Source: Deltaproteobacteria bacterium
Lineage (GTDB): Bacteria; Desulfobacterota; Syntrophobacteria; Syntrophobacterales; Thermodesulforhabdaceae
Reading direction: 5' to 3'
DNA length: 64,000 nt
Assembly (NCBI GenBank): GCA_019309115.1
Contig: JAFDGW010000009.1
Location: 1-64,000 of the forward strand
A program made the translations under genes and the position numbers. Below, piece after piece: positions 1 to 64,000 of this stretch; the first letter of the stretch is position 1, and every line of letters starts with the position of its first letter. Under the pieces are notes generated by a model. It did not search any database. It was given only the letters and a program-made list of their open reading frames with translations, and was not told where the DNA came from.

Positions 1-1
1 A

Positions 2-94
2 TCTACCTTCAATGTCCTTGTGGATGCGTTCTCTGCTTATTTCAAAGGACAAAAACCTGATCTTGAATGGTTAACCGAAACTGGCAACATATAA
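2..94 (+). CDS. C-terminal fragment of an unidentified protein (truncated by window edge)
   Basis: An open frame runs from the window edge to a TAA at 92-94 and encodes about 30 residues ending in LEWLTETGNI. Its start lies outside the window. It converges on the polysaccharide export gene, with only 14 bases between the stop codons. The piece is too short to assign a family. It may belong to the neighbouring polysaccharide locus, but it could also be a chance open frame. Confidence 0.4.
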   Translation, partial: STFNVLVDAFSAYFKGQKPDLEWLTETGNI

Positions 95-108
95 CACCCT
101 GTGATCGC

Positions 109-1035
109 TTACAGATCTTCTTCGATTTTCAACTCTTCCATAATCCGTTTTACACTTACAACGCGTATCCTTGGCTCGTACTTTGAGTCCCAATATAGAA
201 TACCTATTTTATTAGCATTCGCGCCGGGTTTTAGCCCTCCGGCCATAGCAAGTGCTTGAAGTAAGGTGATAGGCTTTTCGCTGGAAAGCATACCGGGACG
301 TCTTACTGCGCCAAACACAAATATCCTGCCGCCTCTGACTTCCGAAATGTAAATAGCTGTTTTGATCCCGCTGTTGAGTTTACCGTAGCTCGCATTGACC
401 TGCTCTTCAAATTCACCAATCGTTTTTCCCGCGGCTCTTACTGTACCGACATACGGTAGCCTTACAGAACCATCCGGGCCAATAGGGACCTTCAAAACAG
501 GACCACGCTGCGGATCCCATATAGCTTGTTTAAAGTTCTCCACAACAGAACCGTACTCCAGCACAGAAACTGTTACTACTGGATCACGAAACACTCTTGC
601 ATATTTTTGTTTAACAGCACGCGCAATACCGGCGGGTGTTTTTCCCACTACCTTCATATCCCCCATAATCGGCAGCGTTATGTAACCATCAGGACGCACT
701 ATATACTCCCGGTCCATGTCTGCATGGTAGTGGAACTCTATCTTCAGACGATCACCCACCTTAATACGATATTGCTTATCCTCTGGACCCGGATTTATGA
801 GATACATAATTTTCAGAACATCACCCGGTAACAACTTATAATTCCGCAAGCCTTCAAACATCTGAAGGCTCACCTCACGACGTGCCTTATCCTTCTTCTC
901 AGCCGGGTAATTATCCAGATAAGTTATTTCTCCAGAGACCGTCTTTTCCACCGGCCTTGGCGTCGAACAAGAAACGATCAAAAATAAAATGGTCAATACC
1001 AGTAGCCCGCTCAAAATCTTTCTTGAAGGCACCAT
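109..1035 (-). CDS. Polysaccharide export outer-membrane lipoprotein, Wza/KpsD family
   Basis: A 308-residue protein with a lipoprotein signal peptide (hydrophobic run at residues 8-22, lipobox ending LIVSC), so Cys23 should be lipidated and the mature protein held in the outer membrane. Residues about 60-165 match the Poly_export domain (YKLLPGDVLKI, then a second GDRLKI), followed by SLBB-type repeats around 185-270 (VPIGPDGSVRLPYVGTV; GRIFVFGAVRRPG). Family members form the outer-membrane channel for capsule or exopolysaccharide. It is the last gene of a minus-strand run, 17 bases after the ExeA-like ATPase. No Wzc-type tyrosine kinase or flippase lies in this window. Family call is strong; the exported polymer is unknown. 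Confidence 0.9.
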   Translation of the reverse strand: MVPSRKILSGLLVLTILFLIVSCSTPRPVEKTVSGEITYLDNYPAEKKDKARREVSLQMFEGLRNYKLLPGDVLKIMYLINPGPEDKQYRIKVGDRLKIEFHYHADMDREYIVRPDGYITLPIMGDMKVVGKTPAGIARAVKQKYARVFRDPVVTVSVLEYGSVVENFKQAIWDPQRGPVLKVPIGPDGSVRLPYVGTVRAAGKTIGEFEEQVNASYGKLNSGIKTAIYISEVRGGRIFVFGAVRRPGMLSSEKPITLLQALAMAGGLKPGANANKIGILYWDSKYEPRIRVVSVKRIMEELKIEEDL

Positions 1036-1052
1036 TCGAAAGCCCCAATTCT

Positions 1053-2594
1053 TTAGAAAGGCAAATACTTACGAGGAAGCATGGAAAGAACTCGATTTGC
1101 CTCGTTAATGGATTGGAAAGGACCTACATATACACGATAAAATATTCGACCGTTTCTTTCAATACCGTATAACTTTGCCGGAAACTTTTGGTCCGCTAAT
1201 CTTCTACACCGCAACACGGCTGTCTCCCTCGACATAAAGGTACAGCAATGCATAAAAAACTGCTCATCGGGGCCCCTCAGAATAACGGTATCTTCGGCGA
1301 TCTTGGGCAACAGTAATTTCTTGTTGACCAAAAGTACGTCAGGATTTTCAATTTGAGGATTTGCAGTAAGGATAATATCCAACAAGGTATTGTTGGTTTT
1401 GCCATAAACCTTCTTGATAATTCCGTACAGTGAATCCCCAGGCTTAATAATCCAAGTGGTTTTCAAATCTTTCACAAGATTAGCCCTATTGTAATCGGGA
1501 AACCTTACAATTGGTGTCGCTGTGGCAAAATTTTCTAGACCAATATCAGCCAATGAAAATTCCCCGGATAATAAGAAGCCCTTCTGCAAATCGGGATTTC
1601 CAAGGAACTCATCTGAATCCATCAAAAAAAATCCGCCATTAGAGGCAACAGATGGCTTTTTCATCACTGAAAACTTCTTTAAAGCAACCGGTAATAAGGA
1701 ATAGTTCTTGGCTATAAAAACCAGAGCTAGAACCACTACTATACTACCTGCAACATGTAATAGCCTAAAAGATTTGCCGAGGTTTAACAGTCCCGGTTCA
1801 CTCTGACGAATCGCTTCTTTGATCAAGCGTGGAGATATTTTCCTAGTATTTTTTACATAACCCGCAAGTAAGCCATTATCACATAGAGCATTTATGAGCC
1901 TCGGGATACCACCGCTCCGTTTATGAATGTATTTCAACGCCCTGCCTGTAAAAGGCATCTCATAAGAACCTGCCAGAAGAATTCGATGTCTTATGTAATT
2001 CGAAGTTTCGTTAAAACTAAAAGGTCGTAAAATCTTTTGTATCGCTATGCGTTGCCTCAATTGACGCAGCTCGGGCTTTTCCAATTTCTTAAGGAGTTCC
2101 TCCTGACCTACCAGAACAATATTGATAAGCTTCCCCTCACTTTTCTGGATATTCGAAAGAAGCCTTATGTATTCCAGAGACTTCTCTGATAGATGCTGGC
2201 TCTCATCTATAATGAGGACCACTTTTTTGCCCGATGTGTAAAGCTCAAGTAATTTATTCCGGACATCTACCGCCAATTCTGAAACCGTCCAGTAAGCTTC
2301 AACGTCGAGACCTAACTCTTTACCCAGAAGCCTCAAGAGTTCCTGCAGTGATTCAAAAGGGTAGTCAATATAAATTCCTATTATCCGGGACGGAATTTCT
2401 GTGAGGTAATGATAAACAAGCGTTGTCTTTCCGGTGCCCACTTCCCCAGCAATGACTATCAGCCCCTTATCATTGTCAACTCCGTACCATATAGCAGCCA
2501 GTGCTTCTTTATGATCACGGGCTTCGTAGAAAAAACTGGGATCAGGCGTATTTTCAAAAGGTTTCTTTCGAAAACCATAAAAATCAAGATACAT
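1053..2594 (-). CDS. ExeA-like AAA ATPase with C-terminal LysM and SPOR domains
   Basis: A 513-residue protein. The N-terminus (YLDFYGFRKKPFENTPDP) is typical of the ExeA/GspA family, including the ATPases linked to exopolysaccharide and PEP-CTERM/exosortase loci. Walker A is GEVGTGKTT at residues 50-58 and Walker B is VLIIDE at 126-131. One membrane segment follows at about 278-297, so the ATPase is cytoplasmic and the rest probably periplasmic. The periplasmic part holds a LysM-like segment (about 382-430, KPGDSLYGIIKKVYG) and a SPOR-like segment (about 437-510), both peptidoglycan-contact modules. Inference: it couples ATP hydrolysis to placement of the polysaccharide export machinery in the wall. 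It lies between the glycosylphosphotransferase and the export lipoprotein. Confidence 0.85.
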   Translation of the reverse strand: MYLDFYGFRKKPFENTPDPSFFYEARDHKEALAAIWYGVDNDKGLIVIAGEVGTGKTTLVYHYLTEIPSRIIGIYIDYPFESLQELLRLLGKELGLDVEAYWTVSELAVDVRNKLLELYTSGKKVVLIIDESQHLSEKSLEYIRLLSNIQKSEGKLINIVLVGQEELLKKLEKPELRQLRQRIAIQKILRPFSFNETSNYIRHRILLAGSYEMPFTGRALKYIHKRSGGIPRLINALCDNGLLAGYVKNTRKISPRLIKEAIRQSEPGLLNLGKSFRLLHVAGSIVVVLALVFIAKNYSLLPVALKKFSVMKKPSVASNGGFFLMDSDEFLGNPDLQKGFLLSGEFSLADIGLENFATATPIVRFPDYNRANLVKDLKTTWIIKPGDSLYGIIKKVYGKTNNTLLDIILTANPQIENPDVLLVNKKLLLPKIAEDTVILRGPDEQFFMHCCTFMSRETAVLRCRRLADQKFPAKLYGIERNGRIFYRVYVGPFQSINEANRVLSMLPRKYLPF

Positions 2595-2619
2595 AATTCA
2601 ACATCCTCAACAGGATAGC

Positions 2620-4086
2620 TTATACTGCCCCATGTCCAGTAAAAACTGCCCTGATAGTTTTAAATAGAATGCTCAGATCCATTTTAAGAGACCAGTTATC
2701 AATGTAATCCAGATCCATTTGCATCCACTCGTTAAAAGGCACGTTACTACGGCCACTTACTTGCCACAGGCCGGTTATTCCAGGGCGTACTGCCATGCGC
2801 CGAAAATGTTTGTAGTCCTTGAAGCGCTCGTGATCACGAACAGGCAGCGGTCTGGGCCCGACCAGACTCATATCGCCTTTAAGTACATTAAAAAGCTGAG
2901 GCAATTCATCTATAGAAAAGCAGCGCAGAATACGCCCAACAGGTGTAATCCTGGGATCGTGCCTCATCTTAAAGGCAGCCCCGCCTGTTTCACTTTGAGC
3001 TTCAAGCTCGGCTACTCTTTGCTCCGCATCTTCATACATAGTTCGGAACTTATAAACAGTAAAAGGTCTCTTGCGATATCCCAGCCTGACTTGTTTGAAA
3101 AATACTGGTCCTGGGGAAGATAACTTCACAAATAAGGCTGTCGCTAGCATAAGAGGTGACGTGAATATAATGGCAAGAGAAGCAATAGTAATGTCCATCA
3201 AACGCTTAATCATCCGATGGGGCATGGAATAAAGCAGGGGCGACCCTGTAGCTAACTCATAGGTCCCATCTCTTGTAAGACTATCTTGGCGTACAAAACC
3301 TTTCAAACCTTCCAGATCAAAAATAGGCCTGACAACTACGGCTACTCCCTGCTCAAGGCAAGCCTGTATAACGAATATAACATCATCGTAGCAACTCCTG
3401 ATAGGAAGCAATATGTACACACGGTCTATAGCTTCTTCTTTTAAGATTTCTTTTACTTCTCTGATTCCTTTGAAAAACTTCCCGGGTGGACTCTTATGAG
3501 TCCCATTCCCAATCCAGGTGCTATCAAGTATCTTTATCCTATCCGCCAACTTCGGAAATCTATTCTCCATTGCTTTAACAAAGGCCATAGTTTGTTTGCC
3601 CGATCCAACTATGAGCACCAATTCCGGCATCACTTCAAAGAACAAACTTCTGAACCGTGAAGTTAATTTCGTTATCCCAAACAAAACGAAAGGCAGTAAT
3701 GAAACCAGAATAACTGTAAACACTAATCCGTAAATCCATCTGCCGCTAAACAGGCTCCAAATGATGCCTATCGGTACGCCATATGTCAGCCCCTCAACAA
3801 CGTACGATCTCCATGATGCCAGTTGCTCATGGATTGCAATCTCGCGAACTGTTTTACTTAAAAGCTGTCGCTTATGGGCAACGTACAATTCCTCGGTGAA
3901 AATGACAACGAAAATGATGAAGTCAATCAAATGAATACCAACTACGCCAGTTTCTCGGAAGCCTACAATCCAATCAAATCCTATATTGCACAAAATATAC
4001 GAACCATATACCGCAACTATCCGTAAAAGGCTGAACAAATTAAATCTAGGCCCACTAACGTATTCAAAATCAAACATGCTATTCAA
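2620..4086 (-). CDS. Exopolysaccharide polyprenyl glycosylphosphotransferase (WbaP/CpsE-type)
   Basis: A 488-residue membrane enzyme that should transfer a sugar 1-phosphate from a UDP-sugar to undecaprenyl phosphate, the first step of repeat-unit assembly. The N-terminal third holds about four or five hydrophobic segments, followed by a Rossmann-like cytoplasmic part (LVLIVGSGKQ, about 157-166). The C-terminal catalytic block, about residues 290-488, carries the family motifs SPGPVFFKQVRLG, VYKFRTM, SIDELPQLFNVLKGDMS and LVGPRPLP; the Asp-Glu of DELPQ is the expected catalytic dyad. The start overlaps the stop of the upstream 598-aa gene by 8 bases, suggesting translational coupling. The sugar cannot be told from the sequence. 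Confidence 0.93.
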   Translation of the reverse strand: MNSMFDFEYVSGPRFNLFSLLRIVAVYGSYILCNIGFDWIVGFRETGVVGIHLIDFIIFVVIFTEELYVAHKRQLLSKTVREIAIHEQLASWRSYVVEGLTYGVPIGIIWSLFSGRWIYGLVFTVILVSLLPFVLFGITKLTSRFRSLFFEVMPELVLIVGSGKQTMAFVKAMENRFPKLADRIKILDSTWIGNGTHKSPPGKFFKGIREVKEILKEEAIDRVYILLPIRSCYDDVIFVIQACLEQGVAVVVRPIFDLEGLKGFVRQDSLTRDGTYELATGSPLLYSMPHRMIKRLMDITIASLAIIFTSPLMLATALFVKLSSPGPVFFKQVRLGYRKRPFTVYKFRTMYEDAEQRVAELEAQSETGGAAFKMRHDPRITPVGRILRCFSIDELPQLFNVLKGDMSLVGPRPLPVRDHERFKDYKHFRRMAVRPGITGLWQVSGRSNVPFNEWMQMDLDYIDNWSLKMDLSILFKTIRAVFTGHGAV

Positions 4087-5875
4087 GATGCGCCCATTTA
4101 AGGTAAAAGTTTCTAAGTTTCATACTCTTGTAGAGTTTTGAGATATCGGTTTTCGACACCTTCTTTTTAACCAACTCCCGCAAAAATTGCCCAAATAGAA
4201 GTGCTTTGCCATTTAAAACTACCCAGGGAACATAAGATTCGAAAGAGGTTTGAATAGCAGGAAAACAGAAAACTTGAGTGCCCGTATAGATGAAAACAAC
4301 TCCGTCCCGCCATGACGGAGCGTATTCTTCAAAGAAACCGAAATCTCTAGCTTGCAACAAATGATAGAAGTTTGGAGCGCTCTTTTCTACAGGACGCAGA
4401 ACGAATACACAATAATCCTTCAACATGTTGATAACGTCTTCAACCTCCGGATTTCGGCTCCTAAGTACCCCTTTTTCAAAAATACCAAGCCCACCAACAG
4501 GTAGCTTATGTGCTCTCAACTTCTCTATAGCCAAATAAAGACTCGGATTATTGGTTCTTGTGGTATCATCCCATAACATAATAACTATTTTATTGCCATG
4601 TAATGTACATAGATTGCGTAAAGCTTCGGTTAAGTACTCGATATCGCGTGTTCTGGCCGTGGACGCAAAAAATTTATCTATCCTGGGTATTACGACGGAT
4701 CTAACAACCCCATCACGTAAAAGCTCATAACCCTGTTCAATCAGTGCCGAAAGAAACGTCCAGCCCTTTGCCCAGTTCCTTTTTTCCCATAGGCACCAGC
4801 TCGAAAGCTGGTTGCGGGTTATATTTTGCCAATGAGCTGCTTCCAGTGGAAAGTAATAACCATCATCCAAATCAGCGTTTTCTTCAAAATCTGACACAAG
4901 GTGATTTTTAAAGTCGTACCTTCGCTTCAGAAACTGGAATTTCTGGGCGAACATCCTTTGGAAGTAAATATGCCAGATGCGAGTTAATCGTTCCATCAAG
5001 TCTTCAGATTTCAGCAGATCTCGCCACCTGACAACTAGAAGGGAATTTTCCTGAAAAAGATCCCAGGGCCAGTCCAAAAAACAATCCAAAAAGGCCCATC
5101 CCCCTGCCGCACCGAGGGTTGCATTATGCCAACTAAGCACCACCCGCCCGGTTTGCTCACTTACCTGATCACAGAAATCCCGAATCCAGCGCAGTTCAGT
5201 CACGAAACAATCAAGCAGGCGCGCCAGCCAAGTGACAGTCTGATGTCTGAAACCATTCCAATATTCTATCTTGAGGACACGTTTTATTCCCGCCCCGTCG
5301 TTTAGTCTTTGCATGCTTTTGATGATGCTGGTGGTTACAACTCTCCAGCGACATAAGTTCGCATTACACGGCATATACCTTTCCGATCGAAGGTCCAACC
5401 ATAGAGGGAGCAAATCTAGGGAGGTGTTCCACTCAGGACGTGACTTCGAATCTAGCACTCTAAGGACAAAAGACCTGAATCTGCGCCGAAAATCCTTAGA
5501 TGTGGCCATTCTCGACCTCAACAAAGCCAACGATATCCACTTGAGTTCTCCCTTACGAATAGGAAAGCCTCTGCTTAAAAACGCATAAAAATTCTTCACC
5601 CGCCCCCGACATGCCTTTTTCACGAATCTATGCAACATTTCCTTATCGTATGGCCATCGTTCACAGGTCTTCCATGAATCCAACAACCACTCTGTCAAAG
5701 GCTCAGGGAAGGAATAAACGTTTGGATTAAGCAAAAGGCTTTTAATCAGTCGAGCTACTTCAGCGGGAGAAGCTTGGAGAAGCAATTCATCAAGCCGGGT
5801 GTTAGCACCACGACGAGCCTGCGGGTTAGAACACGAAATTAACCTAAAGAACTGGACTGCACTTTCTTCCTTCAC
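4079..5875 (-). CDS. Unassigned 598-aa protein of the exopolysaccharide locus
   Basis: I do not recognise this protein. It starts at a GTG and overlaps the next gene by 8 bases, so it is most likely the first gene of the polysaccharide operon. It has no signal peptide or clear membrane segment and is rich in Trp, Arg and Leu. The first 180 residues look helical (LLLQASPAEVARLIKSLLL and similar). The C-terminal 150 residues alternate short beta-like strands with loops (NKIVIMLWDD; DGVVFIYTGTQVFCF; YVPWVVLNGKALLFGQF). No nucleotide-binding or glycosyltransferase signature was seen. Context suggests a role in synthesis or control of the polymer, but that is guilt by association. The length and coupled overlap make a spurious ORF unlikely. 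Confidence 0.75.
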   Translation of the reverse strand: MKEESAVQFFRLISCSNPQARRGANTRLDELLLQASPAEVARLIKSLLLNPNVYSFPEPLTEWLLDSWKTCERWPYDKEMLHRFVKKACRGRVKNFYAFLSRGFPIRKGELKWISLALLRSRMATSKDFRRRFRSFVLRVLDSKSRPEWNTSLDLLPLWLDLRSERYMPCNANLCRWRVVTTSIIKSMQRLNDGAGIKRVLKIEYWNGFRHQTVTWLARLLDCFVTELRWIRDFCDQVSEQTGRVVLSWHNATLGAAGGWAFLDCFLDWPWDLFQENSLLVVRWRDLLKSEDLMERLTRIWHIYFQRMFAQKFQFLKRRYDFKNHLVSDFEENADLDDGYYFPLEAAHWQNITRNQLSSWCLWEKRNWAKGWTFLSALIEQGYELLRDGVVRSVVIPRIDKFFASTARTRDIEYLTEALRNLCTLHGNKIVIMLWDDTTRTNNPSLYLAIEKLRAHKLPVGGLGIFEKGVLRSRNPEVEDVINMLKDYCVFVLRPVEKSAPNFYHLLQARDFGFFEEYAPSWRDGVVFIYTGTQVFCFPAIQTSFESYVPWVVLNGKALLFGQFLRELVKKKVSKTDISKLYKSMKLRNFYLKWAHLE

Positions 5876-5994
5876 AGCAAGTTACCAGAACGTAGCAAAT
5901 GTGTTTTACATTTACATTCCCTTCTAGACAATATAACAATATCAAACACAAAAGTTGGCACGGGAACTAACCTGTTGCAAAGGTAAATTCGGTC

Positions 5995-6219
5995 ATGATT
6001 GGCACCTCCTTGAGGGATTTCCTAGGAAAACAAATTTTTTTGCCTCGGCACTTATATACCATCTTTCCATGGTTTTGCCTGGTATGCTCCATATTATTTG
6101 CTTTTACGTGCCAGGCCTTCTGGCAATTACTTTTGGACATTGTTCTTTGCGCCTACAGTATTGTTATTATTGTACTCAGAGTAAGTCACATACCAGCAAA
6201 CAAAAAGGAGCGGCAATAG
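5995..6219 (+). CDS. Possible small two-helix membrane protein upstream of the amidase
   Basis: A 74-codon frame encodes two hydrophobic stretches, about residues 22-40 and 42-62, with a basic tail (NKKERQ). Its stop lies 4 bases before the GTG start of the downstream amidase, and the AAGGAG serving that start is inside its last codons, which is the usual layout for a translationally coupled pair. Against it: the ribosome binding site before its own ATG is weak and no homologue is recalled. The ATG at 5995 is the only obvious start. Function unknown. Confidence 0.4.
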   Translation: MIGTSLRDFLGKQIFLPRHLYTIFPWFCLVCSILFAFTCQAFWQLLLDIVLCAYSIVIIVLRVSHIPANKKERQ

Positions 6220-6223
6220 AACC

Positions 6224-7054
6224 GTGCAGGAAAAACTTATTGTGGGTCTTGCCCAGATTAAAGGTTCCAATTCAGTCGCGCAAAACTTGGAGAAAGTTGA
6301 CAAGTTCACACGCCTAGCCTCAGAAGAAGGCATCCAGTTTCTTGTTTTTCCCGAGATGTTGATGGCGCTTCCATCTTCTGCACACCCACCGGGGTATATC
6401 GCCCGACAGCATGGCAAAATCTTTGAAGAATCAGCAGCGGAAATAGCCGCAAAACACAAAATTTACCTGGCCATAACATGTTGGGAAGAATCTGATGAAC
6501 CAGATAAAGCTTACAACAAAGCCATTGTCTTTGATTCTGATGGGTCAATCGTTGCTACTTATCGAAAAGCGCATCTTTTTGATGCCCTTGACATCCAGGA
6601 ATCGAAGTTCACAAAGCCTGGTAATCAACTATCTGAACCATTTCCGTTGCATGGCTTTTCCGTGGGTATAACTATTTGCTACGATCTCCGGTTTCCCGAA
6701 CTATACCGCCATCTGGCCACAAAAGGGACAGACTTAATCCTGGTATTAGCTGCATGGTATCAGGGTACGGCTAAAGAAGACCACTGGCTAACCCTTCTGA
6801 AAGCGAGAGCCATTGAAAATACCTGTTATGTGGCTGGTTGTAACATGGTTGGAAAAACCTTCTGCGGTCGAAGTGCTATTTTTGATCCTTTTGGCATCTG
6901 TCTGGGAGATGCAGGCGAAGAGGAAAAACTTATCAACGCCGAGATTACCCTGAACCGGCTCAAGCAGGTACGTAGCAAACTCCCCGCTCTTAACCACCGC
7001 CGTCCTGAACTATTTTCCAATGTGCACTCCCCAAAGAAGGGGAGCACACCCTAA
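6224..7054 (+). CDS. Carbon-nitrogen hydrolase of the nitrilase superfamily (omega-amidase/Nit-like)
   Basis: A 276-residue cytosolic amidase. The catalytic triad is visible: Glu in FPEML (about residue 44), Lys in YRKAHLFD (about 115) and Cys in ICYDLRFPELYR (about 150). The motif after the Cys and the length fit the Nit1/Nit2 branch, whose members hydrolyse alpha-keto acid omega-amides or deaminated glutathione; the exact substrate cannot be read from sequence. Translation starts at a GTG preceded by AAGGAG at about 6206-6211. A small membrane ORF lies just upstream. The gene converges on the DsbC-like gene 18 bases downstream. Confidence 0.9.
   Translation: MQEKLIVGLAQIKGSNSVAQNLEKVDKFTRLASEEGIQFLVFPEMLMALPSSAHPPGYIARQHGKIFEESAAEIAAKHKIYLAITCWEESDEPDKAYNKAIVFDSDGSIVATYRKAHLFDALDIQESKFTKPGNQLSEPFPLHGFSVGITICYDLRFPELYRHLATKGTDLILVLAAWYQGTAKEDHWLTLLKARAIENTCYVAGCNMVGKTFCGRSAIFDPFGICLGDAGEEEKLINAEITLNRLKQVRSKLPALNHRRPELFSNVHSPKKGSTP
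7021..7048. terminator. Hairpin between convergent amidase and DsbC-like genes
   Basis: CTCCCC at 7027-7032 pairs with GGGGAG at 7039-7044, and the flanking TGTG and CACA can extend the stem past a two-base bulge. It overlaps the last codons of the amidase and sits between two convergent stops. There is no clean T-run on either side, so efficiency as an intrinsic terminator is uncertain. Confidence 0.35.
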
Positions 7055-7072
7055 AAAATCGACTTTGAGGGT

Positions 7073-7849
7073 TTACTTCTTTTTGCCGTTTTCCATTACC
7101 TGCTTCAAAAGCTCATCTTCACTTCCTATTAGCCCCACGTGAACTTTACCGTTCATAAAAATGTAAGACGGCGTGCCTCTGACCCCTTTGGCTCGAAGTA
7201 GCGCAATCGTTTCCTCCACCTTCTTCTTCCCTTTTTCACATTGGTTTTCAGATTGATATCGGCTTTCCAAGCCCTTTATTCCTTTTTTGTCACAGATTAT
7301 AGAAATCGCCTGCTCCTTCGCTCCCCGATGAAAGGAAAGCGGGTAAAAAAGCACATGTGCCTTAAGCTTCCCCTCCTTGGCAAGCCTTTCTATTATGGGT
7401 AGGCCCTTCTTACAGTAAGGGCACTGCGGATCAGTTACATAGAAGAATTCTGGTCCCTTCTTCCCGAGAGTGAAAGCAACTAGGTCTTTTAGCTTTTTTA
7501 TATCGTCAGAAGTTAGCTTATTCAGGGCCTGCAGTTTCTCCCTAGTTAAATTTTTCCCGCTTGCGACTTCTATCAAGTTTCCAGCTAGAAAATATCGGCC
7601 AGTTTTATCTACATAAAGAATATTACATCTTCCCTGAACCAACACATGAGCTTCACATATACCCGGAATTGGAGAAACAACCACCTCATTAACCTGGAAA
7701 TCCCGGTTAAAAACCTTCTTTATTCCATCGTGCACTGCAGTAACAGACGGGCATGGTTGTTCCTCAGCCATCGCGCCACAGGCGGTAAATGTCATAACCA
7801 GAACAAGCAAAAGAACCGCTGGGCTTTTCTGTAATTCTCCTTTTCTCAT
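7073..7849 (-). CDS. DsbC/DsbG-like periplasmic thiol:disulfide protein
   Basis: A 258-residue protein with an N-terminal signal peptide (hydrophobic residues 10-24, cleavage probably near AMA-EE). Residues about 33-125 resemble the DsbC dimerisation region and 130-258 a thioredoxin fold. The redox motif is CPYC at residues 143-146 and the cis-proline loop is GTPSYIFMNG. The family isomerises or transfers disulfides in the periplasm. Several extra cysteines (residues 24, 33, 65, 75 and later) could form structural disulfides; Cys24 sits in a weak lipobox-like context, so lipidation is possible but less likely. It is a single gene between convergent and co-directional neighbours. Confidence 0.88.
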   Translation of the reverse strand: MRKGELQKSPAVLLLVLVMTFTACGAMAEEQPCPSVTAVHDGIKKVFNRDFQVNEVVVSPIPGICEAHVLVQGRCNILYVDKTGRYFLAGNLIEVASGKNLTREKLQALNKLTSDDIKKLKDLVAFTLGKKGPEFFYVTDPQCPYCKKGLPIIERLAKEGKLKAHVLFYPLSFHRGAKEQAISIICDKKGIKGLESRYQSENQCEKGKKKVEETIALLRAKGVRGTPSYIFMNGKVHVGLIGSEDELLKQVMENGKKK

Positions 7850-7913
7850 GCAAACCTCCCCATTTTGTTTTTGTTTAAATACAAAACCCTTAAACCATCA
7901 TCTTTCACACCTT

Positions 7914-8618
7914 TTACAACTTTACAGACCCTCCATTTCTCTTCACTTCCTCAGCTACCATCTGCTGGAACAACTCTAGCACGATGTAAAAATTCTGTTT
8001 CACACTGCCCCGCCCTTGTATAGCTGGACCGTGTCCGGGGGCAAGCACTTCTGCATCGATCTGAACAAGCTTTTCTATGCTCTGAAATAGCTCAAGAGGA
8101 TCTCCCCCTGGAAGGTCAAAGCGTCCAAAGCTCTGGAAGAATATCACGTCTCCAGAAAAAAGCACTTTCCCTTCTTCCCAAAAGAAACATACCGATCCCG
8201 GGCAATGTCCCGGAGTACCTATAACACGTAGAGTATGTTCCCCCACTTTGAGTTTGCCTTCCCTTAGCAGGAAATCAAAGTTTATCACAGGCAAAGTACG
8301 CCGAGTCGTATCCTCCCAGAACTTTTCATATCGTTCCATAAATTCCACGGCATCCAGATGTGCAGCAATTAAGCAATCCTTGTCGTTCCATGCCGCAGCT
8401 CCTTCTATATGATCTGGATGAGGGTGAGTCGCCAACACCAAGTCTATGTCATCAAAGAAAAGCCCATCTCGCCGCATTTTCCTCTCGAGCTGAGGTAACA
8501 AGTGGTAGTGACCCGGATCGATCAATATGTTTTTGTCACCGGAAATTACATAGGTATTACAATTATTTTCCGTCATGCTTTCCCACGGGAAAACCAGCAA
8601 ATTCGGCAAAACCCTCAT
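7914..8618 (-). CDS. Metallo-beta-lactamase-fold hydrolase (glyoxalase II-like)
   Basis: A 234-residue protein with the di-metal signature THPHPDHIEG (His65, His67, Asp69, His70), then GTPGHCPGSV with the next metal His, LFSGDVIF with the bridging Asp, and the terminal LAPGHGP His. This is the full ligand set of the MBL superfamily, in the general hydrolase or glyoxalase II-like subgroup. The substrate is unknown. Its ATG overlaps the stop of the upstream PD-(D/E)XK-like gene (ATGA, 8615-8618) and has a good GGAGG site, so the two are translated together. Confidence 0.9.
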   Translation of the reverse strand: MRVLPNLLVFPWESMTENNCNTYVISGDKNILIDPGHYHLLPQLERKMRRDGLFFDDIDLVLATHPHPDHIEGAAAWNDKDCLIAAHLDAVEFMERYEKFWEDTTRRTLPVINFDFLLREGKLKVGEHTLRVIGTPGHCPGSVCFFWEEGKVLFSGDVIFFQSFGRFDLPGGDPLELFQSIEKLVQIDAEVLAPGHGPAIQGRGSVKQNFYIVLELFQQMVAEEVKRNGGSVKL

Positions 8619-9484
8619 AACGTCCTCCCACCGATTTTAAAAAAATGCTGAAAGCACAACCGCAGGTTAGACACTATCCCTTTTTGGGCGTTTATCAAGT
8701 ACAATCCATTCTCCATGTAGAACAATTCTCGTACAAGGCGTTTTGCTTCCCGACGAGTAATTTCTTCAAAGAGTTTCACAATCTTATCTTTCATCCTAAG
8801 TTCGGTATCCACCAGAAAGACGGCTATATTTGGATTGATATCTTCAAGCCTGTTCAGGAAAGCCTCGACATTTGGAAGTTCGACTCCTCTTGGGGGGCTG
8901 GATTTTACTTCCACGTAAACCAGCGACCCATGGAAGACGGATATAACGTCGTAATCCCCCCCATGAGGAGTGTTCTTAAGCTTTACTCCAAACACGGTGG
9001 GAGCAAGAAATTCCCTTTTCAATACCTCGTGAACGTGCCACTCAAGGGTAGGTCCAAAACTTCGAACATTCTTGCCGAGGTAACGATATTCAAAGGATTC
9101 CCTGCTGAACTCCACAAGGCCTGCCTTTTGAAGAAAAGTCATATAAGAGCAAAGCGTGGGAACTGAGCAGTACTTTGATATAACCCGCCAATCTCTCCCG
9201 GTTTTATGGCTTATAAGGTCTCTAAGAAAGAGCCTGAAAGAATAATGTTTAAGCAGGTCGTAATACTCCTTCAAAATTTCTTCACTAACCACCAGTGGTA
9301 GTATGACATCGTCGTAATTGTTATAAGACAGAACGACCTGACCACGCTGAGCAAGAAGCTGCTCAACTGGATGACGTTCTTTTAATATCGGAAGGTTTGC
9401 CTCAAGAGAAGCGACCCTGGCTTCCAGCTCCGTAATGCGTCTGAGAAGTTCTGTCACTCCGTTGGGTGGTAAATTTCTGTCCAT
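8615..9484 (-). CDS. Unassigned protein with predicted PD-(D/E)XK nuclease-like core
   Basis: A 289-residue protein. Residues about 10-37 form a heptad-rich coiled coil. The middle (about 105-150, ISKYCSVPTLCSYMTFLQKAGLVEF) reads like a winged-helix unit. The C-terminal part has GGDYDVISVFHG followed by LVYVEVKSS; a lone Asp, a strand, and E-x-K is the pattern of PD-(D/E)XK nucleases and related endonuclease-fold proteins. It follows the CoA-transferase fusion with no gap and overlaps the MBL gene by 4 bases. I infer the nuclease fold from motif shape only. No methylase or mobile element is nearby to suggest a restriction system. Confidence 0.7.
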   Translation of the reverse strand: MDRNLPPNGVTELLRRITELEARVASLEANLPILKERHPVEQLLAQRGQVVLSYNNYDDVILPLVVSEEILKEYYDLLKHYSFRLFLRDLISHKTGRDWRVISKYCSVPTLCSYMTFLQKAGLVEFSRESFEYRYLGKNVRSFGPTLEWHVHEVLKREFLAPTVFGVKLKNTPHGGDYDVISVFHGSLVYVEVKSSPPRGVELPNVEAFLNRLEDINPNIAVFLVDTELRMKDKIVKLFEEITRREAKRLVRELFYMENGLYLINAQKGIVSNLRLCFQHFFKIGGRTL

Positions 9485-11386
9485 CTAACCAATGATACAG
9501 ACTTCCACTGGCTTATCCAGATGGAGCCGTATTTCATAAAGATTATCGACCAGAGATATTTCCAGGAAATATCCAAGGCCTCCAAAAACTCCAAAAACTC
9601 CTTCCTGACCCCGTGTAACATAGGCAACAAATTGGCGAACCCCTGCATCATGGGCAATTTCAGCAAGCCGCTGAACTAAGAAGCTCCCTACACCCCTGCG
9701 TCCGTAATCCGGGTGAACTGCAAAATCCACTTCCGCCACCATGGATTCTTCGTCCAAGACATACCCACCCATCGCCGCAACGCGCTCGTACCCGCCTTTG
9801 TTATCAATACCTAACAAAACCATCTTTGTCCTATAATCCACACTAAGGATTTCCTGTACATTGTAACGTGGATACACCTTCATTAGTGATAAAAACCGCA
9901 CATACGGTTCAATCCTGGGCAATGAAGCCAAGAAATTTCTAACTATTGTTTCATCCGATATTTTCACAGGGCGAAACATTAACTCCAGTTCATCACCAAA
10001 AATCTGCTTGACCTTCAATTCTTCCGGATACCTACCAAAAGCCACAGGGAAAACCTCGCGACGGATAAGGTTTAAACGATATGCCGAGCGCATAAGGTCT
10101 TCGCGGAAATCTGGATGCGCTATATCGACCAGTTCCAAGACTCGTTCCCTGAGGCTTTTCCCGGCAAGATGGGCAACCCCGTATTCGGTTACTACATATT
10201 GGACCCCCGCTCTGGTGGTTACAACACCGCCCCCTTCGGTTATGGCCGGTACGATCCGGGATTTTTCTCCGTCGTCGGTCGTGGACTTCAAAACCATTAT
10301 AGCCTTACCGCCATCAGCACGGCGTGACCCACGAGTAAAATCAATGGCCCCTCCGACACCACTGTAAATCTGATAACCAACCGAATCCACGCAAATCTGT
10401 CCCGTTAAATCGATTTCAAGGGCCGAGTTAATACTGGTCATCTTGTGGTTCCTGGCTATTATCCTGTAATTGTTCGTGTAATCGATGGGATGAAATTCCA
10501 CCATAGGATTGTTGTGAATGAAGCTAAACAATTTTTTGGTCCCAATGCAGAAGCTGGCTATGACCTTGCCGGGATGAAGGGTTTTTTCCTCGTTCGTTAT
10601 GACTCCCCTTTCTATGAGATCCACATAAGCATCTGTCAACATGTCAGTGTGAACGCCCAGATGCTTCTTATCAACCAAAGCATACAAACATGCCGAGCCC
10701 AGCTCACCCATGCTGACACGCAAAGTGGCTCCATCATCTACAAGTTCCGCCACGTGCTGGCCTATTGATCTTGCCACATCGTCAATCACCGGTGGTTCCA
10801 TTTCAAGCAAAGGTTCTTCATGCTCAACGATTGCGTCTATGTGTCTCACATGTACAAAAGAATCACCAAGTGTTCTTGGCATCTGAGGATTCACCTGCGC
10901 GATAACATATCCTGCAGTTTCCACCGCGGCTTTTACTATATCCACAGACACACCAAGACTACAAAAACCATGTTCATCCGGTGGAGAAACCTGAATCAAT
11001 GCAACATCCACAGGCAGGATTCCACTATGAAACAAAAGCGGTATGTCCGACAGGTTAACAGGGGTATAATCAGCCCTTCCCTCGGCCACGGCCTGCCTTG
11101 TCGTCGTAGCAATAAAAAAGGACTTGAGCCTGCATTTTTCTTCAAAACATGCATCGGTGTAGTAAGTTTTGCCCAGCGTAAGTACATGAAGTATTTCCAC
11201 ATCGGCAAGGTGGGTCATCTGTTCAACGAGCTTATCCACTAGGAACTGAGGTTCACCACACCCCGAACCAATGACCACCCTGCTTCCACGCCTGACTTTT
11301 TTAAGGGCAGATTCCGGTGTCGTCTGCTTCTTTTCATAGTCTGATTTCCATTTCAGCAAGGAATAACCTTTGCTCATAGTCTCCAT
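9485..11386 (-). CDS. Acetyl-CoA hydrolase/CoA-transferase fused to a GNAT acetyltransferase
   Basis: A 633-residue two-domain protein. Residues about 1-440 match the acetyl-CoA hydrolase/4-hydroxybutyrate CoA-transferase family (RGSRVVIGSGCGEPQ near the start, GVGGAIDFTRGSRRADGG, VVTEYGVAHLAGKSLRERV). Residues about 470-633 are a GNAT domain with acetyl-CoA-binding motif GRRGVGSFLVQRLAE. The first half should move CoA between acyl groups or hydrolyse acetyl-CoA; the second should acetylate an unknown amine, perhaps lysines in metabolic enzymes. I recall the same fusion as a known architecture in delta-proteobacteria. A second ATG lies at 11377. The stop of lgt is 4 bases upstream. Confidence 0.88.
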   Translation of the reverse strand: METMSKGYSLLKWKSDYEKKQTTPESALKKVRRGSRVVIGSGCGEPQFLVDKLVEQMTHLADVEILHVLTLGKTYYTDACFEEKCRLKSFFIATTTRQAVAEGRADYTPVNLSDIPLLFHSGILPVDVALIQVSPPDEHGFCSLGVSVDIVKAAVETAGYVIAQVNPQMPRTLGDSFVHVRHIDAIVEHEEPLLEMEPPVIDDVARSIGQHVAELVDDGATLRVSMGELGSACLYALVDKKHLGVHTDMLTDAYVDLIERGVITNEEKTLHPGKVIASFCIGTKKLFSFIHNNPMVEFHPIDYTNNYRIIARNHKMTSINSALEIDLTGQICVDSVGYQIYSGVGGAIDFTRGSRRADGGKAIMVLKSTTDDGEKSRIVPAITEGGGVVTTRAGVQYVVTEYGVAHLAGKSLRERVLELVDIAHPDFREDLMRSAYRLNLIRREVFPVAFGRYPEELKVKQIFGDELELMFRPVKISDETIVRNFLASLPRIEPYVRFLSLMKVYPRYNVQEILSVDYRTKMVLLGIDNKGGYERVAAMGGYVLDEESMVAEVDFAVHPDYGRRGVGSFLVQRLAEIAHDAGVRQFVAYVTRGQEGVFGVFGGLGYFLEISLVDNLYEIRLHLDKPVEVCIIG

Positions 11387-11390
11387 CTCT

Positions 11391-12185
11391 TCAATTGCCC
11401 CTTTTTCCCAAAAAATACGCCATCAACCCACTTCCGACCAGGATCATAAAAGCACATAAAATTTGTCCCATTGTTAACCACCCGAAGATAAAACCAATCT
11501 GTGGATCTGGTTCTCTGAAAAATTCTATGCAAAACCGTACAACACCGTAAGATATAAGAAATAGTGCCGCAATACTTCCTTGCGGTAGGTCACTCTTCTT
11601 TTGCACAACCCACATAAACACAAAAAGGCATAGCCCCTCCCCGATGGCTTCATAAATCTGAGATGGATGGCGTGGCAAAGGCCCTCCCTGAGGAAAAACC
11701 ATGGCCCAGGGAACGTCAGTAACCCGTCCAAACAACTCCCCATTAATGAAATTGCCTATGCGTCCGAACCCCAAACCCACCGGCGCTGCAACAACGGCAG
11801 AGTCCGCCACTCCCCAGAACGGAAGTTTCCGTTTCTTGCAAAAAAAGTAACCTGCTACGACAGAACCGATAAGCCCACCGTGGAAGGACATGCCACCCTT
11901 CCAGATAGCCACTATTTCTAGGGGATGAGACAGGTAAAAATCAAAGTAAGGATACTGATAAAATAAAACGTACCCCAGACGAGCTCCTACGATAAGGCCA
12001 ACAGCGATCCAGAACAGCAAATCCTGAGCCACCTCTCCACTAAGCCCAATCTCTTTGCTTCGCCTTGTACGAGGAATAGTAAAATAAGCTCCGATAAACC
12101 CTACCACGTACATCAAGCCATACCAGCGAATCCGCAAAGGGCCTATTCTGAAGACGTCCGGATCAATCGACGGATATGGGATCAT
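11391..12185 (-). CDS. lgt: Prolipoprotein diacylglyceryl transferase
   Basis: Transfers diacylglycerol from phosphatidylglycerol to the lipobox cysteine of prolipoproteins in the inner membrane. The multi-spanning sequence carries the family hallmarks: IRWYGLMYVVGF near the start, MSFHGGLIG, and GFGRIGNFINGELFGRVTDVPWAM, the Lgt signature with its essential Arg and Asn. The frame opens further upstream, but I start at the ATG at 12185 (MIPYPSIDPDVF), which matches the usual N-terminus and has GGGAGG about 12 bases before it; the earlier ATG abuts a terminator hairpin. The window encodes several lipoproteins it would modify. Confidence 0.95.
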   Translation of the reverse strand: MIPYPSIDPDVFRIGPLRIRWYGLMYVVGFIGAYFTIPRTRRSKEIGLSGEVAQDLLFWIAVGLIVGARLGYVLFYQYPYFDFYLSHPLEIVAIWKGGMSFHGGLIGSVVAGYFFCKKRKLPFWGVADSAVVAAPVGLGFGRIGNFINGELFGRVTDVPWAMVFPQGGPLPRHPSQIYEAIGEGLCLFVFMWVVQKKSDLPQGSIAALFLISYGVVRFCIEFFREPDPQIGFIFGWLTMGQILCAFMILVGSGLMAYFLGKRGN

Positions 12186-12243
12186 TTGAAACAAACCGCC
12201 TCCCACTGAGACATTATGAAAGCCGCATGAAAAAGGCAATAAA

Positions 12244-12270
12244 AAAAGCGGGGAGTTCTTCCCCGCTTTT
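12244..12270 (-). terminator. Intrinsic terminator of the hsp20 gene
   Basis: AAAAGCGGGGA at 12244-12254 is complementary to TCCCCGCTTTT at 12260-12270. On the minus strand the stem is followed by a run of seven T. It lies between the hsp20 stop and the lgt start and should separate the two transcripts. Confidence 0.8.
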
Positions 12271-12296
12271 GGCCTCTATCCTATATGAAGACCATT

Positions 12297-12749
12297 TTAT
12301 TCAGCCTTCACCTCAATCTTTTTCCTCTTGGACTTTTCAGTCTTAGGGATGGTCAGCTTCAGTACACCGTCTTTATAGACAGCCTCAACTCCATTCGGAT
12401 CTACATCCACCGGCAAAGTTATCGATCTGGTGAAGCTCCCAAAACTCCTCTCTACTCTGTGGAAAGATTCACCCTTTTCTTCACGTTCCTGTTTCTTTTC
12501 ACCCTTAACCGTCAGCACATTGCCCGTGATAGATATGTCCAGATCTTTAACATCAATTCCAGGTAAATCGGCTTTAACTACTATGTGATCATCGGTCTCG
12601 GATACGTCGAAAGCCGGAACCCAAACTCGATCCCTTTCAAAGAAGCCTTCAACGCTGGGAACTCCAATCTCTTCAAACCACCTATCAATCCAGTCAAAAG
12701 GAGACGCTACATCCAGCAACCTGCTTCTTCTTGGTACCAGACTTAACAT
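12297..12749 (-). CDS. Small heat-shock protein, Hsp20/alpha-crystallin family
   Basis: A 150-residue ATP-independent holdase. The alpha-crystallin domain spans about residues 45-140 (VPAFDVSETDDHIVVKADLPGID, then ITGNVLTVKGEKKQE, and the closing GVLKLTIPK strand). The C-terminal tail is lysine-rich (KSKRKKIEVKAE) without an obvious I-x-I motif. The N-terminus (SPFDWIDRWFEE) is typical of bacterial class A proteins. A strong AAGGAGGTGAG site precedes the ATG. It is monocistronic with its own terminator. No CIRCE element was seen upstream. Confidence 0.93.
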   Translation of the reverse strand: MLSLVPRRSRLLDVASPFDWIDRWFEEIGVPSVEGFFERDRVWVPAFDVSETDDHIVVKADLPGIDVKDLDISITGNVLTVKGEKKQEREEKGESFHRVERSFGSFTRSITLPVDVDPNGVEAVYKDGVLKLTIPKTEKSKRKKIEVKAE

Positions 12750-12937
12750 ACTCTCACCTCCTTTTGACTATGATTTCGGTATCTTACGCAATTTCCGTTT
12801 AAAAATTAAGTCGGCTTTTCCGTCTGTCAAGAGGGGAAAACTATTGAATTATCCATCAGTCGAGTTCTATTGATAAGATTTTGATCAAGAGGCAATTGTC
12901 AGAAAAGCTTTGGAAAAACACCAAAAGGGGGTACGCA

Positions 12938-13324
12938 ATGTCAGTTAGCCCGTTCAAACCCGGTAGCTACATTATAGAAGAAGCCTATGTTGTCGTGCAC
13001 GATGCTGACGGAGGAAAAGCCGTAGTACTAACAGACGGGGTTTTGGATGTTGAAAAGGACCCGCTGGACAACGAAATAGTCAACGGCCGGGCTTTCGTGC
13101 ACAACCTCTCAATGGTTAACCTTCTGGAAGAACATGAAAAGTTAGATATCCTTTTGAAGATGGGTGAAGGGTTTTGCTTCAGGCTGACCGAGCCCATCAT
13201 TCAAGGTGGCAAGGTGTTTGAGAAAACAACACGATCTATACTGCGGTTCACTCCAACAAGTGATTTTGAGCAATTAAGCGATGAGGAATTTGCTCAGATA
13301 AAGAAAACTCTGGAAATATTCTAA
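12938..13324 (+). CDS. Unassigned 128-aa cytosolic protein
   Basis: I do not recognise this protein. The frame opens at 12881, but I start at the ATG at 12938 because AAAAGGGGG lies 8 bases before it. There is no signal peptide or membrane segment. The first 60 residues look beta-rich (GSYIIEEAYVVVHDADGG, KAVVLTDGVLDVE), and the C-terminus ends in an acidic helix (FEQLSDEEFAQIKKTLEIF). It is divergent from hsp20 and convergent with the macro-domain gene, so neighbours give no functional hint. A GC-rich hairpin follows the stop. Confidence 0.75.
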   Translation: MSVSPFKPGSYIIEEAYVVVHDADGGKAVVLTDGVLDVEKDPLDNEIVNGRAFVHNLSMVNLLEEHEKLDILLKMGEGFCFRLTEPIIQGGKVFEKTTRSILRFTPTSDFEQLSDEEFAQIKKTLEIF

Positions 13325-13343
13325 CAGCTACTATTTTGAAATC

Positions 13344-13367
13344 AGGGCGGCCTGTATCAGGTCGCCC
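13344..13367. terminator. Hairpin between convergent genes
   Basis: GGGCGGCCTG at 13345-13354 pairs with CAGGTCGCCC at 13358-13367 with one mismatch and a three-base loop. It lies between two convergent genes. There is no T-run, so it may be a bidirectional transcription block rather than a classical terminator. Confidence 0.45.
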
Positions 13368-13386
13368 CATTGCGTTAATGCAATTT

Positions 13387-13920
13387 TCAGGATTTAGACA
13401 GCTCCTTCATCATGTTTGCGAAAATCTCGAAATCTTCAGCAGAATATAAACAAAGCACAACATCCTGAAGCGATGTCTGCTCTTTCTCAAGGAATTCCCG
13501 GATAGTTGTTAACATAATTTTGGCACACCTGTCTTTGGGAAAACCAAAAATTCCCGTGCTAATCGCGGGAAAAGCCATAGATTTGCAACCCTTTTCGGTA
13601 GCCCTTATGAGGCTATTCCAGGTGGCGCTTTTCAGCTTATTGTCTTCATCTCCTTCGCCATATCGAGGCCCTACTGCGTGAATCACATAGCGGGCCTTCA
13701 AGCTTCCCCCGCCGGTCACCACAGCGTTCCCAACGGTCGTTCCGCCAATCTTGTTACATTCTTCTTGAATTGAGGGCCCACCTTTTTTCCTTATAGCACC
13801 CGCAACACCTCCACCCAAAATAAGCTGAGCATTCGCCGCATTAACAATGGCGTCAACGTCAAGCTCTGTAATATCTCCCTGCACTAGCCTTAAAACCTTA
13901 TCCCCAATTTTCCACTCCAT
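13387..13920 (-). CDS. Macro-domain protein (ADP-ribose binding or deacylating)
   Basis: The frame is 188 codons, but I start at the ATG at 13920 (MEWKIGDKVLRLVQGDI) because GGAGGAG lies about 10 bases before it, giving 177 residues. Macro-domain hallmarks are clear: VDAIVNAANAQLILGGGVAGAIRKKGG at the ligand pocket (split over about residues 20-48), ARYVIHAVGPRYGEGDED, and AFPAISTGIFGFPKDRCA. Relatives such as YmdB remove O-acetyl groups from ADP-ribose or hydrolyse ADP-ribosyl adducts. It follows acnA by 16 bases on the same strand and is probably co-transcribed with it. Confidence 0.9.
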   Translation of the reverse strand: MEWKIGDKVLRLVQGDITELDVDAIVNAANAQLILGGGVAGAIRKKGGPSIQEECNKIGGTTVGNAVVTGGGSLKARYVIHAVGPRYGEGDEDNKLKSATWNSLIRATEKGCKSMAFPAISTGIFGFPKDRCAKIMLTTIREFLEKEQTSLQDVVLCLYSAEDFEIFANMMKELSKS

Positions 13921-13936
13921 AAAACTATCTCCTCCC

Positions 13937-16636
13937 TTACAAACAGCCGGCAATCTCCCTTAAAACCCTTGGTAAAATCCCCCCGTGCAAAAAGTAAGAT
14001 ACCTCCATTTTTGTATCAAGACGGCTTATTACCGAAAAGATTTTTGTATTTTCGCCCTTTGTGGCAATAACTTGAAGCTCTGTGTTGGGCGACATATCTT
14101 CAGTTATTCCCCTTATTGAGTAAACTTCGTCGCCTTCCAGTCCGAGTTTTTCTGCCGATTCCCCATCTTTGAACTGCAGAGGCAGAACTCCCATACCAAT
14201 GAGATTACTCCTATGAATCCGCTCAAAACTCTCAGCAATAACCGCCTTCACTCCAAGAAGTGCCGTCCCTTTCGCTGCCCAATCACGACTGCTACCCGTT
14301 CCGTATTCTTTTCCGGCCAGCACAATTAGCGGAACCCTTTCTCTTCTGTAGCGACATGACGCATCCCAAACGGTGCAGATTTCTCCGGACGGAAAATGCA
14401 CCGTCCACCCACCGGTCTTACCGGGCACAAGTTTGTTCTTTAACCGAACGTTTGCAAAGGTACCCCGTACCATAACCTCATGGTTGCCTCGTCGGGCTCC
14501 GTAAGAATTAAAATCATTGTGGGACACCCCCATTTTCTTGAGATATTCCCCGGCAGGACTGTCCTGCGGAATTGCACCGGCAGGTGAGATGTGATCAGTG
14601 GTAACAGAATCGCCTAGATAAACCAGAACTCTTGCACCTTCAATGTCCGTTATCTGTGGCCGCTCTTTCGAAAGCCCTTCAAGGAAAGATGGCCTTCTGA
14701 GGTAAGTGGAAGAATCATTCCAAGAAAACAGCTCACCCGAATCAGCGGGTAAAGCCTGCCACAGCGCATTTCCATTGAAGAGGCTCGAGCGTAACCTTTC
14801 GTATAACCCGGGATTAAATGCTGCTCCCAGATATTTTTCAACTTCTGCGGCTTCAGGCCAAATATCCCTCAGATACACATCACGGCCGTCTATACTTCTC
14901 CCCATCGGCTCCCTTTCCCAGTCTATATCAATCCTACCGCTGATGGCGTAAGCCACCACTAGCGGCGGTGAAGCCAGAAAATTCGCCCTGATGTCGGCAT
15001 GCACGCGTCCTTCAAAGTTCCTGTTAGCGCTGACCACGGCACATGCCACTAGATTGTGTTCCTTTATGGCCCTGGACACTTTTGGAATCAGTGGCCCGCT
15101 GTTACCGATACAGGTGGCACAGCCGTAACCGGCAATACCAAATCCCACGGTTTCCAAATCTTTCAGCAGGCCCAGGTTCCTCAGATACTCGGCTGTTGCT
15201 CTTGATCCGGGTGTGAAGCTCGTTTTGACCCATTTGCCTGCCTTCAAGCCAAGCATCCTAGCATTTCTTGCAAGCAAAGCCGCCGTCACGATCAACTGAG
15301 GATTCGATGTATTAGTGCAGCTGGTTATGGCAGCCAGCACAACGGAGCCATGCCGCAGTTCGATGGTATCATTATCTATTCGAATTTTAACTGATTTAGC
15401 AACTTCCTCATCCGACAGGGCATATCCGAATTTTTCTTTCGGTCGCTTGAGGATTTCCGGAAACTTTGACGGAAGTTCATTACATGGAACACGGTCCTGC
15501 GGCCGTTTAGGTCCGGCCACACATGGAAAAGCCTTTGAAACATCAATCTCTACAACGTTTTCAAATAGTACATTTTCCGGTTTCCTGTAGCCTCCGAAAA
15601 GACCCTGCTGTTTGATGTAGACCTCCACAATGGACAGGGGTGTTTCACGTTTTCCCGTACTGCGCAAGAATTTAAGCGTTCTCTCGTCGACCGGGCAAAA
15701 CCCCATAGTAGCTCCGTACTCTGGAGCCATATTCGCTAAGGTAGCCCGATCCGGCAGGCTCATTTCTTCCCATGCAGGCCCAAAAAATTCCACAAATTTG
15801 CCAACAACTCCAATCTTTCTCAGCTCTTCCGTTACCAGAAGCACCACATCGGTAGCGGTGCTTCTCGGGGGCAGCTTTCCGACCAGCCGAACCCCTACAA
15901 CCCTAGGAACCGGAAAGTAATAAGGCTGTCCGAGCAAGACGGCTTCAGCCTCAATACCGCCAACTCCCCATCCCACTATCCCCAGCGCATTTACCATGGT
16001 CGTATGAGAATCCGTACCGACAACGGTGTCTGGATAAAGAAGAGGTGGAGAATCAGACGAAACACGAACCACTGTTGCAAGATGCTCGAGGTTAATCTGA
16101 TGTATAATGCCATTGCCAGGGGGAATAACGGAAAAATTATCAAAAGCCTCTTGAGCCCATTTCAACATACAATAGCGTTCCTCATTTCTCTTGAATTCTT
16201 CCCGCATATTCTTCTCCACGGCGTCGGGACATCCCCAGAAATCAACCTGAAGCGAATGATCCACAATCATATGGGCGGTAACCTTTGGGTTTATCATACC
16301 AGGATCGAGCTCCCATTCGGCCATGACATTCCTCATGGCTGCAAGATCAACCACCAGTGGTATGCCAGAAAAATCCTGCAAAAGCACTCGAGCTGGAAAA
16401 AACGGAATTTCTCTACTGATATTACCCCTCTCGAAAGCATCCAGTATTTCAAAAATGTCCTCATCTGTTATGATATCGCCGTCTTTGTGACGAAGGAGAT
16501 TTTCTAAAAGAATTTTCAGTGAATGCGGATATTTATTTACATCGACCCCATGCTTTTTCCCGAAGTCTTCGATAGAAAAGTAGCAAAAAGCCTGCTTGTC
16601 AATTTTGCATACCCTGAGAATCTCAGAATTGTCCAT
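13937..16636 (-). CDS. acnA: Aconitate hydratase A
   Basis: Isomerises citrate to isocitrate through cis-aconitate. The 899 residues and the early motif VPCNELPSKFPE-like linker region fit the AcnA/IRP1 class rather than AcnB. The [4Fe-4S] ligands are visible: Cys in AITSCTNTSNP and the pair in GYGCATCIGNSGPL. Other signatures are VVGTDSHTTMVNALGIVGWGVGG and the C-terminal swivel domain with EYGTGSSRDWAAKGT. The ATG has GGAGGCGAG 9 bases upstream. In sulfate reducers it may serve an oxidative or an incomplete citrate cycle; no other cycle enzyme lies here. Confidence 0.97.
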   Translation of the reverse strand: MDNSEILRVCKIDKQAFCYFSIEDFGKKHGVDVNKYPHSLKILLENLLRHKDGDIITDEDIFEILDAFERGNISREIPFFPARVLLQDFSGIPLVVDLAAMRNVMAEWELDPGMINPKVTAHMIVDHSLQVDFWGCPDAVEKNMREEFKRNEERYCMLKWAQEAFDNFSVIPPGNGIIHQINLEHLATVVRVSSDSPPLLYPDTVVGTDSHTTMVNALGIVGWGVGGIEAEAVLLGQPYYFPVPRVVGVRLVGKLPPRSTATDVVLLVTEELRKIGVVGKFVEFFGPAWEEMSLPDRATLANMAPEYGATMGFCPVDERTLKFLRSTGKRETPLSIVEVYIKQQGLFGGYRKPENVLFENVVEIDVSKAFPCVAGPKRPQDRVPCNELPSKFPEILKRPKEKFGYALSDEEVAKSVKIRIDNDTIELRHGSVVLAAITSCTNTSNPQLIVTAALLARNARMLGLKAGKWVKTSFTPGSRATAEYLRNLGLLKDLETVGFGIAGYGCATCIGNSGPLIPKVSRAIKEHNLVACAVVSANRNFEGRVHADIRANFLASPPLVVAYAISGRIDIDWEREPMGRSIDGRDVYLRDIWPEAAEVEKYLGAAFNPGLYERLRSSLFNGNALWQALPADSGELFSWNDSSTYLRRPSFLEGLSKERPQITDIEGARVLVYLGDSVTTDHISPAGAIPQDSPAGEYLKKMGVSHNDFNSYGARRGNHEVMVRGTFANVRLKNKLVPGKTGGWTVHFPSGEICTVWDASCRYRRERVPLIVLAGKEYGTGSSRDWAAKGTALLGVKAVIAESFERIHRSNLIGMGVLPLQFKDGESAEKLGLEGDEVYSIRGITEDMSPNTELQVIATKGENTKIFSVISRLDTKMEVSYFLHGGILPRVLREIAGCL

Positions 16637-16737
16637 CTGTGCTCGCCTCCATCGCTTCTTTTCTTGATAGAATTTTCACGAAGGTTTTATAAAGGTTTTT
16701 CAGTTTTCGTGAAAAGCAAAAAAGAAGGAGCGAAACT

Positions 16738-18111
16738 ATGAACATAGCCATTATAGGCACAGGCTACGTGGGTCTTGTAAGCGGAGCTGGCTTTGCCGAA
16801 TTTGGACACAACGTGACCTGCATAGACAAGGATAAGGAAAAAATCGAAAAGGTAATGAAAGGAACGCTTCCCATCTACGAGCCAGGCCTTGAAGAAATAG
16901 TGCGACGCAACAAAGAAGCGGGCAGATTGCGCTTTTCAACCAAATTTGCCGACGCAGTCCCAGATGCAGATCTTGTGTTTATAGCGGTAGGAACACCGGC
17001 ATCGAGAAGAGGGGATGGTTACGCCGATCTGAGTTATGTCTTTGAAGCAACACGTGAGCTTGCTGCAACTTTGAAGAGCTATACGCTAGTCGTTATTAAA
17101 AGCACGGTTCCTGTCGGGACGGCCAGACGGGTGGCAGGAATTATCAGAGAAGTTAATCCAGGTGCAGATTTTGATATAGCCAGCAATCCGGAATTCCTCA
17201 GGGAAGGTGAAGCAGTTTTTGACTTTCTGAATCCGGACAGGGTCGTAATAGGAGCAGAGTCAGAACGGGCTATAACAATGCTGCTAGAGCTCTACCGTCC
17301 CCTCCAGAAGAAGGAAATACCCATCGTCGTTACCGGAATAGAAACTGCTGAGCTCACCAAATATGCTTCAAACGCATTTTTGGCCACCAAGATAAGCTTC
17401 ATCAACGAGATAGCTAACCTATGCGAGGAAGTCGGAGCAGATGTACAGGATGTTGCTAGGGGTATGGGGCTGGATCATCGGATTGGCATTAGATTCTTGC
17501 AGCCAGGGCCGGGCTACGGAGGATCATGCTTTCCGAAAGACACCAAAGCTCTGTTGAGGATTGCTCAAGAACACGGCGTTGCATGCAGGATTGTAGAGTC
17601 GGTGGTGGAAGTAAATGAAGCTCAAAAAGCTCGCATGGTGCGAAAGATAAGGCAGGCCCTTGGAGGATCGGTGGCGGGTAAAATCATCGCTGTCCTGGGA
17701 TTAACATTCAAGCCGGACACTGATGATATGCGTGAATCACCATCTCTCACGATAATACCGGCTCTGCTGGAGCGTGGTGCCACAATTCGAGCTCATGACC
17801 CTCAAGGAATGAACGAGGCCAGGAAGCTCTTGCCCACCGAAGTGGAATTTGCATCTAATATGTACAATGCCTGCGAGGGTGCAGATGCCGTGGTTCTCAT
17901 GACCGAATGGAACGAATATAAAAATATAAACCTTGCAAGATTGAAAACCCTGCTAAAACAGCCGATCTTTGTGGACCTTAGGAATATCTTTTTGCCTGAG
18001 GAAATGAGGAAAGCTGGATTCGACTATTTCAGCGTCGGTAGATCTCCGGCATTGGGATTTTCCGGTAGATTTTCTGCAAAATGCGACGACCTCATAATCG
18101 TTGGCCCATAG
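16738..18111 (+). CDS. ugd: UDP-glucose 6-dehydrogenase
   Basis: Oxidises UDP-glucose to UDP-glucuronate with two NAD+. The 457 residues begin with the NAD-binding MNIAIIGTGYVGLVSGAGF. The catalytic cysteine is Cys264 in GPGYGGSCFPKDT, and the Lys of NEFLATK-like region (SNAFLATKISFINEIANL, 211-228) is conserved. The C-terminal UDP-binding domain starts near residue 310 (IAVLGLTFKPDTDDMRESPS). AAGGAG precedes the ATG. It could feed UDP-glucuronate to the polysaccharide locus at 1-6 kb, but it stands alone, divergent from acnA. Confidence 0.95.
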   Translation: MNIAIIGTGYVGLVSGAGFAEFGHNVTCIDKDKEKIEKVMKGTLPIYEPGLEEIVRRNKEAGRLRFSTKFADAVPDADLVFIAVGTPASRRGDGYADLSYVFEATRELAATLKSYTLVVIKSTVPVGTARRVAGIIREVNPGADFDIASNPEFLREGEAVFDFLNPDRVVIGAESERAITMLLELYRPLQKKEIPIVVTGIETAELTKYASNAFLATKISFINEIANLCEEVGADVQDVARGMGLDHRIGIRFLQPGPGYGGSCFPKDTKALLRIAQEHGVACRIVESVVEVNEAQKARMVRKIRQALGGSVAGKIIAVLGLTFKPDTDDMRESPSLTIIPALLERGATIRAHDPQGMNEARKLLPTEVEFASNMYNACEGADAVVLMTEWNEYKNINLARLKTLLKQPIFVDLRNIFLPEEMRKAGFDYFSVGRSPALGFSGRFSAKCDDLIIVGP

Positions 18112-18177
18112 GTCATTGAAAAATTAAAATACTTACTTGCTTTGGGATGATTGTGAAATTAGAACTAAATAAAATGC

Positions 18178-18620
18178 AGGCAGGTGGAGTAGGCGGCATG
18201 ATCGCCCTGCACAATAGCAGGGAGGAAAGTCCGGGCTCCATAGGGCAGGGTGCTGGGTAACACCCAGTGGGGGCGACCCCAGGAAAGTGCCACAGAAAAC
18301 AGACCGCCCGCCACCTTCTTTAAGCTAACGCATGGGACATGTTACGGCGGATTGTAAGTAAACCGCTTAGTTAAAAGAAGGTGGTGGGTAAGGGTGAAAC
18401 GGTGAGGTAAGAGCTCACCAGGTCCTGCGGTGACGCAGGATGCTTGGCAAACCCCACCCGGAGCAAGACCAAATAGGGGAGCGCTTGAGGGTGGCCCGCC
18501 CGATGCTTCCGGGTAGGTCGCTAGATCCCTCTGGTAACAGGGGGACCAGATGAATGATCATGCCCCGGTGAGATTACCATCGGGAACAGAACCCGGCTTA
18601 TGACTTACTTCACCTGCCTT
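18178..18620 (+). ncRNA. rnpB: RNase P RNA, bacterial type A
   Basis: The catalytic RNA that matures tRNA 5' ends. Ends are set by the P1 helix: AGGCAGGTG at 18178-18186 pairs with CACCTGCCT at 18611-18619. Conserved blocks are present in order: GAGGAAAGTCCGGGCTCC near 18221-18240 (P4 5' strand), CAGAAAACAGACCGCC near 18292, GGGTGAAACGGTGAGGTAAGAG near 18392-18413 (split core), and CAGAACCCGGCTTA near 18587-18600 (P4 3' strand). Total length about 443 nt is at the long end for type A. It lies between the UDP-glucose dehydrogenase and ispD on the plus strand. Confidence 0.96.
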
Positions 18621-18660
18621 ACAATATCTACCCACATAAAATAACCACAAGCTTCTAGAC

Positions 18661-19362
18661 ATGGTAAAAGTGCCTATGAGTGAGAAGGTTGCGGGTATAA
18701 TCCCTGCCGCGGGAAGCGGAACCCGATTTGGGGCTGAAATACCCAAACAATTTATCGAAGTTAAAGGAAAACCGGTACTGGCATGGACTGTTGATGCTTT
18801 GCTCCAATCAGCAATCCTGAAAAAAATCGTCATCGTTCTACCGGCCAGCGGTTTCGACCACTGGAAGCGCTACTTGACATCTTTTGTGAACGCACCTGGT
18901 GTGGAATTTGTCCCGGGAGGAAAAGAGCGTTGGGAAAGTGTTTGGAACGGTTTAAAAGTGGTCTGTAATAATTTCAATCTGGTCCTTATACACGATGGTG
19001 CAAGACCTTTGGTAAAGAGGGATTTAGTGATCAGAGCTGTTGAAAAAGCTCGAAAGAAAGGAGCAGCTATTTGTGCTGTGCCTGCGACTGATACTGTAAA
19101 AAATGTGAAAGGCGAAATGATCTGTGTTACGCTGGATAGAAACACAATTTGGTTGGCACAAACTCCTCAGGTTTTTAAAACCGACCTGCTAATGGAAGCC
19201 TACGAAAGGGCAATCGAAGCAAGTTCGTTTGGAACGGACGACGCGTCTCTGGTAGAAAAGATAGGTTATCGAGTTTTTATTGTGCCGGGTGACAGAAGCA
19301 ACATTAAGATAACCACGCAGGAAGATCTGGAGTGGTTCCAGTGGGCTATAAACAGGAAATAA
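18661..19362 (+). CDS. ispD: 2-C-methyl-D-erythritol 4-phosphate cytidylyltransferase
   Basis: Third step of the MEP isoprenoid pathway: joins CTP and methylerythritol phosphate. The 233 residues open with the nucleotide-binding AGIIPAAGSGTRFGAEIPKQF pattern (residues about 11-30); ARPLVKRDLV and PATDTVKNV are also typical, as is the LAQTPQVFKTDLL motif. An in-frame ATG at 18676 (MSEKVAG) is an alternative start; neither has a strong binding site. It overlaps ispF by 22 bases, and with ispE at 63 kb supplies three MEP-pathway genes in this window. Confidence 0.95.
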   Translation: MVKVPMSEKVAGIIPAAGSGTRFGAEIPKQFIEVKGKPVLAWTVDALLQSAILKKIVIVLPASGFDHWKRYLTSFVNAPGVEFVPGGKERWESVWNGLKVVCNNFNLVLIHDGARPLVKRDLVIRAVEKARKKGAAICAVPATDTVKNVKGEMICVTLDRNTIWLAQTPQVFKTDLLMEAYERAIEASSFGTDDASLVEKIGYRVFIVPGDRSNIKITTQEDLEWFQWAINRK

Positions 19363-19832
19363 GAGTAGGTATTGGTTACGATGTTCATGCTTTCGCGGCC
19401 GGAAGAAAACTTATCCTGGGCGGCGTCGAAATTCCTCATGATGAAGGGTTGGTCGGTCATTCTGATGCCGACGTAGTACTCCACGCCGTCTGCGACGCTA
19501 TCCTGGGAGCTGCTGCAATGGGTGATATTGGGAAACATTTTCCGGATTCAGAGGAACAATATCGGGGAATATCAAGCATGAAACTGCTCCGCAAAGTGCT
19601 GGAACTGATTGGCCGTAAGGGCTACAGGGTTGGGAACATAGATGTAACAATCGTTGCCCAAAAACCCAAACTGGCCCCTTACATAAACAAAATGATACAC
19701 TCAATCTCTGAAGGGACCAAACTGGAAGAATCCCGGATAAGCATAAAGGCAACCACGACGGAAGGACTTGGATTTACCGGTAGATCGGAAGGAATAGCAG
19801 CATGCGCAGTAGCATTGATTGTTAAGGAGTAA
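19341..19832 (+). CDS. ispF: 2-C-methyl-D-erythritol 2,4-cyclodiphosphate synthase
   Basis: Cyclises the ispE product with loss of CMP. The zinc-binding motif IGYDVHAF and the signature GHSDADVVLHAVCDAILGAAAMGDIGKHFPDS (split about residues 40-70) are intact, as is KATTTEGLGFTGR near the end. The frame opens at 19332, but I start at GTG 19341 because GGAG at 19329-19332 sits 8 bases before it, giving 163 residues, close to the usual 155-160. The start lies inside ispD and the stop is 6 bases before cysS. Confidence 0.95.
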   Translation: MGYKQEIRVGIGYDVHAFAAGRKLILGGVEIPHDEGLVGHSDADVVLHAVCDAILGAAAMGDIGKHFPDSEEQYRGISSMKLLRKVLELIGRKGYRVGNIDVTIVAQKPKLAPYINKMIHSISEGTKLEESRISIKATTTEGLGFTGRSEGIAACAVALIVKE

Positions 19833-19838
19833 TGAACA

Positions 19839-21323
19839 ATGAGCATCATCATCTACAACACTCTCACCAAGAAAAAGGAACCTTTAAAAACTCTGGAGTC
19901 CGGCAAGGTAAAGATGTACGTTTGCGGCGTAACCGTTTACGATTACTGCCACCTCGGGCATGCCAGGTGTACCATAGTTTTTGATGTGATTTATAGGTAT
20001 CTTAAGTATCGTGGATATGATGTGGTTTATGTTCGGAACTTTACAGATATTGACGATAAAATAATTAAACGAGCTCAGAAAGAAGGAACCGATTACAAAA
20101 CCATATCAGAGCGCTTCATAAAAGCTTTCTACGAAGATATGGATCCCCTTGGGGTTTTGAGACCAAGCTTTGAACCTCGAGCAACAGAACACATACAAGA
20201 GATGCTTGATATGATTAAAATCCTGGTTGATAAGGGCGTTGCTTATGAATTGGATGGGGATGTTTATTTTTCGGTGGAAAAATTCCCGGACTATGGGAAG
20301 CTTTCGGGCAGAAGCCTCGATGATATGATGGCCGGGGCAAGGGTTGAAGTGGACGAGCGCAAGCGCAATCCTTTTGACTTTGCCTTATGGAAAGCGAGTA
20401 AACCTGGAGAACCGTGGTGGGACAGCCCGTGGGGTCGAGGGAGACCGGGGTGGCACATCGAATGTTCCGCCATGGGTTGCAAATACCTGGGAAAAACATT
20501 TGACATCCACGGAGGTGGTAAGGACTTGATATTTCCTCATCACGAGAATGAAATTGCCCAGAGTGAAGCAGCTTTTGAAGTTCCTTTTGTAAACTACTGG
20601 CTCCACAACGGCTTCGTAACGATAAGAGAAGAAAAAATGTCAAAATCGCTGGGCAATTTTCTGACCATAAGGGATATACTTTCGGAAGTGCATCCGGAAA
20701 CCCTGAGGTTGTTCGTGCTCAGCAAACATTACCGCAGTCCCGTTGACTTTTCTGAAGAAGCAATAATGGAAACAGAGAAGGCTCTGGAAAAGCTGTATAA
20801 CACTATTTCAGATACACTAAATAAATTGCCACCGGAAGACAGCATCGAAACAAACTATCCTGAGAAAGCGCTTCAGGGTGCCAGCAAAGAACTCTTTGAA
20901 GATCTGGTAAATGTACGCAACGCTTTCGAAGAAGCCATGGACAATGATTTTAACACGGCACAAGCAATCGGCGTGCTTTTTGACTTCAGAGCTTCTATTC
21001 AGCGTTTTCTCGAACAGTCGGGCAGGAAAAAACTGAAAGGCCCTCGAGCACTGCTCGCTCTGAAAGCACTTCAAGAACTCAAATTCCTCGGAAAGATCTT
21101 GGGCATATTGGAACGATCGCCCGAAACATTCTGGAACGAACTGCGCTCGATAAGAGTACACAAAACGGGACTAACTGAAAAAGAAGTGGAAGAACTGATT
21201 ACAAAACGAGATGAGGCAAGAAAGAAGAAAAACTTTGAGGAAGCGGATAGAATTCGAGATGAACTTGCTCGTCGCGGTATAAAATTAGAGGATACGCCTC
21301 AGGGAACCAGGTGGAAGGTGTAG
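19839..21323 (+). CDS. cysS: Cysteinyl-tRNA synthetase
   Basis: A class I aminoacyl-tRNA synthetase of 494 residues. The catalytic zinc site includes Cys28 in MYVCGVTVYDYCHLGHAR, with HLGH as the HIGH motif; other ligands are in WHIECSAMG and HHENEIAQ. The KMSKS loop is EEKMSKSLGNF. The C-terminus has the usual helical anticodon region and the LARRGIKLEDTPQGTRW tail. AAGGAG precedes the ATG. It is the third gene of the ispD, ispF, cysS run, a common arrangement in bacteria. Confidence 0.97.
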   Translation: MSIIIYNTLTKKKEPLKTLESGKVKMYVCGVTVYDYCHLGHARCTIVFDVIYRYLKYRGYDVVYVRNFTDIDDKIIKRAQKEGTDYKTISERFIKAFYEDMDPLGVLRPSFEPRATEHIQEMLDMIKILVDKGVAYELDGDVYFSVEKFPDYGKLSGRSLDDMMAGARVEVDERKRNPFDFALWKASKPGEPWWDSPWGRGRPGWHIECSAMGCKYLGKTFDIHGGGKDLIFPHHENEIAQSEAAFEVPFVNYWLHNGFVTIREEKMSKSLGNFLTIRDILSEVHPETLRLFVLSKHYRSPVDFSEEAIMETEKALEKLYNTISDTLNKLPPEDSIETNYPEKALQGASKELFEDLVNVRNAFEEAMDNDFNTAQAIGVLFDFRASIQRFLEQSGRKKLKGPRALLALKALQELKFLGKILGILERSPETFWNELRSIRVHKTGLTEKEVEELITKRDEARKKKNFEEADRIRDELARRGIKLEDTPQGTRWKV

Positions 21324-21344
21324 TAAAGAAAAGGAGGTGCTGCC

Positions 21345-21800
21345 ATGGAACAGGTTGAATTCGTGGAAGTAAAAGAAGTTTTTATAAAGACTGACAGGCT
21401 TCAGGGAAACATGGTTGTCCTTAAAGAAACAGAGGACTCCCCATACTACTTCGTTATGTTCGTGGGAGATGCAGAAATAACGGCCATTGCCAAGGAAAAA
21501 GGATTTGTCGATCCCAAACGCCCACTTACGCATGATCTCTATCTTGCGATTCTACATCAAGCCGGAGTCACTTTTGACAAAGTGGAAATTTACGATCTTA
21601 GAGAAAATACCTATTACGCTAAGGTTTACGCCCGCATAAATGGTGAAGAAACCATTTTCGACAGCCGCCCCAGTGATTCCGTAGCCCTAGCATTACACGA
21701 AAAAATACCGATTTATGTAAACAAGAAGCTGATGCACCGGGAACTCACGCCGGAAGAAATGAAAGAATACGAAGAAATAGTTAAGACCGTGAAGTTCTAA
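21345..21800 (+). CDS. Bifunctional nuclease family protein (DUF151)
   Basis: A 151-residue protein of the BFN/DUF151 family, related to plant and mycobacterial proteins reported with RNase and DNase activity. Typical features are the opening beta region (VVLKETEDSPYYFVMFVGDAEITAIA), the LTHDLYLAILHQAGV helix, and the signature FDSRPSDSVALALHEKIPIYV near residues 103-125. The C-terminal UVR-type segment of longer members is reduced to EMKEYEEIVKTVKF. A strong AAGGAGGTG precedes the ATG. It follows cysS by 21 bases and is probably co-transcribed. Confidence 0.9.
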   Translation: MEQVEFVEVKEVFIKTDRLQGNMVVLKETEDSPYYFVMFVGDAEITAIAKEKGFVDPKRPLTHDLYLAILHQAGVTFDKVEIYDLRENTYYAKVYARINGEETIFDSRPSDSVALALHEKIPIYVNKKLMHRELTPEEMKEYEEIVKTVKF

Positions 21801-21965
21801 AGACGATAGCTGGAGTTTAATGAAATATACGAAAATGTGCTCAAAAGAACGTTACACATTTAGTAAAGCAATACTGGCAGTCTGAGCCAAAAGGTTTGGA
21901 CGGTTTAAGAATTTAGAAAGTGTCAACCAGCTATGAGCCTAAATGTCAAGGAGTTACCCCATTAA

Positions 21966-22424
21966 ATGGAACAGCAACAACCACTTAAAGTCTCTATAAA
22001 AAAAGAGCTCGGGGTCGAACTTCCTGATTCTTTTGCTAATTTCCTCGCAACTCATGGCGAATGCCTTGACAACAACCCTTTCAACCGTTCCAAATGGAAA
22101 TCGGGCTTTGGAGATGTACACTTCATTGTAGGAACAACAAAGGCTTTCCGATCACAATTTCCCGACTTTCCGAAACCCCTGGTTATCATCGGTTATGTTG
22201 GTGAAAAGGCAATTGTGGTTAACCATCAGATAACCTCAATAGACGTGTATATCGCCTTAGACGTTGAAACCGAAGAAATCTACATGGTGGACGGTCTTGG
22301 AAAGCTGGAAAAAGCAGGAAAAGCCTTTGACGAATGGTTCAATACTTTTATCGTCTGCCTGAAAAATCACGAGCAACCTCATAAACACAAGCTACTGGAA
22401 TACTTAAAATCTTTGAGCCATTGA
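21966..22424 (+). CDS. SMI1/KNR4-like (SUKH superfamily) protein, tentative
   Basis: A 152-residue soluble protein. The opening IKKELGVELPDSFANFLATHGE matches the SMI1/KNR4 pattern (acidic helix, GxxLP, then a helix ending in N/HGE), and the later FPKPLVIIGYVGEKAIVV and EIYMVDGLGKLEKAGKAFDEWF fit the beta core and final helix. In other bacteria this superfamily includes immunity proteins to polymorphic toxins, but no toxin is nearby, so that role is not claimed. AAGGAG lies about 12 bases before the ATG. The PrmA-like gene follows after 9 bases. Confidence 0.6.
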   Translation: MEQQQPLKVSIKKELGVELPDSFANFLATHGECLDNNPFNRSKWKSGFGDVHFIVGTTKAFRSQFPDFPKPLVIIGYVGEKAIVVNHQITSIDVYIALDVETEEIYMVDGLGKLEKAGKAFDEWFNTFIVCLKNHEQPHKHKLLEYLKSLSH

Positions 22425-22433
22425 TAAATTAAA

Positions 22434-23231
22434 ATGTGCTTCGTTTATGAATGTCGGGCAGCGGGTTGGCCTAGAGAAGAACCATCTCATCCTGATTATC
22501 AGGGAATGTGGGTGGAAGGGGGATACTGTTACTTTTTCTTCAATACACCTCAGGATGATTTCTTCCGTCAATGGTTGAGGAAAAACCCAAAGTTGAGACT
22601 GGTAAATTTCTACTCTTTTCACCCATCCAGATGGCAAACATTCAGTACTGCTATTGTGGTGGCAGGGTTGAAAATAGTGACTGTCGCTCCGCCTAAAGCA
22701 TCACCCGCATCGCCGGACATCATTTACCTCAAAAAGGGAACATCCTTTGGTTCCGGGCTTCATCCAACCACAAAAGGCTGTATTGTGGCGTTGAGACATG
22801 CCTTTTCGACCAGTGTACCAAGCGTTGTCCTGGATTGCGGAACAGGATCTGGTATTCTCGCAATCGTAGCCGCAAAGCTTGGTGCTAAATTGGTAATCGC
22901 CAGTGACATAAATCCGCTGGCACTACGTGAACTGAAAGAAAATGCAAACATCAACCGAGTGAAAAACAAAATTAAATCAGCCATTGGAGACGGACTTTCC
23001 TGCTTTGAACTTCAGAAAGTAGATCTTGCCGTAATGAACCTCGAATGGCCTTCACTCAATTCAGTCCTGAGAAACCAGCCATGGCAGAAATGCAAGCAGC
23101 TTATTATAAGTGGATTTCCTGCGTATCTTCAGTCGGTCGTCAAAGGCCTTACCAGAAAAAGTCATTACACTGAAAAAGATTTTACCATTGAAAACTGGAA
23201 AACATTACTGCTTCGGTCGAAAGAGTCATGA
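22434..23231 (+). CDS. PrmA-like class I SAM-dependent methyltransferase
   Basis: A 265-residue protein whose second half resembles ribosomal protein L11 methyltransferase: GTSFGSGLHPTTKG corresponds to the PrmA AFGTGTHPTT loop, then SAM motif I VLDCGTGSGILAIVAAKLGA, and ASDINPLALRELKENANIN as motif II. The catalytic-loop N-I-L of PrmA is replaced by VMNLEWPSL. The first 75 residues (MCFVYECRAAGW, many aromatic residues) do not look like the usual PrmA N-terminal domain. It may be PrmA or a paralogue with another substrate. The start has a weak binding site. Confidence 0.75.
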   Translation: MCFVYECRAAGWPREEPSHPDYQGMWVEGGYCYFFFNTPQDDFFRQWLRKNPKLRLVNFYSFHPSRWQTFSTAIVVAGLKIVTVAPPKASPASPDIIYLKKGTSFGSGLHPTTKGCIVALRHAFSTSVPSVVLDCGTGSGILAIVAAKLGAKLVIASDINPLALRELKENANINRVKNKIKSAIGDGLSCFELQKVDLAVMNLEWPSLNSVLRNQPWQKCKQLIISGFPAYLQSVVKGLTRKSHYTEKDFTIENWKTLLLRSKES

Positions 23232-23298
23232 AAGCTTCAAGCTCTGTATATTCCATAGAAAAAACGCCCCCTGGCTAAAATACTTTGATTAGCTATCG

Positions 23299-24015
23299 TC
23301 AAACGGCTATCAGGTTTCCGTCTGTGGAAGTAACAATCTCTTCAACAGATATGTCCCGACCTGAAGCAGAAATTGCCTTTTGCACTAGGCCTGTAAGCCC
23401 TGAACAGCAAGGAACTTCCATTCTCAGGACGACCACTTTTAAATTACGCCCTCCACTATCCGACATAGAAGAGAAAATCGCTTTCAGCTTTTGAAAATAC
23501 TCGTCAGGATTGTCAAATTTGGGACAACCAATAAGTACCACTCTACCACTGACAAAACGATCCTGAAAATTCTTTAAGACTACCGGTGCACAATCGGCAG
23601 CGACGAGCAGGTTTGGTCCTTTGAGAAATGGTGCATTTGGAGATACTAGCTTCAGCTTCACAGGCCAGTTTAGAACGGCACCCTCCTGAAATTGCTGCAT
23701 GGCTACAGACGGGCAGGCATGAATTTCAGCGCCCTGGTTGACCTGCTGCTGTGCCACTTCTTTTTGCCTCAGTGTCTCAAGGTGTTTCTCGACGGCTTCA
23801 GGATCGAAATCTTCCGTTTCACGCTCTACCACCGTAATCGCCCCCTGAGGGCACTCGCCTATGCACGCCCCCAGGCCATCGCAATATGATTCGGAAACCA
23901 ATTTTGCCTTGCCATCAATTATCTGCAACGCTCCTTCCGCACAGGCAATCACACATTGCCCACAACCGTCGCACTTTTCCTCGTCAATTTCTATGATTTT
24001 TCTCCTGACTTTCAT
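23299..24015 (-). CDS. FrdX-like 4Fe-4S ferredoxin protein with C-terminal domain
   Basis: A 238-residue protein. Residues about 8-65 hold two [4Fe-4S] motifs (CDGCGQCVIAC and CDGLGACIGECP). The C-terminal 130 residues contain PCCSGLTGLVQKA and VVLIGCPKFDN, with further conserved-looking cysteines. It resembles the iron-sulfur protein next to the hybrid cluster protein gene in Desulfovibrio (FrdX of the HcpR regulon), but no hcp gene is visible here. I start at the ATG at 24015 because GGAGG is 6 bases upstream of it and directly abuts the earlier ATG at 24021. It is cotranscribed with the zinc-ribbon gene. Confidence 0.85.
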   Translation of the reverse strand: MKVRRKIIEIDEEKCDGCGQCVIACAEGALQIIDGKAKLVSESYCDGLGACIGECPQGAITVVERETEDFDPEAVEKHLETLRQKEVAQQQVNQGAEIHACPSVAMQQFQEGAVLNWPVKLKLVSPNAPFLKGPNLLVAADCAPVVLKNFQDRFVSGRVVLIGCPKFDNPDEYFQKLKAIFSSMSDSGGRNLKVVVLRMEVPCCSGLTGLVQKAISASGRDISVEEIVTSTDGNLIAV

Positions 24016-24017
24016 AA

Positions 24018-24722
24018 TCATCCTCCGTAGGTTTCCTTCAAATTTCTGGCCAAATTTTTTGCAGATTCGGTCAGAAAAGCACTTTCATCGTAAGATGCTC
24101 CTGGATCCTTCTTCAAAGTTGCTTCAAGGCGGGCTAGTAAAAGAGCATCGTGGAAAATTTTGTGATTGCTTGAAAGTTCATCATTACTTTCTCGATTCCT
24201 AATTAACTCGTACACCTCATTCACTAGTTCATCCCTTGCCGATAAATTTTTCAAAATCCGGGCTGCTACTTCAGCGCTTTCCTCAGGAGTTGGTTCCTTG
24301 TTCCTTTCGGTCGGATCAGATGGAACCAGATGTAGGTGCGACGCCATAAGCACTACTGCAGGGTCGCCTGGTTCGATGCGGAGCAATTCTTCTGCAAATT
24401 TAGCTGTTCTTATAGCCTGATTTATGGCGAAAAAATTCCGTCCATAATGTTTTTTCGCCTCAATTGCCACCCTGTCTTTGAGAAGATGCTCCCGCTGAGC
24501 GAGCAATTCAGGAGGCAATTCACCCAGACATTGATCAGCATACTTGCAATAAGCTGCACAGCCAAAATCCATGCGAGGATTCACAAACTTGTGTCCGCAT
24601 TTAGGGCACCTCCGAGACGGCTCGTCTTTGAAAAACTCCACCATCGCACCGCATTCAGGACACCTGGCATCGAAAATTGCCTCTTTTCCCCAAAATCGGC
24701 TATCTTGACCTGGGCACTTCAT
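24018..24722 (-). CDS. Zinc-ribbon protein with a degenerate HD-like domain
   Basis: A 234-residue protein starting at ATG 24722, 7 bases after AAGGAG; the frame itself opens upstream. The N-terminus has a zinc ribbon (RCPECGAMVEF then RRCPKCGHKF) and a further cysteine cluster (CAAYCKYADQC). The rest is helical and resembles HD phosphohydrolases: KKHYGRNFF, then VVLMASHLHLVP where HD would be expected, and KIFHDALLLARLEA. The central Asp of the HD pair is replaced by Leu, so activity may be lost or changed. The FrdX-like gene follows almost without gap. Divergent from a Crp/Fnr gene, with a shared palindrome in between. Confidence 0.72.
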   Translation of the reverse strand: MKCPGQDSRFWGKEAIFDARCPECGAMVEFFKDEPSRRCPKCGHKFVNPRMDFGCAAYCKYADQCLGELPPELLAQREHLLKDRVAIEAKKHYGRNFFAINQAIRTAKFAEELLRIEPGDPAVVLMASHLHLVPSDPTERNKEPTPEESAEVAARILKNLSARDELVNEVYELIRNRESNDELSSNHKIFHDALLLARLEATLKKDPGASYDESAFLTESAKNLARNLKETYGG

Positions 24723-24786
24723 ACTAAACTCCTTGCTTGTGTTACCTCTTTTTGATTTTAAAATAACCTTCTCTGGGAAAACCGCA

Positions 24787-24800
24787 TTGATTTGCGTCAA
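24787..24800. promoter_or_regulatory. FNR-type palindromic operator between divergent genes
   Basis: The sequence TTGAT-TTGC-GTCAA matches the FNR/Dnr consensus TTGAT-N4-ATCAA at nine of ten half-site bases, and one flanking base each side extends it to a 16-bp palindrome (A..T). It lies 21 bases before the start of the Crp/Fnr gene and about 65 bases before the divergent zinc-ribbon gene, so one dimer could control both. Confidence 0.65.
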
Positions 24801-24821
24801 TTTCTAACGGAGAAACCTAAC

Positions 24822-25511
24822 ATGAACAAAGAAGAAATCTTGGCCAAGATACCACTGTTCTCGGGATTGGATGAAAGAGAGAGAAATCAACTTGCACAAA
24901 TAGCCGTAATAAAAAAGGTAAAAAGGGACACATGGTTGTTTCGTGAGGGTTCGCCGGCCGATGGCGTTTATGTAGTGATTAAAGGCATGGTAAAAATTTA
25001 CAAAAACTCATGGGAAGGAAAAGAACAGGTGCTTCATTTTTTCGGCCCTTTTGAATTATTTGGCGAAGTTCCGATGTTTCAGGGAATTGACTACCCGGCT
25101 TCGGCCGAAGTTATCGAAGACAGTGAAATACTCTACATCCCAAGGGCTCAATTTCTGGCTTTTCTGAAAGAAAATTCTGAAGTTTCAATAAAAATGCTTG
25201 CATTGCTATCGGAAAGACTCAGGCATTTTACGCGCCTCATCGAAGATCTCTCGCTTAAAGAAGTGCCTGCTCGCCTGGCAGCTTATATACTTTACCGATT
25301 GGAAACATCCAAAGGTAATCCAAAAGAAGTTGAGCTTGACATACCAAAACACCTCTTGGCCGCCCTTTTGGGAACTACGCCGGAAACCTTGTCTCGCGTA
25401 TTCACCAGAATGAAAACCGCCGGGTACATTTCCGTGGAAGGCAGGAAGATAAAGATTCTAGATGAAAAGTCCATCAGGAAATTGGCCCTCGAAGGCAAGT
25501 GGCCGCACTGA
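24822..25511 (+). CDS. Crp/Fnr-family transcriptional regulator lacking cysteines
   Basis: A 229-residue regulator. Residues about 10-120 form the cyclic-nucleotide-like sensor domain (IPLFSGLDERERNQLAQIA, GPFELFGEVPMFQG). The C-terminal winged helix contains KHLLAALLGTTPETLSRVFTRM; the recognition helix ETLSR has the Glu, Ser and Arg positions used by FNR to read TTGAT. It has no cysteine, so it cannot bind an FNR-type iron-sulfur cluster; a haem or other ligand, as in HcpR/Dnr proteins, is possible. The start is ATG 24822 with CGGAG upstream. A matching operator lies just upstream, suggesting autoregulation. Confidence 0.9.
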   Translation: MNKEEILAKIPLFSGLDERERNQLAQIAVIKKVKRDTWLFREGSPADGVYVVIKGMVKIYKNSWEGKEQVLHFFGPFELFGEVPMFQGIDYPASAEVIEDSEILYIPRAQFLAFLKENSEVSIKMLALLSERLRHFTRLIEDLSLKEVPARLAAYILYRLETSKGNPKEVELDIPKHLLAALLGTTPETLSRVFTRMKTAGYISVEGRKIKILDEKSIRKLALEGKWPH

Positions 25512-25529
25512 ATCACAAACTAATCTCCG

Positions 25530-26612
25530 CTACCCGTCGCCTTTTTCACTTAAGCGCTTAGCGAAGATACTTTCTTCGCAAATACGCCTTGCTTCAACCG
25601 AATCTTTATATCTGATTTTCTGGAAAAGTTCGGCACAGTCACTGTAAGAAAGTGCTGACACCAGCTTACGGCAGTAAATTTCATCAACCGTATGCGGAAA
25701 AAGCGATGATTCATTGGCTTCAAGCTCATCCTTTTTCAAAATCTTTGTGTAAATGATGCTCCTTGCCGCAAGCAGCCTAAGCAATGCACGGTTTTTCACG
25801 ACATTTACTTGGTTGAACATACACATGAGTGTCAAAAGATCTCCAGGACTATAAGCATGCTTCTTACCGCAAGCCGACCCGACTACCGGATATGCCGGAA
25901 AAAAGAGAAAACGGTGAAAATCAGGCAAGAGTTTTCGTAGGAGTTTTATGATAGAAATATGTATGTAACCGGCTTCAACAAAAACCTTAACCCCTGAATG
26001 ATTATACGAACTCAGGAGGCTGGCTATCGCCGTGGCTCTCATCCTGTCCCGAAGGAGTGTCCTGTGAGCATCCCGACGCGCAAATTCAATAACTGCTTCA
26101 ACCACATCATCAAAACCCGCCTTAATGACGAAATTGTAATACCTGATCAATGCCGATGTAGTGGACTTTTCAGCTTCGTAAACAGCCCTATCATCAGCGC
26201 TCGATACATCTTCCGGTCTGCCACCGTCGGCAAAAAACTCGTGAATAGCTATCAGTTTTTCCAAATAAGGATCAATTTGCAGAATTTTCTTATCCGCCGC
26301 AAGGTTAATCAACAATTCATATTGTCGTTTTTGAAAGCGAGGAAATAAAAATTCGCCTTGAGCTATGTAATCGTCAATGGGAATTTTACCGTTCAGAAGA
26401 GCCTGAAAATCTGGGTCATACGGTTCCTCCAGAATCACCATGTCGTGAAAGGCCATCAGGTCTGCAACTGCAGGTAGATGTTCAATTCGATGAGTTCCAA
26501 AACACAGCGTTATGCACCGCCGAGTCTCCGAAATTTTGTAAGCAAGAAGCTGAAGGTAATAGTTTTTCTTAATGTTAACTTCCGATGGTTTTATCGAAAT
26601 CACTGTCTTCAA
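25530..26612 (-). CDS. TraB/ChaN-like protein, tentative, coupled to the L,D-transpeptidase
   Basis: A 360-residue protein from a TTG that overlaps the stop of the transpeptidase gene (TTGA). Early CITLCFGTHRIEHLPAV, then MVILEEPYD, then RTLLRDRMRATAIASLL and VFVEAGYIHISI follow the order G-x-x-H / E / R-x-x-M / G-x-x-H seen in the TraB/ChaN/EreA superfamily of haem-binding or esterase-like proteins. The spacing is plausible but the similarity is weak. There is no signal peptide. The coupling to an exported wall enzyme is unusual for this family. Convergent with the Crp/Fnr gene, 18 bases apart. Confidence 0.6.
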   Translation of the reverse strand: MKTVISIKPSEVNIKKNYYLQLLAYKISETRRCITLCFGTHRIEHLPAVADLMAFHDMVILEEPYDPDFQALLNGKIPIDDYIAQGEFLFPRFQKRQYELLINLAADKKILQIDPYLEKLIAIHEFFADGGRPEDVSSADDRAVYEAEKSTTSALIRYYNFVIKAGFDDVVEAVIEFARRDAHRTLLRDRMRATAIASLLSSYNHSGVKVFVEAGYIHISIIKLLRKLLPDFHRFLFFPAYPVVGSACGKKHAYSPGDLLTLMCMFNQVNVVKNRALLRLLAARSIIYTKILKKDELEANESSLFPHTVDEIYCRKLVSALSYSDCAELFQKIRYKDSVEARRICEESIFAKRLSEKGDG

Positions 26613-28426
26613 AACCCCGACAGTCGGCGGTTACAAAAGAAAAACATGGGCATACCACTACCTTCAAGCCACCCATAGGGATCTCCCCCAAAAATCGGCG
26701 ACCCATTTGACATATCAGATAAAACCGGAACGTAAGAAATAACAATAGGAATTTTCTTCTTTAGCGGCACGTAGCTCTGATCTCGTTTCGCTAAATACTT
26801 TTGCATCCTTGAAAGTGCCTTCGGGTTGCCCTCTTTCAGTACAAGCTTTGCCAGTTCCAGAGCATTTTCTACCCTGACACATCCATGTGAAAAAGCCCTG
26901 AAGGGTTTTTTGAACAAATGAGGCTGAGAGGTATCGTGCAAGAATATACCGAAGGGATTATCAAAGAGAAATTTAACTCTACCCATGGGATTGGTTTCGC
27001 CGGGTAACTGATAAACCCTTGGTTCGCCCCAGGAATAAAAGCTGTTCATAAACCTGAAGCCTTCTTCTTCAAAATAGTGAGGATTCTTCTGCAGATCTCT
27101 TTCCATTTCCTTACGTATGCGTTCTGGCACATACCATCGAGGCTTGAACACGATCGTTTTTATTTCACTGATCAAAGGAAGCGTATTGTTCCAGTGAATG
27201 TTTTTCCCTTTGACTCGAATCGGCCTTCCGGTGGGCTTGCCCACCACAACTTTGTGCACGGAAACAGTTTTTCCCCCTTTTCGAAATTCCAAAGAAAAGG
27301 TTGGAATGTTGATCCACACGTAAAGAGGAAAATTACGGCAAGGACAAGTTCTGAAAAAGTCCATGCTGGCTACAATCCATCGGTATTTTGTTGCAAAAGA
27401 AATATTCAAACATCTTCGTGTCTTTGGCCCAACGATTCCGTCACTTTCGAGAAAGTGTGCACTCTGAAAACGCTTAACGGCCTTTTTTGTGTCGGAATCA
27501 AAGAAGCCCGTTGCTTTTTCCTTCGCAAGCCATCCTTCTTGTATCAAACGTCGTTGAAGGTTCAACACACCTTCACCAGACATCCCTTCTTTTAAAGAAG
27601 GACCATCACTCAAAAAGATCTGACCAACATCTTTGAGCTTGCAATAAAAAGGCAAGATCTTTTTCAACGATATGAAGTGAGGATCGGTGGGTTCCAAAGA
27701 TAACATGTAATTCTCCAAGCTATCCCAATGACCAAAACGGTCAATATAATCAGCCTTTGTTAATTCAAAGGGATTCACGTATTTAATGTACTGAACTAGG
27801 AGTCCACTGAGCCGGATATCCAAGCTAGTGGCTATATCTATAAGATGCCTGTAAAGGTCTATGCGCTTTTGAGCCCACACCACCAAAGTCCTTTCAAAAT
27901 CTCCATCTTCCTCCAGCAACGATACAACTTGAACCCTTTCGGCCTTATTTCCGGAAAAGCAGAAATGAACATTTTGGGCAAATACTGGAGGAGGGGAATA
28001 AGTGAAGTTTTGTTTTAACCGCTTTAATCCGACAATTCCACGTTTCACTTGATCAAGCCCGGGGAAAACTTTGCCTTCTAAATTTTGCATGCGCGAAACC
28101 ACATCAATTATGATTCTGGCAGAAGGCTTCACAGAAAAATTACCGTCCACAAAAAACAATTGGAATTTCCGGCTCTCATAGATTCTTTTAACAGCCTCTT
28201 GAACATCCAGATTCCGTGGCAAATCATCGGCTAGATGACTACGGAAATACACCGTCCATGAATTTTCGGAAAAAACGACGATGCTTCGAGCTGTACTAAA
28301 TCTCGGCTCAATAAATTCTTCCAGTTTTAGACACTCAGCCCCAATTACCCCATGAAGCCGTGTCCCCAACAATAGCACTAACGCACACACCAAGCACAGA
28401 GACCACCGTGAACCCCCAGCAATCAT
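26609..28426 (-). CDS. Periplasmic L,D-transpeptidase, YcbB-like, with peptidoglycan-binding domain
   Basis: A 605-residue exported wall enzyme. An N-terminal signal peptide (hydrophobic residues 8-30) is followed by about 250 residues like the YcbB/LdtD N-terminal region, a peptidoglycan-binding unit at about 283-345 (LKEGMSGEGVLNLQRRLIQEG) and a YkuD catalytic domain at about 375-545. The active site is IFLHDTSQPHLF and SHGCVRVENALELA, with the nucleophilic cysteine in HGCVR. It should form 3-3 cross-links or attach partners to meso-diaminopimelate. GGGGAGAG precedes the ATG. The TraB/ChaN-like gene is translationally coupled downstream. Confidence 0.93.
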   Translation of the reverse strand: MIAGGSRWSLCLVCALVLLLGTRLHGVIGAECLKLEEFIEPRFSTARSIVVFSENSWTVYFRSHLADDLPRNLDVQEAVKRIYESRKFQLFFVDGNFSVKPSARIIIDVVSRMQNLEGKVFPGLDQVKRGIVGLKRLKQNFTYSPPPVFAQNVHFCFSGNKAERVQVVSLLEEDGDFERTLVVWAQKRIDLYRHLIDIATSLDIRLSGLLVQYIKYVNPFELTKADYIDRFGHWDSLENYMLSLEPTDPHFISLKKILPFYCKLKDVGQIFLSDGPSLKEGMSGEGVLNLQRRLIQEGWLAKEKATGFFDSDTKKAVKRFQSAHFLESDGIVGPKTRRCLNISFATKYRWIVASMDFFRTCPCRNFPLYVWINIPTFSLEFRKGGKTVSVHKVVVGKPTGRPIRVKGKNIHWNNTLPLISEIKTIVFKPRWYVPERIRKEMERDLQKNPHYFEEEGFRFMNSFYSWGEPRVYQLPGETNPMGRVKFLFDNPFGIFLHDTSQPHLFKKPFRAFSHGCVRVENALELAKLVLKEGNPKALSRMQKYLAKRDQSYVPLKKKIPIVISYVPVLSDMSNGSPIFGGDPYGWLEGSGMPMFFFCNRRLSGF

Positions 28427-28543
28427 GTTGTTTTCTCTCCCCTCGCCAGACCAAATCCTGCATTGCTACCGCTACTATTATTAAAAGCAGCTCAAAGATA
28501 AAGTGACTTTAAGAAAGCGAAAGCCAAAAAGGGAGGGAAAAAG

Positions 28544-28702
28544 ATGGATAGATATGTTTGCACTATTTGTGGATACATTTACGACCCGGCAAATGGCGAC
28601 CCTGAAGGTGGTGTCCCAGCAGGCACGCCTTTTGAGAAGCTGCCTAATGATTGGACTTGTCCAGTGTGTGGGGCTGGTAAAAGTGATTTTGAAAAAGAAT
28701 AA
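28544..28702 (+). CDS. Rubredoxin
   Basis: A 52-residue mononuclear iron electron carrier. Both knuckles are intact: [12 protein letters not shown] at residues 4-15 and [13 protein letters not shown] near 38-50, with the usual [17 protein letters not shown] linker. AGGGAGG lies before the ATG. The ferritin-like gene follows after 21 bases, so the pair probably works in oxygen or peroxide detoxification, as rubredoxin and rubrerythrin do in other strict anaerobes. Confidence 0.97.
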
Positions 28703-28723
28703 CAGAAAGCCAGGAGTGTCAAA

Positions 28724-29221
28724 ATGTTGTTTGGATTTAATGCAGAAGAGATCTTCGATATGGCCGTAACCATAGAAGAAAACGGACATAAGTTTTACGA
28801 AAAAGCTAAGGCTTGCGTTGCGGACGAAAATGTCAAAAGACTTTTTCAGGAATTGGCAGAAGAGGAACTCAAGCATCGTAAGCGATTTCAAGAACTGAAA
28901 AGCCAGATTCCCCAGGATGTGAAGGGCGGCGGTGTGTATGATCCGGACAATGAAGTTACAATGTATTTGAAGATGATGGCAAACGAACACGTATTTCGTA
29001 AATCTGAAGGTGTATCCGATAAGGTCTGTTCGATAAAATCCACCGAAGAAGCTCTAAAACTGGCCATCCAGTTTGAAAAAGATTCGATAATATTTTTCCT
29101 AACAATGAAAGATCACACCGAAAGTCCTAAGGGAAAGGAACTGGTGGATCTTCTAATAAAAGAAGAGCAGGAACATCTGAGGCAGCTTACGGTAACTCTT
29201 GGTAATCTGAAGAAGCAATAG
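28724..29221 (+). CDS. Ferritin-like/rubrerythrin-family diiron protein without rubredoxin domain
   Basis: A 165-residue four-helix-bundle protein. Iron-ligand positions appear as Glu in TIEENGHKFYE, the E-x-x-H of ELAEEELKHRKRF, Glu in AIQFEKDSIIFF, and the E-x-x-H of IKEEQEHLRQL. The C-terminal rubredoxin domain of classical rubrerythrin is missing; the separate rubredoxin gene 21 bases upstream may supply that function. The bundle is interrupted by a loop with DVKGGGVYDPDNEVT. Role inferred: peroxide reduction or iron handling. Confidence 0.88.
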   Translation: MLFGFNAEEIFDMAVTIEENGHKFYEKAKACVADENVKRLFQELAEEELKHRKRFQELKSQIPQDVKGGGVYDPDNEVTMYLKMMANEHVFRKSEGVSDKVCSIKSTEEALKLAIQFEKDSIIFFLTMKDHTESPKGKELVDLLIKEEQEHLRQLTVTLGNLKKQ

Positions 29222-29313
29222 CTCCGAAGAATGGTAGCCGATCACAGGATAGCCGGGGGACCTGTGATCGCTTATGTTTGCCCATTATTTGCTTAACCGC
29301 AGGTGATAATCGT

Positions 29314-29529
29314 ATGGTGTTTAGAAAGCCGGAAATTGATCTATCGAGCTGCAAAATGTGTAAAGTCTGTGTGGAAATCTGCCCTGATGTATTCATTTTG
29401 ATGAATGATGACTACATTGACGTAATCGAAAGAGAATCGTATTCCGAAGAAGCTATTAATGAAGCAATAGCATGTTGCCCTTCGGACTGCATCCACTGGA
29501 ATTATGATAATACCACGGAGAGCGCATAA
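29314..29529 (+). CDS. Small single-cluster [4Fe-4S] ferredoxin
   Basis: A 71-residue ferredoxin with CKMCKVCVEICP as the main cluster motif and a C-terminal ACCPSDCIHW that supplies the remote cysteine and proline. I start at ATG 29314 (MVFRKPEIDLSSC), with GCAGGTGA about 10 bases upstream, rather than at the earlier ATG at 29278. The acidic middle (DDYIDVIERESYSEE) is typical of low-potential electron carriers. The HEAT-like gene follows after 2 bases, so the two are probably translated together. Confidence 0.92.
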   Translation: MVFRKPEIDLSSCKMCKVCVEICPDVFILMNDDYIDVIERESYSEEAINEAIACCPSDCIHWNYDNTTESA

Positions 29530-29531
29530 TC

Positions 29532-30251
29532 TTGAAGTGTTTATCTACATCTGGATATCGAAACACGAAAAAGGTTCTGAAGAAACTGCTCGGGCGAGAA
29601 CAATTTGAAGAAAAGGACTGGTCAGACTTTTTGGTCAATCCTCAAACGATAATATCACCGCTTTTTTCTTTTCTTTGCTCCACAAACTTATCGGAAAGAT
29701 GGCATGCTATTAGTGCTCTAGGTATTGCCGTTGCCAGGCTATCTCAAACGGACATGGAAGCAGCCAGGGTAGTTATTCGGAGGTTCATGTGGCAGTTAAA
29801 CGACGAATCAGGAGGCATAGGGTGGGGTTGTCCTGAGGCTATGGGGGAAGCCCTTAGAAATAGTAAGCCCTTGGCCAGGGAATACTCGCACATCTTGCTT
29901 TCCTTTGTTGATCCAAAAGGAAATATGCTGGACAATGAAAATCTTGTGGAAGCAGCACTGTGGGGATTAGCGAGGGTTGCCGAAAAACATCCGGACACCT
30001 TGCAAAGAGCTACCGAAGTAATGCCTGCATATATAAATCAAACAAAAACTGAAGTGTGCTGTTACTCATTACTCACTGTGTTATTTCTTGAACAACCTAA
30101 ACGAGTTGATTATCGTAGAAAATTGCACGACATAATTCAACAACCGGTTTTTAGCAACACCATGCATTTTTACTGGAATGGCAAAATTTTAAGCCTCACT
30201 GCAAGGGAAATAATCCAACTTTTTCTAGACGATAAACCAGACGCATCGTGA
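29532..30251 (+). CDS. HEAT-like helical repeat protein, DVU0298-type
   Basis: A 239-residue soluble protein starting at a TTG, 2 bases after the ferredoxin stop. It is all-helical with HEAT-type helix pairs (ERWHAISALGIAVARL; LVEAALWGLARVAEKHP), and the central motif GGIGWGCPEAMGEALRN matches what I recall as the DVU0298 family common in sulfate reducers. Function unknown; such repeats bind proteins or cofactors. It overlaps the GTG start of tadA by 4 bases. Position between an Fe-S carrier and a tRNA-modifying enzyme may only reflect operon packing. Confidence 0.8.
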   Translation: MKCLSTSGYRNTKKVLKKLLGREQFEEKDWSDFLVNPQTIISPLFSFLCSTNLSERWHAISALGIAVARLSQTDMEAARVVIRRFMWQLNDESGGIGWGCPEAMGEALRNSKPLAREYSHILLSFVDPKGNMLDNENLVEAALWGLARVAEKHPDTLQRATEVMPAYINQTKTEVCCYSLLTVLFLEQPKRVDYRRKLHDIIQQPVFSNTMHFYWNGKILSLTAREIIQLFLDDKPDAS

Positions 30252-30766
30252 AAGAAAAGAACTCAGTTCAAGACGAAGCCATGATGAAACTTGCTCTGAA
30301 AATGGCGCTACAGGCCGAGCGGGCCGGTGAAGTGCCAGTCGGAGCGGTTATTGTTGACGAAAAAGGAAAAATTCTCGCCCTTGCTCATAATGAACCTATA
30401 TCATCCTGCGATCCTACAGCTCATGCTGAAATTGTGGCTATCCGCAAAGCGGCTCGAAGAGTTGGTAACTATAGGCTAACTGGATGCAGCTTGTATGTAA
30501 CCCTTGAACCCTGTGTTATGTGCTATGGCGCTGTGATCCATGCCAGAATTAAGCGCCTGGTATATGGCGCCAATGATCCAAAGGCGGGTGCTTTTAGTTC
30601 TGCCATTGACTTGACAAAACCCCTGTATTTTAATCATTATGTAGAGGTCAAAGGTGGAGTGCTCGCGGAAAAGGCAAGCGAAATGGTGCGAGCATTCTTC
30701 CGGGGAAAGCGGAGAGGTACCGAAGTGGTCGTAACGGGGTCGACTCGAAATCGACTTGTCCGGTGA
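30248..30766 (+). CDS. tadA: tRNA-specific adenosine deaminase
   Basis: Converts adenosine 34 of tRNA-Arg(ACG) to inosine. The 172 residues contain the zinc-deaminase signature: TAHAEIVAIRKA (His ligand and proton-shuttling Glu) and PCVMCYGAVIHARI (two Cys ligands), plus KAGAFSS. It starts at GTG 30248, overlapping the preceding gene by 4 bases. The last 18 codons run into the tRNA-Ser gene at 30711, so about 56 bases serve both as coding sequence and as tRNA; the tail after FFRGK is therefore probably not conserved. Confidence 0.95.
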   Translation: MKEKNSVQDEAMMKLALKMALQAERAGEVPVGAVIVDEKGKILALAHNEPISSCDPTAHAEIVAIRKAARRVGNYRLTGCSLYVTLEPCVMCYGAVIHARIKRLVYGANDPKAGAFSSAIDLTKPLYFNHYVEVKGGVLAEKASEMVRAFFRGKRRGTEVVVTGSTRNRLVR

Positions 30767-30806
30767 AGAGCCGGGCACGTGGGTTCGAATCCCACCCTCT
30801 CCGCCA
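30711..30806 (+). tRNA. tRNA-Ser, anticodon CGA
   Basis: Acceptor GGAGAGG at the 5' end pairs with CCTCTCC at 30796-30802, followed by an encoded GCCA. The anticodon stem is GTCGA/TCGAC with loop CTCGAAA, giving CGA, which reads UCG. A long variable arm (GTCCGG..CCGGGC region) and the T arm GTGGG-TTCGAAT-CCCAC confirm a class II serine tRNA. Its 5' half overlaps the tadA coding end. Confidence 0.95.
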
Positions 30807-30831
30807 GTACAAAAAAGACCTTTAACGACGC

Positions 30832-30924
30832 GGAGAGATGCCCGAGCGGTCGAAGGGGCACGACTGGAAATCGTGTGTACGCCCACAAGGCGTACCGAGG
30901 GTTCGAATCCCTCTCTCTCCGCCA
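30832..30924 (+). tRNA. tRNA-Ser, anticodon GGA
   Basis: Acceptor GGAGAGA pairs with TCTCTCC at 30914-30920, then encoded GCCA. The anticodon stem CACGA/TCGTG encloses CTGGAAA, giving GGA, which reads UCC and UCU. The long variable arm contains TACGCC..GGCGTA, and the T arm is GAGGG-TTCGAAT-CCCTC. It lies 25 bases after the first tRNA-Ser and 17 bases before dnaX, so all may share a transcript. Confidence 0.96.
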
Positions 30925-30941
30925 TTTTCATTTGGTGAGGA

Positions 30942-32660
30942 ATGTCGTATCTCGTACTGGCTCGCAAATGGAGACCTCAAACTTTTGGCGATGTCGTTGG
31001 TCAGGAACACGTCACACGGGTTTTGCAAAACGCAATCAGGACCGGCCGCCTCTCTCACGCTTATCTCTTTTCCGGCCCACGTGGCGTTGGCAAAACATCA
31101 GTCGCCCGCATTCTTGCAAAAGCTATAAATTGCGAAAAGGGGATTACACCAGAACCGTGTAATGAGTGTTCAAACTGCCAGGCCATAACATCCGGTAGAT
31201 TTCCCGACGTTGTTGAAATTGACGGCGCGTCAAACCGGGGAATAGAAAACGTAAGAAACCTCCAGGAAAGTATTACCTACCGCCCTATTAAAGGTCGTTC
31301 CAGAATTTTCATAATCGATGAAGTTCACATGCTCACAACCGAAGCTTTTAACGCCTTGCTCAAAACCTTGGAAGAACCACCGCCTCACGTCCATTTCGTC
31401 TTCGCTACCACCGAAATTCACAAGGTTCTACCGACGGTGCTTAGCCGATGTCAGCGTTTTGAATTTCGACGTATTGCAACAAACGTAATTGCAGATCATC
31501 TAAGACGTATATGCAAAGCCGAAAACTTCAATGTGCCCGATAACGTAATAGAAGCTCTGGCTTCAGAAGCAGATGGAAGTTTACGCGATGCGGAAACATT
31601 GCTGGAACAGGTTGTAGCTTTTCAGGGAGAAGATATCGCCGACGAGGAACTTTTAAACCTGCTGGGCATTGTGGACCAGACAACGCTCTTGGAAGCTGTT
31701 GAGGCAATTTTGTCTTCCGATCATCCTCGTTGTGTTGAAATCGCCCAGAAGGTTTATGAACGGGGAATTGATGGATCCAGATTTTGTGCCAGGCTGCTGG
31801 AAATTTTCCACGAGTTGCTGCTCTTAAAGCTGTCTCGGAATAAATTACCACCTGACCAAAAAAGAACTATTGCATCACGCCTTGGGTCGTTGATTGAAGA
31901 AATAGACGTTGACCAGTTGCAGATCTATTACGAGTTATTGTTAAGGGCGACAGAACAGGCCAGGCGCTCATCGGAACCGCGTTTCGTGGTTGAAGCAACC
32001 CTGCTGAAAATAGCCAGTGTACCTCGTCTGATCGCAATCCCTCAGATAGTTCGAGCATTAAAAGACGGGAAGTCCGTTACCGTGACGCAAAGCATCGATG
32101 CCATATCGGAACGAGGTACCCCTCATTTGACCATTCAAAAACCAAAGGGGCGTGAGGAAATCCCGCATAGCGAACCGAAATTACCTCCTATAGACCCATT
32201 GGATCCTGCGAAAAGCTGGAAACATTTTGTTGGGTGGATCGACACCCAGGACCCAATACTGGGAACCGCATTGAACGAAAGCACAATCGAGGTGCTAAAC
32301 GAAAAACGATGGAAGCTCACCGTGCTTTCTGTTTACACCAGCTTGCTTCAACAAGAAGAAAAGCAAAAAAAACTTCTGGACTTCATCCGGCAATTTTTTG
32401 GAATTCAGGATCTGAGTTTAGATATAGACGAAAATGGTAAAAAGAAAAAAAGTAACGGCCCTGCTTCCGAAGCTCAGGACGCTACCTATAACAATGTCAA
32501 GGCGGAATTGAAGCAGACCGTTATGAACGATCCCGTTGTGAAAGATGTACTGGAAATACTCGGCGCTCGTGTGGTAGATATTCGACCCGTTAAAAAAGTC
32601 CTGAAAAATAGCGTAATTGCCGACGGCTCTGAATCGCCAGCGGAAACAGAGGAAAAATAG
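30942..32660 (+). CDS. dnaX: DNA polymerase III subunit gamma/tau
   Basis: The clamp-loader ATPase, 572 residues. The N-terminus YLVLARKWRPQTFGDVVGQEHV is diagnostic. Walker A is GPRGVGKTSVAR, the zinc module is CEKGITPEPCNECSNC, Walker B is FIIDEVHML, and the sensor/arginine-finger region is LPTVLSRCQRFEFRR. The tau-type tail after about residue 390 is variable and ends in an acidic stretch. Two A-rich tracts near codons 475 and 500 could give shortened products (see the slippery heptamer). It starts 17 bases after tRNA-Ser and leads ybaB and recR. Confidence 0.96.
   Translation: MSYLVLARKWRPQTFGDVVGQEHVTRVLQNAIRTGRLSHAYLFSGPRGVGKTSVARILAKAINCEKGITPEPCNECSNCQAITSGRFPDVVEIDGASNRGIENVRNLQESITYRPIKGRSRIFIIDEVHMLTTEAFNALLKTLEEPPPHVHFVFATTEIHKVLPTVLSRCQRFEFRRIATNVIADHLRRICKAENFNVPDNVIEALASEADGSLRDAETLLEQVVAFQGEDIADEELLNLLGIVDQTTLLEAVEAILSSDHPRCVEIAQKVYERGIDGSRFCARLLEIFHELLLLKLSRNKLPPDQKRTIASRLGSLIEEIDVDQLQIYYELLLRATEQARRSSEPRFVVEATLLKIASVPRLIAIPQIVRALKDGKSVTVTQSIDAISERGTPHLTIQKPKGREEIPHSEPKLPPIDPLDPAKSWKHFVGWIDTQDPILGTALNESTIEVLNEKRWKLTVLSVYTSLLQQEEKQKKLLDFIRQFFGIQDLSLDIDENGKKKKSNGPASEAQDATYNNVKAELKQTVMNDPVVKDVLEILGARVVDIRPVKKVLKNSVIADGSESPAETEEK
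32366..32372 (+). promoter_or_regulatory. Candidate slippery heptamer in dnaX
   Basis: In the zero frame the codons are CAA-AAA-AAA-CTT, so A-AAA-AAA is in the correct X-XXY-YYZ phase inside an eight-A run (32365-32372). A minus-one shift here would end at TAA 32438-32440 and give a product of about 498 residues. A second A7 run at 32445-32451 would reach TAA at 32453 after a one-base slip. No downstream stem was evaluated. Confidence 0.4.
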
Positions 32661-32678
32661 CAGAGGGAGGCCAAGAGA

Positions 32679-33008
32679 ATGTTCAAGGGTTTAAACTTAA
32701 TGGGCCAGATAAAGGATTTTCAAAACAAAATGACCCGCTTAGAAGAGGAGCTTGAATCAAAGACGGTCGAGGCATCAGCGGGCGGTGGCATGGTTACCGT
32801 AACGGCGAACGGCAAAAAAGAACTAGTAAACATAAAGATAGACCCCCAAGTAGTAAATCCCGAAGAAGTAGAAATGCTTGAAGATCTGATACTTGCTGCG
32901 GCTAATGAAGCCCTACGAAGGGCTCAAGAAATGGTCGCCGAAGAAGTGACAAAACTGGCCGGTGAGTTCAACATTCCAGGACTAAAAATACCCGGACTTA
33001 CTTCATGA
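32679..33008 (+). CDS. ybaB: YbaB/EbfC-family nucleoid-associated protein
   Basis: A 109-residue dimeric DNA-binding protein. The helical start (GQIKDFQNKMTRLEEELES), the small-residue VEASAGGGMVTVTANGKKELVNIKIDP strand block and the LEDLILAAANEALRRAQEM helix are the complete family pattern. GGGAGGC precedes the ATG 18 bases after dnaX. The dnaX, ybaB, recR order is conserved across many bacteria and supports a shared operon. Confidence 0.95.
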   Translation: MFKGLNLMGQIKDFQNKMTRLEEELESKTVEASAGGGMVTVTANGKKELVNIKIDPQVVNPEEVEMLEDLILAAANEALRRAQEMVAEEVTKLAGEFNIPGLKIPGLTS

Positions 33009-33018
33009 TTGCAAACCA

Positions 33019-33621
33019 ATGAAAGCACTACCTAAGAGTCTCAAAAATGCCATTTCTGCTTTGCAAGGTCTTCCAGGACTGGGCGAAAAAAGTGCTACCC
33101 GTATAGCCATGTATCTCCTGGATTCGCCGCAGGAAAGAGTCAAGGAATTCTGCGATGCTTTGCTAAAGATGAAGCAATCTATAAGGCGCTGCAGGGATTG
33201 TTTTCACCTGTCTGACGACGATTTATGTCCAGTGTGCTCCGACCCTGCCCGTGATCCCCAGCAAATCTGTGTTGTAGAAACAACATCCGATTTATTGTCC
33301 ATTGAACAGGCTGATTTTTTCAAAGGCCGCTATCACGTCCTCGGCGGGACACTCGATCCTATTAACAACATCTCCCCGGAAGATCTAACTATTCCACAAC
33401 TGCTAGACCGCATAAAAAGGGACAGGGTGAAGGAAATCATTATAGCTACGAATCCGACCCAGCAGGGGGAAGCTACTGCCCACTATCTTGTGGAAGTCTT
33501 GAAAGAATTTCCGGTTACCGTTACACGCATTGGCGTGGGCATTCCCATGGGTGGCGACTTAAAGTATATAGACCCTGTTACAATCAGGCTTGCCTTGGAA
33601 GCAAGAAGGAGTTTTCCATGA
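33019..33621 (+). CDS. recR: Recombination protein RecR
   Basis: A 200-residue protein that, with RecF/RecO partners, loads RecA at gaps. An HhH region (LQGLPGLGEKSATRIAMYLL) comes first, then the C4 zinc finger CRDCFHLSDDDLCPVC, then a Toprim domain with ICVVETTSDLLSIEQ and HVLGGTLDPINNISP. The C-terminal GVGIPMGGDLKYIDPVTI is typical. The stop overlaps the next gene by 4 bases (ATGA). Confidence 0.97.
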   Translation: MKALPKSLKNAISALQGLPGLGEKSATRIAMYLLDSPQERVKEFCDALLKMKQSIRRCRDCFHLSDDDLCPVCSDPARDPQQICVVETTSDLLSIEQADFFKGRYHVLGGTLDPINNISPEDLTIPQLLDRIKRDRVKEIIIATNPTQQGEATAHYLVEVLKEFPVTVTRIGVGIPMGGDLKYIDPVTIRLALEARRSFP

Positions 33622-34199
33622 AACCGGCGTTGATTATTGTGGATTTACTCAAAGACACCTTCGACAAAATGCCGGACTCGTACATTGTCAAAAAAAGCAA
33701 GGAATTCCTACCCGCTCTTAACGAATTTATCGACTTTTTCCACGATAAAAATTGGCCTGTAGTGTTTGCTTGTGACAGCTTTCTCAAAGAAGACTTTCTG
33801 TTCAGGGGTGGCATGAAACCCCATAGCCTTAGGGGCACAAAGGGTTCAGAACCAGTAGATGAGTTACATCGAAAGCCCGAAGATCACGTGGTATGGAAGC
33901 GCAGATTCAGCGCATTCTTCAAAACCGATCTGGATCAAACTTTACGCACCCTAGGGGTGGATACGGTATTTGTCTCCGGTATAGCAACCCACGTTTGTGT
34001 TCTCACAACCCTTCTCGACGCCATAAGCCATGATTTTCACGCCATACTTATGCACGAATGCTGTGCCGCTCATACCCATGAAGCACATCAGGCCGTACTG
34101 ACAGCCTACGCCAAGACTCCTCTTTTTCCGCTGCTTAGGGTTGTTGGCAATGACGAGTGCTGGAAGATATTGAAAGAAGAAGCAAATCACCAGAGTTAA
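33618..34199 (+). CDS. Isochorismatase-like cysteine hydrolase
   Basis: A 193-residue hydrolase. The catalytic Asp is in ALIIVDLLKDTFDK (about residue 9), Lys in HVVWKRRFSAFFKTDL, and Cys in VFVSGIATHVCVLTTLLDA, the nicotinamidase/isochorismatase triad. The metal-binding His pattern of nicotinamidases (D-x-H) is not evident, so the substrate is open. AAGGAG lies upstream and its ATG overlaps the recR stop, implying coupled translation. Family certain, reaction not. Confidence 0.88.
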   Translation: MKPALIIVDLLKDTFDKMPDSYIVKKSKEFLPALNEFIDFFHDKNWPVVFACDSFLKEDFLFRGGMKPHSLRGTKGSEPVDELHRKPEDHVVWKRRFSAFFKTDLDQTLRTLGVDTVFVSGIATHVCVLTTLLDAISHDFHAILMHECCAAHTHEAHQAVLTAYAKTPLFPLLRVVGNDECWKILKEEANHQS

Positions 34200-34214
34200 G
34201 ATTGCAAGTTTGCC

Positions 34215-34562
34215 ATGAATAGCGACGAATTCGTCCCATGTTCTGTCCGCATAGCGAGTGTTAGTGACGAAGATCTTGAAGCAATCAAAGAATTAGAACG
34301 CCGTCTGGGAAACAAATTTTGCCTCGTGGCGGTTGAAAAAGAAAGTAGCTTTTATGTAGTCGAAGCAAAGTTAGGTCCCAATCATTGGGAACGGGTGGAC
34401 AAGGTGTACCCGGAAATAAAAGGGCTCCGAGCTTACTACACATCTGAAGATGATGCAAAGCTGGCCAAATCCAGCCTGAAATCCCTGCTGGCCGGCAAAA
34501 TGAAAGGCTCGCTTACCAAACGGCCTATCAGGGTCAGGCGAATAGTAGCAGAAGATATGTGA
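34215..34562 (+). CDS. Unassigned 115-aa protein
   Basis: I do not recognise this family. It is soluble, mixed alpha/beta (CSVRIASVSDEDLEAIKELERRL, FCLVAVEKESSFYVVEAKLG) with a basic C-terminus (KGSLTKRPIRVRRIVAED). It lies 15 bases after the isochorismatase-like gene and probably ends the tadA-to-recR transcript. The ribosome binding site is weak. No membrane segment or metal motif is seen. Confidence 0.65.
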   Translation: MNSDEFVPCSVRIASVSDEDLEAIKELERRLGNKFCLVAVEKESSFYVVEAKLGPNHWERVDKVYPEIKGLRAYYTSEDDAKLAKSSLKSLLAGKMKGSLTKRPIRVRRIVAEDM

Positions 34563-34628
34563 AATGCCTCAACTTGCTGAAAAAAATTGAGACTTCGAAG
34601 GGCTGTACCCAGCCTCAAAAACTGGCAT

Positions 34629-34778
34629 TCACCTGGTTTGCAGCGCTTCTTTAACGCGCTTTGGTAGAATCTTCCTTAAAAATTTAAGCGCACCTTCGGC
34701 ATCGTTGTCCAGTTCAATACGGAGCACTTCTTGAGCCTGTTCAGGGGTCAGAGCAACAATGACCTTTCTTAATCGCAT
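34629..34778 (-). CDS. Small 49-aa protein, function unknown
   Basis: An ATG at 34776-34778 with GGAGG 8-9 bases upstream opens a 49-codon frame ending in TGA at 34629-34631. The product begins MRLRKVIVALTPEQAQ and ends KRVKEALQTR. It is basic at both ends with an acidic middle (ELDNDAEGALKF) and looks entirely helical. The strong binding site and coding-like amino-acid pattern argue it is real. It converges on the 115-aa gene. It is short enough to be missed by length-filtered gene callers. Confidence 0.65.
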   Translation of the reverse strand: MRLRKVIVALTPEQAQEVLRIELDNDAEGALKFLRKILPKRVKEALQTR

Positions 34779-34941
34779 ATTTATACCTCCGGCGGCTTAT
34801 ATATCACCTTCTCCAATCATAATAAAACCAACTTGACTAAAAGAACAAGCTTGATAGAGTATATTGTAAGTAATTGTTACAAATTGAAGGCAATGAAGTC
34901 TGCCTGAACCGCCTGCGCCTCAATAACAGATGCGTTGGGCT

Positions 34942-34972
34942 GATGACTTCTACCTTGGGGTTAGAAGTCATC
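34942..34972 (+). repeat. Perfect 11-bp inverted repeat, first of three stacked hairpins
   Basis: GATGACTTCTA at 34942-34952 is exactly complementary to TAGAAGTCATC at 34962-34972, with a nine-base loop. There is no T-run. It is the first of three hairpins between the 49-aa gene and the dynamin-like gene. The strand is given as that of the downstream gene; the symmetry itself is strandless. Confidence 0.7.
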
Positions 34973-34988
34973 GTATTGGGTTGACTTC

Positions 34989-35013
34989 AACCCCGCCCTG
35001 AGGGTGGGGTTTT
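34989..35013 (+). terminator. GC-rich hairpin with short T-run
   Basis: AACCCCGCCC at 34989-34998 pairs with GGGTGGGGTT at 35002-35011 (one G-T pair, three-base loop), followed by TT. The flanking TTGACTTC and the stem sequence recall hairpins found at ends of IS200/IS605-type elements, but it may simply be a weak terminator. Confidence 0.5.
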
Positions 35014-35034
35014 AAATTTTAGGTCGAAAGGTGG

Positions 35035-35065
35035 AACCCCACTCGATAGGTCGAGTGGGGTTTTT
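35035..35065 (+). terminator. Strong intrinsic terminator upstream of the dynamin-like gene
   Basis: AACCCCACTCGA at 35035-35046 is exactly complementary to TCGAGTGGGGTT at 35051-35062, followed by five T (35061-35065 in part). No recognised plus-strand gene ends in the preceding 470 bases, so it either ends an unannotated transcript or attenuates the GTPase gene 36 bases downstream. Confidence 0.75.
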
Positions 35066-35100
35066 AATTTACCAAATATTTCGGGCAGGAGGTATGCACG

Positions 35101-36870
35101 ATGCTGGAAAAATACCGTGAAAACCAGCAAGAATTGATTCAACTACTTCAAGACATGAAATCCATCCAAGTATCAGGTGTGGACAAAACCCTAACAGAAA
35201 AGCTTGATGAATTACGTGAAAAGCTCGAGAAAAACGCTTTTTATTTGGTCGTTCTCGGAGAATTCAAGCGAGGCAAAAGCACGCTCATTAACAGCCTGCT
35301 CAAAGATAAACTCCTTCCCACATCGGTAGTCCCTCTCACGTCGATCGTTACTATTATCCGCTGGGGTCCCCAAGAAGACATTGTTGTGCGCTTCAAAAAC
35401 GGCACCACAAAAACTATCACCAGGAAGGAACTTCCAGAATATGTAACCGAAAAAGGCAATCCCAACAATATAAAAGATGTTGATTTCGTTGAAATTTCCT
35501 ACCCTGCTGAAACCCTAAAAGGAGGAGTGCATCTTATAGATACTCCAGGTGTCGGGTCAATCTTTGAAAACAATACCCAGGTAACCTACGAATTTCTGCC
35601 GAAGGTAGACGCTGCTTTGTTTCTTTTCACCGTTGACCCTCCATTGAGTCAATCGGAACTTGAATTCCTCAGAGATGTCCGTCAGTACGTGCACAAGATA
35701 TTCTTTATTCAGAACAAGATCGATTACCTCGACGGAGAAGAGCTGGCGGAATCCTTGTCGTTTTCAAAGAAAACACTGGAAGAAGTGCTCCAGGACGGAA
35801 GTGTAAGCATTCAGCCCCTTTCGGCAAAACTCGCCCTTGAGGGACAGCTCAGCGGAGACAGCGACACTCTGCAACGAAGCAGATTGCCAGAACTGCAGGC
35901 TTTGCTTACTAATTTTCTTACCCGCGAGAAAGGCCGCATTCTCCTCCAATCAGCACTTCAATCGTCCAGAAAAGTCTTAAATGATATGGAATTTTCAGTG
36001 GAACTGGAACGCAAGGCAATTGAAACTCCATTGCGGGATCTGGAAACGAAGATAGAGCTCTTTAAAGACGAACTTGAAAGGATCCAGAGGGATAAAGAAG
36101 ATAACGGTTACTTCTTCGAAGCAGAAATAAAGCGCATAATGGATTACTTGGATAGACAACTGGAAAGGTTGCGCAAAACTGAACTTCCAAGGATGCTTGA
36201 AGAGTTGAAGCGTGAAGGTGAAGCCTTAAAACATTTGCCCGTGTCAGAATATGTGAAGAAAATGGAGGAAAAACTTAACTCAGGAATAGTCCAAACCTTT
36301 GACGATTGGATAATGGAACAAGAAAAAGCGCTGAACGAAGAATTTGCCCGTGTATCACGCCAGTACTCAGACAGAACTAACGACGTCATCAACAGACTCG
36401 TTCAAGCATCGGCAAAATTATTCGATATAGAACTAGAAACGGTAAAAACGGACGAAACCATAAGTTCTGACAGCCGCTTTTACTACCTGCTAGGAGATCC
36501 ACCTCGTTTCTTTGACATAGCCGGAGCTGTTGACTTTTTTTCGAAAAAGCTGTTGCCAAAAAGCCTGTCTCAGAAGAAAGTACTAAACGACCTGATGAAA
36601 AAACTGCCAGAGCGGATTGATGCTAATTGCGGGCGGGTTAGAGCAGATTTTATGCACCGAATACGCGAAAGTTTCTTCAACTTCAGATGGACGCTGAATT
36701 CAAAAATTGACGCAACGGCAGAAAGCATACAAAAAGCCCTGGAACAGGCTGTTGTTATGCAAAAGGAGGGGGCCGCCAAAAAGGACGAAAAGCTTAAGAA
36801 GCTTGCGGTCGAAGCGGCAAAAATCGCAGAGGTAAAACACAGGATTGAGGCATTACAGGCGCGTCTGTAG
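35101..36870 (+). CDS. Bacterial dynamin-like GTPase
   Basis: A 589-residue large GTPase. G1 is GEFKRGKST at residues 53-61, G2 is the Thr in VVPLTSIVT, G3 is DTPGVGS, and G4 is QNKID. The remaining 320 residues are long helices (for example residues about 300-390 and 540-589), fitting a dynamin stalk. I see no transmembrane hairpin, so membrane binding would be peripheral. The family remodels membranes under stress or phage attack; a single copy is found here although some genomes pair two. GGAGG precedes the ATG. The phosphatase gene follows after 7 bases. Confidence 0.88.
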   Translation: MLEKYRENQQELIQLLQDMKSIQVSGVDKTLTEKLDELREKLEKNAFYLVVLGEFKRGKSTLINSLLKDKLLPTSVVPLTSIVTIIRWGPQEDIVVRFKNGTTKTITRKELPEYVTEKGNPNNIKDVDFVEISYPAETLKGGVHLIDTPGVGSIFENNTQVTYEFLPKVDAALFLFTVDPPLSQSELEFLRDVRQYVHKIFFIQNKIDYLDGEELAESLSFSKKTLEEVLQDGSVSIQPLSAKLALEGQLSGDSDTLQRSRLPELQALLTNFLTREKGRILLQSALQSSRKVLNDMEFSVELERKAIETPLRDLETKIELFKDELERIQRDKEDNGYFFEAEIKRIMDYLDRQLERLRKTELPRMLEELKREGEALKHLPVSEYVKKMEEKLNSGIVQTFDDWIMEQEKALNEEFARVSRQYSDRTNDVINRLVQASAKLFDIELETVKTDETISSDSRFYYLLGDPPRFFDIAGAVDFFSKKLLPKSLSQKKVLNDLMKKLPERIDANCGRVRADFMHRIRESFFNFRWTLNSKIDATAESIQKALEQAVVMQKEGAAKKDEKLKKLAVEAAKIAEVKHRIEALQARL

Positions 36871-36877
36871 GGAATTC

Positions 36878-37705
36878 ATGACCAGAGACCAGGCAAGACT
36901 TTTCCTTGATGCAATGATTGGTGCTGCCAGGGAAGCCGGCGAAATCATTCGAAAAGTCTTTTCTGAAACCGAAGGTGGTGTGGCAAATTTTGAGCAAAAA
37001 TCCGCGTTCGATTATGTAACGGAAACGGACAAACTATGTGAAAAAACGATAATGGAGGCTCTGAAAATCTGTGACTCTTCGGTGCCTGTTGTAGGCGAAG
37101 AAAGCTTTTCTGGGAAAGAGTTACCCTCCTCCTGCTGGATCGTTGACCCCTTGGACGGCACCACAAACTTTATTCATCGCTTTCCTGTCGTCTCGGTCAG
37201 CATAGCAAGACTCGAAAATGGCAAGATCATAGCTGGTTGTGTGTACGATCCATTGAGGGACGAAATATTTACGGCTATAAGGGGCGAGGGGGCCTACCTT
37301 AATGGTCGAAAAATGGAGTGTTCAACGAATCAGGAGCCGGCAGTCAGTCTGATTGCTACCGGGTTTCCATTTCGCAGGAAGGATATAACCGATGCTTACT
37401 TTTGCACCTTCAGGGAAGTTTTCCTGAAGGTGAGCGACATACGAAGGGCCGGATCTGCCGCCCTAGACCTTGCCTACGTCGCATGTGGAAGACTTGACGG
37501 CTTCTGGGAAGTGGGCTTGAAACCCTGGGACGTTGCAGCTGGGATACTTTTTATTGAAGAAGCAGGGGGTATAGTTACTGATTTCTGGAAAAGAAAACAG
37601 GCCCTCTACAACGGAAACATTATCGCAGCATCAAATCGGGCACTTTACGACATATTAACGAATGCTGTGACCAGACATCTGCTGGGCTTATTGAATGACG
37701 CTTGA
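36878..37705 (+). CDS. Inositol monophosphatase-family phosphatase
   Basis: A metal-dependent sugar or inositol phosphatase of 275 residues. Metal-binding motifs are complete: VTETDKLCEKTI, VGEESFSG, WIVDPLDGTTNFIHRFP and the C-terminal WEVGLKPWDVAAGILFIEEAGG. Relatives act on myo-inositol 1-phosphate, fructose 1,6-bisphosphate or NADP, and the substrate is not readable here. I start at ATG 36878, which has AGGGA 6 bases upstream, rather than at an earlier start overlapping the GTPase gene. Co-directional with the GTPase. Confidence 0.92.
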   Translation: MTRDQARLFLDAMIGAAREAGEIIRKVFSETEGGVANFEQKSAFDYVTETDKLCEKTIMEALKICDSSVPVVGEESFSGKELPSSCWIVDPLDGTTNFIHRFPVVSVSIARLENGKIIAGCVYDPLRDEIFTAIRGEGAYLNGRKMECSTNQEPAVSLIATGFPFRRKDITDAYFCTFREVFLKVSDIRRAGSAALDLAYVACGRLDGFWEVGLKPWDVAAGILFIEEAGGIVTDFWKRKQALYNGNIIAASNRALYDILTNAVTRHLLGLLNDA

Positions 37706-37844
37706 AAATATTCCACATTGCTTATAGCTGGTTGGTCTGTTCATTTCTTGAGGAATTCGCAAACTTGTAAACAACCACTTTGGTGTGCTAGAACGCCTGA
37801 GTCACTAAAAACAAAGACAATCCATAGGAGAGAGGTACGTGGGT

Positions 37845-40343
37845 ATGGAACCGAAATATCATCCGCATGCGATAGAAGAAAAGTGGCAGAAAATTTGGGA
37901 AGAAGAAGATCTTTTCAGGGTGATGGAAGATCCGTCAAAGAAAAAATTTTACCTCCTTGAGATGTTTCCGTACCCGTCCGGCAGGATTCACATGGGGCAT
38001 GTGCGCAATTATTCGATTGGGGACGTGGTAGCGAGATTTCTCAGAATGAACGGTTACAATGTTTTGCATCCCATGGGCTGGGATGCCTTCGGCATGCCTG
38101 CCGAAAACGCCGCCATAAAGGCCAAAATTCATCCGGCCAAGTGGACTTACGACAACATAGCCTATATGAAAACACAGTTGAAAAGGCTGGGGTTTTCATA
38201 CGACTGGTCACGTGAGTTTGCCACCTGTGATCCTGAGTACTACAAGTGGGAACAGCTTTTCTTCATAAAAATGTTTGAAAAAGGGTTGGTCTACAGGAAA
38301 AAGGCTTATGTTAACTGGTGTGAGCATTGCCAAACGGTTCTTGCAAATGAGCAAGTGGAAGGCGGAGCTTGCTGGCGCTGTGAACGACCAGTTGTTCAGA
38401 AAGAGATGGAACAGTGGTTTTTCAAAATAACCGACTATGTAGAAGAACTGCTTGATTACACGTACAAGCTTGACGGCTGGCCTGAAAAGGTTCTCGTGAT
38501 GCAGAGAAACTGGATCGGAAAGAGCCACGGAAGTGAAATTGATTTTCCCGTTGACGGCCTGGACGAAAAGGTAACAGTTTTCACTACTAGGGCGGATACC
38601 TTATTCGGAGCCACTTTTATGAGCCTTGCTCCGGAACATCCGCTGGTACCGATTCTGTGTCGTGGGACGGAACAGGAACAAAAGGTTTTGGATTTTGTCG
38701 AAGAGGCAAAAAGGCTGAAGCGAAGCGACAGGATGGAAGAAATACTGGAAAAAGAAGGCATCTTCACCGGGAGGTACTGCATAAATCCCGTTACTGGTGA
38801 TAAGATGCCCATTTTTGTGGCAAACTTCGTGCTGATGGAATACGGAACCGGTGCGGTGATGGCAGTACCCGCTCACGATCAGCGCGATTTCGAGTTTGCT
38901 AGGAAATATGATCTTCCTGTGAAAGTGGTTGTGAGACCGGCTGACTCCGACCATATTCCCGACCCATCCGAGCTTACGGAAGCTTTCGAAGAAGAAGGAA
39001 TTCTTGTAAACTCCGGGCAATTTGACGGTCTTACTTCCAAAGAAGCCAAAAAAGCAATCACGGAACACCTTGCCGAACGTGGTATGGCGCGATTTAAGGT
39101 TCAGTATAGACTCAGGGATTGGGGTATTTCGCGACAAAGGTATTGGGGAGCTCCAATACCTGTAGTTTATTGTGACAATTGTGGAACCGTACCGGTGCCG
39201 GAAAAGGATCTTCCTGTTGTGCTCCCGCTGGATTTGGAACTCCTTCCAAATGGCGGCTCTCCCTTACCGGTAAGTGAAAGCTTTTACAAAACCAACTGTC
39301 CCAAGTGCGGGAAACCGGCCCGTCGTGAAACTGACACTATGGATACCTTCGTAGAATCAAGCTGGTACTTTATACGATTTGCCTGTGCTGATGAAAATAC
39401 CAGACCCTTCGATCCCGATCGAGTTAACTACTGGCTTCCGGTAGATCAGTACATAGGGGGCATAGAACACGCTGTGTTACACCTTCTCTACTCGCGATTT
39501 TTTGTTAAAGCACTTCGAGATATGGGCTATATCAGTTTCGATGAACCTTTTACCCGCCTCCTTACTCAGGGCATGGTCATAAAAGACGGGGCGAAGATGA
39601 GCAAATCTAAAGGCAACGTGGTGGATCCCGACGATATGGTCCAGGCCTATGGTGCTGATACGGTCCGCCTTTTTTGTTTATTTGCAGCACCGCCTGAAAA
39701 GGACCTTGAGTGGAGCGACCAGGGCATAGAGGGTGCGTACCGGTTTCTAGGGCGCGTGTGGAGATTCGTCGCAGAGAACATTGACAATCTCAGAAATGCA
39801 GCCACTTATTCGGGAAAAATTTCGGAACTCAAAGGGCCGCTAGCGGATCTATTTCGTAAGACTCACCAGACAATAAAAAAGGTTACTGAAGATATAAAGG
39901 AACGATATCATTTTAACACCGCCATCGCAGCAACTATGGAACTGGTCAATATGCTCTATCAAACCAGAGATCGGGCGGATGAAAAAGATGAAAGCTTTTG
40001 GCCTGTTATGAGACATGCCGTGGAAAACTTGATTCTCCTGTTATCTCCCATGGTTCCTCACATAACGGAAGAGCTATGGCATCAACTTGGGAATTCCGGA
40101 AGACTGTTTAACATGCCGTGGCCGTCTTACGACGAAGAAGCCGTGAAGGTAGAAGATTTATTGATTGTTGTTCAGGTCAATGGAAAAGTGCGGGATAAAA
40201 TGACCGTGCCTGCCGATACACCCGACAGTGAACTGGAAAAGCTGGCTCTTGAAAGAGATCGCATAAAGCAGTTTACCGAGGGTAAAACAATTCGCAAGGT
40301 TGTGGTTGTCCCGAAGAAATTGGTCAACGTCGTAGTCGGGTAA
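37845..40343 (+). CDS. leuS: Leucyl-tRNA synthetase
   Basis: A class I synthetase of 832 residues. HIGH motif is in [15 protein letters not shown] and KMSKS in [17 protein letters not shown]. The CP1 editing domain has [14 protein letters not shown] and [19 protein letters not shown]. Four zinc-type cysteines are present (WCEHC with CWRC, and CDNC with CPKC). A GTG at 37839 is also possible, but GGAGAGAGG is 9 bases before ATG 37845. Upstream 139 bases hold no T-box signature. It leads lptE and holA, an order common in proteobacteria. Confidence 0.97.
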
Positions 40344-40347
40344 AAAC

Positions 40348-40375
40348 CGGGCGGACTCTTAACGGAGTTCGCCCG
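40348..40375 (+). terminator. Hairpin between leuS and lptE
   Basis: CGGGCGGACTC at 40348-40358 pairs with GAGTTCGCCCG at 40365-40375 with one mismatch. No T-run follows, so it may only damp read-through from leuS into lptE or protect the transcript end. Confidence 0.5.
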
Positions 40376-40393
40376 TTACCAAAAGGTCAAGGA

Positions 40394-40924
40394 ATGAAGA
40401 AAAGCAAAATCCTTTCATCCGTATGGATAGGCATTATAGTTCTCATTGCTATCTTTTTGCAGGCCTGTGGTTACCACATACGGGGTTTCAGTTCGTCAGA
40501 CAGGGAACGTTCCATAGCCGTTCTTCCCTTTCGTAACGAAACCACCGAGCCAAATGTTGAAATACTGATTACCGACGCACTCAGAAAGCTATTCATAAAG
40601 CGTGGGAGATTTAAGCTCACGTCGCCATCCGATGCAGATCTCATTTTTCGTGGCCGTGTTCTCAAGATTTATACATCTGATGTGGCCCACCTGGATGTGG
40701 AAAAAACCACCGAAACTCGGGTTTACGTGGTTCTGGATGTTCGATGCGAAAACCCAAAAACTGGCAAGGTGGTATGGCAAGATAATCAATTCAGATTCTA
40801 TGAAGAATACAAACAGGGTACGTATGCCTTTGAAACCTTCGGAGCCCGCCAGGCAGCTTTGGAATACTTAGCAGAACAGGTTGCAGAACGAATATACGAT
40901 CGCTTCACCATCCATGTCTTTTAA
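40394..40924 (+). CDS. lptE: LPS-assembly lipoprotein LptE
   Basis: A 176-residue outer-membrane lipoprotein that plugs LptD in lipopolysaccharide insertion. The signal peptide ends in a lipobox (FLQACGYHIRG, Cys about 25). The LptE pattern CGYHIRG, then SIAVLPFRNETTEPNVE and the later YEEYKQGTYAFETFGARQAALEYLAEQVAERI is clear. It overlaps no gene but sits 50 bases after leuS and 6 before holA, the usual place for lptE. Its presence shows a Gram-negative envelope with LPS. Confidence 0.92.
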   Translation: MKKSKILSSVWIGIIVLIAIFLQACGYHIRGFSSSDRERSIAVLPFRNETTEPNVEILITDALRKLFIKRGRFKLTSPSDADLIFRGRVLKIYTSDVAHLDVEKTTETRVYVVLDVRCENPKTGKVVWQDNQFRFYEEYKQGTYAFETFGARQAALEYLAEQVAERIYDRFTIHVF

Positions 40925-40930
40925 AGAGCC

Positions 40931-41950
40931 ATGCAACGGATATATCACAACCGACTTTCCGCATATGTAAAATCTCTAAACCTCCTGCCCCGTGTTTTTA
41001 TGTTTTTCGGAAATACTCCATATCTCATAGACGAAAGTTGGAACACATTTACTAAAACACTACAAAACAGGGTTTCAAAAAGACGAATTATATCGAAACG
41101 TTTATCTCCAGGAACCACAGCTTTTGAAGACATCATTGGGTTAATAAGAACCATCCCCATGGGCGGTATTGCAAGAGCCATTCTGGTCGATCATGCAGAA
41201 AACCTACCTCAAAAACAATTGGACCAGCTTCTTGATGCCCTCAAGGCCTCTGTCCCATCAAGCTGGGTTGGCATTGGATGGCACGAATTCAAACTGCCAG
41301 CCAAAGTTGAAAAAGTGGCGGAGGAAGTGGGGGGCGTAGTTGTTGTTTGCAATGCTCCCAGGACGAATCAGCTGCCGAATTGGCTTCAATCCCTCGCCAA
41401 ACAACACGGAAAACGTCTGAACAAGGACGCGGCTTCTTTACTTTTGGAATACATTGGCAATGACCTGGCGTTATTGGCCTCTGAATTGGAAAAGCTCGTC
41501 CTTTATACGGCTGACCGAAAGGTCATTGAAGCAAACGATGTAATTCAGGCATCATCGATTCAAAAGGTTTACTCAGCCTTTCAGATTACGGATGCTCTGG
41601 CCGAAGGAAACCCTGAAAAAGCTCTGACCTGTGTGGAAAGCCTTTTACGATCAGGCGAATCACCACTGGCCCTCCTGGGCATACTGGCACGCCACGTAAG
41701 GCTACTCTGGCAAACCCATTCTATCCTTCAGGAAGGTAAAAACATCGAAGATCTCAAAGGCTATCTGAAGCTCCCCGAGTTCGTAATAAACAAACTCGCA
41801 CAACAAGCACAAAACCTTACTGACGAAACCCTAAAGGAACTTCACCTGCTCCTGTTCAGGACAGATGTTGCCTTGAAGAGCACAACCTTACCTCCACACT
41901 TTATATTTTCGCACTTAATACTCCACTTTTTCCGTCCCCCCTCACATTGA
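40931..41950 (+). CDS. holA: DNA polymerase III delta subunit
   Basis: The clamp-opening subunit of the clamp loader, 339 residues. The order fits HolA: an N-terminal Rossmann-like half (FMFFGNTPYLIDESWNTF; ILVDHAENLPQKQLDQLLDAL), AAA lid around residues 150-210 (LLEYIGNDLALLASELEKLVLY), and the helical collar at 215-335 (FQITDALAEGNPEKALTCVESLLRSGESPLALLGILARHVRLL). The start lies 6 bases after lptE. dnaX, its partner, is 10 kb upstream. Confidence 0.93.
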   Translation: MQRIYHNRLSAYVKSLNLLPRVFMFFGNTPYLIDESWNTFTKTLQNRVSKRRIISKRLSPGTTAFEDIIGLIRTIPMGGIARAILVDHAENLPQKQLDQLLDALKASVPSSWVGIGWHEFKLPAKVEKVAEEVGGVVVVCNAPRTNQLPNWLQSLAKQHGKRLNKDAASLLLEYIGNDLALLASELEKLVLYTADRKVIEANDVIQASSIQKVYSAFQITDALAEGNPEKALTCVESLLRSGESPLALLGILARHVRLLWQTHSILQEGKNIEDLKGYLKLPEFVINKLAQQAQNLTDETLKELHLLLFRTDVALKSTTLPPHFIFSHLILHFFRPPSH

Positions 41951-42213
41951 CGATACCGACATTGTTCAAAAAACAAAAAGCAAGGTACCAACAGAAAGGA
42001 TTAATTCAAGCCCTTGAAAAAACGAATTTCGAAGAGTACGATGTGATCGCTTTTGGTTGAAAATGGTGAATGGGTCTTTTCATTTAAAACTGCCCTTCTT
42101 GGGCGGAGCTCCCCAGATGGATCAGGACTACGGTAAGGAAATTAGTAAGACCTTGGGTGCTTAATTAATCTTTCGTTGTAGAAGTTTTCACTCTTTGCGG
42201 GGATGAATTTATC
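41951..42213. other. Intergenic stretch with no clear gene
   Basis: The 263 bases between holA and the thioesterase contain only a 33-codon frame (42063-42164) without a convincing binding site or family resemblance. The 3' part, including CTTTGCGGGGATG, should hold the thioesterase start signals. No hairpin with a T-run was found. Confidence 0.5.
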
Positions 42214-42621
42214 TTGATAAAATTTGATTATTTTGCTTCGTTGGTTCAGAAAAGTCCGGCTCTTAGTCTGCTTGGTGTGGTGGTTCATTCCGTAAAAGAA
42301 GGTGAAGTTGAGCTGGAGCTTCCTTACCGTCGCGAAATATGCAACAGCCTTGGGAGTGTTCAAGGAGGTTTTATCACGGCTGTTGCTGATGCTGCGGGAG
42401 GTTGGGCACTCATCACGGTTCTGGGAGCTGCTTATAGAGTGCCCACGGTGGAGATTAAAATGAACTTTTTGAAGCCCGTCACGGAAACGATGATTTCCCG
42501 GGGTAAAGTAGTCCACACGACCTCCCGCCTCGGTACAGCCTACATGGAAGTTTTCCTGGCATCAGGGCAGCTTGCCGCTATCGGCACGGCCACGTATCGC
42601 ATAATCAAATTTCAGCGCTGA
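42214..42621 (+). CDS. PaaI-type hotdog-fold thioesterase
   Basis: A 135-residue acyl-CoA thioesterase. The hotdog signature is present: GSVQGGFITAVADAAGGWAL, with the central helix, and the later TVEIKMNFLKPVTETMISRGKVVHTTSRLGTAYMEVFLASG. The catalytic Asp is probably in AVADAAG. It starts at a TTG with GGGGATG upstream. Substrate unknown; phenylacetyl-CoA and related aryl or acyl-CoAs are usual in the family. Convergent with the cupin, whose coding end overlaps by 10 bases. Confidence 0.85.
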   Translation: MIKFDYFASLVQKSPALSLLGVVVHSVKEGEVELELPYRREICNSLGSVQGGFITAVADAAGGWALITVLGAAYRVPTVEIKMNFLKPVTETMISRGKVVHTTSRLGTAYMEVFLASGQLAAIGTATYRIIKFQR

Positions 42622-42971
42622 ATACCAAGCTTTTTGTACCAGAAATCGAAGGACCTGCCCGGTACGAAGATGTCAAGCCCTACGGCGGGAACATCCTGGG
42701 GATTTTTCACAGCGTGAGGTTCATTCCCCGGGATGAATACCGCGTCTCCTTCTTCCAGCCTTTCTTCGGTTCCGTCTTTAAGGGAAATGATCATGGTGCC
42801 CTTCAACACAATGAGCACCTGAGCGTTGGGATGTTCATGAAAAGGTGAAGCGTGTTCCGGAGGTTTTACAAAGTGCTCGATAGAAATTTCCTGTTCATTG
42901 CAAAGACTCGTCCTCACCCAGCCCGGTTCGGGTTCACACCTTTCAGCAAACGCGAATTTTACAACCTTCAT
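42612..42971 (-). CDS. Single-domain cupin
   Basis: A 119-residue cupin starting at ATG 42971, with GGGAGGGCGAG upstream; the open frame reaches further only because it shadows the permease gene. Metal-binding motif 1 is PFHEHPNAQVLIVLKGTM (two His and the Glu replaced by Gln-rich QVL) and motif 2 is PGNEPHAVKN. The mismatch in the first motif leaves metal binding uncertain. It is 32 bases downstream of the ABC importer operon and probably co-transcribed, so it may act on the imported compound or sense it. Confidence 0.83.
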   Translation of the reverse strand: MKVVKFAFAERCEPEPGWVRTSLCNEQEISIEHFVKPPEHASPFHEHPNAQVLIVLKGTMIISLKDGTEERLEEGDAVFIPGNEPHAVKNPQDVPAVGLDIFVPGRSFDFWYKKLGIQR

Positions 42972-43003
42972 TGACTCGCCCTCCCTGGTTAAACAATCTA
43001 TTC

Positions 43004-43963
43004 CTAGCTTTCGGAAAAATCCTTTCCAAGAGCAGCCGGCGGCCTGGCCTTGAGCAAAGCGAGAAAACGCGTAAGTGACTGAGGCTGATAGGACTTTTCG
43101 CTGGTGTTTATCAACACTAGGGTCAGTATCATAAGAGGAAACGGAGCCACCTGAAGGAGCTGGGCCGGGATTCCGATCCAGATATTCTGCACGATGTTGC
43201 TCATGGCTTGAAGCGATGCAAAGACATAAGCTCCAGCCGAAACTCTGACAGGATTCCACCCTCCGAATATTACGAGAGCCAGCACTATCCAGCCCATTCC
43301 TTCCGCTCCCTGTGGTCGCCCCCAGCCGGGTTTGATTCCCAGTGAAAACATTGCTCCTGCAACGCCGGCCAGAAAGCCTCCCAGTATTAAGTACACAAAG
43401 CGAATCCGCATTACCATGTAGCCGCGGGCTCTACAGGCTTCAGGATTTTCTCCGGCAGCTCGCAAAATCAGCCCCGAACGGGTGAGATACAGATGCATCC
43501 ACGCCAGCGGAATAAGAACGATACTCAGATAGGTCAAAATATTGTGATTGAACAGCGCCGTGCCCAGAAAATCGATATCCGATAAAAAGGGTACAGATAT
43601 GGTGGTAAGTTGTGGTCCCCGAATACGGGCAAAGGGATTTCCAAGAAAATATGCCAGATCCCTACAAAGAAGGGTAAGAACGAATCCAACAGCAACCTGT
43701 GGGGCACTCCATTTTAAGCAAAGAAGTCCCAGAATCGCCGCAACCAGCGTGCCTGAAGCACCGGCTGCCAGTACCCCGGCAAATGTGCTGTTCGTGGCGT
43801 AGGATGTAGCAAATCCAACCATGGCACCAAGTAGAATGGTCCCGTCCAAGGAGAGGTTAATAACGCCGGCCCGCTCTGTCAGGGTTTCTCCGATTCCCGC
43901 TACGACAAGCGGCGCTGCACTCGCTATTATCATTCCCAAAAAGAGACCCCAGGACATGTCCAT
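43004..43963 (-). CDS. BMP-type ABC importer, permease 2
   Basis: A 319-residue inner-membrane permease with about eight or nine hydrophobic segments. The sequence GETLTERAGVINLSLDGTILLGAMVGFATSY is diagnostic for the YufQ/nucleoside-type permease of BMP-dependent importers. AGENPEACRARGYMVMRIRFVYLILGGFLAG is the coupling-loop and following-helix region. It directly follows permease 1 with the ATG touching its stop, so both come from one message. Together they should form the channel heterodimer. Confidence 0.93.
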   Translation of the reverse strand: MDMSWGLFLGMIIASAAPLVVAGIGETLTERAGVINLSLDGTILLGAMVGFATSYATNSTFAGVLAAGASGTLVAAILGLLCLKWSAPQVAVGFVLTLLCRDLAYFLGNPFARIRGPQLTTISVPFLSDIDFLGTALFNHNILTYLSIVLIPLAWMHLYLTRSGLILRAAGENPEACRARGYMVMRIRFVYLILGGFLAGVAGAMFSLGIKPGWGRPQGAEGMGWIVLALVIFGGWNPVRVSAGAYVFASLQAMSNIVQNIWIGIPAQLLQVAPFPLMILTLVLINTSEKSYQPQSLTRFLALLKARPPAALGKDFSES

Positions 43964-44974
43964 TTAAGAATTCCTCCGAAAATGAACCACTCCTAGTGTG
44001 GTCAGGACGAGGATGCCCTGTATGACACCGCCGAGTGAGGAATCCAGGTTGAGTGTTAGAGGTAGCTGGATACTTCCAACGTGGAGCATGGCAAAAAGGA
44101 GGGCTATAAAGGGCACAGGGGTCCAACGGTACTGTGCCAGCATGACAACAAGAAGGGATAAGTAACCGTAGTTGCTGGATATAGCCGGTATAAGGCGATG
44201 ATACACGAAGACTGCCTGGTAATAACCGGTCATGCCGGCTAGAAAACCCGCTACGGCCATAGCCAGGAGGAAGTTGCCATTTATGGAAATGCCGTGAACT
44301 TCGGCAGCCCGAGAATTATTTCCGACGGCTCTGATGAGAAGCCCCCACCTGGTGGATATAAATATCCAGGCGGTAATTCCCATGACCAGAAGAGCTGCTA
44401 CCAGAGCGATCGGAGAAAATCTCCACCCTTCTGGCACGGGAAACCATACCGCTGCCGGAAAGGGTCTGGTGCCGCTCATGGAAGCTACGCCAGGCCTTTT
44501 CCATGGACCGAAAATAAGCCATAGTACAAGAGCCTGGGCGACAAAGTTAAGGCCAAGGCCTGAGAATATTTCGTGAACATTGCTTTTTATCTTTAGGATG
44601 CCGGATAGAGTGGCCCAGATTGCCCCTAAAAGGCACGCCATAAGAAAAGCAATTCCCAGTGTTACGGTGGGATTTGTCATATCTGCCAGGTGCCTCATGA
44701 CCCAGGCTGTTCCGACAGCTCCAAGCATTATCTGACCTTCTACTCCTATGTTCCAGAGCCCCAGCGAGAAAGTAAACAGAAGTCCGCACGAACATATAAC
44801 AAGGGGAATCCATACATTGATGACATGGGCAAAGTGCCTCCACGATGAAAAGGTTCCCTTAAAAAAGGCCGAAAAAACGTCCACGGGATTCGTACCAACT
44901 ATCAGAAGAGCGCCACAGGTAGTTAGTGTTGAAATTGCAACAACTGTGAGAATCGTTCGCACCCTGTCCACCAA
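43964..44974 (-). CDS. BMP-type ABC importer, permease 1
   Basis: A 336-residue inner-membrane permease. Hydrophobic segments begin at residue 6, and the central FSLGLWNIGVEGQIMLGAVGTAW parallels the INLSLDG motif of the partner. LIRAVGNNSRAAEVHGISINGNFLLAMAVAGFLAGMTG is the cytoplasmic coupling region. It follows the ATPase gene by 3 bases. Homologous partners carry nucleosides, riboflavin precursors or other small cargo; the cargo here is not determined. Confidence 0.93.
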   Translation of the reverse strand: MVDRVRTILTVVAISTLTTCGALLIVGTNPVDVFSAFFKGTFSSWRHFAHVINVWIPLVICSCGLLFTFSLGLWNIGVEGQIMLGAVGTAWVMRHLADMTNPTVTLGIAFLMACLLGAIWATLSGILKIKSNVHEIFSGLGLNFVAQALVLWLIFGPWKRPGVASMSGTRPFPAAVWFPVPEGWRFSPIALVAALLVMGITAWIFISTRWGLLIRAVGNNSRAAEVHGISINGNFLLAMAVAGFLAGMTGYYQAVFVYHRLIPAISSNYGYLSLLVVMLAQYRWTPVPFIALLFAMLHVGSIQLPLTLNLDSSLGGVIQGILVLTTLGVVHFRRNS

Positions 44975-44977
44975 AGA

Positions 44978-46447
44978 CTACTCCCGAAAAAGCCCGGCTA
45001 TGGTTTTTTGCACCTCATCAACAGTGGTAGTATTGACCTCAGCATCGAGTGCGATTCGGCCTTCAAAGAAGGCCGTTATTCTGTGAGATACCGCAAATAC
45101 CTCGTCTAGATCTCTCGACGAAAATACTATGGCCGTACCTTTTTGAGCCAAATTCTGAAGGTATTTCCATATCCATGTAGCCGATTCCACATCCAGCCCC
45201 CTTGTTGGGTCCTCAAGGAGAAGAAGCCGGGGATTTGCGGGAAGAAGCGACAGAAGAAGCCTTTGCTGATTTCCTCCAGAAAGCCCAGCCGCTTTTGATA
45301 CAACTTGCCCCTTAATGGAAAAAGTTTCCATCCTTTCCCGGGCAAGTTCCTCTATGGTTTTCCAAGGAATGAGCCACGAACTTCCTCCAAAAGCAATAGC
45401 ATAATGGTCCATTAAGCTCAAATCCGGGAATAATCCTTCCGCCAGTCTGTCGTTGGGAACAAAATAAATACCACGGTTCTTGAAATAACTCCGTTTTCGC
45501 CCGGTTACTTTCTCACGGTCTAGATAAAGATCTCCCTCGTGTGGAGTGGCAATACCGGCTGCGACCCTCAAAAACGTCTCCTGACCGCTCCCTTCCAACC
45601 CCGCTACTCCCACTATCTCTCCTTGGCGCACCCTGAATGAACACCTGATCATGGTCGTCTTTTTCCAGCTCGCCGAAACCCGGTCCATCCACAGGACAGT
45701 CGCGCCCTTTTCGAGGATGCAACGCGACACTGGAGGTGGAATCTGTCCGAACATGTATTCAAGAAGTTCTGCTTTGCTGAAGGGAGCCGCCACATGACCT
45801 ACGCACTTTCCCTGCCTTAATATGTATACTTCCGAGCACAGATTTACGACATCCTCGAGTTTGTGGGAAACGAGTACAATTGTCCTTCCCGAAGATGCTA
45901 ATTGCCTTAGAGCGTCAAAAAGTATTTCCTTTTGCCTGATGGAAATCCCCGTGGTGGGTTCATCAAGAATGATAAATTGTGCTCCTGCCGCAACCAGGCG
46001 CATGATCTCGAGTTGCTGTCTTTCGCCAACGGTAAGATACTCCACCGGGATTTCGGGACGTATGGAAAAATGGAAACGCCGGGTGAGTTCCTCAAAGAGT
46101 TTCACGAAATGTTTGCTGGGCAAACAAATTGGAGTTTCAGGTAGGCCAATGGTAAAGCTTTCAATGGCCGTAAGGGCCGGAAAGTCCAGTGGATCCTGAT
46201 AGAGCATTCCAATGCCGTATTTGAGTGCTTCGCCTGGCGAGGAATAATCGACGGGGGCGCCGTTGATAAGGATTTGACCATCTGAGCGGGGCGTGTACCC
46301 TGCTAGAATCTTCATCAGGGTACTTTTCCCTGCACCGTTTTCTCCCAGGATTCCGTGAATTGTTCCTTCTCTAAAGGTTACACTTATTCCCCTGTTGGCG
46401 TGGACCGGCCCGTAAAACTTGTGAATGTTTCTAAGAATAACGTTCAT
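44978..46447 (-). CDS. BMP-type ABC importer, duplicated ATP-binding subunit
   Basis: A 489-residue ATPase with two ABC domains as in RbsA/MglA and YufO. Domain 1 has LGENGAGKSTLMKIL, the signature LTVGERQQLEIMR and IILDEPTTGIS. Domain 2 has the degenerate P-loop GLEGSGQETFLRVAAG, signature LSGGNQQRLLLSLL and LLLEDPTRGLD. The P-loop of domain 2 lacks the usual Lys, which is the norm for this subfamily, so only one site is likely active. It follows the binding protein by 5 bases. Confidence 0.93.
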   Translation of the reverse strand: MNVILRNIHKFYGPVHANRGISVTFREGTIHGILGENGAGKSTLMKILAGYTPRSDGQILINGAPVDYSSPGEALKYGIGMLYQDPLDFPALTAIESFTIGLPETPICLPSKHFVKLFEELTRRFHFSIRPEIPVEYLTVGERQQLEIMRLVAAGAQFIILDEPTTGISIRQKEILFDALRQLASSGRTIVLVSHKLEDVVNLCSEVYILRQGKCVGHVAAPFSKAELLEYMFGQIPPPVSRCILEKGATVLWMDRVSASWKKTTMIRCSFRVRQGEIVGVAGLEGSGQETFLRVAAGIATPHEGDLYLDREKVTGRKRSYFKNRGIYFVPNDRLAEGLFPDLSLMDHYAIAFGGSSWLIPWKTIEELARERMETFSIKGQVVSKAAGLSGGNQQRLLLSLLPANPRLLLLEDPTRGLDVESATWIWKYLQNLAQKGTAIVFSSRDLDEVFAVSHRITAFFEGRIALDAEVNTTTVDEVQKTIAGLFRE

Positions 46448-46452
46448 TGTGC

Positions 46453-47637
46453 CTACTTTGCACTGCTGGGGCCTATCATACCCTGAAGAAGTTGTTTCAT
46501 GTACCAGATTTGTTCATCTGTAGCTTGCTCGCCTTTTCTTAGAAAAACAGACCCGTCTTGGTAATACAGGGGTCCGGTGAAAAGATTCAGGGAGCCCGAA
46601 GCCATTTGCTTGATGAAGTCATCCATGGCCGCTCTAACTTCAGGAGACATAGCCGGACCGGGTAGAAAACCCACAGAGCTGGTGTCCGGGTCGTTAATAT
46701 CTGTCCAGTCCGGGCCTAGCCACAGCCATTCCCTCTTCCACTGACCCGACTGGGCGGCCTTGATGAAATGCATGTACCCCGGCTTCCAGTTAAAATACGG
46801 GGTACCGAGACAGGCTTCGGGAGCTTCATTGCAGGCATTGCGATAGTCATAAGGGATTGCCCACACTTCTTGGCCCTGTTTGCGCTTTTGGGCTGCAACC
46901 GTAAGGGCTTCCGTTGTATCTATGCCGGAGATAACCACGTCAAAGCCGGAGTTAAAGAAGTTTTGCGTTACTTGAGTCGGATCGGCTGTTACACCCGGGA
47001 TATTGAACCAGAAACCTATCCAGGAAACTTGAAATACCAGGTCTTTCGGATTCTTTTTCCGTACCTTTTCCCATGCATATCTGGCACCGAGATAGGATGA
47101 TACGGCGAGCCTTCTTGTTTCGTCGTTAATCAGAGGGCCAAGATAACCGATCTTTCCGGTGCGGGACGTCATGGCCGCAACAAAACCGGCGATCATTTTC
47201 CCGTATTCCATGCGTCCCATGAGATTAGACAGATTCTCCGGGCCCTTGCCCGTGAGAGCATCGTCTCCAGAAATATGCACAAAATAGACTTTAAGGTGCT
47301 GACGCGCCGCCTCTCTTATTCCATCCTTCATGTCATCGGAGTTGGCAACGATTAGTTTTGCTCCTCGTGATACAAGCTCGTCCACAAGCTGCGGAACGGT
47401 TACACCGGGCCTGTCTGCTGGATTGACCTTATCTATGTACAAAAAGCGAACTCCGAGTTCCTTTTCCACCGCCTTGGCAGCTTCAAAGTGAGCCTGGCTC
47501 CAGCCATGGTCGTTATAAGGACCAACAAGCAGAAGTCCAAACGTAAATGGCTCTTCAGCAGCCCTGATGGCCTCTGACGGCAACAACAGAGCATAAAAAA
47601 ACCCAACGAGAAAAATCATGGACGTAAGCTTCTTCAT
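46453..47637 (-). CDS. BMP-family substrate-binding protein
   Basis: A 394-residue periplasmic protein. The signal peptide covers residues 1-26 (FLVGFFYALLLPSEAIRAAE). The BMP pattern is seen in FGLLLVGPYNDHGWSQAHFEAAKAVEKELG, LVDELVSRGAKLIVANSDDM and KIGYLGPLINDETRRLAVSSYL. No lipobox, so it is probably soluble. I start at ATG 47637, with GGTGGAGGAGG upstream. It leads the importer operon, and a palindrome lies about 50 bases upstream. Members bind nucleosides, riboflavin, thiamine-like or other ligands. Confidence 0.92.
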   Translation of the reverse strand: MKKLTSMIFLVGFFYALLLPSEAIRAAEEPFTFGLLLVGPYNDHGWSQAHFEAAKAVEKELGVRFLYIDKVNPADRPGVTVPQLVDELVSRGAKLIVANSDDMKDGIREAARQHLKVYFVHISGDDALTGKGPENLSNLMGRMEYGKMIAGFVAAMTSRTGKIGYLGPLINDETRRLAVSSYLGARYAWEKVRKKNPKDLVFQVSWIGFWFNIPGVTADPTQVTQNFFNSGFDVVISGIDTTEALTVAAQKRKQGQEVWAIPYDYRNACNEAPEACLGTPYFNWKPGYMHFIKAAQSGQWKREWLWLGPDWTDINDPDTSSVGFLPGPAMSPEVRAAMDDFIKQMASGSLNLFTGPLYYQDGSVFLRKGEQATDEQIWYMKQLLQGMIGPSSAK

Positions 47638-47685
47638 GACTGCCTCCTCCACCAATCGCCCTTGTGTAGTTCTTCATACACATTA

Positions 47686-47703
47686 AGAACATATAATTGT
47701 TCT
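47686..47703. promoter_or_regulatory. Palindrome upstream of the BMP importer operon
   Basis: AGAAC at 47686-47690 and GTTCT at 47699-47703 flank an AT-rich eight-base spacer that could hold a -10 element. It lies about 50 bases before the start of the binding-protein gene and could be an operator for an unknown regulator. No regulator gene is adjacent. Confidence 0.35.
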
Positions 47704-48022
47704 CACAAGACACAGACCCAAGAAGATCAAAACTCTAAAAACGCCCGATGGTCCCCGTATTTCTTGCAAAAACTGGGCAGCCTGTATTAAAAACATATTT
47801 GTGAAAAAACAAACAAAAAGAGGCCATTCAGTAAAAAAGATACCAGTTAGCTAGAAGATGCGCAAGGAATTGAAGAAGTTGCTGTTGTCTGGTGTGAACG
47901 AAGGAGAATCTCTTTAAGTGTGATCACTGTTGGTAGATGCTGTGACAGACTCTGCAGAGGGGTCTATTTATGAATCTTGCTAGCAATCAGAGACAAAAAC
48001 TCAAATCACGGGGGGAAAGAAG
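47704..48022. other. Divergent intergenic region between BMP operon and chemoreceptor
   Basis: About 320 AT-rich bases with no open frame that looks coded. It should hold the promoters of both divergent units. I found no clear sigma-28 box for the chemoreceptor and no riboswitch-like structure. An 8-bp palindrome GTGATCAC lies near 47921 but is too short to interpret. Confidence 0.5.
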
Positions 48023-50710
48023 ATGCGCAACATCAGTCTGACGGTGAGACTTATCCTGGCTTTTATCCTCGTTGGGTTGACACCGATGCTCATTATGGGT
48101 TTTCTCGCGAGTCAAAAAGCCACAAAGGCTCTCCAAGAAAGGAGCGTGAATCAATTGATATCCCTTCGGGATATGAAAAAAACCCAAATAGAGAGATTTT
48201 TTCAGGAAAGAGAGGGAGACATAAAGGTCCTTGCGGAAACCGTATCAGGTTTCAGACAACAAAAACTTAGATCTTTACAGGACGACATAGAATTAAAAAG
48301 ATTTCAAGTAGAAAAACTCTTTGATAGAATATTAGGAGATATAGTTGCGCTATCTCATAACTTAAACGTTCAAAGGTTCGTCAGAGAATTGCAAACCTAT
48401 CATGATCTTCTGGGATTTGGAGACAAAGAAACTTTTGATATTTCTCAGGACATAATCGGGTACCGTGAAATCGTTAGAAAATACGAAAAATCACTCAAAA
48501 CCTATACACAAACCCACGGTTACCAGGACCTTTTCATAATTTGCCCCAAACACGGTCATGTAATGTACTCCGTGGCCGAAAAACCCGACTTAGGCACAAA
48601 CCTGGCCTATGGGCCCTATAAAAACGAAGGCCTTGCCAAGCTGTGGAAGAAAGTTATGAAAACCAAGACTGTGGTAATAGAAGATTTTACCCCCTACTCC
48701 CCCCGTCAAGGACAGCAAGTGGCCTTCATCGGAGCACCTGTGTTTGATAAAAGACACACTCTCATCGGTGTCATTGCACTCCAAATTTCAGTTGCGCCCA
48801 TAAACGACATACTCCAGAAACGAGCAGGACTTGGGAAAACTGGAGAAACCTTTCTGGTCGCCGAACACGATGGTAAAATTGAATACAGAAGCGACCAAAC
48901 ATTGCGAGGCGGAAAGGTCGGCAAACTTGTCAAAGAACGCCATGTGCGAAATCTTTTCTCAAAGGCAACTGAAACCGAAATTTCCGTTGATGCAAATAAT
49001 TCGGGAGAGTTAGAAGTTGTTATTTGTAGGCGCCTCAAAGTTGCAGGACTTAACTGGAAAATCTTCTCAATCATGTCTTACGAAGAATTTATGACAGTAG
49101 AACTTGAGGATAAAAAGGAAGATTTTTACTCATATTATGCAAAGCAATACGGTTATCACGATCTTTTTTTGATTCATCCAGACGGAACCGTATTCTACAC
49201 TGTAGCACATAATCCTGATTACAAAACCAACATAATAAAAGGCAAATACTCGAACACCAACCTGGGTAAACTTATAAACCAAGTTATCAGTTCAAGATCC
49301 TTTGGATTCGCCGATTTTGAAGCTTACGCTCCAAGCAATAATGAACCCGCTTCGTTCATAGCATTGCCCCTTGTAGAAAACAACAACGTTGTTATGGTTA
49401 TCGCCCTGCGTATTCCCCTGGAGGGCATTAACAGAATCATGCAGCTTCGTTCCGGCATGGGGAAAACCGGAGAAGCTTATCTTGTCGGTCCTGATAAGTT
49501 TATGAGATCGGATTCTTATCTGGATCCGATCAATCATTCCGTGAAAGCGTCTTTCGCGAGTCCGGAAAAAGGACAGGTTAATACTGAAGCAGTCAGGGAA
49601 GCGCTATCAGGGAAATCGGGCTGCAAGGTTATACTTGATTACAGGGGCCAGCCTGTTCTATCTGCATATACTCAGGTAAAGGTTGGACAGACCACCTGGG
49701 CGCTGTTGGCAGAAATAGACAAAGCCGAAGCTTTTGCCGCTGTTAAGAGGTTGAAACAGATCAGTTTAATTGTAATGGCCATCGGGCTTTTGTTAGTAAT
49801 AGGCACGGCCATTTTGCTCTCCAGGAGCATAGTCAAACCTTTGAGTACAATAGCGAATAATCTGGAAGAAAGTGCCGAGCAGGTTACGGGCGCTTCTGGC
49901 GAGGTTTCCAGTATGAGCCAGCAACTCGCCGAAGGAGCATCAGAACAGGCAGCCTCCATTGAAGAGATATCTTCTTCCGTCGAGGAAATGGCATCCATGA
50001 CCCGGCAAAATGCGGAAAACGCATTAGAAGCTGACGGTTTAATGAAAGAAGTTGTACAAACAGCTGAAGATGCAAAAGACGCGATGAACCGACTGCTAGC
50101 ATCAATGCAAGCAATCACGAAATCAAGCGAAGAAACGCAGAAAATTATTAAAGTTATAGATGAAATAGCTTTTCAAACTAATCTTCTCGCACTTAACGCA
50201 GCGGTAGAAGCGGCGCGCGCTGGCGAAGCAGGGACGGGTTTTGCCGTAGTGGCAGACGAAGTAAGGAGCCTTGCGATGAGAGCGACCGAAGCAGCCAAAA
50301 ATACGGCTGACTTAATACACCATACGACAAAACAGGTGCAGGAAGGCTCCGAACTGACTCAAGCAACAGACGATGCATTTTCCAAAGTGCACAGCAATTT
50401 AACAAAAGTGGTTGAACTGGTTAACGAAATTGCCGCTGCGTCACGTGAGCAGGCGGAAGGCATAGATCAGATAAGCAAAGCCACAGGTGAAATGGATAAG
50501 ACCGTTCAGCAAACGGCTGCAAACGCCGAAGAATTCGCATCCGTGGCTGAGGAACTCAACGCACAGGCTGTGCAATTAAGACATCTCGTTAATAATCTGA
50601 CGAATGTTATTGGTGGAAGCATAAATGAGCAAAAAGCTCTTTCAACTGGCGATACTGATAGAAAAGCGCTACCGTTGCAGCCACGGAAGGCTATATCGAC
50701 CAGCGATTAG
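48023..50710 (+). CDS. Methyl-accepting chemotaxis protein with duplicated Cache-like sensor modules
   Basis: An 895-residue chemoreceptor. TM1 is at about residues 9-29 and TM2 at about 581-602 ([22 protein letters not shown]), leaving a very large periplasmic region of some 550 residues. It holds two similar Cache modules: [19 protein letters not shown] near 170 and [18 protein letters not shown] near 377, each followed by a GKTGE segment ([12 protein letters not shown] and [12 protein letters not shown]). A HAMP-like linker follows, then the signalling tip [34 protein letters not shown] precedes the ATG. Ligand unknown. Confidence 0.93.
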
Positions 50711-50750
50711 ATTTTAATCTGTCGAAACTTCTATTTGTGTTGTACCTCTG

Positions 50751-50790
50751 AAGCCCGAATGCACCAAAGTAAGGTGTGTTCGGGCTTTTT
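50751..50790 (+). terminator. Intrinsic terminator of the chemoreceptor gene
   Basis: AAGCCCGAATGCACC at 50751-50765 pairs with GGTGTGTTCGGGCTT at 50773-50787 (one mismatch in the middle), followed by a T-run to 50790. It lies 40 bases after the chemoreceptor stop. Confidence 0.85.
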
Positions 50791-50906
50791 CTCCATGGAG
50801 ATGTAAATATTCCGTCTTTGCCTGAGGGTACTCGGAAAATCGTCATTTGCCCCAGGTTTGGTGTGAAGCTGCACAAAGTATCAGCTAAACGTAAATACGG
50901 ATCTGT

Positions 50907-51150
50907 CAACTACTCCTCATTGAAATGAGGAGCTTCCCGTTTCAACGAGTGTATCAACACTCCACGGGCGTAAGTTCGGGTCGTTCCAACCCTACTGCTC
51001 ATATGGTGAGCAACCCCCTGCTATTACGGCTTAGCTATCGCCGGTTATTTGTCTTTCCCATGTGGGTAATATACCACAGATTAGCGATAAGATAATAATA
51101 TACCGCTGATTCTACGTCTACGCATAGTCAAAACAACGGCTTACGCCGTG
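50907..51150. mobile_element. Hairpin cluster resembling an IS200/IS605-type element end (remnant)
   Basis: Four hairpins occur in about 240 bases: CTCCTCATT/AATGAGGAG at 50913-50932, GAGTGT/ACACTC at 50947-50962, GCTCA/TGAGC at 50997-51011, and ACGGC/GCCGT at 51136-51149. TCAACTACTCC...GGAGCTTCCCG at the left edge recalls the subterminal hairpin of IS200/IS605 and IS1341-type elements. No TnpA or TnpB frame is present. This region fills most of the 600-base gap before the nitroreductase; the rest holds its promoter. Confidence 0.35.
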
Positions 51151-51310
51151 CGCTCCTTTGAAAAGAAGAGGATTAGCGCAAAATTCATCCTAAAAAAGCT
51201 ATTTTTCGAACAGCCCCTGTCTTTACCTTGACAAACATTGCTTTCTCAGACAACTTCACACAAAAAGTAGCAACATGGTGAGACCGTTCCATTTTTTACG
51301 GAGGGAAACA

Positions 51311-51850
51311 ATGGAACTCAAAAAAGCAATTATGGAGCGAAGGAGTATTAGAAATTTTGAAGACAAACCTGTAACCGACGACCAGATAGCCGAAATGCTC
51401 GAAGCGGTGAAGTGGGCCCAATCCTGGGCCAATACTCAGTGCTGGGAAGTAATAGTTGTGAAAGATCCCGCCACCAAGGAAAAACTACAGGCTACATTGG
51501 CAAAGGGTAATCCGGCCACCAAGTCAATGAAGCAAGCACCGGTGATTTTTGTTATCTGCGGAAAATTAAAGGCAGCGGGGTATTATAAGGGCCAGGTTAC
51601 AACCAAATTCGGCGATTGGTTCATGTTCGATCTGGGAATTGCTACCCAGAACCTCTGTTTGAGAGCACACGACCTTGGCCTAGGGGCTGTAGTAGTTGGG
51701 CTCTTTGATCACGACAAAGTTAAAGAAATACTTGGTATTCCTGACGGTTATGAAGTGGTAGTAATGGTGCCGACCGGTTACCCCGCCAAGGTTCCTTCTG
51801 CGCCAAAGAGGCGGGAAATCTCTGAGTTTACCCATTACGATAAATTCTAA
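51311..51850 (+). CDS. Nitroreductase-family flavoprotein
   Basis: A 179-residue FMN oxidoreductase. The N-terminal [21 protein letters not shown] binds the flavin phosphate, [18 protein letters not shown] is the second FMN segment, and [36 protein letters not shown] is the C-terminal signature. I start at ATG 51311 after GGAGGG rather than at the upstream ATG at 51275. Substrate unknown. It is a single gene with a strong terminator. Confidence 0.92.
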
Positions 51851-51864
51851 ACGCCATGATGAAA

Positions 51865-51906
51865 AGCCCGCGGAGGACAAATCTCTTACCCCGCGGGCTC
51901 TTTTTG
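51865..51906. terminator. Bidirectional terminator between nitroreductase and acyl-CoA dehydrogenase genes
   Basis: AGCCCGCGG at 51866-51873 region pairs with CCGCGGGCT at 51891-51899; a T5 run follows on the plus strand and a T4 run on the minus strand. It lies between two convergent genes and can end both transcripts. Confidence 0.85.
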
Positions 51907-51944
51907 TTAAAATTTGTTTCCCCTCACCACAGGAGGATGGACAA

Positions 51945-53093
51945 TTACTTCATGTAATGCCGCGCTATTATCAGGCGCTGAATCTCGCTCGTACCTTCGT
52001 AAATAGTCGTTACCCGGACATCACGATAAAAACGTTCAATTGGAAAATCCTTAGTGTAACCATAACCACCGAGAATCTGCATAGCGTCATAACAGGCTTT
52101 ATTAGCCGCTTCTGTCGCAAACAGTTTTGCCATTGAAGCTTCCTTCGCATACGGTTTCTTTTGATCCTTCAGGTACGCAGCTCTAAGCAAGAGCCATCTT
52201 GCCGCTTCAAGTCTGGTATAATTGTCCGCGATCATCCATTGAATAGCCTGATGTTGAATTATGGGCACGTCAAACTGGATGCGTTCTTTTGCATACTGAG
52301 TGGCAAAATCCATCGCGGCAAGTCCTATGCCAAGAGCCATGGAACCTATGCCAATCCGCCCACCTGCAAGCTCCGAAACAGCAATCCGGTAACCCCTGTT
52401 GACTTCACCTAGAAGGTTTTCTTTTGGGACGCGACAATCTTCTAAAATCAATTCGTTTGTTGACGAGCCGATCTGTCCCATTTTCTTTTCGTCTTTACCC
52501 ACGGTAAACCCAGGAAAATCAGGTTCCACAAGAAAGGCGCTGATACCTTTTCCCTTGGGCGCATCCTTGTCGGTAACGGCCCAAACCACGAATACTCCAG
52601 CATACTCAGCACTGCTTATGAATATTTTCTGCCCATTCAAAACCCAATGGTCTCCGTCAAGTACGGCGGTAGTGCGCATGGCCGCTGGATCAGAGCCTGC
52701 CCCCGGCTCGGTAAGGCCGAAGCTTCCGGCATAAAATGTGCCGTCGCAAAGGGGTGGGATATATTTTCTTTTTTGCTCTTCCGTACCCACAGCTTGAATA
52801 ACTTCCGCCACCATGTTGGTTACGGAAGTAGTGACCGTCGTAGCGGCACACGCTTTACCCAACTCTGTCATGGCAAGGGAAAAGGCAACCGCTCCTGCGC
52901 CTGTTCCACCGTATTCCGGATCTATAGCAAGGCCGTTAAATCCAAGTTCGGCCAGTTTTTTCAGGTTTTTTTTCAGGATCTCCCGGTTTTTTGTTTCATC
53001 AAGCTCAGCCGCAACGGGCTCAAGTTCCTGTTTTGCAAAGCGCGCTGCTGTTTCCTGTATAATTTTTTGTTCTTCTGTAAGCTCAAGATTCAT
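51945..53093 (-). CDS. Acyl-CoA dehydrogenase (short-chain type)
   Basis: A 382-residue FAD enzyme introducing the 2,3-double bond in acyl-CoA. FYAGSFGLTEPGAGSDPAAMRTTA and GQKIFISSAEYAGVFVVWAV are the FAD and substrate segments, and the catalytic Glu is in TTIYEGTSEIQRLIIARH near the C-terminus. The length and the QILGGYGYTKDFPIERFYRDV motif fit short-chain or butyryl-CoA dehydrogenases. Third gene of the thiolase, HBD, ACD operon. No etfAB genes lie in this window to accept its electrons. Confidence 0.95.
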   Translation of the reverse strand: MNLELTEEQKIIQETAARFAKQELEPVAAELDETKNREILKKNLKKLAELGFNGLAIDPEYGGTGAGAVAFSLAMTELGKACAATTVTTSVTNMVAEVIQAVGTEEQKRKYIPPLCDGTFYAGSFGLTEPGAGSDPAAMRTTAVLDGDHWVLNGQKIFISSAEYAGVFVVWAVTDKDAPKGKGISAFLVEPDFPGFTVGKDEKKMGQIGSSTNELILEDCRVPKENLLGEVNRGYRIAVSELAGGRIGIGSMALGIGLAAMDFATQYAKERIQFDVPIIQHQAIQWMIADNYTRLEAARWLLLRAAYLKDQKKPYAKEASMAKLFATEAANKACYDAMQILGGYGYTKDFPIERFYRDVRVTTIYEGTSEIQRLIIARHYMK

Positions 53094-53108
53094 GACTTCC
53101 TCACTCCT

Positions 53109-53966
53109 TTAATATTCGTAAAAGCCCCTGCCAGTTTTCCGCCCCAGCCAACCTGCTTCAACATATCGTCTAAGGAGCGGGCATGGCCTGTACTTTGGGT
53201 CTTTAAATCCCTCGTAAAGTGTTTCCATGATGGCCAGGCAGGTATCAAGCCCGATTAAGTCGGCAAGGGCAAGAGGTCCCATGGGGTGGTTCATGCCGAG
53301 CTTCATAACCGTATCTATGGATTCTCTAGTACCAACTCCTTCGTAAAGGCAATATATAGCTTCATTTATCATCGGCATCAGAATACGATTGGCAATGAAT
53401 CCAGGATAATCACTGGCTTCAGCCGGAGTTTTTCCAAACTTAACGGCAAGATCCCAAGTAACCTGAAAGGTTTCATCGGACGTTGTAAGGGCTCTAATAA
53501 CTTCCACTAGCTTCATAACCGGAACCGGATTCATGAAATGCATACCTATCACTTTGTCGGGGCGCTTTGTCTGAGCGGCTATTCTGCCAATCGGTATTGA
53601 AGATGTATTAGTGGCAAGAATAGCGTGCTCAGGACAGATTTCATCGATGTCTCGAAAAATCTGAAACTTGATTTCTTCATTTTCGGTAGCCGCTTCAACA
53701 ACATAATCAGCACTGCCAAGATCCTTCAGGTCGGCACTCAACTGAATTCGCTCAAGCACCGCATCCTTCTCTTCAACGGTTAACCTACCCTTATCGACAT
53801 TCCTAGAAAGGATCTTGCTTATATTCTGTAATCCCCTTTCAGCAAACTCCATCTTTATGTCATTTAAGATGACTTTGAGACCGCTTACGGCAGCAACATA
53901 GGCAATTCCATGCCCCATTTGACCCGCACCAATAACTCCAAAAATCTTTACATCCTCCGCCTTCAT
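53109..53966 (-). CDS. 3-hydroxyacyl-CoA (3-hydroxybutyryl-CoA) dehydrogenase
   Basis: A 285-residue NAD enzyme interconverting acetoacetyl-CoA and 3-hydroxybutyryl-CoA. The NAD loop is IFGVIGAGQMGHGIAYVAA, and the catalytic His is in VIGMHFMNPVPVMKLVEVI with the Glu in VVEAATENEEIK. The C-terminal DYPGFIANRILMPMINEA block is intact. I start at ATG 53966, 8 bases after AAGGAGG, since the GTG at 53975 abuts that site. It lies between the thiolase and the acyl-CoA dehydrogenase genes, with 15- and 27-base gaps. Confidence 0.95.
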   Translation of the reverse strand: MKAEDVKIFGVIGAGQMGHGIAYVAAVSGLKVILNDIKMEFAERGLQNISKILSRNVDKGRLTVEEKDAVLERIQLSADLKDLGSADYVVEAATENEEIKFQIFRDIDEICPEHAILATNTSSIPIGRIAAQTKRPDKVIGMHFMNPVPVMKLVEVIRALTTSDETFQVTWDLAVKFGKTPAEASDYPGFIANRILMPMINEAIYCLYEGVGTRESIDTVMKLGMNHPMGPLALADLIGLDTCLAIMETLYEGFKDPKYRPCPLLRRYVEAGWLGRKTGRGFYEY

Positions 53967-53993
53967 CCTGAACACCTCCTTACGGGTGATTTT

Positions 53994-55169
53994 CTACCTC
54001 TTCACCACCATAGCAACAGCTTCGCCACCTCCAAGACATAGCGAAGCAAGCCCGATTTTTTTATCCTGACGGATCATTTCATAAAGAAGCGTAACCAAAA
54101 CTCGAGCTCCACTTGCACCTATCGGATGACCAAGCGCTACACTCCCCCCGTTAACGTTAACTTTTGCAGGATCGAGCTTGAGTTCTCTTAGAACTGCAAC
54201 AGTAGAACCACTAAAAGCCTCATTGATTTCGTAAAGATCCACGTCATCAAGACCAATTCCTTCTTTTTTCAAACATTTGGGAATGGCCAGGATTGGAGCC
54301 ATAAGGACGTATTTCATATCAATTCCCGCGGCTGCCTGGGCACCAACAGTGGCCATTATCTTGCAGCCCAGTTCTTCTGCCTTCTCACGAGCCATAACCA
54401 CAACAGCTGCTGCCCCGTCGCTTATTATGGATGCATTACCCGCGGTTGTTACCCCCCCTTCTTTGAAGGCGGGTTTCATTTTCGCGAGAACCTCATAAGG
54501 CGTGTCACGAGGACATTCATCCTGCTCAAACAAAATAGGATCACCCTTTCTTTGAGGTACTTCTACCGGAACGATTTCTTCTTTGAATTTTCCCTGACGA
54601 ATTGCTTCCATAGCACGCCTGTAAGACTCCTCAGCATACCGATCCTGATCCTCGCGCGTAACGCCATACTTCTCAGAACAAAGTTCATTCGAAATGCCCA
54701 TGTGGAAGTCGTTAACGATATCCCAGAGCCCATCGTGTACCATGTGATCTATAAGTTTTCCGTTACCCATACGATAGCCAAACCGAGCCCTCTCAAGATA
54801 GTAAGGAGCCATACTCATGTTTTCCATGCCCCCGGCAACTACCACATCAGCATCACCAACCTGAATTGCCTGAGCTGCCAGCATAACGGCCTTCAATCCA
54901 GAACCACAGACTTTATTCACAGTCAGACATTCCACTTCCCAAGGCATACCCGCCTTAACAGCCGCCTGCCTGGCCGGATTTTGACCATACCCACATGGAA
55001 GCACCTGTCCCATGATTACTTCATTAACATCCTCTTTTCGAATACTAGCCCGTTTTACAGCTTCCTCTATTACAATAGCACCAAGTTGAGTAGCCCCAAT
55101 TGTGGACAAACTGCCGTTGAACGCTCCCAATGGAGTCCTCACTGCACTCACAATTACAACTTCGCGCAT
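53994..55169 (-). CDS. Acetyl-CoA acetyltransferase (thiolase)
   Basis: A 391-residue thiolase. Nucleophilic Cys88 is in LTVNKVCGSGLKAV, the catalytic His in GGSVALGHPIGASGAR and the second Cys in SLCLGGGEAVAM. The start MREVVIVSAVRTPLGAFNGSL is typical of biosynthetic or degradative thiolase II. I start at ATG 55169, 5 bases after AAGGAGG, not at the longer upstream frame. First gene of a three-gene operon for butyryl- or longer acyl-CoA oxidation or synthesis. Confidence 0.96.
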   Translation of the reverse strand: MREVVIVSAVRTPLGAFNGSLSTIGATQLGAIVIEEAVKRASIRKEDVNEVIMGQVLPCGYGQNPARQAAVKAGMPWEVECLTVNKVCGSGLKAVMLAAQAIQVGDADVVVAGGMENMSMAPYYLERARFGYRMGNGKLIDHMVHDGLWDIVNDFHMGISNELCSEKYGVTREDQDRYAEESYRRAMEAIRQGKFKEEIVPVEVPQRKGDPILFEQDECPRDTPYEVLAKMKPAFKEGGVTTAGNASIISDGAAAVVVMAREKAEELGCKIMATVGAQAAAGIDMKYVLMAPILAIPKCLKKEGIGLDDVDLYEINEAFSGSTVAVLRELKLDPAKVNVNGGSVALGHPIGASGARVLVTLLYEMIRQDKKIGLASLCLGGGEAVAMVVKR

Positions 55170-55286
55170 CAATATCCTCCTTACGAAAAATTTGCTTATC
55201 CACACTACAAGACAAAAAATCGATTTCTCTTTAACAGAAGTATTTATGAGTATCAAATGAATTTCATGAAAGCTTTACTCGCACGG

Positions 55287-55697
55287 TTACTGCTTAAAAT
55301 AGCGCAAGATAGTATTTCTTTCGGAGGGTGTGAGTTTATCCCAATTTCTCAGGTAGTAACGAAGGCGCTTACGTTCGCTCTCAGAAAGGTTTTTCCACTG
55401 TTCGTAACGCCTCTTCAAAAGCTGCTGTTTTTCTGGAGGGAGCTGTTTGTAATGCTCATAACGCCTCCTCAATGATTCCCTTTCCTGAGGACTGAGTTTC
55501 TCCCACCTACGGTACTGATCTGAATTTTCAAAATATCGAAAAGCAAGGATCTGGGATTCCCCTTGTGTATAGACATAGTAATTCTCCAGGCAAAAGGAAA
55601 AACCTCCAGAACAAAACACTAACAACCAACACAAAATAATAACTGAAACCCGCGGGTTATAATCACTTCTACGAAAGAAATTCAGAATATATTTCAT
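55287..55697 (-). CDS. DUF3106-like repeat protein with membrane anchor
   Basis: A 136-residue protein with one hydrophobic segment at residues 15-36, probably a signal anchor or peptide. From residue 65 it consists of four units of about 18 residues (EKLSPQERESLRRRYEHY, KQLPPEKQQLLKRRYEQW, KNLSESERKRLRYYLRNW, DKLTPSERNTILRYF), the DUF3106 pattern. Units are basic and aromatic. I start at ATG 55697, which overlaps the anti-sigma gene by 29 bases. It is the last gene of the ECF operon; function unknown, perhaps a periplasmic partner of the anti-sigma factor. Confidence 0.8.
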   Translation of the reverse strand: MKYILNFFRRSDYNPRVSVIILCWLLVFCSGGFSFCLENYYVYTQGESQILAFRYFENSDQYRRWEKLSPQERESLRRRYEHYKQLPPEKQQLLKRRYEQWKNLSESERKRLRYYLRNWDKLTPSERNTILRYFKQ

Positions 55698-56157
55698 CAC
55701 CCCATGCCATCCTAAAGTGCTTTCTGCAGATTGAACTGTGTTCACCCGGCGTACCGTCAACAATCTGGACCAGTTTTTCCAGCACATCCAGATCTTTCAG
55801 AAATTCCATATTTTCAACAACTTCCTTCTCCTCCGGCGAAAGAGAAGGTTGGTGAAACAACTGAAGTCCTACGGCGAAGAGTAAAACCAGAATGATCATT
55901 GCCACCGCAGGCTTCAAGACACCGAAAAATCGAACAAAAAAACCACCATCTCTTTTGATGGCCTTCTGAGGTCCATGCGCAGGTATTATGTCAGGAAGAG
56001 TCTTAACCCGCAGATAATTAACCAAACCTTGAACTTCGGAATATTCTTTTTTGCATTCGTCACAGCTTTCCAGATGTGTTTTCAGCTCCTCTTCAGCACC
56101 GGCGTCAAGTTCGTCCAAAACACTTAGATATATGTCTTTACATCTTGGACATCTCAT
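55669..56157 (-). CDS. Zinc-finger anti-sigma factor (membrane-anchored)
   Basis: A 162-residue protein. The cytoplasmic zf-HC2-type anti-sigma motif H-x3-C-x2-C is at His28, Cys32 and Cys35 (THLESCDECKKEY), with an extra CPRC pair at residues 3-6. One membrane segment lies at about 81-101, leaving a 60-residue periplasmic tail with a His-Cys cluster (HSSICRKHFRM, 140-150) that could sense metal or thiols. Its ATG overlaps the sigma gene stop by 4 bases, the standard pairing for sigma and anti-sigma. Confidence 0.9.
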   Translation of the reverse strand: MRCPRCKDIYLSVLDELDAGAEEELKTHLESCDECKKEYSEVQGLVNYLRVKTLPDIIPAHGPQKAIKRDGGFFVRFFGVLKPAVAMIILVLLFAVGLQLFHQPSLSPEEKEVVENMEFLKDLDVLEKLVQIVDGTPGEHSSICRKHFRMAWGDEIYSEFLS

Positions 56158-56729
56158 AGTTCACTCCGACTTCCGAGTTCTTCCTTTAGCGTTCTAATAC
56201 CTCGAAATAAATGGCTTTTCACGGCACCTTCACTGATTCCAAGAATCTCAGCAACTTCCTTCATAGTCAGGCCTTCCATTACCTTAAGAGTGACCACCAG
56301 TCTTTGCTGCTTCGAAAGTTTATTCATTGCCTTCTTTATGCAACACTGTTCCTCCTTACGAGCCAGATTTTCTACCTGACTAGGCTCAATAAAGTTTTTG
56401 TTCGAACCGTTGCCGAACCACGCTTTCAAAAATTTCCTGAAGATCTTATCTTTTCGCCGTTGTTGCAAACACTCATTTATTAGAACTCTGTAAAGCCAGG
56501 TTCCAAGACTACATTTCCCTTCGAATGAATCAAGCCTGGTCATAAGCTTCAAGAACGTCTCCTGTGTAGCTTCAAAGGCGACTTCACGATCAAACCCACA
56601 CAGTCGAAAGGCGGCTCTGTAGATCTTTTCGTAATATCTGTTAACTAGCTCATTTCGGGCATTATTATCCCCTTTCTGAGCTTTCCTGATTAGATCAGCT
56701 TCAGCTTCCTTCACACAGCCGCCTTTCAA
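56154..56729 (-). CDS. ECF-family RNA polymerase sigma factor
   Basis: A 191-residue sigma-70-type factor. Region 2 covers about residues 25-90 (FRLCGFDREVAFEATQETFLKL then LGTWLYRVLINECLQQRRK) and region 4 about 130-185 (LSKQQRLVVTLKVMEGLTMKEVAEILGISEGAVKSHLFRG). It starts at a TTG with GAGGG 6 bases upstream; a GTG at 56714 is an alternative. It follows the His-rich gene by 18 bases and overlaps its anti-sigma gene, so it probably controls its own operon from the promoter at 57.2 kb. Confidence 0.93.
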   Translation of the reverse strand: MKGGCVKEAEADLIRKAQKGDNNARNELVNRYYEKIYRAAFRLCGFDREVAFEATQETFLKLMTRLDSFEGKCSLGTWLYRVLINECLQQRRKDKIFRKFLKAWFGNGSNKNFIEPSQVENLARKEEQCCIKKAMNKLSKQQRLVVTLKVMEGLTMKEVAEILGISEGAVKSHLFRGIRTLKEELGSRSEL

Positions 56730-56747
56730 AGAAAACCCTCTTTGTGG

Positions 56748-57149
56748 TTACCACGCATCTCTGAAACCGAAATTCAAATACCAGCCGTTCCAAGACGCCC
56801 TGTAGCGTGGGTATATCCTGTAAGAGCAATTATACCTATAAGCAGGCCGGCAGTAACACTTACAATAATAGCCACCATAGCAGGGACAACGGCGATGGTG
56901 TGGTCTGAACCGATGCCCGTGCCAGTAGTGATGATAATGGTGGTGTGGTTTGAACTGATGTCTGTGCCGGTAGTGATGATGAGCATAACGAGGCGGGACA
57001 TGGTGAACCCTGTGAAAACGATAATGATGACCTGAAACCCCCTTGACATTGACTCTCACCCTGTACACATCGCCCGCAAAAGCCAGCGACACTAACAGGT
57101 ACCCAAATCCTAAAGCCAGAACAAACACAAACGCTAGATAACGTTTCAT
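56748..57149 (-). CDS. Exported histidine-rich, cysteine-containing protein
   Basis: A 133-residue protein. Residues 1-25 are a signal peptide (hydrophobic run, cleavage probably after AFA). Residues 41-85 contain 19 histidines, many as HH and HHH with Tyr and Arg between them, and residues 88-108 hold six cysteines (CPCYGGYYCKCYC, then one more). This composition is expected to bind metals such as Ni, Zn or Cu, but that is inference. A very good GGAGGTGAG site precedes the ATG. It leads the sigma, anti-sigma, DUF3106 operon. Low-complexity sequence makes homology hard to judge. Confidence 0.82.
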   Translation of the reverse strand: MKRYLAFVFVLALGFGYLLVSLAFAGDVYRVRVNVKGVSGHHYRFHRVHHVPPRYAHHHYRHRHQFKPHHHYHHYWHGHRFRPHHRRCPCYGGYYCKCYCRPAYRYNCSYRIYPRYRASWNGWYLNFGFRDAW

Positions 57150-57184
57150 TATCTCACCTCCTGCACCATGGGATTTCTTTAACC

Positions 57185-57216
57185 CTTAGATGCACAGGAG
57201 GTGCAAAACGTTTACA
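57185..57216 (-). promoter_or_regulatory. Candidate ECF-type promoter of the His-rich/sigma operon
   Basis: On the minus strand TGTAAACG (-35 like) is followed after about 16 bases by GCATCTAAG (-10 like), ending about 36 bases before the His-rich ATG. The shape TGTAAC-type plus CGTCTAA-type matches promoters I recall for ECF sigma factors paired with zinc-finger anti-sigmas. Autoregulation is inferred from position. Confidence 0.5.
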
Positions 57217-57223
57217 CAAAAAA

Positions 57224-58075
57224 TCAACGAGGCACTTTTTTGCAAAAAATTATGACCGCCTCTCCGATTTCCTCCGCTCTTTTGGCTGCTCGCCTCATCT
57301 CACGAAATACCGATCTATCTTCAATAGCCCGTTTTAATAACCGATTTGTTTCCTCCAATTCACTCCGGCTCAACAGACTGTAAGCCGAATCTCCTTTATG
57401 AAATTCAGGTTTGAGAGCCACCGTCGGATCGTTATAATATGCATCATCAAAAATCTTCCCGGTAGGAACTTTAAGCTCTGGCTTTTCAAAGCCCGATTCC
57501 ATCATTCGTCTGATCAGATCGGCAATGGGAATATACTTTTTCTGAAGCAAGAGTGCCGCCTTCCGCATGTATTTATAATGCCAGAAGGCCCCGTCATCTG
57601 GATCTATATGCTGTCTGTCACAGGTATTTACTATAAGTACACCACCCGGCTTTAAGACTCTATAAGCTTCCTTTAAAAAAATGGTAAGATTTGGGTAATC
57701 TTCACTATCATCAAGGTGATGTATAACCTGATTTACAAGGTATGCATCGAAAAAGTTTTCGGGAAATTTGAGTTCGAGTATGTTGCCAATTGACAGAACA
57801 ACGTTTGAACGATTCTTGAGTTTTTCAACGGCTTTTCTGTAACCGGTTGTTGAAGCCTCTATTCCGTAAATTTTGCCCACATAATTGGCAAGTATCGAAG
57901 TATATGCCCCCGTTCCAAAACCACCCTCAAGAAGTACCAAATCGTTCAGTGAAACGTGAACGAGTCTTAAGATTTCGAGGATTTCATTCACTCCAAAAGG
58001 ACGTCTCACAAGATCATAATCTTTGAAGCATTCATTATAGTCGCAGTATTTCGAAAATTCTATCGACTCCTGCAT
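57224..58075 (-). CDS. Class I SAM-dependent methyltransferase
   Basis: A 283-residue methyltransferase. Motif I is LVLLEGGFGTGAYTSILA, motif II IYGIEASTTGYRKAVEKL, and motif IV PENFFDAYLVNQVIHHL followed by LKEAYRVLKPGGVLIVNTCD. The typical D/E-x-G-x-G-x-G glycine loop is slightly altered (EGGFGTGAY), as in many small-molecule methyltransferases. Substrate unknown. It stands directly upstream of the ECF operon on the same strand, but the ECF promoter lies inside its 3' flank, so the two are probably separate units. Confidence 0.85.
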   Translation of the reverse strand: MQESIEFSKYCDYNECFKDYDLVRRPFGVNEILEILRLVHVSLNDLVLLEGGFGTGAYTSILANYVGKIYGIEASTTGYRKAVEKLKNRSNVVLSIGNILELKFPENFFDAYLVNQVIHHLDDSEDYPNLTIFLKEAYRVLKPGGVLIVNTCDRQHIDPDDGAFWHYKYMRKAALLLQKKYIPIADLIRRMMESGFEKPELKVPTGKIFDDAYYNDPTVALKPEFHKGDSAYSLLSRSELEETNRLLKRAIEDRSVFREMRRAAKRAEEIGEAVIIFCKKVPR

Positions 58076-58150
58076 AACACAAATCCTTTTTTATTCTAAC
58101 AAATCATTTTAACAAGCAAAACCACACCTGACAAAATTAATCGAAAAACT

Positions 58151-58189
58151 AAACCGATCCGCTCGCTTTAAAGCGAACGAGATCGGTTT
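58151..58189 (-). terminator. Long inverted repeat ending the hppA transcript
   Basis: AAACCGATCCGCTCGCTTT at 58151-58169 pairs with AAAGCGAACGAGATCGGTTT at 58170-58189 with few mismatches. It lies 24 bases beyond the hppA stop; the minus-strand T-run is interrupted (TTAGTTTTT). Probable terminator. Confidence 0.75.
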
Positions 58190-58212
58190 AAAATTTAGCT
58201 TGCCGAATTATT

Positions 58213-60207
58213 TTACAATATTGGGGCAATAACCAGAGAAATTACCGACATGAGCTTTATAAGAATGTTCATCGTCGGACCGGAAGTATCTTTGAAAGGA
58301 TCACCCACGGTGTCACCAACCACCGCTGCCTTGTGATTGTCGGATCCTTTACCACCGAAATGCCCGGCTTCGATGTACTTTTTGGCGTTGTCCCACGCAC
58401 CACCACCATTGGCCATGAAAAGAGCCAGCATAACACCCGTAAGAGTAGCACCGAGGAGCATTCCACCAAGAGCCTGCTTTCCTATGATGAAACCGACCAA
58501 AACGGGCGTGGAAACACCAACAAGTCCAGGCAACAACATTCTGCGGATTGCGCCTTTGGTAGCAATTGCAACACAACGCGCTGGATCGGGTTTGGCCTTG
58601 CCTTCGAGAAGTCCAGGAATTTCCCTAAACTGGCGTCGAATTTCTTCTACCATATCGAAGGCAGCATCACCAACAGCAGTCATAGTTAACGCCGCAACCA
58701 AGAAAGGCACAATAGCGCCGATGAAAGCACCAATTATTACATAAGGATCAGTAATGTTAACAATCTCCAACTTAGCAGCCTGAGTATAAGCCACAAATAG
58801 GGCAACAGCCGTAAGAGCAGCAGCGCCTATTGCAAAACCTTTACCGATAGCAGCAGTGGTATTGCCAAGGGCATCGAGGCTATCAGTGATAGCCCTTGTT
58901 TCGGGACCGAGCTCTGCCATTTCAGATATACCGCCTGCATTGTCTGCAACAGGTCCATAGGCGTCAACCGTCATTGTGGCACCAACAGTAGCCAACATCC
59001 CGACAGCCGATATACCAATTCCATAGATTCCAGCAGTAATGTAAGCAATGTAAGTGGCTACGCAGATGCCCAATACCGGAAGGGCAACGCTTTCCATACC
59101 TACGGCCAGACCAGCTATGATAACCGTAGCAGGCCCTGTTTCAGACTGAGCAGCAATCTTGCGAATGGGCCCCATGGATGTGTAATACTCTGCTAGAAGT
59201 CCAATCGCTATACCACAGAACAAACCTGAAAGAACTGCCCAGAACACACCAAAACGAACGCCCGTTGCCTTAACGAGATAATACTCAATCCCGATGAAGA
59301 TCACAGCAGCAACGAAGGTCGTGTATCGGAGCGCTTTCTGAGGATTCATGCCGGCCATAGCCTTTATACTAAAGACACCAACAAAGGAAGCAATAAGCCC
59401 ACCCATAACAGTCAGCAAAGGAAGCGCCATGTAGGCCAACCGATCTCCGCCACCAAGTGCTTTTTCCGACATTGTTGCTGCAATAGCTATAGTCGCTATG
59501 ATAGATCCAACATAGGACTCAAAAATATCTGCTCCCATTCCAGCAATGTCACCAACGTTGTCACCGACGTTGTCGGCAATAACACCAGGGTTTCTTGGGT
59601 CATCTTCAGGAATACCAGCTTCAACCTTGCCCACCAAGTCAGCACCAACGTCAGCAGCTTTCGTATAGATTCCACCGCCCATACGAGCAAACAGGGCAAT
59701 TGAGCTGGCACCCATAGCAAAACCGTTGATGTAATTGGCCGTGGCAGGATCCTTGCCCCAGAGATAGAAGAAAACTCCAACCCCGAGCAATCCAAGGCTT
59801 GCAACGGCAAGTCCCATGCAGGCACCACCAAAGTAAGATACAGTCAGAGCCTTAGCCTGTCCCCATTGATTTGCCGCCCAGGAAGTTCTTGAATTCGCCC
59901 TGGTCGCAGCAGACATCCCGGTGAAGCCGGCAAGTATCGAACACGTAGCACCGGAAATAAAGGCTATAGCCGTCTGCTTGTTAATTCCAAAGAACAGCAG
60001 ACAAAATACAACCGCTATAAACCCCGCTAGAACAGTGTACTCAGTTTTCAAAAAAGCCATCGCACCTTCATGAATCATCTCCTCAAGTTCCTGCATTTTT
60101 TCCGTTCCATTGGGCTGCTTCTTGATCCATGCAAAGATCATCAACGCAACTAGCAAACCAACAGCTCCAAAAATAGGTGCGAAATTCGTCATTTGTAGTA
60201 GTTGCAT
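58213..60207 (-). CDS. hppA: Membrane-bound pyrophosphatase, K+-dependent type
   Basis: A 664-residue integral-membrane enzyme that couples pyrophosphate hydrolysis to ion pumping. About 15-16 hydrophobic segments fit the family. Substrate motifs are intact: [20 protein letters not shown] and [18 protein letters not shown]. The [14 protein letters not shown] motif has Ala, not Lys, at the position that decides potassium dependence, placing it with K+-dependent enzymes; whether it pumps H+ or Na+ cannot be decided here. I start at ATG 60207, after GGGAGGTGAAGG. It follows pth on the same strand. Confidence 0.96.
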
Positions 60208-60258
60208 TTTTCCTTCACCTCCCATCCAATGCAAGTCTTCCTAGTGCACACCATAACC

Positions 60259-60828
60259 CTACAACATCAAACCGTTAAAACGATTCATGGCCTCTTCAAT
60301 GCCATGCTCCAAAATTACTCCCAGCGCTTCCACCCCCTTTTCTAAGGTTTTATAAAACTTATCAAGCTCATCTTCATAGGGTGGACTCAAAACATAATTA
60401 TATATAGACTCACCCCTCAACGGCCTTCCTATTCCTATTTTCAACCTCGGAAATTCATTGGTGCCAATTGCACCTATAATAGAATTCACTCCCTTGTGCC
60501 CTCCCGATCCACCTTTTCTTACTACCCGGAGCCTCCCCACCGGAAGGTCAAGATCATCATGAACAACCAGCATATTCTCCGGTTCTTCACAAGCTAACCT
60601 TAGGATTTCCTCTGCCGCAATTCCGCTTTTGTTCATGTATGTGAGCGGTTTTACAATAATCACTTCTGACCCTTTATACAAGACTTTTTTCACAAGCCCC
60701 CACCACTTTGTATGCTCTTTCACAACCTCAACACTCAACGCAAATTTATCCACCACCATGAACCCAGCATTGTGCCTCGTAAAAAGATATTTTGACCCAG
60801 GGTTACCAAGCCCAATTATGACTTTCAT
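60259..60828 (-). CDS. pth: Peptidyl-tRNA hydrolase
   Basis: Recycles peptidyl-tRNA. The 189 residues have all family landmarks: MKVIIGLGNPGSKYLFTRHNAGF with catalytic His19 and Asn9, KPLTYMNKSG, the VVHDDLDLPVGRLRV loop with the catalytic Asp, and GGHKGVNSIIGAIGTNEFPRLKIGIGRP. I start at ATG 60828; the open frame extends upstream without the family N-terminus. It follows rplY, with a terminator-like hairpin and an unexplained element between, and precedes hppA by 51 bases. Confidence 0.96.
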   Translation of the reverse strand: MKVIIGLGNPGSKYLFTRHNAGFMVVDKFALSVEVVKEHTKWWGLVKKVLYKGSEVIIVKPLTYMNKSGIAAEEILRLACEEPENMLVVHDDLDLPVGRLRVVRKGGSGGHKGVNSIIGAIGTNEFPRLKIGIGRPLRGESIYNYVLSPPYEDELDKFYKTLEKGVEALGVILEHGIEEAMNRFNGLML

Positions 60829-60877
60829 AAAATCATCACTCGTGTTTCTAATCACAAAGTATAGCATAGAAAAAAAC

Positions 60878-60907
60878 AAAGGCACATCCCTCTCAGAATG
60901 TGCCTTT
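60878..60907 (-). terminator. Intrinsic terminator between rplY and pth
   Basis: AAAGGCACAT at 60878-60887 is exactly complementary to ATGTGCCTTT at 60898-60907. On the minus strand the stem is followed by GTTTTTTT. It lies 50 bases before the pth start and about 300 bases after the rplY stop, so it ends either rplY read-through or an RNA made from the region at 61 kb. Confidence 0.85.
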
Positions 60908-60970
60908 CCACCGTTACCTTTTTCCTACTCACAGCTTCCTATTTTTGCTCAGATGAACATCCACTCCAAT

Positions 60971-61046
60971 GAGCTGTGGAGTCAGACGTAACGGCTTATG
61001 TTGCCTGACACCATCGGAGACAAGCCCCTTTAGTTGCCCACAGCTC
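60971..61046. ncRNA. Structured intergenic element with possible pseudoknot (strand unresolved)
   Basis: GAGCTGTGG at 60971-60979 is exactly complementary to CCACAGCTC at 61038-61046. Inside, GTCAG (60981-60985) can pair with CTGAC (61005-61009) and GGCTT (60993-60997) with AAGCC (61022-61026); the two pairings interleave, which is the layout of a pseudoknot. A minus-strand transcript would end at the strong terminator at 60907-60878. No coding frame fits. It may be a small RNA or a leader controlling pth. I match it to no known class. Confidence 0.4.
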
Positions 61047-61203
61047 ATAAATCTATAACACTATAACTCGTTTGTGTGCATGCATACAAATAAGCAAATA
61101 AAATTAAAAAATTAAGTAACTGTTAATAACCCCCGACACAAGCAATTTTAGCTGCAAATCAATCTCAATTCAGGACAACCCCACGGCTTAACCATTCATA
61201 AAT

Positions 61204-61827
61204 TCACTCTCCCGATTCCGTACTTTCTTCTTCGCCAGATTCAGAAGGAGCTTCAAAACCTTCGGGTGGGGTAACTGCCACAATCGGTGCATCGTCATCG
61301 TTCAAAATCTTAAAAGAAAATTGATCCCTTATATCCTCAACATGCAAAACATCCCCTATATCAAGATTTGAAACATCAACCTCTATCTTTTCAGGGATTT
61401 CACTGGGCCAGCATCGTATTGACAGCGAATGAAGCACCACATTAAGTATTCCACCCTTTTTCACTCCAATAGCCTCGCCAACCACATCAACGGGTACATC
61501 GACATCCACATCCTGATCCGCCGGTAGGGCATAAAAATCCACATGCAAAAGCCTTCTCTTAAAGGGATGCGTTTGAACGTCCTTTACCAGAACCTGAAAC
61601 TGCTCTTCTTTGCCGTCTTCCCTTTTCACCGCAAGGTTCACCACTTTGGTTTCATCGCCCATAGCAGTAAGCAATTTAACCACCTGATTTGTGCCCAAGG
61701 CAACAGGAATTGGCCTTTCGATTTTAGGTCCGTAAATTATTGCCGGCACCTTCTGCTCTCGCCTGAGCTTCCGAGCAATGCTCTTTCCAACCCTAGCTCG
61801 TGTCTCCGCTGAAAGAACCCACTCCAT
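61204..61827 (-). CDS. rplY: 50S ribosomal protein L25/general stress protein Ctc
   Basis: A 207-residue two-domain L25 (Ctc type) that binds 5S rRNA. The N-terminal domain (RARVGKSIARKLRREQKVPAIIYG, then HPFKRRLLHVDFYAL) is the 5S-binding part; the C-terminal domain (VDVPVDVVGEAIGVKKGGILNVVLHSLSIRCWPSEIPE) follows. The acidic end (ESGEEESTESGE) is typical. GGGAGG lies before the ATG. Prs precedes it by 51 bases, and the prs, rplY, pth order is widely conserved. Confidence 0.96.
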   Translation of the reverse strand: MEWVLSAETRARVGKSIARKLRREQKVPAIIYGPKIERPIPVALGTNQVVKLLTAMGDETKVVNLAVKREDGKEEQFQVLVKDVQTHPFKRRLLHVDFYALPADQDVDVDVPVDVVGEAIGVKKGGILNVVLHSLSIRCWPSEIPEKIEVDVSNLDIGDVLHVEDIRDQFSFKILNDDDAPIVAVTPPEGFEAPSESGEEESTESGE

Positions 61828-61878
61828 TATCAGATCGCCTCCCTTTTATAATTGTCCACGCCAAAAAATTTTTCTAAT

Positions 61879-62826
61879 TCACATAGCGTAAAAAGTCGAT
61901 TCTAAAGTCTCACCTCGATGAAGTGCAACAACGCTTTCCGCAAGCAAAGGTGCAACACTCACATATTCCACCGGAAGATTCATGGATTCCGGCTTGCAAT
62001 AGGGTACCACACTATCAGTCACCACAATCGAATCAACTCCAGCACGCTGTAGTCGCGTTTCACACCCATGAGAAAATATCCCGTGCACACTGTAAACCCT
62101 TACTGACCTTGCACCAGCCTTGTGAGCTGCCAGTGAAACTCGTTCAACAGTTTTTCCCGTGTCAATAATGTCATCGTAAAGCACAACATTTTTATCTTTA
62201 ACATTGCCTACAATTCTATGTTCCCAAGGAATCCCAACATCCCGCTCATCCATTATGGCCATGTCCAGATTCATCTCCGTTGCAAAAGCCCTTGCCCTTC
62301 TCACTCCAGCAGCATCCGGAGCCACAACAATACTATTTTCATCTAGAAATTGCCGAGCATGCTTGACAAACTCGCTCATGGCAGAAATGTGATCTACCGG
62401 CACTTTAAAAAACCCCATGGTCTGACCGGAGTGGAAATCAAGTGCAACCACATGATCTACACCCGCTTCTTCCAGCAAACTTGCAAGCATCCTTCCTGTT
62501 ATGGGAACTCTCGGCTTATCTTTCTTGTCTCTGCGACCGTAAGCATAATAAGGAATCACCGCCGTCACCCTCTCAGCAGATGCTCTTTTTAAAGCATCTA
62601 TCATGAGGAACAACTCAACCACGAAAGAATTCACAGGACAGCACAAAGATTGAATAACATAAACATCACATCCCCGAACGTTCTCTTCAATTTCAACCCT
62701 AACCTCACCGTCAGAAAACGTTCCAACAAGCGCTTGCCCCAGCTCAATGCCTATTTCTGCACAAACCCGCTCCGCCAATTTCCTGTTCGAATTACCGGTG
62801 AAAACCCGAAGCTCGGTATCGACCAT
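61879..62826 (-). CDS. prs: Ribose-phosphate pyrophosphokinase
   Basis: Makes PRPP from ribose 5-phosphate and ATP. The 315 residues begin with LRVFTGNSNRKLAERVCAEIG, and include the Mg/ATP loop YYAYGRRDKKDKPRVPIT, the flexible VVAPDAAGVRRARAFA and the PRPP-binding VVLYDDIIDTGKTVERVSLAAHKAGA. These are class I enzyme motifs. It lies directly after the tRNA-Gln gene and before rplY on the same strand. Confidence 0.97.
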   Translation of the reverse strand: MVDTELRVFTGNSNRKLAERVCAEIGIELGQALVGTFSDGEVRVEIEENVRGCDVYVIQSLCCPVNSFVVELFLMIDALKRASAERVTAVIPYYAYGRRDKKDKPRVPITGRMLASLLEEAGVDHVVALDFHSGQTMGFFKVPVDHISAMSEFVKHARQFLDENSIVVAPDAAGVRRARAFATEMNLDMAIMDERDVGIPWEHRIVGNVKDKNVVLYDDIIDTGKTVERVSLAAHKAGARSVRVYSVHGIFSHGCETRLQRAGVDSIVVTDSVVPYCKPESMNLPVEYVSVAPLLAESVVALHRGETLESTFYAM

Positions 62827-62847
62827 TCTATCCCCTAAACAAAAAAC

Positions 62848-62922
62848 TGGCTGGGGTGGGAGGATTCGAACCTCCGAATGCGGGTTCCAAAGACCCGTGC
62901 CTTACCCCTTGGCGACACCCCA
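62848..62922 (-). tRNA. tRNA-Gln, anticodon TTG
   Basis: Read on the minus strand, acceptor TGGGGTG pairs with CACCCCA, followed by an encoded GCCA. The anticodon stem CGGGT/ACCCG encloses CTTTGGA, giving TTG, which reads CAA and CAG. The T arm is GGAGG-TTCGAAT-CCTCC. It lies between ispE and prs, an arrangement seen in other delta-proteobacteria. Confidence 0.96.
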
Positions 62923-62937
62923 AGCCGATATTTTTTC

Positions 62938-63846
62938 TCAAACCTCTGAAAACGGCCAACCCGGATCCGAAAGTACCTCCGCCAATCTTAACCAAAACCC
63001 ACGGTCCCATTTACTCCGGGCTGCCTCAAACACCCTTTCTGCCCTGCCTCGACCCTCAAAGATTCCAAATACCGTTGGCCCACTTCCTGTCACCAAACTA
63101 GCCAGAGCACCCTGTTCAACCAACCACCGTTTAATTTCCACCAGCACAGGGTACTTGCTCAGAGCATATCCTTCTAAATCGTTCTTTAAAATACTCGAAA
63201 GATCAACATTTGAATCCAAAACCTCATTAAGGCTAATAAAATTGCCCTTTTTTGTCAATTCCAAACTTCTATAAGCCGCTTTGGTGGAAATTGCAAAGGG
63301 TGGCTTCACAAGAACTAAAAAATATTGAGGAACTCCCTTCACATAGGTCAAACGATCACCAATGCCCTCAGCAAGAGCCGGCCTACATCTCAAAAAGAAT
63401 GGAACATCTGCGCCTACTCTTTTTGCCACATTCACCAACTCTGCTTCGGAAAGGGGACTCGGATTTATCAGGTTGAACAGTCTCAATATGCCACCTGCGT
63501 TCGAACTTCCACCACCAAGGCCCGCTCCAACAGGGATGTTCTTTTCAATGTTTACAGTAACCCCCCCATCCGGCCAACCAGTACGATCCTTGTAAACAGA
63601 CACAGCTTTCCACACCAGATTGCGAGAATCTTCCGGAACGTCAGGGTGGTTGCAATGCAACGCAATCGAACCACCGCCTACAAAGCGGATAATCATTCTA
63701 TCAAAAACGGACACAGGGACCATCAATGTCCACAAATTATGATAGCCATCAGCACGCCGGTCAACAATCTGTAACCACAGGTTTATCTTTGCCGGAACGT
63801 CAATTACGTATTCGGAAAATCCACTATTACCACCCAAGCTCGACAT
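62938..63846 (-). CDS. ispE: 4-diphosphocytidyl-2-C-methyl-D-erythritol kinase
   Basis: A GHMP-family kinase of 302 residues acting after IspD and before IspF. The opening VPAKINLWLQIVDRRADGYHNLWTLM carries the substrate-binding Lys, and NIEKNIPVGAGLGGGSSNAGGIL is the ATP loop. The C-terminal half has SLVTGSGPTVFGIFEGRGRAE, the GHMP motif 3. The ATG has only a weak binding site. It precedes tRNA-Gln and prs. The gene upstream is a DUF1844 protein. Confidence 0.96.
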   Translation of the reverse strand: MSSLGGNSGFSEYVIDVPAKINLWLQIVDRRADGYHNLWTLMVPVSVFDRMIIRFVGGGSIALHCNHPDVPEDSRNLVWKAVSVYKDRTGWPDGGVTVNIEKNIPVGAGLGGGSSNAGGILRLFNLINPSPLSEAELVNVAKRVGADVPFFLRCRPALAEGIGDRLTYVKGVPQYFLVLVKPPFAISTKAAYRSLELTKKGNFISLNEVLDSNVDLSSILKNDLEGYALSKYPVLVEIKRWLVEQGALASLVTGSGPTVFGIFEGRGRAERVFEAARSKWDRGFWLRLAEVLSDPGWPFSEV

Positions 63847-63867
63847 AATGACTACCGCTATTCGGTT

Positions 63868-64000
63868 TTATATCTGAGAACTTTTTTGTACAAATTTCAT
63901 GCGTAAATCATAAAGGAGTGATTTCAAAAGCTGCTCCTCGTCTTTCGACAGGTTACCTTGGGTCTTCTCTTCAATAACCGCCAGAGTATCTATTATCTGA
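63868..64000 (-). CDS. C-terminal part of a DUF1844-family protein (5' end outside the window)
   Basis: The frame enters from the right edge and stops at TAA 63868-63870. The last 44 residues include QIIDTLAVIEEKTQGNLSKDEEQLLKSLLYDLRMKFVQ, split here only as QIIDTLAVIEEKTQG, NLSKDEEQLL and LYDLRMKFV, which is the C-terminal signature of the small DUF1844 proteins common in delta-proteobacteria. Function unknown. It precedes ispE by 21 bases and is probably co-transcribed. Confidence 0.8.
   Translation of the reverse strand, partial: QIIDTLAVIEEKTQGNLSKDEEQLLKSLLYDLRMKFVQKSSQI

Follow-up and report, generated by a model that had tools for sequence, protein, structure and literature searches.

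The four minus-strand genes described here, from a 64,000-nucleotide stretch of a Deltaproteobacteria bacterium genome (the window), read as a relative of the copper-responsive SigAb switch of Acinetobacter, and the first of them reads, here and in related genomes, as an exchangeable exported cargo. The genes and the promoter predicted to drive them are listed in Table 1.

Table 1. The operon and its predicted promoter (positions in the window)
Feature	Position	Strand	Basis
Promoter, predicted autoregulatory ECF, GTAAACGTTTTGCACCTCCTGTGCATCTAA	57186..57215	-	same place in relatives; sole 0-mismatch match genome-wide
First gene, exported 133-aa H/Y/R/C-rich protein, C-terminal tail GWYLNFGF	56748..57149	-	signal peptide and tail motif common to positional equivalents
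ECF sigma factor	56154..56729	-	Pfam/NCBIfam; orthologues in order and phylum
Single-TM zinc-finger (ZAS) anti-sigma, conserved extracytoplasmic motif VVENMEFLKDLDVLEKLVQIVD	55669..56157	-	invariant C3, H28, C32, C35; RsiW/ChrR/RskA-type profile match
Exported DUF3106 protein, AabB-type periplasmic partner	55287..55697	-	PF11304; relatives' profile finds AabB

A conserved operon and its proteins

The order of genes given by the sequence-only reading (exported His-rich protein, ECF sigma, zinc-finger anti-sigma, DUF3106 protein) is confirmed as one minus-strand run from 57149 to 55287. Its finer counts were also exact: the sigma and anti-sigma genes overlap by 4 bases, the anti-sigma and DUF3106 genes by 29, and the first protein carries 19 histidines in residues 41-85 and six cysteines after residue 85. 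Two starts have alternatives. The sigma gene is annotated from a TTG at 56729, but the GTG at 56714, which has a good ribosome site, is as likely a start; the DUF3106 frame also holds an ATG at 55787, and the MKYIL start at 55697 yields the form with a signal peptide. Upstream neighbours of the operon are presumably a methyltransferase and a membrane pyrophosphatase, and those downstream what we take to be a thiolase and a 3-hydroxyacyl-CoA dehydrogenase (names partly read from translations). No heavy-metal efflux genes were found among the operon's neighbours, in the window or in the loci of relatives. A single operon encoding a single predicted circuit is supported.

All four other genomes examined from the same family have the four genes in this order, as do seven genomes of a second family (G005, G007, G009, G011, G013, G017 and G019). 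Because the order recurs in eleven related genomes, it is not a matter of chance. The earlier reading had made the same neighbourhood in relatives its check, with loss of the His-rich gene from the sigma pair as the outcome that would tell against it; the gene stays with the pair. Across the phylum, DUF3106 scored above cut-off in 77 of 395 sampled Desulfobacterota genomes (~20%), and in 55 of the 60 loci fetched an ECF sigma gene lies just upstream in the same orientation, with a membrane anti-sigma encoded between sigma and DUF3106 in core loci. Judged by gene order, sigma, anti-sigma and DUF3106 form a phylum-wide core. A contig search of genomes with the window sigma returned distant ECFs only, and neither DUF3106 nor DUF3619 is named in the literature that we searched.

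The sigma factor matches Pfam Sigma70_r2/r4 (E to 2e-17). Against Pfam zf-HC2 the anti-sigma falls below cut-off (E 0.003). Because C3, H28, C32 and C35 are invariant in the alignment with its relatives, and the resulting profile matches RsiW, RskA and ChrR chains (best PDB match 5wuq, E 4e-5), we assign the protein to the zinc type (ZAS, ASD class I), with an N-terminal H-x3-C-x2-C motif followed by one predicted TM helix. Its outer tail carries an acidic-leucine motif conserved phylum-wide, which takes the form ENLDLLExMDxIEKLVxxVD in the window's relatives, and no conserved metal ligands were found in this tail. HSSICRKH, to which the earlier reading had drawn attention, is present in the window's tail and absent from all relatives. 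SigW-RsiW of Bacillus subtilis shares the ZAS class of anti-sigma but has no DUF3106 partner and no exported first gene.

The DUF3106 protein matches PF11304 at about 50-51.4 bits (cut-off 24.3) and has about four helical repeats of 18 residues each, LSPxERxxLRxRYxxWKx. Its structure, predicted without an alignment, is a row of short helices at low-to-moderate confidence (pLDDT ~70), and comparison with the PDB gave no convincing relative (best E 0.0016). CnrYXH/NccYXH of Cupriavidus, a kind of system that the sequence-only reading mentioned, likewise has a single operon for an ECF sigma, a membrane anti-sigma and a helical protein that is exported, and two of ten DUF3106 members weakly match Metal_resist (PF13801; best E 0.0013). 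It is nevertheless very improbable that the operon is of this type with DUF3106 as a CnrX-like metal sensor. CnrX belongs to a different family with defined metal ligands, whereas none of the ten DUF3106 members passes as PF13801 and none of the invariant DUF3106 columns is His, Cys or Met, and on these two grounds we rejected a CnrX identity for DUF3106. The Cupriavidus systems are moreover tied to RND efflux genes, which the window operon lacks, and CnrY has no zinc finger, unlike the ASD-I type anti-sigma found here. No protein of the CnrX family scores above cut-off and the operon has no efflux genes beside it, so that the CnrH-type model does not hold.

The window has other features of note. 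A fluoride riboswitch aptamer (RF01734, 46.1 bits) at 34880-34959 (+) is followed by terminator-like hairpins and by an ORF (35101-36870) that we take, from its translation, to be a 589-aa dynamin-like GTPase, an unusual gene downstream of a fluoride riboswitch. RNase P RNA class A lies at 18186-18615 (+), two adjacent tRNA-Ser genes (cga, gga) at 30711-30924 (+), and tRNA-Gln at 62848-62922 (-).

Promoter and kinship with SigAb-AabA-AabB

Upstream of the first gene lies GTAAAC-NTTT-N14-ATCTAA, its -10 ending 36 nt before the ATG. Of 71 loci, 24 contain the pattern GTAAAC-N17-19-TC[TC][AC]A, with 2 matches in the reverse-complement and reversed sets and a shuffle mean of 0.24. It is placed 41-252 nt before sigma in core operons without a first gene, or just before the first gene. 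In each of the 15 loci that bear a cargo (14 with the pattern, and G013 with TCAGA as its -10), 30-71 nt separate the end of the -10 from the start codon of the cargo.

In the window genome the operon promoter is the only 0-mismatch site. Sites with up to two mismatches showed no clear excess (9 versus 6 in the control), and a looser pattern gave 4 matches versus 5. The three other looser-pattern sites and two of the 2-mismatch sites were inspected, and none was at promoter distance from a gene start. A wider regulon in this genome was rejected, the other sites being no commoner than in the control or inside genes, by a pattern search that could miss degenerate targets. With its promoter as the one perfect site in the genome, the operon probably regulates itself and is its own chief target. 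As a separate observation, locus L197 of the relative G002 (contig C95, near 16771) has a GTAAAC/TCTAA site that precedes, by ~340 bp, an ORF whose N terminus is signal-like and an HGY-rich exported ORF; it is a possible second sigma target in that relative.

In A. baumannii, SigAb is inhibited by AabA and AabB and induced by copper, knockdown raises sensitivity to copper and nickel, and three loci make up the direct regulon (PMC12153292). SigAb was called Acinetobacter-specific, from a gamma-proteobacterial comparison, in a paper whose text does not contain the term DUF (PMC12153292). By tblastn, a DUF3106 gene was matched in an Acinetobacter plasmid-collection record, within an operon of sigma, small protein and DUF3106. 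We equate this operon with SigAb-AabA-AabB because gene sizes, overlaps and the upstream GTCAAC-N17-CGTT agree (PMC12153292). AabB belongs to DUF3106, and the profile of the relatives' DUF3106 proteins finds it at 3e-14.

In a sigma tree (FastTree, ~190 residues, moderate deep support), SigAb groups with seven Desulfobacterota sigmas (loci L133, L135, L136, L137, L138, L139 and L140) with support of 1.00. The measured SigAb motif, GTCAAC-N16-CGTT (PMC12153292), is upstream in six of the seven loci, and all seven operons have DUF3106 together with short anti-sigmas that, like AabA, lack the zinc motif. Because of this grouping, with six members carrying the motif, we conclude from sequence comparison that the lineage of SigAb extends beyond Acinetobacter. 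The window sigma lies outside the clade and has GTAAAC-N18/19-TCTAA, not GTCAAC-N16/17-CGTT; we classify it as a sister type and not as a SigAb orthologue. About half of the surveyed loci have neither promoter type.

The window and Acinetobacter operons share overlapping genes for sigma, single-TM anti-sigma and exported DUF3106 in that order, and in both the ECF promoter has a T-run in its spacer and AAC in the -35. Autoregulation and a very small direct regulon, features of the Acinetobacter system, are predictions for the window operon. They differ in that AabA has no zinc finger, whereas the window anti-sigma has one, in the promoter (GTCAAC-N17-CGTT versus GTAAAC-N18/19-TCTAA), and in that Acinetobacter lacks an exported first-slot gene. 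The copper response is an Acinetobacter result (PMC12153292). The copper signal may not carry over, because the window sigma is in another subclade than SigAb, with a different promoter and with a zinc finger in its anti-sigma.

The exported first protein and the signal

No Pfam or NCBIfam match was found for the first protein, and it had two weak genome matches only. Since BLAST scores are unreliable at low complexity, its equivalents were identified from their position, their signal peptide, the promoter and the C-terminal tail, and the comparison of cargoes is based on position and short motifs. First proteins of the eleven relatives have 99-127 aa, a signal peptide and an H/Y/C/P/R-rich middle; the window protein and eight of these have a C-terminal tail of the GW(Y/S)xLxF type, and the remainder end in a related PGLTVIF. 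Histidines in the mature protein range from 2 (G001) to 19 (window), H+C never falls below 9 in the 13 sequences, and pI is 8.9-11.7. The steady H+C content is compatible with loose metal binding, although no proof of it. Structure prediction without an alignment left the protein mostly unstructured past the signal helix.

Beyond these two families the contents of the slot change. A third family (G046, G048) has a longer RQxRQ...H/Y-rich protein, and a fourth (G041, G043) a ferredoxin-like ORF upstream in place of the H/Y/C-rich gene. Between the GTAAAC-type promoter and sigma, the slot holds, besides the H/Y/C-rich and RQxRQ kinds, an RHDRREL-repeat protein in G247 and ~690-aa FecR + DUF6600 proteins in G157, G185 and G211 (domains tested on G185); RLDRRGDRID-repeat proteins (G181, G391) sit after a SigAb-type promoter. 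The two repeat types have no Cys and few His. The kinds of cargo are unrelated. All are exported and of low complexity, and where pI was computed it is high; metal ligands are not among the shared features. On this comparison the first gene is a variable exported slot with exchangeable cargo, and its product looks more like the output of the circuit than its sensor.

The sequence-only reading had cast the exported protein as the metal-binding component of a sensing circuit. That this protein is itself the sensor, signalling to the anti-sigma, would suit the 19 His and six Cys of the mature window protein, the high H+C retained in all relatives and the response of SigAb to copper (PMC12153292). 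We nonetheless consider it improbable: before the same core elsewhere the first gene is missing or swapped for unrelated proteins, some with no Cys and few His, histidine content varies from 2 to 19, and HSSICRKH is not conserved. Core operons without the first gene exist, with the promoter 41-252 nt before sigma; therefore the core must sense without the first protein.

The broader proposal of an envelope metal-sensing circuit stands in part. There is one operon, with an ECF-type promoter directly before the His-rich gene, and its nearest characterised relative is copper-responsive (PMC12153292); against this, HSSICRKH occurs in the window alone, no H, C or M is conserved in DUF3106, and the histidines drop from 19 to 2 in G001. 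By kinship with SigAb, metal sensing by the window circuit is plausible.

The same circuit might instead answer a general, RpoE-like signal of envelope damage, with the first protein as a basic aromatic coat or chaperone-like cargo that would bind an anionic surface or misfolded material, not metal. The properties shared by the cargo types (export, low complexity, pI of 8.9-11.7), the scarcity of Cys and His in the RLDRRGDRID and RHDRREL types, and a -10 TCTAA and -35 AAC that resemble E. coli sigma-E sites all point this way. RpoE-RseA-RseB of E. coli also has a membrane anti-sigma and a periplasmic partner in one operon and similar -10 bases, but the RpoE regulon is huge, RseB is not DUF3106, and there is no first-slot cargo. 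Since the H/Y/C-rich type keeps its H+C enrichment, and the closest relative to have been studied responds to copper and differs from RpoE (PMC12153292), we regard a damage signal as possible but on balance unlikely.

A proposed circuit and its wider meaning

We think it probable that the operon encodes an ECF sigma circuit of the same kind as SigAb-AabA-AabB and regulates itself. While the cell is at rest, the zinc-finger domain of the membrane anti-sigma would keep sigma bound. The exported DUF3106 protein would clamp the acidic outer tail of the anti-sigma and help to maintain the inhibition, a role already proposed for AabB acting on AabA. The putative clamp would join DUF3106 residues 35-136 to anti-sigma residues 101-162, with a candidate interface at VVENMEFLKDLDVLEKLV; this contact is carried over from Acinetobacter, where the contact between AabB and the AabA tail is a predicted model (PMC12153292). 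An envelope signal would loosen the complex of sigma, anti-sigma and DUF3106, and the freed sigma would transcribe its own operon. Copper or another metal is our leading guess for this signal, because SigAb answers to copper. The exported H/Y/C-rich protein, as the first product made, would be the effector of the circuit and probably binds metal or another envelope ligand, and the anti-sigma and DUF3106, made next, would switch the circuit off.

More tentatively, DUF3106-linked ECF operons may constitute one large, almost unstudied family of envelope switches, with copper-responsive SigAb as a branch, in which an exchangeable slot takes unrelated exported, basic, low-complexity proteins and the cargo completes a feedback loop, either because it competes for the acidic tail of the anti-sigma or because it removes the signal. 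DUF3106, a domain with no assigned function, gains a testable role through its link to AabB, a measured helper of an anti-sigma. The recurrence of the SigAb clade, operon and promoter motif in Desulfobacterota goes against the description of SigAb as Acinetobacter-specific. Through the exchangeable slot, the effectors of these switches can be picked out, among them a His/Tyr/Cys-rich protein open to purification and testing for metals.
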